Shown in pieces: positions 1 through 34,902 of a DNA stretch of 34,902 nt (its first letter is position 1; the number at the start of each line of letters is the position of its first letter). Source of the DNA: Candidatus Zambryskibacteria bacterium RIFCSPLOWO2_01_FULL_39_39 (GTDB taxonomy: Bacteria; Patescibacteriota; Minisyncoccia; Phycocordibacterales; WO2-35-19). The notes beneath the pieces were generated by a model. That model saw only the letters and a program-made list of their open reading frames with translations. It ran no database searches and had not been told where the DNA came from. Made by a program: the position numbers and the translations under genes. The stretch is from the NCBI GenBank assembly GCA_001823925.1, contig MHWB01000003.1, positions 23,022-57,923 of the forward strand, read 5' to 3'.

Positions 1-5
1 CCCTT

Positions 6-599
6 CTAGATCTTGTTTCGAGGCTGTTCTTGGTTCTTGATGAATTCTTTCAGCCATCGGAAATCTTCCTCATCTTTTTTCAGGGCGGACTCCTTGGCTT
101 TCTCCGCCCTCTCCATCAGATTTTTGTAATCCTCTGATTGGATTGGCGCGAGCGATTCCTTGGTGATGGCGAGAACTTTGTCCTGCCACTCTCGGTAATT
201 GCTTGGAGCGAGTTTGAAACCTGCTTTTGCAATGGCTATGACGTTGTCGAAGTACGCAAGTGTGGCTTTTTGCGTAGGTGTTTGCAGGGCATTTCTTGCT
301 GAGAAGGTGCCACTGGTCGCTTTGAGAGCATCGAATTTTGCAAAAGCAATCATGCGGAATGTAGACGACTCATTCTCCACAACTCCCCTGAGTTTAACCA
401 GGGCGTCTTTGAGTTTCTGGTCAGCTCTGAGCCGATCCCCTGCTGTTTCTGTGATGACTTTGTCAACTTGCTCCATAAGGGAGCGGACTTCGGGGGTGAT
501 CGCATCAACCTCACCTTTTTCGTTGGGGGTGAAGGTTTGCGCAGTTGCCGCCATCATGAAGATAGCGATAATCAGGAGCGAGGCGAAAAACTTGGTCAT
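6..599 (-). CDS. Hypothetical secreted/anchored protein with N-terminal signal peptide
   Basis: ORF 6..662; the internal ATG at 599 gives MTKFFASLLIIAIFMMAATAQ (signal-like) and follows a GGATC purine-rich stretch; more plausible than the 662 start. Confidence 0.6.
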   Translation of the reverse strand: MTKFFASLLIIAIFMMAATAQTFTPNEKGEVDAITPEVRSLMEQVDKVITETAGDRLRADQKLKDALVKLRGVVENESSTFRMIAFAKFDALKATSGTFSARNALQTPTQKATLAYFDNVIAIAKAGFKLAPSNYREWQDKVLAITKESLAPIQSEDYKNLMERAEKAKESALKKDEEDFRWLKEFIKNQEQPRNKI

Positions 600-713
600 A
601 TGAAAGATCCTTTTGGGCCCTAGTTGGGCGCTTTTTCTACCCTCTATTATAGCATACTCCATTTAGAAATGCAAGTCTAAATGGGGATAAGTAAAAATGC
701 TAAAATTTGGCAG

Positions 714-818
714 TTGACTTCTTTTTGGGTTTTGTTAATATATAACATATTGATAAATAAGCGACTTTTACTTTGTCGCAATTTTTAGAAATTAATAATA
801 AATTTTAATCAAAATATT
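714..818 (+). promoter_or_regulatory. Promoter and 5' leader of tuf, with a small hairpin
   Basis: TTGACT near 714-719 with TA-rich -10 candidates downstream; hairpin GCGAC(761-765)/GTCGC(775-779) in the leader. Confidence 0.4.
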
Positions 819-2024
819 ATGGCAGCAGAAGCTTTTGATCGTTCAAAACCACACATTAACGTTGGAACCATAGGTCACGTTGACCACGGTAAAACAACTC
901 TAACCGCAGCTATCCTCAAGATTTTAGACATGAAGAAGGCCGAAGGGTACGGTGCTCGTGTAGAAGCGGTTGACAATATTGATAACGCGCCTGAAGAGAA
1001 GGCTCGAGGTATTACCATTGCTCTCCATCACAGCGAATACTGGACCCCAAAGAGACATTATGCCCACATAGACGCTCCGGGACACGCCGATTACATTAAG
1101 AACATGATTACGGGAGCCGCTCAAATGGATGGTGCTATCTTAGTGGTAGCCGCTACCGATGGAGTAATGCCTCAAACTAGAGAGCATATCCTTTTGGCTT
1201 ACCAAGTGGGTGTGCCCAAGATAATCGTATTTCTAAACAAGTGCGATATGGTACCTGAACAGGATTTGATTGATTTGGTGGAAGAAGAAATTCGCGAACT
1301 TTTGACCAAAAATCATTATGACGGCGCTGCTACCCCTATTATCAGAGGTTCTGGTCTTAAAGCTTTGGAAGATGCTGACGCAAATGGTGAATGGGCTAAA
1401 AAAGTGGCTGAATTGGTAGATACTCTTGACTCCTATATTCCAATGCCTGTCCGTGACCTAGATAAGCCATTTCTAATGCCAATTGAAGACATTTTCTCAA
1501 TTGAAGGTAGAGGTACTGTGGTTACTGGTAAAATCGAGAGAGGTGTCGTAAAAGTTGGTGAAGAAATGGACATCATAGGTCTTAAAGCTGCGCAAAAAAC
1601 CACTATTACTGGTATTGAAATGTTTAACAAACAGCTTCAACAGGGTGAAGCCGGAGATAATGCCGGAATCTTGCTCCGTGGTTTGAAGAAAGAAGACGTA
1701 CACCGAGGTCAGGTTATCGCTAAGCCGGGAACAGTTACACCCCACACAGACTTTGAATCAGAAGTTTATATTCTCAAAAAGGAAGAGGGGGGCAGACACA
1801 CACCATTCTTTACCGGATACAAACCTCAGTTTTATATCAGGACTACTGACGTGACCGGAGAAGTGACTTTGAAAGAGGGGGTAGAAATGGTTATGCCGGG
1901 AGACACCGTTACCTTCAAAGTAAAGTTGGTGGCGCCGGTAGCTTTGGAAGAGAAACAGAGATTTGCTATCCGTGAAGGAGGTAAGACCGTGGGTGCGGGA
2001 GTAGTAACGAAAATTGTTGCATAA
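819..2024 (+). CDS. tuf: Translation elongation factor Tu
   Basis: [31 protein letters not shown] motifs; full-length 401 aa. Confidence 0.98.
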
Positions 2025-2047
2025 TTTTGTGACTCGTCTCAAAGAAA

Positions 2048-2428
2048 ATGGCAGAGAGTACATTAAAAAAAGAAAAAAAGACAACCAAAACAGTCAAGGC
2101 TAAAATCAAAAAGGAGGAGCCTATTTCTAAGTTGCGTATCAGAGTGATGGCCTATGAGTATAAAATACTTGATTTGTCGGTTAAGCAGATCATTGATACA
2201 GCCTTGCGGTATGATGCCAAGATTGTGGGGCCGGTACCTTTGCCAACAGAAATCAAAAAATATACCGTCAATCGTTCGCCTTTCGTCTACAAAAATGCTC
2301 GTGAACAGTTTGAAATGCGAGTGCACCGAAGGGTAATTGACATCATAAACCCTTCCCCAAAAATAATGGACTCTTTGACCAATCTCTCTCTACCTAGTGG
2401 TGTCAACATAGACGTAAAGATAATCTAA
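2048..2428 (+). CDS. rpsJ: 30S ribosomal protein S10 with a Lys-rich N-terminal extension
   Basis: S10 core (LRIRVMAYEYKILDLSVKQIIDTALRYDAKIVGPVPLPT...); first ~27 aa are a KKEKKTTKTVKAKIKKEE extension. Confidence 0.93.
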   Translation: MAESTLKKEKKTTKTVKAKIKKEEPISKLRIRVMAYEYKILDLSVKQIIDTALRYDAKIVGPVPLPTEIKKYTVNRSPFVYKNAREQFEMRVHRRVIDIINPSPKIMDSLTNLSLPSGVNIDVKII

Positions 2429-2436
2429 AAACAAAA

Positions 2437-2465
2437 AACCGCCGCGTCAGACGCGGCGGTTTTTT
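2437..2465 (+). terminator. Strong intrinsic terminator after rpsJ
   Basis: AACCGCCGCGTC / GACGCGGCGGTT inverted repeat followed by a T-run; A-run upstream suggests it may be bidirectional. Confidence 0.93.
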
Positions 2466-2518
2466 GTTGCAGAAAATACACCAAAGGAGTATAAAGGAGA
2501 AGGAAAGAGAGGTGGATT

Positions 2519-2968
2519 TTGTCTGAAGCAATTGGGGATTTTGTTGGTCCAGTGCCATATGCCTACATGGCGGGAAAAATGGCCAAAATTTTGGATAAAT
2601 ATCTGAAAGAGCGTTGTCTGCTGAAAAAAGAAATACCTCCGGGTATTTTGGCAGACGCCAATAAACTTTGCAAACTTGTTTTGGAGGGAGCTCGGTTTAT
2701 TGACTCTTCAAATCCACCCGTGAGTTTGGGTGCATATACGATGGCCATAACGGTTGTGGAGAGGGTCGTGGGCCATTATCCCGACAAAGAAGATATTTCG
2801 CACCTCGTATTTGGTTGTAGGTTAATTCGCCTTTTTGCAGAACAGATAGAAAAATCGGAGAATGCCGAATGTCTTCGGACTTCGGCCTTGACCGTCGAGT
2901 TTATGTCAAAATTCTTCTCTGAACTCCATAAGCTGGGGGAGGAAGTCGCGTATCCTCACTACGACTGA
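2519..2968 (+). CDS. Hypothetical protein, single-gene unit inside the S10 operon
   Basis: 149 aa ORF, TTG start preceded by AGAGGTGG; flanked by terminators on both sides. Confidence 0.6.
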   Translation: MSEAIGDFVGPVPYAYMAGKMAKILDKYLKERCLLKKEIPPGILADANKLCKLVLEGARFIDSSNPPVSLGAYTMAITVVERVVGHYPDKEDISHLVFGCRLIRLFAEQIEKSENAECLRTSALTVEFMSKFFSELHKLGEEVAYPHYD

Positions 2969-2980
2969 CGAGCGCTTTGG

Positions 2981-3012
2981 GGCAGTGCTGGGAACAACAC
3001 TGCCTATTTTTT
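2981..3012 (+). terminator. Intrinsic terminator
   Basis: GGCAGTG(2981-2987)...CACTGCC(2998-3004) followed by TATTTTTT. Confidence 0.85.
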
Positions 3013-3092
3013 AAGATATATTAAAATGCTTCGGACTTGTGTTTTGATTAGATGTTTGCTAATCTATCAGAAAGCCAAACGGCGTTTTTTAT

Positions 3093-3716
3093 ATGAAATT
3101 TATACTGGCAAAAAAGGTAAATATGACCCAAATTTTTAGGGAAGATGGTAAGGTACAACCGGTGACCGTTTTAAGTGTGGAGTCGCAGGCTATCTCTCAA
3201 ATTAAAACCAAAGAAAAAGATGGTTATAGCGCGGTGCAATTAAGCGCCGGTTTACGTAAAGACAAAAATATTTCAAAGCCGGTAAAGGGGCATATCAAAG
3301 ATCTGGGTACATCTTCAGTTTTAAAAGAGTTTAGAATAGAGGACGTTTCTTCTTTGAAAGTGGGAGACAAAATTTTGATAGATACCTTTGTGGCTGGAGA
3401 TAATATAAATATTTCCGCTATATCAAAAGGCAAGGGCTTTCAAGGGGTAGTTAAAAGACATGGTTTCCACGGTGGTCCTCGAAGTCACGGCCAAAAACAT
3501 TCTGAAAGAGAGGCTGGTTCTATCGGTGGTGGTGGCCGGGCTGGAGGCAGAGTTATAAAAGGCATGAGAATGGCCGGACGAATGGGTAGCGACAGGATCA
3601 CCGTCAAAAACTTGAAAGTGGTAGGAGTTGATAAAGAAAATAATGAGATGATGGTTTCTGGTGCAATACCGGGCAGGAGAGGGACATTGGTGGAAATTCG
3701 AAGCGCGAAATCCTAA
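3093..3716 (+). CDS. rplC: 50S ribosomal protein L3
   Basis: KGKGFQGVVKRHGFHGGPRSHGQKHSEREAGSIGGGGRAGGRVIKGMRMAGRMG signature. Confidence 0.97.
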   Translation: MKFILAKKVNMTQIFREDGKVQPVTVLSVESQAISQIKTKEKDGYSAVQLSAGLRKDKNISKPVKGHIKDLGTSSVLKEFRIEDVSSLKVGDKILIDTFVAGDNINISAISKGKGFQGVVKRHGFHGGPRSHGQKHSEREAGSIGGGGRAGGRVIKGMRMAGRMGSDRITVKNLKVVGVDKENNEMMVSGAIPGRRGTLVEIRSAKS

Positions 3717-3736
3717 ATTCGAAATAATATAAAAAT

Positions 3737-4405
3737 ATGGAAGCGACAATATACAACCAGATGGGAAAGGAAACAGGAAAAGTAAAACTTCCAGAGGCGG
3801 TCTTTGGTTTGTCTTGGAATGCGAGCGCAGAGCGCTTGGTGCATCAAGTGAGTGTCTCTATGATGGGTAACGCCAGGACTCCGATTGCTCACACAAAAAC
3901 AAGGGGTGAAGTCGCTGGTTCTGGTATAAAACCTTGGAGACAAAAGGGCACCGGTCGTGCTAGGCATGGTTCTCGTCGGAGTCCCATCTGGGTTGGCGGA
4001 GGTGTTACTCACGGACCAAGAAACGACAAAAACTATTCAACAAAAATAAATAAAAAAATGAAGACCAAAGCTCTTTTCGCAGTGCTTTCGCATAAATTTA
4101 AAGATGGAGAAGTGGTTTTCCTTGACAGTCTTTCTTTCAAAGCTCCAAAGACCAAAGAAGCTAAAAATGTTATAACTTCTTTGTCAAAAATAAAAGAGGT
4201 TAGCTCAATCGGAAGAAGGAAAAACGCCGCCTTTATCGCACTAGAAACAAAAAATAAAAACGTTTTAAAAAGTTTTAGTAATTTTGGCAATTTAGAAACG
4301 GGATTAGTAAAGGATTTAAATGTTTTAGATCTTTTACGATACAGATATCTCGTCATAACTGATCCGGAGAAATCATTAGTCACACTTTCTGCTCGTTTAA
4401 AATAA
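3737..4405 (+). CDS. rplD: 50S ribosomal protein L4
   Basis: TRGEVAGSGIKPWRQKGTGRARHGSRRSPIWVGGGVTHGP signature. Confidence 0.97.
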   Translation: MEATIYNQMGKETGKVKLPEAVFGLSWNASAERLVHQVSVSMMGNARTPIAHTKTRGEVAGSGIKPWRQKGTGRARHGSRRSPIWVGGGVTHGPRNDKNYSTKINKKMKTKALFAVLSHKFKDGEVVFLDSLSFKAPKTKEAKNVITSLSKIKEVSSIGRRKNAAFIALETKNKNVLKSFSNFGNLETGLVKDLNVLDLLRYRYLVITDPEKSLVTLSARLK

Positions 4406-4406
4406 T

Positions 4407-4694
4407 ATGGCAACAGATTTAAAAGCAAAATACGCAAACATACTCCTAAGGCCTCGTATCACCGAGAAAGCTAGTTTTATGATGGAAACAAACGTCCATT
4501 CGTTTGAAATCTCTCCTTTGGCAACCAAAAAGCAAGTGGCGGAAGCGGTCAAAGCCTTCTATAAAGTTTCTCCTGTTAAGGTGAATATAGTTAAAAATCC
4601 AACTAAAAAAGTTTTTATAAGGGGCAAAAAAGGTAAGAAAGCTGGAGTAAAAAAGGCTTATGTATACTTGAAAAAAGACGATAAACTAGAATAA
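4407..4694 (+). CDS. rplW: 50S ribosomal protein L23
   Basis: LRPRITEKASFMMETNVHSFEI...KKQVAEAVKAFYKV; operon context. Confidence 0.95.
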   Translation: MATDLKAKYANILLRPRITEKASFMMETNVHSFEISPLATKKQVAEAVKAFYKVSPVKVNIVKNPTKKVFIRGKKGKKAGVKKAYVYLKKDDKLE

Positions 4695-4695
4695 T

Positions 4696-5544
4696 ATGGC
4701 AATCAAAACTTACAAACCAACATCCAAATCTAGACGACACATGTCTGTGGTGTCTTATAAATCGATTTTAACTAAAAATAAACCCACCAAGTCTCTTACT
4801 TATGGTTTTAAAAGAGTGGTTGGCAGAAACAATGTTGGCAGGATAACTGTGCGCCATAAAGGTGGAGGACACAAAAGACTGTTTAGAGATGTTGATTTTA
4901 AATATAACAAAATAAACATTCCTTATAAAATTGCTTCCATAGAATACGATCCAAATCGCACTGGATTTATTGGTCTAGCGGTTTATAGAGATGGAGAGAA
5001 AAAGTACGTACTGTTACCTAAAAATATTAAAGTAGGTGAAGAACTTCTAACTTCTGAAAATGCAGAAATAAAACTAGGCAATCGGACCCAACTAAAAAAT
5101 ATCCCGGTTGGTACTTTTGTTTACAATGTTGAGTTGAAATTTAAAGGGGGTGCCAAGATCGCTCGTTCTGCGGGGAACTTTGTTCAAGTTATAGCCAAAG
5201 ATGGGGGTGAAGTAGATCTCAAGATGCCGTCTAGCGAAGTCCGAAAAGTAAAAGAAAACTGCTTTGCCTCTATCGGTGAAGTTTCAAATGAAGAAAAAAG
5301 ACTTGAAAATTTTGGCAAAGCTGGACGCAGTAGATGGAAAGGCATAAGACCTACGGTTCGAGGTACGGCCATGAACCCAGTTGACCACCCACACGGCGGA
5401 GGTGAGGGTAGACAAGGTAGGGGTCGCAGACGCGCTATCTCTCTGTGGGGCAAGCCTACGGGCAAGGGTCAAAAGTCTCGTCGAACCAAAAAATATTCAA
5501 ATAAATTTATTGTCAGCCGAAGGAAAGTAGGTAAACAGAGATAA
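4696..5544 (+). CDS. rplB: 50S ribosomal protein L2
   Basis: GRNNVGRITVRHKGGGHKR and RGTAMNPVDHPHGGGEGR signatures. Confidence 0.98.
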   Translation: MAIKTYKPTSKSRRHMSVVSYKSILTKNKPTKSLTYGFKRVVGRNNVGRITVRHKGGGHKRLFRDVDFKYNKINIPYKIASIEYDPNRTGFIGLAVYRDGEKKYVLLPKNIKVGEELLTSENAEIKLGNRTQLKNIPVGTFVYNVELKFKGGAKIARSAGNFVQVIAKDGGEVDLKMPSSEVRKVKENCFASIGEVSNEEKRLENFGKAGRSRWKGIRPTVRGTAMNPVDHPHGGGEGRQGRGRRRAISLWGKPTGKGQKSRRTKKYSNKFIVSRRKVGKQR

Positions 5545-5570
5545 ATAACACGATACCTAAAATCAAAAGT

Positions 5571-6017
5571 ATGAATAATATAAAAATTTCGGGAGTTAAT
5601 ATGGAGGAAAGGAAAAAACTGGATATAAGATCTGGAGATACGGTTCGTGTTACCCAAAAAATAGTTGAAAAAGATAAAAAGACAGGCAAACCAAAAACCA
5701 GATTGCAGGACTTTGAAGGTCTCTGTCTGGCGGTAAAGCATGGCAAAGAAGCGGGAGGTACTATTACTTTGAGAAAGGTGGCTTCAGGTGTTGGAGTAGA
5801 GAGGATTTTCCCCATCTATTCACCAATGATAGAAAAAATAGAAGTAACTAAACGATCTAAAGTGCGTCGCGCCAAGCTTTATCACATCCGCGAAAAGGCA
5901 GCAAAAGATGTCAGACGCCAAATGAGAAATGTTAGGGAGGTGCCAGAAGTAGAAGTGGCTACTCTTCCAGAAGCAGTGGTTCCATCTGAAAATCTCGACC
6001 TCACCCCAACCAAATAA
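5571..6017 (+). CDS. rplS: 50S ribosomal protein L19
   Basis: RSGDTVRVTQKIVE...LQDFEGLCLAVKHG...TLRKVASGVGVERIFPIYSPMIEKIEV...KVRRAKLYHIR; actual start may be the ATG at 5601 (MEERKKLD). Confidence 0.93.
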   Translation: MNNIKISGVNMEERKKLDIRSGDTVRVTQKIVEKDKKTGKPKTRLQDFEGLCLAVKHGKEAGGTITLRKVASGVGVERIFPIYSPMIEKIEVTKRSKVRRAKLYHIREKAAKDVRRQMRNVREVPEVEVATLPEAVVPSENLDLTPTK

Positions 6018-6026
6018 ATTTAGTTT

Positions 6027-6060
6027 GCCCCTCTCCTAGCTCTAGTAGAGGGGCTGTGTT
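6027..6060 (+). terminator. Hairpin/possible terminator after rplS
   Basis: GCCCCTCT(6027-6034) / AGAGGGGC(6047-6054), then TGTGTTTT. Confidence 0.5.
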
Positions 6061-6066
6061 TTCCCA

Positions 6067-6107
6067 GAAGATGACCTTTGAAGACCCTGCCCCAAAAGGT
6101 CATCTTC
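6067..6107. repeat. Intergenic inverted repeat
   Basis: GAAGATGACCTTT(6067-6079) / AAAGGTCATCTTC(6095-6107), perfect 13-bp arms, 15-nt loop. Confidence 0.85.
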
Positions 6108-6125
6108 AAAATTCCATTTATTTAT

Positions 6126-6153
6126 TTGAAAAAAGACAAAAAGTGGTTATACT
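6126..6153 (+). promoter_or_regulatory. Promoter of tRNA-Leu
   Basis: TTGAAA (6126-6131), N16, TATACT (6148-6153), 12 nt before the tRNA. Confidence 0.65.
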
Positions 6154-6165
6154 TTGTTTGTATTT

Positions 6166-6247
6166 GCTCGGGTGGGGAAATTGGTAGACCCAGTACCTTG
6201 AGGTGGTACCGTCGCAAGACATGCTGGTTCAAATCCAGTCCCGAGCA
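6166..6247 (+). tRNA. tRNA-Leu(GAG)
   Basis: Acceptor GCTCGGG/CCCGAGC, anticodon arm GTACC-TTGAGGT-GGTAC, short variable arm hairpin, T-arm GCTGG-TTCAAAT-CCAGT; CCA not encoded. Confidence 0.95.
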
Positions 6248-6298
6248 CTAGCGGGAAAAATTTTTTGTGGTAGAGTGACGGCATTAATTATCAAATAT

Positions 6299-6940
6299 AT
6301 GCTTTACACTAAAAAGGGGGATGATGGGACGACCAAGACTTTTGGGTGTGACCAGAGGGTTTCTAAGAGCTCCTCTATTGCAGAGGCGCTCGGAAGTTTG
6401 GATGAAATAAATTCATTTCTTGGACTTTGTAAGGTGCAATCTGCCTATCTGGATTTTAAATTAGGAGAGACTAGTCTTTCCGATATTGTCCACGAAATGC
6501 AAAAAAATCTTTTTATTATTCAAGCAGAATTGGCTGGCGCTCCAAAATCTATTGAAGAAAATAAAGTCAAAGAGTTGGAAGAAATTGTAGATAGTATTGA
6601 GAAAGAATTGCCTCCTATCAAATCTTTTTTCATTTCTGGCGGGCCAGCTGATATTACCAAGTGGCAACAGGGAGGAGCGGGTTTGGGGGCCATATTTGAT
6701 ATTGCTCGCACGACTGCGAGGAGAGCTGAAAGGAGAGTTATCGCTGTGACCGAAGAAATGATACAGCCGACACTTTTAGTTTCTGGTGAAGCAGACAATC
6801 AATCTACTGATGGTAATAGAAAACAAATTAGCAAACACACCAGAAGTTATTTAAATAGGCTCTCCAGCGCTCTGTATGCTCTGGCTCGGTATTCAAATCA
6901 TAAAGTGGGCATTATGGAAGAAGCACCGGATTATAGGTAA
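6299..6940 (+). CDS. Cob(I)alamin adenosyltransferase, PduO-type
   Basis: MLYTKKGDDGTT N-terminus and ARTTARRAERRV motif; the ORF-track start (6203) lies inside tRNA-Leu, so ATG 6299 is preferred. Confidence 0.88.
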   Translation: MLYTKKGDDGTTKTFGCDQRVSKSSSIAEALGSLDEINSFLGLCKVQSAYLDFKLGETSLSDIVHEMQKNLFIIQAELAGAPKSIEENKVKELEEIVDSIEKELPPIKSFFISGGPADITKWQQGGAGLGAIFDIARTTARRAERRVIAVTEEMIQPTLLVSGEADNQSTDGNRKQISKHTRSYLNRLSSALYALARYSNHKVGIMEEAPDYR

Positions 6941-6991
6941 TCCACAGAATTTAGTGTTTACGTTTCCAAATAATTTCTGGATAATAGATGT

Positions 6992-7117
6992 ATGGAATAT
7001 GTTATTTGTGATTTCTGCGACAAAGGATTTAAGAGAAAAAAATCTCAAATAAAACTGGCAGTAAGACATTATTGTTCAATACGATGTTCAGAACAAGCTA
7101 GGAAGAAAGGAAAATGA
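6992..7117 (+). CDS. 41-aa treble-clef/zinc-ribbon mini-protein (HNH array ORF A)
   Basis: MEYVICDFCDKGFKRKKSQIKLAVRHYCSIRCSEQARKKGK*; ATGA overlap with the next ORF; aligns to the N-terminus of the 7485 ORF. Confidence 0.65.
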   Translation: MEYVICDFCDKGFKRKKSQIKLAVRHYCSIRCSEQARKKGK

Positions 7118-7488
7118 TTGAATGTTTTGTTTGTAAAAAACTAGCATACAAATCATTAAAAGATCTAAGAAATTCAAAAAGTAAAAAGTATTTTTGTAGT
7201 CAAACTTGCGGTAACGTGTGGATAGGAAAACAACAAAGGGCTGAAAATAACCCAAACTGGGCAGGAGGAACATCTTCATACAAGATTTTGTTAAAGAGAA
7301 CAGACTCTAAGCGGGCATGTGTTTTGTGCGGAAAAGATGATCATAGAATACTCTGTGTTCATCATGTAGATAAAAATAGAAAAAATAATAAAGTACAAAA
7401 TTTAATGTGGTTATGTAGAAATTGTCATTTTTTAATTCATCACTATAAAAAAGAATTGCACAGATTATTTAATAAACAAAAGATATGA
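7114..7488 (+). CDS. Zinc-ribbon plus HNH endonuclease-like protein (ORF B)
   Basis: CFVCKK...YFCSQTCG then CVLCG...VHHVDKNRKNNKVQNLMWLCRNCHFLIHH (HNH pattern). Confidence 0.85.
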   Translation: MIECFVCKKLAYKSLKDLRNSKSKKYFCSQTCGNVWIGKQQRAENNPNWAGGTSSYKILLKRTDSKRACVLCGKDDHRILCVHHVDKNRKNNKVQNLMWLCRNCHFLIHHYKKELHRLFNKQKI

Positions 7489-8006
7489 CAGTTTCATACT
7501 GCAAAGTTTGTAATAATAAATTTTATCCAAGACCGTCTAATATAAAAAGAGGTTGGGGTGTATATTGTTCCATAAGCTGTAAAAACATAGGGACTCAAGT
7601 TATTAGACAAAAAGTTTTTTGTTTTATTTGTAAAAAGGAATTAATGAGAACAACTGCACAACTAAGCCATTCAAAAAGCGGAAATTTTTTTTGCAGTAAA
7701 TCTTGTCAGACTAAATGGAGAAACACTGAATTTATTGGTCCAAAACATGCTAATTTTAAAGATGGTAAAAATTCTTATCAAAGTGTATTAAAACGATATA
7801 AGATCAAACAGATTTGTAATTACTGTGGAGAAAAAGACACCAGAATATTAGCTATCCACCACATTGATGAAAATCACAAAAATAATGACATAAATAATTT
7901 AACTTGGCTTTGCCACAATTGTCATTCATTGGTGCATTATGATAGTGTAGAGAAGCAGAAGTTTCTAACAAAACACAAGAAACAATGCAAACAATGGTGG
8001 TCGTAG
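7485..8006 (+). CDS. Double zinc-ribbon plus HNH endonuclease-like protein (ORF C)
   Basis: CKVCN...YCSISC; CFICKK...FCSKSC; CNYCGEKDTRILAIHHIDENHKNNDINNLTWLCHNCHSLVH; ATGA overlap with ORF B. Confidence 0.87.
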   Translation: MTVSYCKVCNNKFYPRPSNIKRGWGVYCSISCKNIGTQVIRQKVFCFICKKELMRTTAQLSHSKSGNFFCSKSCQTKWRNTEFIGPKHANFKDGKNSYQSVLKRYKIKQICNYCGEKDTRILAIHHIDENHKNNDINNLTWLCHNCHSLVHYDSVEKQKFLTKHKKQCKQWWS

Positions 8007-8070
8007 CTCAACTGGCTAGAGCGCCTGCTTGTGGAGCAGGAGGTTGCCGGATCATCCCCGGTCGACCACC
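7996..8070 (+). tRNA. tRNA-His(GTG)
   Basis: G-1 (7996) opposite C73 (8070), acceptor GTGGTCG/CGACCAC, anticodon arm CCTGC-TTGTGGA-GCAGG, T-arm GCCGG-ATCATCC-CCGGT (unusual loop). Confidence 0.9.
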
Positions 8071-8199
8071 CACGATGAAAAACTATTCTCAAGGCAATAA
8101 AGAGCATCCGAATCGTAAAGAATTGTTATAAGTCTTTCACCTATTCGACCCCAAAAATAATGAGACTAATTCTATTGAGTGACTATAAAATTTTTAACT

Positions 8200-8400
8200 T
8201 TATAATAAAAAAGTCCCACGTTCGCTCTGCCACAGACTTTCGATTTTTTGAATGTCTACAATTTTTACTCGGCATTTTGTGCCACATTTAGGACAAGTGG
8301 TGTCGACTGTCCTTCCATAATTTTTCTCTGTGATGGTCAGTCGAATTATCGCCTTGCAAGTCGGGTTGTGACATGGAAATTGTCGGTATTCTTTTTCCAA
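8200..8400 (-). CDS. Small zinc-ribbon protein, hypothetical
   Basis: 66 aa with CHNPTC...CPKCGTKC; TTG start preceded by GGAG. Confidence 0.6.
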   Translation of the reverse strand: MEKEYRQFPCHNPTCKAIIRLTITEKNYGRTVDTTCPKCGTKCRVKIVDIQKIESLWQSERGTFLL

Positions 8401-8480
8401 GGTAGCTCCTTTCCGTAATGAAATTACCTTTTTGATGTTGATTTATCAACTTATTCGAACATAGGTGCCATGGGTGTAAG

Positions 8481-9191
8481 TTAAGCAAGTTCTAGCTTAT
8501 GTAAAAATGTTTGGAGCTCAATGCCAACTATTTCTCGATGGCTACCTATGGCTAGTTTGCCGAGCTCAATATTTCCAATGCGGATGCGTTTCAAATCTTT
8601 AACTTCTTGGAAGAGTGCGACACACATTCGCCGTATCTGATGTTTTTTGCCCTCGGTTAGAATTACTTTGAAAGTGTCATCGCCTAAAATTTGCACCTTG
8701 CATTTTGCTGTTTTTTCGCGGTCGATTTTTACTCCAGCTTCCATTTTTTCTTTGAAACTACTACGTAAGGTACCCTTCACTTTTACCAAATATTCTTTTT
8801 CGTGGTTGTGAGTTGGTCCTAGGAGTCTTTCTGTAATGCGCCCATCGTTGGTTAAGATGATGAGACCACTTGATTCTTTATCGAGCCTTCCGACCGGAAA
8901 GATATCTTTGATAGAGAGCTCGTGCTTGATTTCTTTTTCACCCTTTTCGGCAGAGTGGGTGACTACTCCTTTTGGTTTGTTGTAAGCCACATAGATGTAA
9001 GGCTTTTGTTTACCGCGAAATCGTACTTCTACCTGATCCTTTTCTGTCACCTTATCTCCAAGCACGGCTAGTTTGTCATTGATAAAGACTTGTTTTTTGG
9101 TGATAAGTAAATCAGCGCCTCTTCTGGTAGAATGCTTTTTAAGGGCCAGATATTTGTTGATTCGCATAGGGAACTTGGGATTTTCCATAAT
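8481..9191 (-). CDS. rRNA pseudouridine synthase, RsuA/RluB/RluF family
   Basis: S4-like N-terminus and VGRLDKESSGLIILTNDG; start chosen at MENPKFPMRINKYLA, upstream start possible. Confidence 0.9.
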   Translation of the reverse strand: MMENPKFPMRINKYLALKKHSTRRGADLLITKKQVFINDKLAVLGDKVTEKDQVEVRFRGKQKPYIYVAYNKPKGVVTHSAEKGEKEIKHELSIKDIFPVGRLDKESSGLIILTNDGRITERLLGPTHNHEKEYLVKVKGTLRSSFKEKMEAGVKIDREKTAKCKVQILGDDTFKVILTEGKKHQIRRMCVALFQEVKDLKRIRIGNIELGKLAIGSHREIVGIELQTFLHKLELA

Positions 9192-9253
9192 TATAGAGGA
9201 GTATAGCATTATTTATGGGGCGGATCTTTTTGTAGAATGTTATTATATATATA

Positions 9254-9712
9254 ATGCTTTCAAATATAGACACAAAAGTTATAAGTTTTTTTAGGAAGAT
9301 TTATTTGCCTTTCTCGCGGTTTAGTTTGTTTGTAGTATTTTTTTGGTTTGGGATTTTGAAGGTCTTGGGACTTAGCTCAGCGAGTGGGGTAGTGGAGCGA
9401 CTTTTTGAACAAACTATTCCGTTTATGAGTTTTGGGCTTTTCTTTATTTTGTTTGGTTTGTTTGAGTGTTTGATTGGTATTTTGTTTTTGGTAAAGGGAT
9501 TTGAGAGGATTGTAATCCCACTTCTTTTTGTGCATATGATAACTACTTTGGGCCCGCTATTTTTGTTGCCAGAAGAAACTTGGGTCAAATTTTTGGTCCC
9601 CACTCTTGAAGGCCAATATATAATAAAAAATCTGGTTATTGTCGCTGTCGCTATTGGTATCGCTGCTCACTTAGAACCAGCGTCTCCCGGGAACAACTCT
9701 CAGGTAAAATAA
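9254..9712 (+). CDS. DoxX-like small integral membrane protein
   Basis: Four hydrophobic segments, FSLFVVFFWFGILKVLG...; exact start uncertain. Confidence 0.6.
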   Translation: MLSNIDTKVISFFRKIYLPFSRFSLFVVFFWFGILKVLGLSSASGVVERLFEQTIPFMSFGLFFILFGLFECLIGILFLVKGFERIVIPLLFVHMITTLGPLFLLPEETWVKFLVPTLEGQYIIKNLVIVAVAIGIAAHLEPASPGNNSQVK

Positions 9713-9742
9713 AAGAGTAATCCACAGTTTTTGTTTGTTTAT

Positions 9743-9777
9743 TTGACATATACCCATGGGGGGTATATGCTTGTAAT
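9743..9777 (+). promoter_or_regulatory. csoR promoter with overlapping CsoR-like operator
   Basis: TTGACA (9743-9748), N17, TATGCT (9766-9771); perfect 9-bp inverted repeat CATATACCC(9747-9755)-ATGGG-GGGTATATG(9761-9769). Confidence 0.8.
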
Positions 9778-10041
9778 ATGGTTACACCAAAATCAAGAAT
9801 AATGCGTAGGCTCAAAATAATAGAAGGTCAAGTCAGAGGCTTGCAGGAAATGACCGAAAAGGGTGTTTATTGTATTGATATCATTACCCAGACTTCTGCG
9901 GTCAAGCGGGCACTCTCTTCAATTGAAGATGTAATAATGGAAAACCATTTGAACTCTTGTGTCGTGCCCCAGATCAAAAAGGGTAATGACAAAAAAGCCA
10001 CCAAAGAAATATTAGAAGTTTACCGCCTTAAGAGAAAATAA
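9778..10041 (+). CDS. csoR: CsoR-family copper-sensing repressor
   Basis: RLKIIEGQVRGLQEM fold signature; C (YCIDII), H and C (ENHLNSCV) metal ligands; upstream of a copper ATPase. Confidence 0.9.
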   Translation: MVTPKSRIMRRLKIIEGQVRGLQEMTEKGVYCIDIITQTSAVKRALSSIEDVIMENHLNSCVVPQIKKGNDKKATKEILEVYRLKRK

Positions 10042-10086
10042 TTTTACACTGTTCTTACGATCGTAGAAACATTGTAATCAAGAAAT

Positions 10087-12402
10087 ATGACTACTCAAAC
10101 GTATAGGATAAAAGGAATGCACTGCGCCTCTTGCGCCACTATTATTGAAAAGACTTTCAAAAAAGTTCCAGGAGTACATCTAGCAGAGGTTAATTATGGG
10201 ACAGAAAAAGTAAAATTAAATATTGATGAAACTAAAACAAGTCCAGAGAATCTCTCCAAAAAAATAGAACCGCTTGGATATTCTCTTGTGACTCAAAATG
10301 CGGAGAGTATGGGAATGAACGAAGATGAACATGCGGCCCATCTGGGACTTAATCGATCAAAAAAAGAAAAGTTGGCTGAACTCGCAGAAATGAAAAGTAA
10401 AGTAATATCAGCAATACCTCTAGCCGTGTTTAGTATTTTTGTAATGGTGTGGGAAATTGGCGCTAAGTTTAATCTATTTTTAGAGATACCTTATTTCTGG
10501 GAAGAATTTTTTCATCATCTTTCTCCAATAATGGCTGCATATATGTTGTTTGTTGTTGGTAGGCCATATCTTTTGGGTTTCTACCGTTTCTTGCGTTATG
10601 GAAAGGCAAATATGGATACTCTGATTGGTATAGGTACCCTGACGGCATTTTTGTATAGCTTTACCATTACTGCTTTTGAAGAAACCTTAAAACCTTTTAT
10701 TAATGTTGAGCAAAGTTATTACGAGGTTACTATTATTGTTATTGCCTTTATCTCTCTCGGAAAATATTTAGAAACTAGATCAAAATTAAAAACCGGAGAC
10801 GCGATTGAAAAACTCTTAAATCTGCAAGCCAAGACGGCTCTGGTTGAGAGGGATGGAAAAGAGCTAGAAGTGCCCATAGGTGAAGTTGTTCACGGAGATC
10901 TGATTATTGTAAAACCGGGTAGCTCTATTCCTGTTGATGGCGTAATTACCGAAGGTGCTTCCTTTGTAGATGAATCAATGATCTCTGGCGAGCCGATGCC
11001 TGTTTCAAAAAAGATAGGAGATAGCGTGGTAGCGGGGACAATAAACACCAGTGGCTCTTTTACTTTCAGGGTGACCAAGGTTGGCTCGGAAACTTTACTT
11101 GCCAAAATAATAAAAATGGTAGAAGACGCCCAAGGAAGTAAAGCGCCGATTCAGGCTTTGGCAGATAAAATTTCGGGTGTTTTTGTGCCCATTGTTTTAG
11201 TACTTTCTTTTGTCTCTTTAGGATTGTGGCTCTTGGTTGGGACAGGGTATTTGGGGTTTTCGCAAGCGCTTTCGTTTGGTCTGGTTTCTTTTGTGGGCAT
11301 CTTGGTGATTGCTTGTCCTTGTGCTTTGGGGCTGGCTACTCCTACAGCTATCATTGTTGGGGTTGGTAAAGGCGCACGCGAGGGGATCTTGATTAAAGAT
11401 GCCGGCACGCTTGAAAAACTTCACAAAGTAAATGTGGTAGTGGTTGATAAAACGGGCACGCTTACTTATGGAAAACCCGAGCTTGTATCAATTCAAAATT
11501 TTTCGCAAGGTCAGACCTTGGGAATTTTAGAAAGGTCTGACCTTGAACTTGTCGCCATTCTTGCTTCGCTTGAAAATAAATCAGAACATCCGATAGCTCA
11601 CGCTATTGTCTCTAGTGCAAAGGGGAAAAATATAAACCTCTTTTCTGTTCAAACTTTTGAAGCAATTAAAGGTAAGGGGGTTAAGGGCACTATTCTAAAT
11701 GTAGAATATTATGCAGGCAATACCAAACTTATAAAAGATTTAAATATTCCTTTTTATACAACATCAATTGAGAAGGAAACAATGGAAGGGAAAACTCCTG
11801 TTATTCTAGCTATCAGAGAGAGGGTACTTGGGGTGGTGATGGTTGCTGACGCTGTAAAGCCAGAAGCTATAGAAGCGGTCAAAAATCTCCACAAACTCGG
11901 CATAAAAGTAGTAATGCTAACCGGGGACAATAAAAATACGGCCGAATTTATTGCAAAGCAGGTTGGTATAGACGAAGTGGTTGCTGAAGTAATGCCAGAA
12001 GATAAACTAAATAAAATAAAAGAATTACAAGCAGAAGGTAAGATTGTGGCTATGGCGGGTGATGGGGTAAATGATGCGCCAGCCTTGGCGGGTGCCGATG
12101 TTGGGATTGCGATGGCTACAGGGACGGATGTGGCGATTGAATCGGCCGGTATCACGCTCCTTCATGGCGATATTTCAAAACTTGTAAAGGCTATAAAACT
12201 TTCAAAAATCACCATGACTGGAATAAAGCAAAATCTTTTCTGGGCGTTCTTTTATAATGTGGTAGGCATACCTTTAGCTGGCGGACTGTTTTATCCAATT
12301 TTTGGTATTCTTCTTTCGCCAGTTTTTGCTGGTTTTGCGATGGCCATGTCTTCGGTATCTGTGGTTGGAAATTCCCTTCGCTTAAAAACTAAAAAGTTGT
12401 AA
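10087..12402 (+). CDS. copA: Copper-translocating P1B-type ATPase with one HMA domain
   Basis: GMHCASC, CPCALGLATPTAI, DKTGTLT, GDGVNDAPALA motifs. Confidence 0.97.
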   Translation: MTTQTYRIKGMHCASCATIIEKTFKKVPGVHLAEVNYGTEKVKLNIDETKTSPENLSKKIEPLGYSLVTQNAESMGMNEDEHAAHLGLNRSKKEKLAELAEMKSKVISAIPLAVFSIFVMVWEIGAKFNLFLEIPYFWEEFFHHLSPIMAAYMLFVVGRPYLLGFYRFLRYGKANMDTLIGIGTLTAFLYSFTITAFEETLKPFINVEQSYYEVTIIVIAFISLGKYLETRSKLKTGDAIEKLLNLQAKTALVERDGKELEVPIGEVVHGDLIIVKPGSSIPVDGVITEGASFVDESMISGEPMPVSKKIGDSVVAGTINTSGSFTFRVTKVGSETLLAKIIKMVEDAQGSKAPIQALADKISGVFVPIVLVLSFVSLGLWLLVGTGYLGFSQALSFGLVSFVGILVIACPCALGLATPTAIIVGVGKGAREGILIKDAGTLEKLHKVNVVVVDKTGTLTYGKPELVSIQNFSQGQTLGILERSDLELVAILASLENKSEHPIAHAIVSSAKGKNINLFSVQTFEAIKGKGVKGTILNVEYYAGNTKLIKDLNIPFYTTSIEKETMEGKTPVILAIRERVLGVVMVADAVKPEAIEAVKNLHKLGIKVVMLTGDNKNTAEFIAKQVGIDEVVAEVMPEDKLNKIKELQAEGKIVAMAGDGVNDAPALAGADVGIAMATGTDVAIESAGITLLHGDISKLVKAIKLSKITMTGIKQNLFWAFFYNVVGIPLAGGLFYPIFGILLSPVFAGFAMAMSSVSVVGNSLRLKTKKL
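11506..11545. repeat. In-frame palindromic element inside copA
   Basis: CAAGGTCAGACCTT(11506-11519) / AAGGTCTGACCTTG(11532-11545), perfect; each arm is itself near-palindromic. Confidence 0.9.
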
Positions 12403-12435
12403 AATAAATATAAATTATCAATTAATTTTAAAAAT

Positions 12436-12690
12436 ATGATGTACGGATTATATAATGGTTATGATGGGTGGGGCATTGGAAACATGATGGGATTTTTTAG
12501 TGGAGGCATTATGATGGTTGTCTTTTGGGTTTTACTCATCGCTTTCATTGTGTGGATGATACGCGAGATTAGTGGTAAAAATTCCCATTCTCGCTCCGAT
12601 TCAAACGCTCTTGAAATTTTAAAAGAACGCTATGCCAAAGGAGAAATAGATAAAAGAGAATTTGAGGAGAAGAAAAAAGATATTAGTTAA
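12436..12690 (+). CDS. Short membrane protein with C-terminal SHOCT-like motif
   Basis: One TM helix and ALEILKERYAKGEIDKREFEEKKKDI. Confidence 0.8.
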   Translation: MMYGLYNGYDGWGIGNMMGFFSGGIMMVVFWVLLIAFIVWMIREISGKNSHSRSDSNALEILKERYAKGEIDKREFEEKKKDIS

Positions 12691-12707
12691 AAACGTCTGT
12701 AGTTTAT

Positions 12708-13124
12708 ATGTTAGCTTTATTTAAAAAAATAATAACATTACTTATTCTGGCATCATTTGTAATGCTACTGATTTTTGGTATCTTCACTATGATACACAGT
12801 CCAGATGGACAAATGTTGGGTGAATGCCCTTTTTCATTTGTTGGGACAGCAAATTGTATTCAAAATACTCTTGCCACAGCGATTCACTATCTATCTTCTT
12901 ATCAATCATTTCTAAATGTAACAGTAGATTACGGGTCAATGACCTTGTTAGTCTCTCTCATTATATTTGCAGGTCTATTTTCTATACTCTTTATAGACCC
13001 AAATATATTTAAACTCAATTCTTTTATAAAAAGAGGTTCTTATGATCCTCCGCAAATTTCTTCTGAGGTTAGAAAAATAATACGCTGGCTTTCTCTTTTG
13101 GAAAATAGTCCATCTCCTCTCTAA
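12708..13124 (+). CDS. Hypothetical membrane protein
   Basis: 138 aa, TM segments, contains Cys in GECPF and ANCIQ. Confidence 0.6.
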   Translation: MLALFKKIITLLILASFVMLLIFGIFTMIHSPDGQMLGECPFSFVGTANCIQNTLATAIHYLSSYQSFLNVTVDYGSMTLLVSLIIFAGLFSILFIDPNIFKLNSFIKRGSYDPPQISSEVRKIIRWLSLLENSPSPL

Positions 13125-13195
13125 GCAACATTTCAAACTTTTTTTATAGGGTTTTGAAGTGTTGCAAAAAAGTCCTTAGCAAGGGCTTTTTCTCT
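13125..13195 (+). terminator. Tandem hairpins ending in an intrinsic terminator
   Basis: GCAACATTTCAAAC/GTTTTGAAGTGTTGC, then AAGTCCTT-AGC-AAGGGCTT followed by TTT. Confidence 0.7.
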
Positions 13196-13215
13196 ATTAT
13201 CTAATCATAAATTCT

Positions 13216-13725
13216 ATGAAAACAAAAAAAATTATTATCCTTACTATTCTCGCTATCTTAGGACTATTTGTTTGGGGTTATTTCTCGAAAGGTGATACAA
13301 CCGCTTCAGTGCAAGGTGTTTCAAAATCTAATTCTTCCGAAAGTTCACTCACTGCTTCTGAAGTTTTTTATAATTTCGGAACAATCTCAATGAAAAATGG
13401 CGATGTTAGTAAAGAATTTATTATTACTAACTCCACTCTTCAAGATATTACTCTAAAAACAGTTCTTACTTCTTGTATGTGCACCAGCGCCTTCATCATT
13501 GAACCCAGTGGTGGGATTAAGGGGCCATTCAAAATGCCTGGTATGGGCTTTGTCCCACCAGCTAATGAAATAATTGGAGCGGGTGAGAGTCGTGTCGTTC
13601 GAGTTGTTTATAATCCAAATGCTCATGGCCCCGCTGGTGTCGGGCAGATTGATAGGTTCGTTAATTTGACTGATAGCCTTGGTGGAAAACTTCAATTAGA
13701 AATAAAAGCGTTCGTAACTCCTTAA
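13216..13725 (+). CDS. DUF1573-like exported protein with CxC motif
   Basis: N-terminal TM; FGTISMKNGDVSKEFIITNSTLQDITLKTVLTSCMCTSAF. Confidence 0.72.
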   Translation: MKTKKIIILTILAILGLFVWGYFSKGDTTASVQGVSKSNSSESSLTASEVFYNFGTISMKNGDVSKEFIITNSTLQDITLKTVLTSCMCTSAFIIEPSGGIKGPFKMPGMGFVPPANEIIGAGESRVVRVVYNPNAHGPAGVGQIDRFVNLTDSLGGKLQLEIKAFVTP

Positions 13726-13729
13726 TATT

Positions 13730-14509
13730 ATGAAAAAACTTCTTATAAGTGTTGGGGCAGTACTCGTTGTTATTTTGGGAATTGTTATTCTAAAAAACAG
13801 TGCTGGATCTGGAGCTCTAATTTACAGTTTAAGTAATGAAGGGTCGTGGCTCTTGCCACTGGTAGTCTTTTCTTCGATTTTAGACAGCGTCCACCCATGT
13901 TCTTTCTCTATTCTTCTCATCACGATTGCATTCTTGTTCGGTATGCAAATGACTCGAGGGAAAATTCTTAAGATCGGTGGTACATACATAGCTGGTATTT
14001 TTGCTTCCTATCTGCTGATAGGACTTGGCATACTCAAAATATTACATCTATTCAATACTCCTCACTTCATGGGCAAACTGGGAGCGACACTTCTCATCTT
14101 GTTCGGTATTATAAATCTCCTTAATCATTTTTTCCCAAGATTTCCGATTAAGCTTAAACTTCCAGAATCTCTATATACCACTATGGCCAAGCTCATGGAG
14201 AAGTCTTCTTTTCCGGCAGCTTTTGTCTTAGGTCTCTTGGTTGGTATTTGTCAGTTTCCATGTATGGGTGGACCATACCTCTTGGTTATTGGTCTGCTTC
14301 GCGACCAAGTGACATACCTCAAAGGGTTTGGCTATCTGCTTCTTTACAACATTATCCTGATTTTACCCCTCATAACAGTACTTTGGATATCGGCCGATAA
14401 AATATTGGTAGAAAAAATGCAAGAATGGAAAATGAAAAAAACATCAAATCTCAAACTTTGGGCAGGTCTTCTAATGATTATTATTGGCGTATTAATTTTC
14501 TTCATCTAA
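13730..14509 (+). CDS. CcdA/DsbD-like transmembrane thiol-disulfide transporter
   Basis: Multi-TM; DSVHPCSFSILLITIAFL and GICQFPCMGGPYLL Cys-bearing helices. Confidence 0.8.
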   Translation: MKKLLISVGAVLVVILGIVILKNSAGSGALIYSLSNEGSWLLPLVVFSSILDSVHPCSFSILLITIAFLFGMQMTRGKILKIGGTYIAGIFASYLLIGLGILKILHLFNTPHFMGKLGATLLILFGIINLLNHFFPRFPIKLKLPESLYTTMAKLMEKSSFPAAFVLGLLVGICQFPCMGGPYLLVIGLLRDQVTYLKGFGYLLLYNIILILPLITVLWISADKILVEKMQEWKMKKTSNLKLWAGLLMIIIGVLIFFI

Positions 14510-14510
14510 T

Positions 14511-14912
14511 ATGATTATTATCACTATAATTTCTATTCTCGGTCTTAGTTTATTAGTGTCGAGAGTTAATCGATTTTTGCCTTTTAGAATTTGTCCGATT
14601 TGCGCTGGGGTTTCTCTCACTTGGATCTGGTTGGTCACTGGATATTTTTTGGGTTATCAAATTGATCTTCTGATCCCGGCTCTGTTTATGGGTGGGTCGG
14701 TGGTTGGTATCTCTCAGCAATTGGATAAAAAATTAAAAATAATCTTTATTTCTCTAGGATTCATTGTTGCTTACAGTATTCTTTCGGAAAACTGGGTAAC
14801 TCTTCTTGTTTTTCTAGCCATTATTCTACTAATTTTGTTTTTATTTAATAATAAAAATAAAAAATTAAATTCAAATAAAGAATTAGAAGAAAAGATAAAA
14901 AATTGCTGCTAA
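14511..14912 (+). CDS. Hypothetical membrane protein with CPIC motif
   Basis: FRICPICAGVSLTWIWL in a TM context; C-terminal NCC. Confidence 0.6.
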   Translation: MIIITIISILGLSLLVSRVNRFLPFRICPICAGVSLTWIWLVTGYFLGYQIDLLIPALFMGGSVVGISQQLDKKLKIIFISLGFIVAYSILSENWVTLLVFLAIILLILFLFNNKNKKLNSNKELEEKIKNCC

Positions 14913-14961
14913 GTTTAAAGTAAAATTGAAGGGTTGTTAATTATAAATTAAACCATAAATC

Positions 14962-15943
14962 ATGGAAAAAAATAAATTAGAAAAAATTCTTTCACTACCT
15001 ATTGCTATTATCATTGCTGGGGCAATGCTTTCTCTGGCTTGGATGTATAACACTAGGATAAAGATTCCGGACAGTTTACAGAAAGTAAGTGTAGGGTCGG
15101 AAAAAACTCAAATTCAAAAAACTGAATTGGAAGAAAAAGTATTGCCGACAAGAGTAGAGCTGCCGATTACTTGGGGAAATATTGGAGTTAGGCTTGTAGA
15201 ATCTGGCACAATTGATGGAGAAAAATTCAAGGCTCTTTATGAAAGTCGAGAACAGTTTACAGAAGAATATGAAAAATTACTGCTTGGAGATAGTAAAGAG
15301 AAACTCAAAATTAACGAAGAAAATGCCGGGTACCTGTTAAATTTATTTTGGGCTCTTGGACTTTCAAATAATAACCCTATACTTTCTGACAAAACATCCG
15401 TCTTATAGTAGCCAAAACGGGAGGGTAGCGAGTGGTTTTGCTTCTACTGGGGGTTGGACTATGGCAAAAGGTAATGCCATGGATCATTACAGTCGCCATA
15501 AGTTTTTTGATCTAACGCTGGAACAGCAAGCTCTGGTAGATAAAGTGTCTCGTGGCATTTACAGACCTTGTTGCAATAACTCTACTCACTTTCCAGATTG
15601 TAACCATGGTATGGCTATGCTCGGGCTTTTGGAACTCTTGGCTTCGCAAGGAGCAAGCGAACAGAAGATGTGGAAAGCCGCTCTAGCAGTTAATTCATAT
15701 TGGTTTCCGGACACCTACACCATTATTGCTAATTATATGAAAGCCAAAGGTGTTGAGTGGCAAGATGTAAATCCGCAGGAAATTCTTGGAAGGAATTATT
15801 CTAGCGCTTCTGGGTATGCAAAAATATCATCACAAGTGGCCCCATCAGCACAAAGAGGAAGCAGTAACGGGTGCGGTGTAGATGCTGGACAGCCGATACA
15901 AGCTGCTCCTCAACAAAGACAACAAAATGGTTGTGGGATATAA
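14962..15943 (+). pseudogene. Anchored Cys-rich protein interrupted by an apparent frameshift (or sequence error)
   Basis: ORF 14962..15408 (TM anchor) and overlapping ORF 15356..15943 in the +1 frame; the second has no convincing start and continues a Cys-rich domain (CCNNSTHFPDCNHGMAM...NGCGVD...NGCGI). Confidence 0.55.
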
Positions 15944-15951
15944 TTTATTTT

Positions 15952-16572
15952 GTGCCTAACTACTTACAATCAAAATCAAATGTTCTCTATTCTACGATTG
16001 CAAGATTTTACAATATTGGTTTATGGCTTTTCGGTTATAATCTTGCGGTGCGTTATTTTATTGGACTCATTCCATTTCAAAAAACAGCCAGGATAAATAT
16101 ACTTGATGCTGGTTGTGGAACAGGCCTTTACACATTCGCTCTTCTAAAGCAATTTCCGAATGCAATGATTGTAGCATTTGATTTAAACACCAATATGATA
16201 GAGATAATGAAAAATACCTTACGACGAAAAAATTTGAACACTCAAGTAAAAGTGTTCAACGGAGATATAACCAAACCACTTCCACTTCAGTATGAACAAT
16301 TTGATCTTATTATAACTGGTGGCGTCTTGGAGTATGTAGATCCGAATATGGCAATCAAAAATCTTGTTCCTCATCTAAAGAGTGGTGGGTATTTTCTAAA
16401 TTCACCTGTTAAAGATGATCTGTTTGGTAGAATAGTAGCGAAACTTTACCGGTTTAAACCACACTCTCGTTCTACTAACACTCATGCTTTCACGAATAAT
16501 GGCTTTATTATGAAAAGTATGCGAAGTCTCCCTGTACTTAAAGAAGCCTATTTATTTCAAAAGCAGAAATAA
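15952..16572 (+). CDS. SAM-dependent class I methyltransferase
   Basis: LDAGCGTGLYTFALLKQFPNAMIVAFDLN motif; in-frame GTG at 15952 preferred over the ORF-track start overlapping the upstream gene. Confidence 0.85.
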   Translation: MPNYLQSKSNVLYSTIARFYNIGLWLFGYNLAVRYFIGLIPFQKTARINILDAGCGTGLYTFALLKQFPNAMIVAFDLNTNMIEIMKNTLRRKNLNTQVKVFNGDITKPLPLQYEQFDLIITGGVLEYVDPNMAIKNLVPHLKSGGYFLNSPVKDDLFGRIVAKLYRFKPHSRSTNTHAFTNNGFIMKSMRSLPVLKEAYLFQKQK

Positions 16573-16596
16573 AAATCATTCTAAACACCAATTTTT

Positions 16597-17082
16597 ATGG
16601 AATTCACAAGCAAAAAATTTAATGAAATAAAGAATGATGCCGAAGATTTTTATAAAGCGATAGGTAAAATCCATTGTCCATATTTTGGAGATAATATCTA
16701 TTTTAATGTAAAAGGTTGGGATCATTTGATATTTAAAAGTTGGAACAACACTCGTATTATAAGTGATCAATTTGCCAGATTACGACACATAAAACTTGCT
16801 CCAGAAGTGATACGACAATCGAAGACACTTCAAGGAGAATGGATAACAAAAAAGATTGAGAGAATAAAAACAAATAGTCGTTGGGAAAAAGTTCTTAAGT
16901 TGATTACGTACTATGAATTTATTGCAGTAATGGAATCACATAATTCGAAAATAAGAGTAAAAGTTATAATAAAAGAAGTCGAAGGAGGTGAGAAGTTTTT
17001 TTGGAGCCTTATTCCATTTTGGGGAGTTGATAAAAATACCAATGAGAGAGTTATGTATGGTGGGAATCCTGAAAGTGATTAG
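16597..17082 (+). CDS. Hypothetical protein, possibly nuclease/toxin-fold
   Basis: 161 aa; IYFNVKGWDHLIFKSWNNTR...QFARLRHIKLAPEVI; no confident family call from sequence alone. Confidence 0.5.
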   Translation: MEFTSKKFNEIKNDAEDFYKAIGKIHCPYFGDNIYFNVKGWDHLIFKSWNNTRIISDQFARLRHIKLAPEVIRQSKTLQGEWITKKIERIKTNSRWEKVLKLITYYEFIAVMESHNSKIRVKVIIKEVEGGEKFFWSLIPFWGVDKNTNERVMYGGNPESD

Positions 17083-17099
17083 ATATTTTAAAATGAATC

Positions 17100-17122
17100 A
17101 AAAAACACCGTTTTCACGGTGT
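17100..17122 (-). terminator. Intrinsic terminator of the small RNA
   Basis: Stem 17105-17110/17117-17122; A-run 17100-17105 on + gives the U-tract on the minus transcript. Confidence 0.85.
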
Positions 17123-17186
17123 GCTTTGATGGTACTTGGCTGCGGTTTAGTATAACCGCGGGAGAGCCAAAGCCCTCACAAGCACC
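17100..17186 (-). ncRNA. Predicted standalone structured small RNA, unknown family
   Basis: Minus strand: GTGCTT/AAGCAC, TTGGCT/AGCCAA and GCGGTT/AACCGC nested helices, then terminator hairpin ACACCG-TGAAAA-CGGTGT-TTTTTT; consensus-like promoter just upstream. Confidence 0.75.
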
Positions 17187-17192
17187 ACTGTT

Positions 17193-17220
17193 AGTATAAC
17201 ATATTCAAGTGTTGTATCAA
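17193..17220 (-). promoter_or_regulatory. Promoter of the minus-strand small RNA
   Basis: Minus strand TTGATA (17220-17215), N16, TATACT (17198-17193) with extended -10 TGT. Confidence 0.75.
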
Positions 17221-17280
17221 ACCATTGGGGATATCTAAAAATATGATACAATCTGTTCATTAAATATAATTGTAATTTAT

Positions 17281-18018
17281 ATGAATGAACAAGAAAAGAA
17301 GACAAAAGCTGAGGTTATAACAGCTCCAATTGCCATTATTATCGCCGGTGCGCTTATTGCCGGAGCGGTGTATTTTTCTGCAAACAAAGGGCCCGCGTCT
17401 TCGGCTCTAAATGATGGTGCAGTTGCAAAACAACAACTTCTCAAAGGAGATTTGAACCAAATGGCCGCAATCTCGGCAAGTGATCACATTCGTGGCAATC
17501 TAAATGCGGAAGTTTTAATTGTTGAGTATTCAGATACCGAGTGTCCATTTTGCAAAGTACTTCACAATACTATGAATGAAGTTATGGATGAGTACGGGGG
17601 GACAGGAAAAGTGGCGTGGGTCTTTCGTCATTTTCCTTTGGATAATTTACATCCCAAAGCTCGCAGTGAAGCAGTGGCTCTTGAATGTGCTAACGAGCAA
17701 GGCGGTAATGATAAATTTTGGGCATACGCTGATCGTCTTTTTGAAGTGACTCCGTCAAACAACAGACTTGACTCTGCCGAACTTCCTAAAATAGCAGAAT
17801 TTGTGGGACTTAATATCAGCCAATTTAACACTTGTCTTGCGAGCGGGAAATACACCAAACGCATTGATGATGATATAAAAAATGCACAGGCGACAGGCGG
17901 TAATGGGACTCCGTGGAGCATCGTGGTTGCTAAAAATGGCAAAAAATATCAGCTTTCGGGTGCCCAACCTCTTGCGTCAATCAAACAATTGATTGAAACA
18001 GCCCTACAAGAAAAATAA
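17281..18018 (+). CDS. DsbA-like thioredoxin-fold oxidoreductase, membrane anchored
   Basis: N-terminal TM; VEYSDTECPFCKVLHNTMNEV (CPFC active site); FRHFPLDNLHPKA; GNGTPWSIV. Confidence 0.92.
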   Translation: MNEQEKKTKAEVITAPIAIIIAGALIAGAVYFSANKGPASSALNDGAVAKQQLLKGDLNQMAAISASDHIRGNLNAEVLIVEYSDTECPFCKVLHNTMNEVMDEYGGTGKVAWVFRHFPLDNLHPKARSEAVALECANEQGGNDKFWAYADRLFEVTPSNNRLDSAELPKIAEFVGLNISQFNTCLASGKYTKRIDDDIKNAQATGGNGTPWSIVVAKNGKKYQLSGAQPLASIKQLIETALQEK

Positions 18019-18019
18019 A

Positions 18020-19057
18020 ATGGACAGAAATGGCTCGCAAAAGACCCATACCTTCCATATTCACGGCATGCATTGCAATGCTTGTATCCTTATGACTGAA
18101 AGTGAGCTTAAAGATCTACCCAATGTGACTTCTGCTAAATCAAGTCTCAAAAATCATTCTGTTGAAATAGTTGGAGACTTTGGTAATAAGACACCAGAAC
18201 AGATTGTAGAAGAGCTTACAATTCCACTCAAGTCGCATGGCTATACTGTTTCTATAGAAAAACAACAACATGTAGCAAAATGGTCTGATTTTAAGGTTGC
18301 TTTGCCTATTGCCGTTGGATTTGCGGTTTTGTTTATAATTCTTCAGAAGCTGGGTATTGTAAATCTTGTAAATTCTGAAAATATAACGTATGGCACTGTA
18401 TTTATGATTGGTATTATTGCCTCGCTCTCTACTTGCATGGCAGTCGTTGGTGGGCTTGTGCTCTCTATGTCAGCAACATTTGCAAAAGAAGGAGAGAGGG
18501 TGAGGCCCCAACTCATGTTCCATATTGGTAGAATTGTTTCCTTCTTTATTCTTGGTGGAGTTATCGGTATGATTGGTTCTGCTTTTACTCTCAATACTTC
18601 TGCTACGTTTATTTTAAGTTTGATAATTGGCATAGTAATGCTAATCCTGGGCATAAATCTTCTTGGAGTATTTCCATGGGCAAAGAAACTTCAGCCGTCT
18701 ATCCCCAAGTTTATTGCAAAGCATGCACATGGAGTATCGAAGCTCAATCATTCTGTCACCCCGCTTCTTTTAGGGGTTGCCACGTTCTTTTTGCCGTGTG
18801 GCTTCACCCAATCAATGCAGATTTTTACCCTTTCAACTGGTAATTTTTTACAAGGAGGGTTAACTATGCTCTCATTTGCTCTGGGCACACTTCCTGTTCT
18901 TGCTTTGGTTAGCTTCAGCTCGTTTAGTATAAAAGACAGTAGTAAGAAAGGTATCTTCTTCAAATCAGCAGGTCTTATCGTTATTATGTTTGCTTTATTT
19001 AACCTCTTAAACTCGTTGGTGGTGATTGGCTTTTTACCACCAATTTTTAATTTTTAA
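18020..19057 (+). CDS. HMA (GMHCNAC) domain fused to a CcdA/DsbD-like transmembrane domain
   Basis: FHIHGMHCNACILMTESEL followed by about six TM helices with STCMAVVGG and FFLPCGFTQSMQ; start set to ATG 18020. Confidence 0.88.
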   Translation: MDRNGSQKTHTFHIHGMHCNACILMTESELKDLPNVTSAKSSLKNHSVEIVGDFGNKTPEQIVEELTIPLKSHGYTVSIEKQQHVAKWSDFKVALPIAVGFAVLFIILQKLGIVNLVNSENITYGTVFMIGIIASLSTCMAVVGGLVLSMSATFAKEGERVRPQLMFHIGRIVSFFILGGVIGMIGSAFTLNTSATFILSLIIGIVMLILGINLLGVFPWAKKLQPSIPKFIAKHAHGVSKLNHSVTPLLLGVATFFLPCGFTQSMQIFTLSTGNFLQGGLTMLSFALGTLPVLALVSFSSFSIKDSSKKGIFFKSAGLIVIMFALFNLLNSLVVIGFLPPIFNF

Positions 19058-19061
19058 ATTT

Positions 19062-19451
19062 ATGAAAGGAATTGTCACATCTGTTATCGTCGCTCTTGTC
19101 CTTATCGGAGGGGCTTTTATACTTACAAAAAGTAGAGGCAGTTTTGAACCCGTAATAAATGCAAATAATGTAAGTATTGAAAATGGGGTGCAGATTATTG
19201 AAATAAAGGCTAAGGGTGGCTATCTGCCAAGAACGAGCACTGCCAAAGCGGGTATCCCAACTATCTTAAGATTTGATACAAATAGCACTTTTGATTGCTC
19301 ATCATCGGTGCGGATCCCAAGTATGGATATAAGTCAAAGCTTACCCCTATCGGGCACAACTGATATAGATATAGGTATTCAGAAGGTGGCAACTCTCCAA
19401 GGAACTTGCAGTATGGGTATGTACCCTTTTGAAATTATCTTTCAAAGCTAG
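19062..19451 (+). CDS. Anchored cupredoxin-like protein
   Basis: N-terminal TM; beta-rich domain with FDCSSSVRIPSMDIS...QGTCSMGMYPFEIIFQ; start at ATG 19062. Confidence 0.7.
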   Translation: MKGIVTSVIVALVLIGGAFILTKSRGSFEPVINANNVSIENGVQIIEIKAKGGYLPRTSTAKAGIPTILRFDTNSTFDCSSSVRIPSMDISQSLPLSGTTDIDIGIQKVATLQGTCSMGMYPFEIIFQS

Positions 19452-19550
19452 GATAAGTTATAAAAGAGAGCAATCCACACAAATGGAGCGCGGGGGTTTT
19501 ATTTTGATATAATATGAGTATGGGGGAATTTATTTTTATTTAATTTCAAT

Positions 19551-19817
19551 ATGGAACCAACAAACACAGACTATAAACAGATGCTTTCTGAAATAATCAA
19601 AAAACAGATTGTTATTTTGGGACCCCAGATTGCAGTGCTCAAGGCTCGGGGCGTACCAGGGCTAAAAGTCTCAGATGAGGGAGAAGTTTTGGAAGTTTCT
19701 GGCCCAGAGCAAGTTATTTTGCAAAAACTGATAGACGAATACGTGGCTCTTTCTGGAGAGATTGTTAAGAGTGCTGTCAATTATATCTTTGAAAAATATC
19801 CCTCAATCAAACATTAA
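19551..19817 (+). CDS. Hypothetical small protein
   Basis: 88 aa ORF, TATAAT near 19507. Confidence 0.55.
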   Translation: MEPTNTDYKQMLSEIIKKQIVILGPQIAVLKARGVPGLKVSDEGEVLEVSGPEQVILQKLIDEYVALSGEIVKSAVNYIFEKYPSIKH

Positions 19818-19842
19818 TTTATTTAATAAAGTTAAATAAAAT

Positions 19843-20238
19843 ATGAAAAAGTTTTTATTATTAAGTAGCGCTCTAATCATAACTCCTGTTTCGGTCTTGG
19901 CTCAAAAATTTGGTGGTCAAATACCTGATGACGGTTTTGCTTATGCTTCGGTATTTGCCGGTAATTTCTCCTTACTCCTTTCTATAATCATAGGCATCAT
20001 AGCAATCTTCATTGTTTTTAGAGCAGCCAAAAAGCTTGGGGGAGGACTGTTTGGATCAGTGCTTAATTATATCGGTATCGGTGTCTCCCTTATTGTTTTG
20101 GGGACTATTTCTACAATTGTTGATCCTTGGTATACAGGATTTGACTTTAACATAGCAAGTACTGTCTTTTTTGCGATGGGGTATATATTTGCAGTAATTG
20201 GCGCCAACAAGCTTCTTAAGGGCATAATGAATAATTAA
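19843..20238 (+). CDS. Hypothetical integral membrane protein
   Basis: Signal peptide plus three or more TM helices; abuts the kinase gene. Confidence 0.6.
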   Translation: MKKFLLLSSALIITPVSVLAQKFGGQIPDDGFAYASVFAGNFSLLLSIIIGIIAIFIVFRAAKKLGGGLFGSVLNYIGIGVSLIVLGTISTIVDPWYTGFDFNIASTVFFAMGYIFAVIGANKLLKGIMNN

Positions 20239-22014
20239 ATGAGTACCGCGCCCTCTTTGAGCGCCGCAGTGTTTCTGTTTTTGATCCCGGTACTTTTGAT
20301 ACTGGTTGTTTTTATTTTTTATTTTTATAGTTCTCTCAAAAAAAGAGAAAAAGAAATCATAAAGGAAAGAGAAGAATCAACTCGCCATCTCTATGAACTT
20401 GCTATTCTTAAAGAATTGGGGGAGCGGACAGGATATTCTCTGAATGTAGAGGAAATACTCCAGATTATTACGGGCTCTTTGCGTCAATTTATAGATTATA
20501 CGGCGGTTGGATATGTGGTTATTACTCCAGAAAAACTAAAAATAAATACTCACATTGAAAAACCAGTGAGCAATTTGTTTATAAAAGAAATGAAAGACAG
20601 GATGGTCGCCTCACTTTCTGCTCTGACCAACAAATCTTTAGACACTTTTGTGTTAGATGAAATTGTTTCCGGAGCGATTGTCGTTGACGAAATTAAACAA
20701 AGTATAGGTTCTTTATTTAATATCCCTATTGTTATTGGTGGCAAGGTTGTAGGAGTTTTGTCGGTCGCGCACATTGATCCGGGTCTATATAAAGAGGCGG
20801 ATATGACCATTCTCTATAAAATCACTGGCCAAGCTTCGGAGGCTGTTACGCGTTTGGAAGATGTGGTTAAGATGGAAAAAGGTAAATTAAATGCCATGGT
20901 AGAGAGTATGGAAGATGGAGTTCTAATGGTTGATCCTGAATATAGGATTGTAGTTGCCAATCCAGCAGTCAAAAAAATTATAAAATTTAGTCTGTCGGCT
21001 GACGAAGGAAAAGACATAAACATTTTTGATTTCGTCGACAGTTTGGGTGGCAAGTTTGATATTCATGGCAGATTAGAAGAAGCTTTGGTCAATAAACATT
21101 CTTTTGTCTCGGATAGGATAAATATAGGAGACTCCTTCTTTAATATAGGAGTTTATCCAGTATTGCATTCACCGACAAAGGGGGGTAGTCAAATGCTGGG
21201 GGCGGTGGCGGTTTGGAACGACATTACTCGCGATATCGAGTTGGAAAGAGTCAGAGAAGAATTTACAGGTATGATTGTTCACGAACTCCGTTCGCCCCTT
21301 GATGGTATCAAAAAAATCATAGAGCTCGCGGTTTCTGGATCGGTTGATAAAAATTCGGACCAGTTTAGAGAATATCTAAATATGGTTCACCAGAGCTCGT
21401 CTTCTATGCTCGAGTTGGTAAATGATATTTTAGACCTTTCCAAACTCCAATCAGGAAAATTTGAAGTTAATAAAGAAGAAGCTAATATCAAAGAAGTGGT
21501 GGCAAACAGAATTTCATTTTATAAAATTTCTGCTGATACGAGAGGAGTTGCTCTGGTAGCTAATCTTAATCACAACCTACCAGAACTCTCTTTGTTTGAT
21601 CCACAAGCAATCAAACAAATTTTAAATAACTTTTTATCAAATGCTTTGAAATTTACAAAAAATAGCGGCTCTGTCGTAGTTTCGGCATTTGTTTACGACC
21701 CATTGGAGTTTTTCCCAAAAGATTTGGATAAATCAAAAATACCAGTATTTCCAGAAACAACAGATATAAATGTAAAAACAGCTTCTTTATGTGTCGTTGT
21801 CTCTGATACTGGTTTGGGTATACCAGAAGATAGTATGAAAGATTTATTCCACACTTTTAAGCAGGCCAGATTAAATCCGGTGGATAAGGAAAGTAAGGGT
21901 ACTGGTCTGGGGCTTGTGATCGCCAAGGGCATAGTAGAGGCTCATGGTGGAGAAATAGGGGTGGTGTCAAAAGAAGGAATGGGTACAAGTTTCTTCTTTA
22001 CAATCCCTTTATAA
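20239..22014 (+). CDS. Membrane sensor histidine kinase (GAF, PAS, HisKA, HATPase_c)
   Basis: FTGMIVHELRSPLDGIKKII (H-box), NFLSNALKFT (N-box), DTGLGIP, GTGLGLVIAKGIVEAHGG. Confidence 0.93.
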   Translation: MSTAPSLSAAVFLFLIPVLLILVVFIFYFYSSLKKREKEIIKEREESTRHLYELAILKELGERTGYSLNVEEILQIITGSLRQFIDYTAVGYVVITPEKLKINTHIEKPVSNLFIKEMKDRMVASLSALTNKSLDTFVLDEIVSGAIVVDEIKQSIGSLFNIPIVIGGKVVGVLSVAHIDPGLYKEADMTILYKITGQASEAVTRLEDVVKMEKGKLNAMVESMEDGVLMVDPEYRIVVANPAVKKIIKFSLSADEGKDINIFDFVDSLGGKFDIHGRLEEALVNKHSFVSDRINIGDSFFNIGVYPVLHSPTKGGSQMLGAVAVWNDITRDIELERVREEFTGMIVHELRSPLDGIKKIIELAVSGSVDKNSDQFREYLNMVHQSSSSMLELVNDILDLSKLQSGKFEVNKEEANIKEVVANRISFYKISADTRGVALVANLNHNLPELSLFDPQAIKQILNNFLSNALKFTKNSGSVVVSAFVYDPLEFFPKDLDKSKIPVFPETTDINVKTASLCVVVSDTGLGIPEDSMKDLFHTFKQARLNPVDKESKGTGLGLVIAKGIVEAHGGEIGVVSKEGMGTSFFFTIPL

Positions 22015-22052
22015 AAGTGATACTATAAATACATTACTTTAATTAAAATCAC

Positions 22053-22436
22053 ATGAAGAAAATACTTGTAATAGATGATGATCAGTTTTTTGCTAAGACA
22101 CTAGAGGGAGCTTTACCTAAAGAAAAGTATGAGCTCATTGCGGCTGAAGATGGAGAGGTGGGACTTCAAAAGTTAAAATCCGAAAAACCAGACCTTATTA
22201 TCCTTGATCTCATGATGCCAAAACTTGATGGCACTGCTTTTTTGAAAAAACTCCAAGAATCTACCGATTTGCCAAAGGTGCCAATTTTAGTTTCTTCCAA
22301 TCTTTCTAGTGTCAAAAAAATCAGTGATGTGATGGCGATGGGAGCGGTAGGTTATGTTATAAAATCAGATGAGAGTTTGCAGTCTATTGTTCAAGATATT
22401 GAACGAGTGCTTGGTGAAGAAGGGAAGAAAGAATAG
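22053..22436 (+). CDS. Response regulator, receiver domain only
   Basis: ILVIDDDQFF...LIILDLMMPKLDG...VGYVIKSD. Confidence 0.92.
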   Translation: MKKILVIDDDQFFAKTLEGALPKEKYELIAAEDGEVGLQKLKSEKPDLIILDLMMPKLDGTAFLKKLQESTDLPKVPILVSSNLSSVKKISDVMAMGAVGYVIKSDESLQSIVQDIERVLGEEGKKE

Positions 22437-22446
22437 TTGCACAAAA

Positions 22447-23016
22447 TTAAAATATTTTTGATATAAAATGACCGAAATAAACGGTCAGTATAATGCTAGG
22501 GATAAGGCCAAGCACTGTCCCTATAACATAATCTCCAGTCTTTATTTTGGAGACACCCATTAAAATATTGAGGACATTAAAAGGCATAATTGGCGCTATT
22601 CGTAAGATTACCAGATCCCAAGCGCCACCAGACTCTAATCTTTCGTTGTATCTACCCAAAGACTTTAAGTATTTATGTTCCAAAATATTTTCTACTTTTG
22701 TTTTACCAAGTCTGCGTGATATTTCAAAGACTATAATTGAGCTTAAAAATCCGCCAATCGCGCTATAAATAAAACCATATTTAAAACCAAACAAAATACC
22801 AGCAACAGCCATAAAAGGGGTTGAGGGGATAAAAATAGTGCCCAAGGTATAAAGCGCGACAAAAATAAGTGGTGCCCAAATGCCAAAATCTTTCAAAGAC
22901 TGTCTTATTTGTTCCAGATCAAATCTGTCGCCAAACACTTGATAAATAAAAAGCGAACTAATCACTAAAACCAAAAATAAAACAAAAACAATTCTTTGCA
23001 ATTTCTGCCAAACCAT
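22447..23016 (-). CDS. TVP38/TMEM64 (VTT/DedA-like) membrane protein
   Basis: FVALYTLGTIFIPSTPFMAVAGILFGFKYGFIYSAIGGFLSS...PIMPFNVLNILMG. Confidence 0.85.
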   Translation of the reverse strand: MVWQKLQRIVFVLFLVLVISSLFIYQVFGDRFDLEQIRQSLKDFGIWAPLIFVALYTLGTIFIPSTPFMAVAGILFGFKYGFIYSAIGGFLSSIIVFEISRRLGKTKVENILEHKYLKSLGRYNERLESGGAWDLVILRIAPIMPFNVLNILMGVSKIKTGDYVIGTVLGLIPSIILTVYFGHFISKIF

Positions 23017-23030
23017 ATCATTATAATAAC

Positions 23031-23897
23031 ATGATTTTACACGGGTTTCCTGTCAAGGAGAAAATAAAAGAAGTATTGATAGAAAGGATAAAAAAGCTTG
23101 AAAAGAAGTCATTTTTGGCGATTGTTCAAGTGGGAGATAGAGCTGACTCAAACGTTTATGTGAGACAAAAGCAAAAATTTGGAGAAGAAATAGGGGTGAA
23201 AGTTTTAATAAATAAATTTGATGTAGACATAAAAGAAGAAGATTTAACTAGGGAAATTAAAAAATTAAATGAAGATGAAAGTGTAAATGGTATTATTGTG
23301 CAACTGCCTTTACCCAAACACATTGATACGGAGAAAATAATAAATTTAATTTCAATACAGAAAGATGTAGACGGGTTAGTGTCAAGGACGACCCTTAAAC
23401 TGCCCCAGTCCCAAAGGGTTGTCCTTGACACTATTTCCGCCACTGCTCGCGGAGTTTTGGCTCTGCTTGATTATTACGAAATCACAGTTAAAGATAAAAA
23501 GGTAGCGGTGATAGGTCAGGGTATTTTGGCAGGCAAACCAATAGCTCTGGAGTTAGAAAAGAGGGGGGCAGAAGTTTTTAGGTGTGATGTAGATACCCCA
23601 AATATTTCGGAGATCACAAAGGGGTGCGATATTTTAATTTCGGCAGTTGGTAAAGCGGGGCTAATAACAAAAGAGTTTGTAAATCCTAAACAAGTAGTTA
23701 TTGATGTTGGTATAAATAAAATAACGCCCCCTAACCCCCTCTTACTTCAAGAGGGGGAACAAAAATCAAAAATAGTGGGAGATGTAAATTTTGAAGAGGT
23801 TTCTCCTATTGTTTCCTCCATTACTCCAGTACCTGGCGGCATCGGCCCTCTTACGGTCGCTTGCCTCTTTGAAAACCTCCTTGATTTATGTGAGTGA
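23031..23897 (+). CDS. folD: Methylenetetrahydrofolate dehydrogenase/cyclohydrolase, divergent, carrying two repeat-derived segments
   Basis: VQVGDRADSNVYVRQK, GIIVQLPLPKHID, KDVDGL, GDVNFEEV, TPVPGGIGPLTVACLFEN. Confidence 0.93.
   Translation: MILHGFPVKEKIKEVLIERIKKLEKKSFLAIVQVGDRADSNVYVRQKQKFGEEIGVKVLINKFDVDIKEEDLTREIKKLNEDESVNGIIVQLPLPKHIDTEKIINLISIQKDVDGLVSRTTLKLPQSQRVVLDTISATARGVLALLDYYEITVKDKKVAVIGQGILAGKPIALELEKRGAEVFRCDVDTPNISEITKGCDILISAVGKAGLITKEFVNPKQVVIDVGINKITPPNPLLLQEGEQKSKIVGDVNFEEVSPIVSSITPVPGGIGPLTVACLFENLLDLCE
23377..23433. repeat. In-frame palindromic element inside folD
   Basis: TAGTGTCAAGGACGACCCTT(23377-23396) / AAGGGTTGTCCTTGACACTA(23414-23433), 19/20 complementary, remaining pair G-U. 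Confidence 0.92.
23726..23760. repeat. In-frame CCCCTAACCCCCTC-type hairpin repeat inside folD
   Basis: CCCCCTCTT(23735-23743)-ACTTC-AAGAGGGGG(23749-23757). Confidence 0.8.
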
Positions 23898-23938
23898 TTA
23901 GTGCTATAATGGGGTTATAATAATTAAGTATTAAAAAT

Positions 23939-24772
23939 ATGTTTAATCAAATGATGGGAGAGGAGGGGGCTAAAAGAGTGTCCAAGTGGACAGCCATTTC
24001 GCTCATGCTTCTCTCGGCTTTTCTTTTAGTAAAAGTAATAGGGGACTTCAAGAGATTGCCAAACATAGGCAAGGAGGTCTATCCGCAATCAACCATTACA
24101 GTGAGTGGTAAGGGCGAGGCTTTTGCTATTCCTGATATCGCTTCTTTCTCCTTTTCGGTCACCGAGGCGAGTGAATCGGTAGAATCAGCTCAGAAAATGC
24201 TTGATGAAAAAATTGCTAAAGCTTTGGTGGTTTTGAAAGAAGCTGAAGTCGCAGATAAAGATATAAAAACCACTGACTACAATGTTAATCCTAAATACGA
24301 ATGGAACCAGTATCCATGTCCTCCGGGCGTGATGGTTTCAGATCTTTCTTACCCCTGCCGTTCTGGAAAAAACGAACTTATCGGTTATGATGTGAGCCAA
24401 AGCATTACTGTTAAGGTGCGGGATGTGAAAAAAGTGGGAGATTTGGTAAGTAAAATAGGCGCTATAAATGTATCAAACATAAGTGGTGTAGAATTTACAG
24501 TTGATGAGAGAGAAAAATATGTAGCAGAGGCCAGAGAAAAGGCTATCACCGAAGCCAAAGCAAAAGGTAAAGAGTTGGCCAAACAGCTTGGGGTAAGACT
24601 TAATAAAATTTTGTACTTCAACGAAAACGGTAACTATCCTATTTACTATGGAGAAGGAAAGGGTGGTGGCGCTGATATGATGGTCTCATCTGTGGCTCCA
24701 GCCAGAGCAGAATTACCACAAGGCGAAACTAAGATCACTTCTGACGTTAGCATTACTTACGAGATTAGGTAG
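23939..24772 (+). CDS. SIMPL (DUF541) domain protein, membrane anchored
   Basis: TITVSGKGEAFAIPDIASFSFSVTE...KALVVLKEAEVADKDIKTTDYNVNPKYEW. Confidence 0.88.
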   Translation: MFNQMMGEEGAKRVSKWTAISLMLLSAFLLVKVIGDFKRLPNIGKEVYPQSTITVSGKGEAFAIPDIASFSFSVTEASESVESAQKMLDEKIAKALVVLKEAEVADKDIKTTDYNVNPKYEWNQYPCPPGVMVSDLSYPCRSGKNELIGYDVSQSITVKVRDVKKVGDLVSKIGAINVSNISGVEFTVDEREKYVAEAREKAITEAKAKGKELAKQLGVRLNKILYFNENGNYPIYYGEGKGGGADMMVSSVAPARAELPQGETKITSDVSITYEIR

Positions 24773-24780
24773 CCCTCGAA

Positions 24781-24820
24781 CCTCACCCCCCAACCCCTCT
24801 CCTTGCGAAGGAGGGGGGAG
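24781..24820. repeat. CCTCACCCC-type intergenic hairpin repeat (copy 1)
   Basis: cctcaccccccaacccctctccttgcgaaggaggggggag. Confidence 0.7.
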
Positions 24821-24831
24821 CTGCGAGTCAT

Positions 24832-24859
24832 TTGACATTAGATTAGTGGGGTGTATAAT
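24832..24859 (+). promoter_or_regulatory. Consensus promoter for secE-nusG
   Basis: TTGACA (24832-24837), N16, TATAAT (24854-24859). Confidence 0.85.
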
Positions 24860-24883
24860 GGGGTTACAATTTAATAATAGAGA

Positions 24884-24903
24884 GACCCCGCAAGGGGTTT
24901 TTT
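24884..24903 (+). terminator. Intrinsic terminator in the secE leader (possible attenuator)
   Basis: ACCCC-GCAA-GGGGT followed by TTTTT, between the promoter and the secE start. Confidence 0.7.
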
Positions 24904-24918
24904 CTAAACAAAAATATT

Positions 24919-25095
24919 ATGTCAATAATCAATTACTTTAAAGAAACAAAAGGGGAGTTGAGCCATGTCAATTGGCCAACCAGAAGACAGTCAATTATTT
25001 TTTCTTTGGTCGTCATTATTATTTCTGTCCTCACCGCATTCTTTTTGGGGTTGTTTGATTTTATCTTCTCTAAGATATTAAATTTATTTATATAA
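24919..25095 (+). CDS. secE: Preprotein translocase subunit SecE (58 aa, absent from supplied ORF track)
   Basis: MSIINYFKETKGELSHVNWPTRRQSIIFSLVVIIISVLTAFFLGLFDFIFSKILNLFI*; upstream of nusG. Confidence 0.92.
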   Translation: MSIINYFKETKGELSHVNWPTRRQSIIFSLVVIIISVLTAFFLGLFDFIFSKILNLFI

Positions 25096-25138
25096 CCTCA
25101 CCCCCAACCCCTCTCCTAGATGCAGGAGAGGGGAGAAA
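25092..25138. repeat. CCTCACCCC-type hairpin repeat (copy 2)
   Basis: ataacctcacccccaacccctctcctagatgcaggagaggggagaaa; identical to 26224-26270. Confidence 0.92.
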
Positions 25139-25154
25139 AAGGGAATTAACTCAT

Positions 25155-25700
25155 ATGTCTAAACAACAAATACAAGAAAGCCGAAATTGGTATGCTATAC
25201 ATACATACTCTGGCTATGAAAATGCCGTAATGCGCAACTTAAAACAGCGCATCGAATCTTTGGGCATGGAAGACAAAATTTTTAACGTTTTGGTGCCGAC
25301 TGAAAAGAAAATAAAAATAAAAGGTAATAAGCGAGTGGAAGAAGAAGAGAAAATCTATCCGGGTTATGTCTTGGTGGATATGGTGGTAACCGATGATTCG
25401 TGGTATGTGGTTAGAAATACCCCAAGGGTTACTGGTTTTGTCGGCGCCGGAGTCTTCCCGGTACCCCTTAATCCAAAGGAAGTGGAAGATCTTTTCAAGA
25501 GGATGAATTCAGAAAAAGTAAGACACAACATTGATCTCTCTTTAGATGATGCGGTCAAGATCGTTGACGGTCCATTTAAAGATTTGGAAGGTAAAGTTGG
25601 GGAAGTAGATGAAGAGCGAGGTAAGGTCAAAGTCTTGGTGCCAATGTTTGGCAGAGAAACGCCAGTGGAGCTAGATTTCTTGCAAGTGAAGAAGATATAG
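25155..25700 (+). CDS. nusG: Transcription termination/antitermination protein NusG
   Basis: NWYAIHTYSGYENAVMRNLKQRIES...YPGYVLVDMVVTDDSWYVVRNTPRVTGFVG; KOW motif. Confidence 0.97.
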   Translation: MSKQQIQESRNWYAIHTYSGYENAVMRNLKQRIESLGMEDKIFNVLVPTEKKIKIKGNKRVEEEEKIYPGYVLVDMVVTDDSWYVVRNTPRVTGFVGAGVFPVPLNPKEVEDLFKRMNSEKVRHNIDLSLDDAVKIVDGPFKDLEGKVGEVDEERGKVKVLVPMFGRETPVELDFLQVKKI

Positions 25701-25804
25701 GTTAATATCATATTTCGCCAAAAGTAAATTTGTAAAAGTCCTCGGGTCGCCTATTTCATGGCTTAACCAGACTTTTGAAATTCACTTCTGGCTTCACAAT
25801 CAAA

Positions 25805-26227
25805 ATGGCAAAAAAAATAACAAAAAAAATAAAAATAGTGATAGCTGCTGGTAAAGCAACCCCAGCGCCTCCTGTGGGGACAGCTCTGGGGCCTGCTGGT
25901 ATAAATATTGGTGAATTTGTCACCAAGTTTAATGAAGCGACCCGTGGTATGGAAGGATTGGTGCCAGCCGAAATCAATGTCTATGAAGATCGGACTTTTG
26001 ACTTTATTCTCAAAACTCCACCCGCTTCCAGTCTTATAAAAAAGGCACTTGGTATTGAAAAGGGCGCCGGTAAAACTCCGAGTCAAAAGGTAGGTACTAT
26101 CACTCGTAAACAACTTGAAGAAATCGCTCAAATCAAAATGGTTGATTTAAATGCCAATGACCTAGAAGCTGCTGTTAAAATTATTGCTGGCACTTGTAGA
26201 TCAATGGGGGTGGAGATGAAAGGATAA
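25805..26227 (+). CDS. rplK: 50S ribosomal protein L11
   Basis: [37 protein letters not shown] 25805 ([12 protein letters not shown]) preferred to 25775. Confidence 0.96.
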
Positions 26228-26270
26228 CCTCACCCCCAACCCCTCTCCTAGATGCAGGAGAGGGGAGAAA
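26224..26270. repeat. CCTCACCCC-type hairpin repeat (copy 3)
   Basis: 47-nt identical to 25092-25138; stem CCCCTCTCCT/AGGAGAGGGG. Confidence 0.92.
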
Positions 26271-26292
26271 GACAAAAACAAACAAATTAAGA

Positions 26293-26325
26293 AACAAAAA
26301 GACTTTTAAAACAAGTCTTTTTGTT
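26293..26325 (+). terminator. Intrinsic terminator after rplK
   Basis: AACAAAAAGACTT(26293-26305)-TTAAAAC-AAGTCTTTTTGTT(26313-26325). Confidence 0.8.
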
Positions 26326-26379
26326 TTGTTAAAAATATGTAAGATGGGGATGGGAGTTGTTTGAAAGGAGAAGAATTTA

Positions 26380-27033
26380 ATGAGTGACAACAATAAAGTG
26401 GCAACGTTGCGCATTAAAGATTTGGAAAACTTAAATCTAATGCGTGACCCGTCTTTTCGCGTGATGACAGACAGGGAAGGTGTGCTTTCGTATCGCAAAT
26501 GCTACCAAGGCACAGACAAAAGGGTTGGCTTTGTGGGTGGGGTTTACGATAGATTAAGTGATGCGCATGTCAAGTACTTGCTCAAGTGTCTTGAGGGGTG
26601 CGATATTTTGATTGTTGCGCTTGACGATGATGAGTTGACCAGGAAACGTAAGAATGATCCATTGCGCCCTTGGGATTCGGAACAAAAGAGGGCAAGGATT
26701 CTCTCTTGGTGTGGTCTGGCGCATATTATCACTTTCCGTCATGTCAACGAGCATCCGTATGATCTCATTAAGACTCTTAATCCAGATATTTTGTTCACTT
26801 CCAGTACCACAAAAGATGTGAATGATGAAGATCGACAGCGACTTCAAGAATACTGCGGCGAAGTGGTTGTTTTTGAACCTCAATCTCCCGAGCATACCTC
26901 TGACGAGTTTTTGCGCATTGAAGCTTATCATATGAACAGAGCGGCCAAGAGAATTGTGGAAGCTGTAAATGACATGGTGGGCCAATACGGCTCGGAAGTA
27001 ATTCTGCAGAAAAAAAGGGAAACCAGTGGATAA
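26380..27033 (+). CDS. Cytidylyltransferase-like nucleotidyltransferase
   Basis: KRVGFVGGVYDRLSDAHVKYLLKCLEGCDILIVALDDDELTRKRK...RPWDSEQKRARILSWCGLAHII. Confidence 0.65.
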   Translation: MSDNNKVATLRIKDLENLNLMRDPSFRVMTDREGVLSYRKCYQGTDKRVGFVGGVYDRLSDAHVKYLLKCLEGCDILIVALDDDELTRKRKNDPLRPWDSEQKRARILSWCGLAHIITFRHVNEHPYDLIKTLNPDILFTSSTTKDVNDEDRQRLQEYCGEVVVFEPQSPEHTSDEFLRIEAYHMNRAAKRIVEAVNDMVGQYGSEVILQKKRETSG

Positions 27034-27868
27034 TCTCATCGCCTATATTCCGGTACTCAATCAGCAGTATGCAGAGTGGCTGAAGGGACACCAGAGGCCA
27101 TCTCTCTTTCTGATTGATCAGGGGCTTGCGGAAAAACTAGTCCCTCGTTTGGCACGAAATATTATTGCGCGCTCTACCGCAAGGGTACTCGACAATATTT
27201 TGAGCGAAATGCTTGTGCACGATGTGAGTATTCTCACGGTTGTGTATCCAAGAATAATCTGTTATCAACCAGTTATGCCCAACGATGATGTCTCTCATGC
27301 ATATGCTCACGAGTATCGCCTAACGGGCCAAACTTTTGAAAATGTGTGGGGTCGTTGGGACATGACTGCGGTAACAAGGCAGGAGCCGGTGATACCAGAT
27401 TTGGAAGTAAGTTCCGAAGAGATCGACCGCTTGCGGATGGAGTCAGCCAGAAAACTCGCTCAAGCGAGTCCAGATTGGTGGAGACAAATTGGAGCGCTGG
27501 CGTTTCGAGACGGAGAGGTGATCGCTTGCGCTTACAATGCCCACAAACCAAATGAGTACGAGACAGCGCTCTTCAGTGATCCGCGCATAAACTTCGACGC
27601 CGGTGATCCTCTTGGGGCTGAAGTATACCTTTCTCTGCATGCAGAAAAAGGTCTTATTGGTGTCTGTGCTCGTGAGGGTGTGAGATTGAAGGGGGCGTCC
27701 GTCTACGTAACAACTTTTCCTTGCGCAGATTGTGCGCGTTATTTAGCGGAAACCCAGATCAAAGAATTGTTCTTTTCTGATGGATATAGTGTTCTTGGGG
27801 GTCTACGGACTCTCCAAGCCGCTGGTATCCGTATTGTGCAGGTAAAAAAAGTCCCCGAGTCCGCTTAA
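27026..27868 (+). CDS. dCMP/CMP deaminase-family protein with a long N-terminal extension
   Basis: LSLHAEKGLIGVC (HAE) and TTFPCADCARYLAETQIKELFF (PCxxC); GTG start overlapping upstream gene by 8 nt. Confidence 0.85.
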   Translation: MDNLIAYIPVLNQQYAEWLKGHQRPSLFLIDQGLAEKLVPRLARNIIARSTARVLDNILSEMLVHDVSILTVVYPRIICYQPVMPNDDVSHAYAHEYRLTGQTFENVWGRWDMTAVTRQEPVIPDLEVSSEEIDRLRMESARKLAQASPDWWRQIGALAFRDGEVIACAYNAHKPNEYETALFSDPRINFDAGDPLGAEVYLSLHAEKGLIGVCAREGVRLKGASVYVTTFPCADCARYLAETQIKELFFSDGYSVLGGLRTLQAAGIRIVQVKKVPESA

Positions 27869-27893
27869 CGCGAGCTCGGGGCATTTTGTTTTC
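27854..27893 (+). terminator. Intrinsic terminator overlapping the deaminase stop codon
   Basis: CCCCGAG...CTCGGGG, then CATTTTGTTTT; TAA lies in the loop. Confidence 0.8.
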
Positions 27894-27894
27894 A

Positions 27895-28371
27895 TCACTC
27901 GGGTACTTTGTAGCCGAGAACCGACGTAATGAAAGAGTCTGGATATTTGGGGTCCATCACTTCCTCTTTGGAAGCGCCGGATACTATATGTGCGTGGAGA
28001 TGGGAGACTGTGGCTCCTGTGTAAGTCATTTCCCCAAATCGCATTATGGCAGTGGCACCCACTATGTCATTTTCTGCGCAGAATTCAGAAAACAGCGAAA
28101 GTAGTTCATCACCAGCCCCTAGTGCAAGTTCAGAGATAGAAGATATATGATATGCGTAAATTCCCAAGTAATGATGCTTGGCCCCAGAGTATGGATGATC
28201 ATTTGCGGTGATCGCCCAAAATCTACCAAATTTGATTACTGGGGCGTCGTGCCATTCGGCAAGATTTTCCCAGCAAAATGGGCAGATTCCCAATCTGATA
28301 CATTCCTCCATCCTTGCTCTTTGGGATTCTACTCTCGTGTGAGAAAGTTCAAAAAGTTGTTCTTTACTCAA
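27895..28371 (-). CDS. HIT-family hydrolase
   Basis: TGATVSHLHAHIVSG (HxHxH) and CPFCWENL. Confidence 0.82.
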   Translation of the reverse strand: MSKEQLFELSHTRVESQRARMEECIRLGICPFCWENLAEWHDAPVIKFGRFWAITANDHPYSGAKHHYLGIYAYHISSISELALGAGDELLSLFSEFCAENDIVGATAIMRFGEMTYTGATVSHLHAHIVSGASKEEVMDPKYPDSFITSVLGYKVPE

Positions 28372-28405
28372 GATTTTCTCCTTCCGTTTGCCTTTATAGC
28401 ATTTT

Positions 28406-28438
28406 TTATAAAAAAAGAAAACCGCCAGACCTATGTGA
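28406..28438 (-). terminator. Intrinsic terminator for the minus-strand folA/thyA unit
   Basis: AACCGCC..ACCT/AGGT..GGCGGTT; minus-strand T-rich tail TTCTTTTTT. Confidence 0.75.
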
Positions 28439-28456
28439 GGTGGGCGGTTGTGAAAG

Positions 28457-28999
28457 CTACTTTCGTTTAAAGATAAGATAGCCAGAGTTGATTGTGTCCT
28501 TTTCGGCTCCGGCTTCTCCAGCTTTGAAACGTTTAAAATAAATATTCATCCAATCACTCAAGTTGTATTTTGGGAAAAAGGCATCTCCCTCAAACTTTTC
28601 GTAAAGTATTGTTGTGTGGAGGAAATCTGTCACCGGTAAGGCTAAAGCATAAATCTCTGCTCCACCGATGATCCACACAGTCTCTGATTTTGCCTGTTGC
28701 ACCGCTTCCTCGAGCGAGTGAGCAACAATCACCCCCGAATTTTCGATGGTAAATTGGGGGTTGCGAGTTAACACTATATTTTGTCGATTCGGTAGGGGTC
28801 GAAATTTAAAGGGAATGGAATCCCAAGTTTTTCGACCCATCACCACCGAGTGACCCACAGTGAGCTCGACAAACCTTTTCATGTCAGAGGGGACCTTGCC
28901 TCTCCATGGCATGTCCCCATTTTTTCCAATAACACTTTTACCATCCTGTGTGCAGACAGGAGAGGCATAACTAATTTTGACGATTTTTCCTTTAAGCAT
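28457..28999 (-). CDS. folA: Dihydrofolate reductase
   Basis: VIGKNGDMPWRGKVPSDMKRFVELTVGHSVVMGRKTWDSIPFKFRPLPNRQNIVLTRN; WIIGGAEIYALAL. Confidence 0.96.
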   Translation of the reverse strand: MLKGKIVKISYASPVCTQDGKSVIGKNGDMPWRGKVPSDMKRFVELTVGHSVVMGRKTWDSIPFKFRPLPNRQNIVLTRNPQFTIENSGVIVAHSLEEAVQQAKSETVWIIGGAEIYALALPVTDFLHTTILYEKFEGDAFFPKYNLSDWMNIYFKRFKAGEAGAEKDTINSGYLIFKRK

Positions 29000-29007
29000 G
29001 CTCTCTC

Positions 29008-29967
29008 CTAGAGTGTGGTTGGGATCTTCATCCCCGGATGTGATTGATAATCCGAAATCTCGAAATGGTCTGCCGTGAAGTCAAAGATGTTACTAATCCT
29101 CTGCCCCTCGTCAGTTAAATTGAGAGTAGGAAATGGAAACGGTTCTCTTTCCAAAAGTTCATCCACTCTGTCTACTTGATTTGTGTAAATCTGTGCATCA
29201 TCCACGACATGGATATATTTGTAAGGTTCGTATCCACATACGTGAGCAAGCATTATGGTGAGAGCGGCGTATTGAATGATGTTTGACACTACTCCGACCG
29301 GCACATCTCCAGATCGCTGGGTCATCGTGAGTGCCAGCTTCCTGCCCTCAATCACCGTCGCTTGGATTTTGGTGCCATGGCACGGCGCCACAACTACCTG
29401 TCGTCTCAGCTTACCATGTTGCATATCAAGCGGGGGAAACCAAGTGCTGATAACGTGTCCATTCAAATAGGGTCCGTCTTTGAGAGATTGGACCAGATTT
29501 TCTACTTGGTTGAATGGTCTGGGCGCATAGCATCCTTGCCCCGTAAATTCTGCAGACTTTTCCCACTCGAAATGGGGCAGTTTAGCAAGAATTGGTCCGT
29601 AAGAACCAGGACCGAGGTTACCAGTCTTGAGACCAAAATTGGCGCATTTTTCGGGGGAAACCCAATCTGCCCACCAATTGCATCCAGAAGCCAGCATTTC
29701 ATCAAGTGTCTGTACTCCTTGCATGAAGAGGATGATTTCTGTAATGGCGGTTTTCCAAAACGGAATCTTCCGTTCAGTGATGATCGGAAATCCGTTCTCA
29801 AATTTGAAAACCATTCGCGGTGTTTCCAAGTTGGTCCAACGTCCCGCATCTTGATGCGGATTTTTGGCCAGAAATGTCTCTGGCGATTGACGGATGAATC
29901 TCAATACATTTGCGTATTGCCTGTCCGGAATTCGTTCCGAGTAAGGCTTATAGGGAATTGTCGTCAT
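29008..29967 (-). CDS. thyA: Thymidylate synthase
   Basis: APCHGTKIQATVIEGRKLALTMTQRSGDVPVGVVSNIIQYAALTIMLAHVCGYEP; start at MTTIPYKPYSERIPDRQY preferred over 30000. Confidence 0.93.
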   Translation of the reverse strand: MTTIPYKPYSERIPDRQYANVLRFIRQSPETFLAKNPHQDAGRWTNLETPRMVFKFENGFPIITERKIPFWKTAITEIILFMQGVQTLDEMLASGCNWWADWVSPEKCANFGLKTGNLGPGSYGPILAKLPHFEWEKSAEFTGQGCYAPRPFNQVENLVQSLKDGPYLNGHVISTWFPPLDMQHGKLRRQVVVAPCHGTKIQATVIEGRKLALTMTQRSGDVPVGVVSNIIQYAALTIMLAHVCGYEPYKYIHVVDDAQIYTNQVDRVDELLEREPFPFPTLNLTDEGQRISNIFDFTADHFEISDYQSHPGMKIPTTL

Positions 29968-30039
29968 ATCAAAGGACTCCTTCCTCTTTGTATTCTCCAT
30001 AAAAATAGAAAAAAATCAAATTTGTGTTATATTTTGGAA

Positions 30040-31224
30040 ATGAAAGACATACAAATAAAGAAACTTATAGAGGCAGAAAAGAAGAGACAGAAAGGGGTGA
30101 TAAACCTCATTGCATCGGAGAATTATATGTCTAATGATGTATTCGAGGCCCGAGGATCAGTTTTTGATAATAAATATTCGGAAGGTTATCAATCCGCGAG
30201 GTATTATCAAGGCCAAGAGAACACAGATAAACTTGAAATTATTTGTATGGAAAGATTGCTCAAGGTTTTTGGTTTAAAAAAAGATAAGTGGCATGCAAAT
30301 GTGCAACCACTTTCTGGGGCACCTGCAAATTTAGCAGTTTATTTGGCCCTCGTTCCGCAAGGAGAAAAGATCATGGGTCTGCCTCTTTCTTATGGTGGGC
30401 ATTTAACTCATGGGCAAAAAGTTTCAATTACTGGAAAGGTGTGGCAACAGGTGCCAATCAGTATTGATTTAAAAACAGAACTTATTGATTACAAAAAAAT
30501 GAAAATTGATGCAGTGCGAGAGAAACCAACTCTTATTGTCGTGGGGTTTACTGCATATCCGCGAATTGTTGATTTCAAAAAGTGTAGAGAGATTGCAGAT
30601 AGCTGTGGCGCTATTTTAATGGTTGACATGTCTCATTTTGCTGGTCTTGTTGCTGGCAAAGTATATCCTAGTCCATTCCAATATGCCGATGTGGTTACCT
30701 CGACTACCCACAAGACTCTTCGGGGTCCGCGTGGCGCTGTCATCTTTGCTAAAAAAGATTCTAGAGAAATTAATAAAAAAATAGACAAAGCCGTTTTTCC
30801 CGGGCTTCAAGGTGGGCCTCATATGGCTCAAATCGCCGCTATTGCGGTGGCTTTAAAAGAAGCCGGCTCTGTGTCTTTCAAAAAATATGCAAAACAAGTT
30901 GTGAAAAATGCAAAAGTTTTTGCTGAAGAATTAAAAAAATTAGGCTGGAGAATTATTTCGGGCGGTACTGATACCCACCTTATTTTGATGGATACTTGGA
31001 TGGACGGTAAAGGAGTGAGTGGCAAAGAAGCCGCCGTCAGGCTTGAAAAAAATAACATCATCTGCAATTTCAACACCATCCCCACTGAAACCCGTAGTCC
31101 GTTTGATCCATCAGGTATTCGCCTTGGTACTCCGGCTGAAACTACTCGTGGTAAAAAAGAAAAAGATTTTGTGCTGATTGCCAGAAAGATTGATAAAATT
31201 TTAAGAGCAAAAATGGTAAAATAG
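30040..31224 (+). CDS. glyA: Serine hydroxymethyltransferase
   Basis: INLIASENYMSNDV, YSEGYQSARYYQGQENTDKLE, VTSTTHKTLRGPRGAVIFAKKD; ATG 30040. Confidence 0.97.
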   Translation: MKDIQIKKLIEAEKKRQKGVINLIASENYMSNDVFEARGSVFDNKYSEGYQSARYYQGQENTDKLEIICMERLLKVFGLKKDKWHANVQPLSGAPANLAVYLALVPQGEKIMGLPLSYGGHLTHGQKVSITGKVWQQVPISIDLKTELIDYKKMKIDAVREKPTLIVVGFTAYPRIVDFKKCREIADSCGAILMVDMSHFAGLVAGKVYPSPFQYADVVTSTTHKTLRGPRGAVIFAKKDSREINKKIDKAVFPGLQGGPHMAQIAAIAVALKEAGSVSFKKYAKQVVKNAKVFAEELKKLGWRIISGGTDTHLILMDTWMDGKGVSGKEAAVRLEKNNIICNFNTIPTETRSPFDPSGIRLGTPAETTRGKKEKDFVLIARKIDKILRAKMVK

Positions 31225-31294
31225 AAAATTATCATACACACATGACTGACGGTCGTCACTAATCTGTGTAGGTGTGGAAGAGTGGTGTTTTTGA

Positions 31295-31300
31295 TATAAT
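31295..31300 (+). promoter_or_regulatory. -10 element TATAAT 8 nt before an exonuclease ATG
   Basis: TATAAT 31295-31300, ATG 31308. Confidence 0.6.
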
Positions 31301-31307
31301 TCATATT

Positions 31308-31841
31308 ATGAAAGCAAATGAAAGGAAAATTGCTATGACGGATTTGGAGACAAGCGGCGATGTTTTTGGGGTACATGAAATACTGGAAATCGGTCTGGTG
31401 GTTTTTGACCAAAATACTTTAGAAATAATTGATACCTTAAATATTAAAACTAAACCTCTAAATATAGAAAATGCAGTACCAGAAGCCATGGTCGCAAATG
31501 GTTATAAAGAGGAAGATTGGCAAGATGCCGTTTCGCTCAAAGAGGCGATACAACAATATGCCGATAAAACTAGAGATGCTATTTTTTGCGCTTACAACGC
31601 TACTTTTGATTGGGGTTTTATGAACGATGCTTTTAGAAAGACGGGAGTGAAAGACATGATGGATTATCATCGACTGGATTTACTTTCTATCGCTTGGACT
31701 AAAAGTTTAAAAGATAAAGAAAAATGGAGTTTAAAAACCGCTTGTGAAATATTTAATATTCCACCTGAGCCAGAAGTCCATAGGGCTATAAATGGTGCCA
31801 TGACCGCTTACCAGCTTTTTAAAAAATTGAATAACAAATAA
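31308..31841 (+). CDS. DEDD-type 3'-5' exonuclease (DnaQ/RNase T-like)
   Basis: IAMTDLETSGDVFGVHEILEIGLVVFD; FCAYNATFDWGFMNDAF; HRAINGAMTAYQLFKKL. Confidence 0.9.
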   Translation: MKANERKIAMTDLETSGDVFGVHEILEIGLVVFDQNTLEIIDTLNIKTKPLNIENAVPEAMVANGYKEEDWQDAVSLKEAIQQYADKTRDAIFCAYNATFDWGFMNDAFRKTGVKDMMDYHRLDLLSIAWTKSLKDKEKWSLKTACEIFNIPPEPEVHRAINGAMTAYQLFKKLNNK

Positions 31842-31843
31842 AC

Positions 31844-31871
31844 TTGACATGATTTAACTGTTGTATATACT
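31844..31871 (+). promoter_or_regulatory. Promoter of the toxin-antitoxin operon
   Basis: TTGACA (31844-31849), N16, TATACT (31866-31871). Confidence 0.8.
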
Positions 31872-31879
31872 TTGGTTAT

Positions 31880-32152
31880 ATGAAAACCGTATTAAATGTT
31901 AAAATAGATCCAAAACTCAAAAAGGAATCTCAAAAAACTGCCAAAGAGGCTGGCATCCCTTTAAGTTTAGTGGTTAATAGTGCGCTCCGTAGATTTGTCG
32001 CAAACAGATCAGTGCTTATATCTGTACCACTCAAGCCTAGTAAATGGTTGCAAAAAGTATTAAAGGAAACCGAAAAAGATTTGAAAGAAGGTAAAAATAT
32101 TGAAGGACCTTTTTGTTCTGTTGAGGAATTTATGAAAGGTTTGAAATCATAA
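31880..32152 (+). CDS. RelB/DinJ-like antitoxin
   Basis: MKTVLNVKIDPKLKKESQKTAKEAGIPLSLVVNSALRRFV; directly upstream of a RelE-fold ORF. Confidence 0.85.
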   Translation: MKTVLNVKIDPKLKKESQKTAKEAGIPLSLVVNSALRRFVANRSVLISVPLKPSKWLQKVLKETEKDLKEGKNIEGPFCSVEEFMKGLKS

Positions 32153-32157
32153 AAAAT

Positions 32158-32421
32158 ATGGCCTTTATTTCTAGGCACAAAAAATTTACCAGACAGTTTA
32201 ATCATCTTCCAAAGAAAATTAAGGAAAAGTTTGAGGAAAAATTGAGAATTTTTATTATAAATAATTATACGTTAGAATTAAATAATCATTCCCTCTATGG
32301 CGAATGGTTTAATCATAGAAGCATAGATATAACAGGGGATGTAAGAGCAGTTTTTAAAGAAGAGGGAGATTTTATAATTTTTAAAGCAATCGGCACACAC
32401 CATCAACTTTATGGAAAATAA
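32158..32421 (+). CDS. YafQ/RelE-family toxin (mRNA interferase)
   Basis: 87 aa; ...HSLYGEWFNHRSIDITGDVRAVFKEEGDFIIFKAIGTHHQLYGK. Confidence 0.85.
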   Translation: MAFISRHKKFTRQFNHLPKKIKEKFEEKLRIFIINNYTLELNNHSLYGEWFNHRSIDITGDVRAVFKEEGDFIIFKAIGTHHQLYGK

Positions 32422-32422
32422 A

Positions 32423-34108
32423 ATGAATATTCAAGAAAAAATAAAAGATTGGATTGAAGAAACTTTAAAAATAGAGGAAAGTTTTGTGTTGGCTCACCCC
32501 AAAGATATTAAAAATGGCGACTACTCTTTTTTTGCTTCTCCAAAACTTGCGAATGAATTCGGCCGAGCCTTAAGTGAAAACAAAATTCCTGAAATCGAAA
32601 AAGTAGAGGTAGTTGGCAGTTTTATAAACTTTTATTTATCCAAAAAATTTTTTACCGAATCCATCAAAGAAATTTTAGAGAAAGGAGAGGAATGTGGACA
32701 AACAGATTTACTTGAGGGCCAGAAGATAATAATTGAACACACCCAACCAAATCCTTTTAAAGAATTCCACATTGGTCACCTGATGAACAATGCTATTGGC
32801 GAATCGGTGGCGAGGATTATTAAAGCAAACGGAGCAGATGTCAAAACCGCTAGTTATCATGGTGACAAGGGTTTACACGTCGCTAAAGCGGTTTGGGCAA
32901 TGAATAAGGGTATTGAGTATGAAAAGGCGTATGCGTACGGAAATAAAGCCTATGAAGAAGACGAAAATACCAAACAAGAAATAATTGCTCTAAATAAAAC
33001 TATATATGATGGCAAGATCACTGAAATATGGAAAATTTGTAACGATGGCTTTAATAAGTTTAAAAATTATTTTTTGACTATATGTAGGAGATTGGATACT
33101 ACTTTTGATTATCAATTCTGGGAAACTGCTTCTGGAGAAGTCGGAAAGAAAATAGTCTTGGAAAATGTGGGCAAAATTTTTGAAAATGGAGAAGGGGGAG
33201 CGGTGATTTTTAAAGGGGAAAATTTTGAGCCTAAAACCCATACTCGGGTTTTTATAAATTCTGAAGGTCTACCAACCTACGAAGCCAAAGAGGTTGGGTT
33301 AGCAAAAATTAAAAAAGAACTTTTTGCTTATAATCAATCAATTACTGTAACCGGGAATGAGCAAGACAGTTTTTTTGATGTGACAGAAATAGCTATTGGT
33401 GAAGTTTTGCCAGAACTCAAAGGTAAACTCAAACATCTTTCTCATGGCATGCTCCGATTACCGACAGGCAAAATGTCTTCAAGAACGGGGGATGTTATCA
33501 CCACTGAATCTCTCATTGATCAAGTCAAAGAAAAAGTTAGAGAGAAAATTGCAGAGCGAAATTTGAGTGAAGAAGAAAAAGAGGAAATTTTAGAAGTGGT
33601 GGCGATCGGGGCTATAAAGTATTCAATACTAAGACAAGCAATCGGGGGTGATATTATTTTTGATTTTGATAAATCAATTTCTTTTGAGGGAGACTCCGGA
33701 CCATATTTGCAATATGCGTGTGTGCGCGCCAATTCAATCTTGGAAAAAGCAGACATGTCAAGGTTGAACCTTGACATGTCAGAGGCGGTCTTTGACACTT
33801 GGGAGACGACGGAGTTGGAAAAGTATTTGTATAGATTTACGGAGGTTGTGGAAAGAGCTGGTACCCATTCGACAGGTTCGATAAACTCACTGCAGGCAGG
33901 CTCAGGGCAGGTAGAGTATGCGCCACATCATATTGTCACTTATCTCACCGAGCTGGCTTCCATCTTCAATAGCTTTTATGCAAAAGAAAAAATAATAGAC
34001 CCGTCTGATGGAGCTTCTCCTTACAAGATCGCTCTTACCCAAGCAGTCGCTTACACTCTTAAATCAGGTCTCCGTCTCCTCGGTATCAAAGTGCCAGACA
34101 AGATGTAG
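32423..34108 (+). CDS. argS: Arginyl-tRNA synthetase
   Basis: EHTQPNPFKEFHIGHLMNNAIGESVARI, GDKGLHVAKAVWA, KMSSRTGDVIT; start 32411 also possible. Confidence 0.96.
   Translation: MNIQEKIKDWIEETLKIEESFVLAHPKDIKNGDYSFFASPKLANEFGRALSENKIPEIEKVEVVGSFINFYLSKKFFTESIKEILEKGEECGQTDLLEGQKIIIEHTQPNPFKEFHIGHLMNNAIGESVARIIKANGADVKTASYHGDKGLHVAKAVWAMNKGIEYEKAYAYGNKAYEEDENTKQEIIALNKTIYDGKITEIWKICNDGFNKFKNYFLTICRRLDTTFDYQFWETASGEVGKKIVLENVGKIFENGEGGAVIFKGENFEPKTHTRVFINSEGLPTYEAKEVGLAKIKKELFAYNQSITVTGNEQDSFFDVTEIAIGEVLPELKGKLKHLSHGMLRLPTGKMSSRTGDVITTESLIDQVKEKVREKIAERNLSEEEKEEILEVVAIGAIKYSILRQAIGGDIIFDFDKSISFEGDSGPYLQYACVRANSILEKADMSRLNLDMSEAVFDTWETTELEKYLYRFTEVVERAGTHSTGSINSLQAGSGQVEYAPHHIVTYLTELASIFNSFYAKEKIIDPSDGASPYKIALTQAVAYTLKSGLRLLGIKVPDKM
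33752..33780. repeat. In-frame palindromic element inside argS
   Basis: GACATGTCAAGGTT-G-AACCTTGACATGTC, perfect 14-bp arms. Confidence 0.95.
33866..33912. repeat. Second repeat-like in-frame segment in argS
   Basis: cattcgacaggttcgataaactcactgcaggcaggctcagggcagg, encoding HSTGSINSLQAGSGQ between VERAG and EYAPHHI. Confidence 0.6.
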
Positions 34109-34134
34109 ATCTTTAATATTTTTATATAAAAAAT

Positions 34135-34160
34135 TCCGGCAAGAAGTTGTTTTGCCGGAG
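34135..34160 (-). terminator. Intrinsic terminator for the minus-strand HAD gene
   Basis: CCGGCAA...TTGCCGG; minus strand continues AATTTTTT. Confidence 0.8.
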
Positions 34161-34853
34161 TTATAAATAAAGTCTACCGAGCTCACCATCGTGGTGTTTT
34201 TCAATCCAAAATGGGAGGTCATCAATAGACTTGAGCATATTTTCCAGTTTCATCGGGTATTGCTCAACGTGTTCAATCATGTAAGGGCCGGTCTGAACAA
34301 CTAGCGTCTCAATCTCAGCTGCTCTTCCGGCAACCGTATCACTTGGGGTATCACCGACAAAAACACAGTTCTCTTTTCCAATTCCTTGTTCTTGCAAATG
34401 TTCCAGAGCGAATCTAAATACTCGCGGATCCGGTTTGTGGTATGGACTGTCTCCTTTTGCTGTAATTACTGTAAACTCGCGCAACACATCAATCTGATCC
34501 AGCACTTCCATCAAATTTTCTCTGTTGCGTGAAGTAATCAGGGCAGTTTTGAAACCGTTTTTTCTTAGCCACACCAACACTTCTCTTGCGCCCGGTATTA
34601 GTGGTGGTGGCGAAACTTTGTCAAATTTCTCCCATGCGATGTATATACGCTCCGCAAGCGCCATATTTATATCCAAACCATGGGCAAGTAATTCAACACC
34701 GGGGACACCCCATTTGTTGAATAGTTTGGTGCGGGTATCCCTACCGAAGGGGATATCGTTAATTGCACAGATGAGCTGAATCTTGCGCAAGCCCTCTCTA
34801 AATGAATCTAGGAGAACTCCGTCAAGATCTGTAATAACAGCTTTGAGTATCAC
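34161..34853 (-). CDS. HAD-superfamily phosphatase (phosphoglycolate phosphatase-like)
   Basis: AVITDLDGVLLDSFREG, ALITSRNREN, HKPDPRVFRFALEHL, CVFVGDTPSDTVAGRAA. Confidence 0.9.
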   Translation of the reverse strand: MILKAVITDLDGVLLDSFREGLRKIQLICAINDIPFGRDTRTKLFNKWGVPGVELLAHGLDINMALAERIYIAWEKFDKVSPPPLIPGAREVLVWLRKNGFKTALITSRNRENLMEVLDQIDVLREFTVITAKGDSPYHKPDPRVFRFALEHLQEQGIGKENCVFVGDTPSDTVAGRAAEIETLVVQTGPYMIEHVEQYPMKLENMLKSIDDLPFWIEKHHDGELGRLYL

Positions 34854-34902
34854 AGATTGTTTCTCCTTTCTTTTTAGTTCGCAGTCTGGCGCAATACTAT
34901 AC

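Follow-up and report, generated by a model that had tools for sequence, protein, structure and literature searches.

Palindromes read in frame in core genes of a Candidatus Zambryskibacteria bacterium form a REP-like family and may be moved by a RAYT transposase

How does the folD gene of a reduced CPR genome come to contain a long palindrome within its reading frame, and is it the DNA hairpin or the encoded peptide that is kept there? The window, i.e. the whole stretch of DNA that was analysed (34,902 nucleotides, G000:C3:23022-57923), belongs to a Candidatus Zambryskibacteria genome of 800 kb in 13 contigs. A preliminary description, made from the window alone, had noted the palindrome in folD and likened it to the protein-coding palindromic elements (RPEs) of Rickettsia; its supposition of a CPR genome was right. 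Quite probably, the palindrome in folD is one member of a family of non-autonomous, REP-like elements that a cognate RAYT (REP-associated tyrosine transposase) mobilises and that core proteins tolerate in their loops.

The folD palindrome and its insertion site

The features of the gene are as follows.

23031..23897, + strand: folD ORF of 288 aa with two palindromic inserts, the sole FolD match in the genome
23377..23396, + strand: left arm of the long element, TAGTGTCAAGGACGACCCTT (inverted-repeat arms)
23397..23413, + strand: 17-nt loop AAACTGCCCCAGTCCCA, conserved among the copies (consensus RAANTGCCYCRGTCCCA, copy alignment)
23414..23433, + strand: right arm of the long element, AAGGGTTGTCCTTGACACTA (inverted-repeat arms)
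23735..23757, + strand: second palindrome, CCCCCTCTT-ACTTC-AAGAGGGGG, inside the extra residues ITPPNPLLLQEGEQKSK

The FolD motifs Y-x3-K, QLP and KDVDG are all still present, and no second FolD was found in a search of the genome. The arms of the long element are 20 nt long and form 19 Watson-Crick pairs and one G·T, just as had been described; the element is in frame, and codons 23376-23435 are read as LVSRTTLKLPQSQRVVLDTI. The folding energy of the palindrome gave z = -8.4 (DNA) and -9.4 (RNA) relative to dinucleotide shuffles, and an ungapped inverted-repeat scan of 275 kb of the genome returned 35 repeats with a score of at least 13 as compared to 1 in a first-order shuffled control. The folD palindrome is therefore beyond what chance would give.

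The preliminary description proposed an alignment of FolD proteins as a check, and the segment is indeed not conserved in other FolDs. The congeners have VDGLVSGSGIIPATAR (12 residues shorter) or ADGLSTTKSVNSDNIITPATAR (6 residues shorter) at this site; the loop comprises 21 residues here, 9 in the nearest congener and 18-19 in distant FolDs, and solved FolD structures align here with gaps of 2-3 residues. As judged from these alignments, the element sits in a length-variable loop, part of which it probably replaced. Since the length of the loop varies (18-19 residues in distant FolDs vs 21), the folD site does not provide a clean insertion. A single-sequence AlphaFold model of FolD had a mean pLDDT of 32, which is too low for placing the insert in the fold.

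The second folD palindrome is unrelated to the first and represents another family, of which the genome has 4 copies. The residues ITPPNPLLLQEGEQKSK that surround it are missing from both congeners that possess folD. One copy of this family lies in an mnmA-like ORF (C9:64204).

A dispersed family with filled and empty sites

Several of the hairpins found in the 275-kb scan have the 17-nt loop RAANTGCCYCRGTCCCA in common while their arms are different yet complementary, and others have a 14-nt loop, GAAGAAATTTCCAA, likewise with different but complementary arms. The core TGTCAAGG...CCTTGACA is common to the folD element and to the argS element (33756-33776), as had been stated earlier. TGTCAAGGTTNAACCTTGACA, exactly or with one base changed, occurs nine times in the genome and 0 times in the reversed-pattern control. 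A covariance (structure) model was then built from ten long copies and used for searching the 800-kb genome at E up to 1, which resulted in 39 places; among them are copies of the short form TGTCAAGGTTNAACCTTGACA and variants with compensated changes, e.g. TGTCAAAGGGCGCCTTTGACA. In other words, the genome search suggested in the preliminary description brought up many further copies. The elements range from 21 to 60 bp and come in two forms, a long one with arms of about 17-22 bp and a conserved loop of 14-17 nt, and a short one that consists of TGTCAAGGTTNAACCTTGACA and its compensated variants.

According to an ORF reading, 21 of the 39 places are in frame in recognisable genes. There are two places each in dus, rsmA, topA and a cysteine desulfurase gene, and one each in folD, priA, recG, ligA, tatD, an MBL-fold gene, a copper-type ATPase gene, miaA, argS, valS, leuS, rnr and uvrC. 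With the C1 RAYT gene, whose element-encoded C terminus is outside the 21 places, the 17 named genes make 18 recognisable ones. The host genes were named from sequence motifs and alignments; family libraries were used for FolD and the RAYTs only. Besides folD, the window contains the following members.

33752..33780, + strand: short element GACATGTCAAGGTTGAACCTTGACATGTC in argS (ORF 32411-34108), encoding DMSRLNLDMS (covariance model)
11506..11545, + strand: CAAGGTCAGACCTT-12 nt-AAGGTCTGACCTTG in the copper-type ATPase gene (ORF 10087-12402), encoding QGQTLGILERSDLE; a weak match of 23 bits
6059..6112 (C3:29080-29133), + strand: element of the long family between ORFs, with no convincing gene (covariance model, 35.8 bits)

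Because we take the coding density of the genome to be about 90%, the genic share of 21/39 is below the expectation for random landing, which would fit a purging of most copies that land in coding sequence.

Orthologous stretches from seven congeners were collected with one chimeric query, aligned and then read as DNA. The recG element is present in G000, G005 and G007 and absent from G001, G002, G003 and G006; the filled sites carry ISQGRTLNCPSPKGPTLAW-like residues and the empty ones KTDKNK-WTKISK or similar. At the first dus site G000 and G005 have different elements, and G001, G002, G003 and G006 have none. The first topA site has a long element in G000 only, with other palindromes in G005 and G004, and mbl and further genes likewise have sites that lack the element in congeners. 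The empty sites are cleanest in recG and dus, recG being the clearest case. Single gain and repeated insertion are not separable by the tree, since the deep nodes of the concatenated tree of the eight congeners are weak (41-56).

Another in-gene insert, of about 90 nt and with KCTDIFLLxNSC...ESASQGI-like peptides, was seen in rsmA of G004 (L272) and in dus of G006 (L271), where it occupies the same permissive sites as the palindromes.

RAYT genes and their flanking palindromes

The genome has four Y1_Tnp genes, with PF01797 above the cut-off. The C1 RAYT has ATGTCAAGGTTcAACCTTGACAT at both ends, and its final codons, MSRLNLDI, are the palindrome itself; the C2 RAYT has palindromes of the TGTCAAAGG..CCTTTGACA type on both sides. 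The PNHFHLL motif is present in the RAYT sequence. The sole NCBIfam match of these two RAYTs is REP_Tyr_transpos (NF047646), with 65 and 72 bits, i.e. below the 80-bit cut-off, and a phmmer search of the RAYT against PDB returned nothing at 0.001. Taken by its motifs, the product qualifies as a RAYT-family transposase with HUH and a putative catalytic Tyr. RAYTs of other Parcubacteria have these palindromes as flanks too. The RAYT flanks consist of the short form only, and the long form is tied to the RAYTs via the common outer arms TGTCAA..TTGACA.

The two remaining RAYTs have palindromes of their own: ATTCCAAGG..CCTTGGAAT on both sides of the C11 gene (L060) and TACTAAACGCTCAGCGT.. upstream of the C4 gene (L061).

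Exact matches to the palindrome were found in 93 stretches of the public genome collection, nearly all from Patescibacteria, the others being from a Bathymodiolus symbiont and one Tissierellia contig. A RAYT is present at 22 of the 94 exact-palindrome sites examined. Where exact copies are paired 650-800 bp apart a RAYT lies between them in 7/7 cases; a single wider pair, at L090 (1,025 bp), encloses no RAYT. A further 33 of the 94 sites are in ORFs of at least 150 aa, among them LigA, UvrC, ArgRS, LeuRS, Dus and RsmA, mostly in the xSR(L/F)NLDx frame; this frame bias is largely forced because the other frames have stops. In the thiotrophic gill symbiont of Bathymodiolus heckerae the identical 21-bp palindrome occurs three times around a RAYT (L076:5011-5759). 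These copies suggest an exchange between distant phyla.

Many other RAYTs of the same order have their own, different flanking palindromes. In G019 the palindrome that flanks the genome's own RAYT, TATCGAGGTTNAACCTCGATA, occurs in 34 exact copies, several of which possess outer arms (up to 8 bp) whose bases vary but still pair. Since the G019 copies look mostly extragenic (15 loci, L340-L354), the in-gene habit is not general to RAYT palindromes.

In 59 other genomes the number of element matches correlated with the similarity of the RAYT to that of C1 (Spearman 0.48, p = 1e-4), and 20/39 genomes with a RAYT possess elements as compared to 2/20 without one (odds ratio 9.5, p = 0.002), both values being inflated by shared ancestry. 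There are congeners that depart from this tendency: both G001 and G003 have a RAYT, a close one in the case of G001, and yet few elements. It is the flanking position together with this correlation that suggests a cognate relation between RAYT and element.

We propose that the RAYT, an HUH/Y1 single-strand transposase, would recognise the hairpin in single-stranded DNA in the way TnpA_REP does, and would copy or paste it to new places. Most copies landing in coding sequence would be purged, presumably being harmful, and those surviving would be the copies that leave the reading frame intact, are free of stop codons in the frame in which they are read and fall in a variable loop; the host would translate them as about 8-20 extra residues. 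The maintained unit would be the DNA hairpin, not the peptide.

What is maintained, and how the family compares with known systems

The conservation of the hairpin was assessed on the 21-pair stem of the ten long copies, in which 93% of the cells pair. It is conspicuous that 16 of the 21 stem pairs have changed on both sides, and covariation was 0.638 as compared to 0.221 in shuffles (0/500). RNA-level selection usually leaves more G-U intermediates, and here a one-sided standard change, e.g. G-C to G-U, was seen in 1 of 210 cells. Because cells of this kind are so rare, we infer that what is kept up is a DNA palindrome and not an RNA structure.

The peptides point in the same direction. One DNA element is read as VSRTTLKLPQSQRVVLDT in folD, as LPRTVLWDRGSLRTVLG in priA (on the other strand) and as SQGRTLNCPSPKGPTLAW in recG, and the readings across genes are VSR..VLDT, LPRTVL.. 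or SQGxTL... Since three frames of one DNA element yield peptides without resemblance to each other, selection on the encoded peptide is unlikely, and the idea of a functional peptide was rejected on this ground. The encoded peptide would rather be neutral, with the palindromes presumably in surface loops of the host proteins.

At sites shared between species the arms vary in sequence yet for the most part stay complementary, with 29 two-sided changes, 23 one-sided and 4 broken. The flank bases outside the 21-bp core are variable yet paired, 81/103 at the first position vs 33 expected. This paired variation at shared sites may be due to replacement, repeated insertion or template-switch correction; replacement of a stem-loop is known for IS1272 (PMC5678879). 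The peptides at the uvrC site differ by species (VSKGAFDT / VSRFNLDI / VSRLNLDT), and the rsmA site has the short form in one species and the long form in another. Occupied sites might even be in motion, with RAYT or template switching continually exchanging or correcting the palindrome in place and so changing the cassette peptide from species to species, which we regard as a tentative and rather doubtful extension. If true, a transposase-driven system would be continually rewriting internal peptides of core proteins.

The same paired variation (81/103 vs 33) and the compensated changes at one site in different species could also be explained without mobility, by in-place template switching in a variable loop, through which imperfect inverted repeats become perfect ones. 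As the only origin of the family this was rejected and is very improbable, given that unrelated genes share the same 21-bp core and 17-nt loop, and distant phyla the core, which in-place formation cannot give; template switching may act after insertion. A regulatory RNA hairpin or a selected FolD peptide is just as hard to credit: the predicted RNA hairpin of the folD element is strong (-41.5 kcal/mol, with the z-score given above), but no Rfam family matched at the element, congener FolDs lack it, and the same element is found intergenically as well as in unrelated genes, where it is read in three different frames. The draft state of the genome, with its 13 contigs, raises the thought of an assembly or binning artefact, the chance of which is negligible as the same elements occur in frame at orthologous sites of independently assembled genomes from different studies.

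The most serious competitor, in our opinion still an unlikely one, is that the palindromes are mobile by other machinery, as in the Rickettsia RPEs, and that RAYT genes are merely frequent insertion places or share a target preference. G001 and G003, with RAYTs yet few elements, could be read in this way, as could the CGTC repeats including RPE-4/6, which lack a transposase partner (PMC3733652). On the other hand, RAYT genes of many genera have the same palindrome on either side, and the palindromes differ between different RAYTs, a pattern that is hard to obtain by chance insertion. We therefore keep to movement by the RAYT as the preferred reading.

REPs, which are palindromic and 20-50 nt in length, are found mostly between genes, usually have a GTAG head and are likely mobilised by TnpA_REP/RAYT (PMC8266576, PMC2817692); REP-rich genomes usually have at least 100 copies (PMC2817692). 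The present family is like the REPtrons (PMC2817692, PMC3733652, PMC6006769, PMC8266576) in that short genome-wide palindromes flank a Y1/HUH RAYT gene. Intragenic REPs, including Rickettsia RPE-4/6 and inserts in repair genes, have also been described (PMC3733652), and here too some copies are inside ORFs and DNA-repair genes are among the hosts. The copies are many and dispersed, although 39 places are fewer than usual in REP-rich genomes. The differences are that there is no conserved GTAG/GT[AG]G head, none of the flank positions 1-8 having a fixed base across 103 sites; that 21/39 places are in recognisable genes whereas REPs are mostly extragenic; that a long stem-loop form, the loop of which is conserved, exists besides the short one; and that the host is a CPR bacterium with a reduced genome. 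Because the GTAG feature and the extragenic habit fail, we name the element REP-like instead of a REP, and by this comparison its closest kind would be an intragenic REP with a RAYT.

The likeness to RPEs (Ogata 2000, 2002, as cited in PMC6649704, PMC10969869 and PMC3733652) stands as a functional analogy: both are in-frame palindromes in many unrelated, apparently functional genes of a reduced genome. It does not extend to size, tag or enzyme. RPEs measure about 150 bp (PMC10969869) or, in the case of RPE-4/6, are REP-like, carry a CGTC tag and belong to a class without an associated transposase (PMC3733652); the elements here, set apart by description, have 21-60 bp, no fixed tag and a RAYT attached. 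RPEs are also reported to lose repeat identity over time, whereas the arms here stay complementary.

TIRtrons/TIRYT (PMC3733652) and the TnpA_Y1 of subclass 2.6 with atypical hairpins (PMC6006769) share RAYT-like genes, repeat flanks that are in part self-complementary and the lack of GTAG, and the accessible parts of both sources hold no description of them inside CPR protein genes. In Nematomorpha mitochondria, coding hairpins with complementary arms are gained and lost between species and template switching has been proposed; unlike the present elements these reach 284 bp, are mitochondrial and, in the accessible text, have no link to a transposase (PMC6649704). No report of RAYTs or of such palindromes in CPR was found in the open-access literature. 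Suyama and co-workers reportedly described, in 2005, palindromic repeats with coding potential in Methanocaldococcus jannaschii, i.e. in an archaeon.

Knowledge of coding palindromes in Rickettsia goes back to 2000, and the 2013 survey found no transposase for the RPE-related class (PMC3733652). What is added here is a coding-palindrome family with a candidate enzyme, with element copies at the ends of the enzyme gene, with empty sites in congeners and with mostly essential enzymes as hosts, which opens the family to tests of whether it moves, how it chooses its targets and what it costs the host protein. A stretch of selfish DNA that a REP-type transposase has apparently dispersed is translated by the cell within its essential enzymes. 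We note as a warning that unusual inserts in CPR core proteins, including phylogenetic markers such as aminoacyl-tRNA synthetases, can be mobile DNA and not lineage signatures.

Elsewhere in the window, a perfect 19-bp inverted repeat, AACAAAAAACCGCCGCGTC / GACGCGGCGGTTTTTTGTT, lies at 2430-2468 directly after an ORF ending at 2428 and is probably a terminator.
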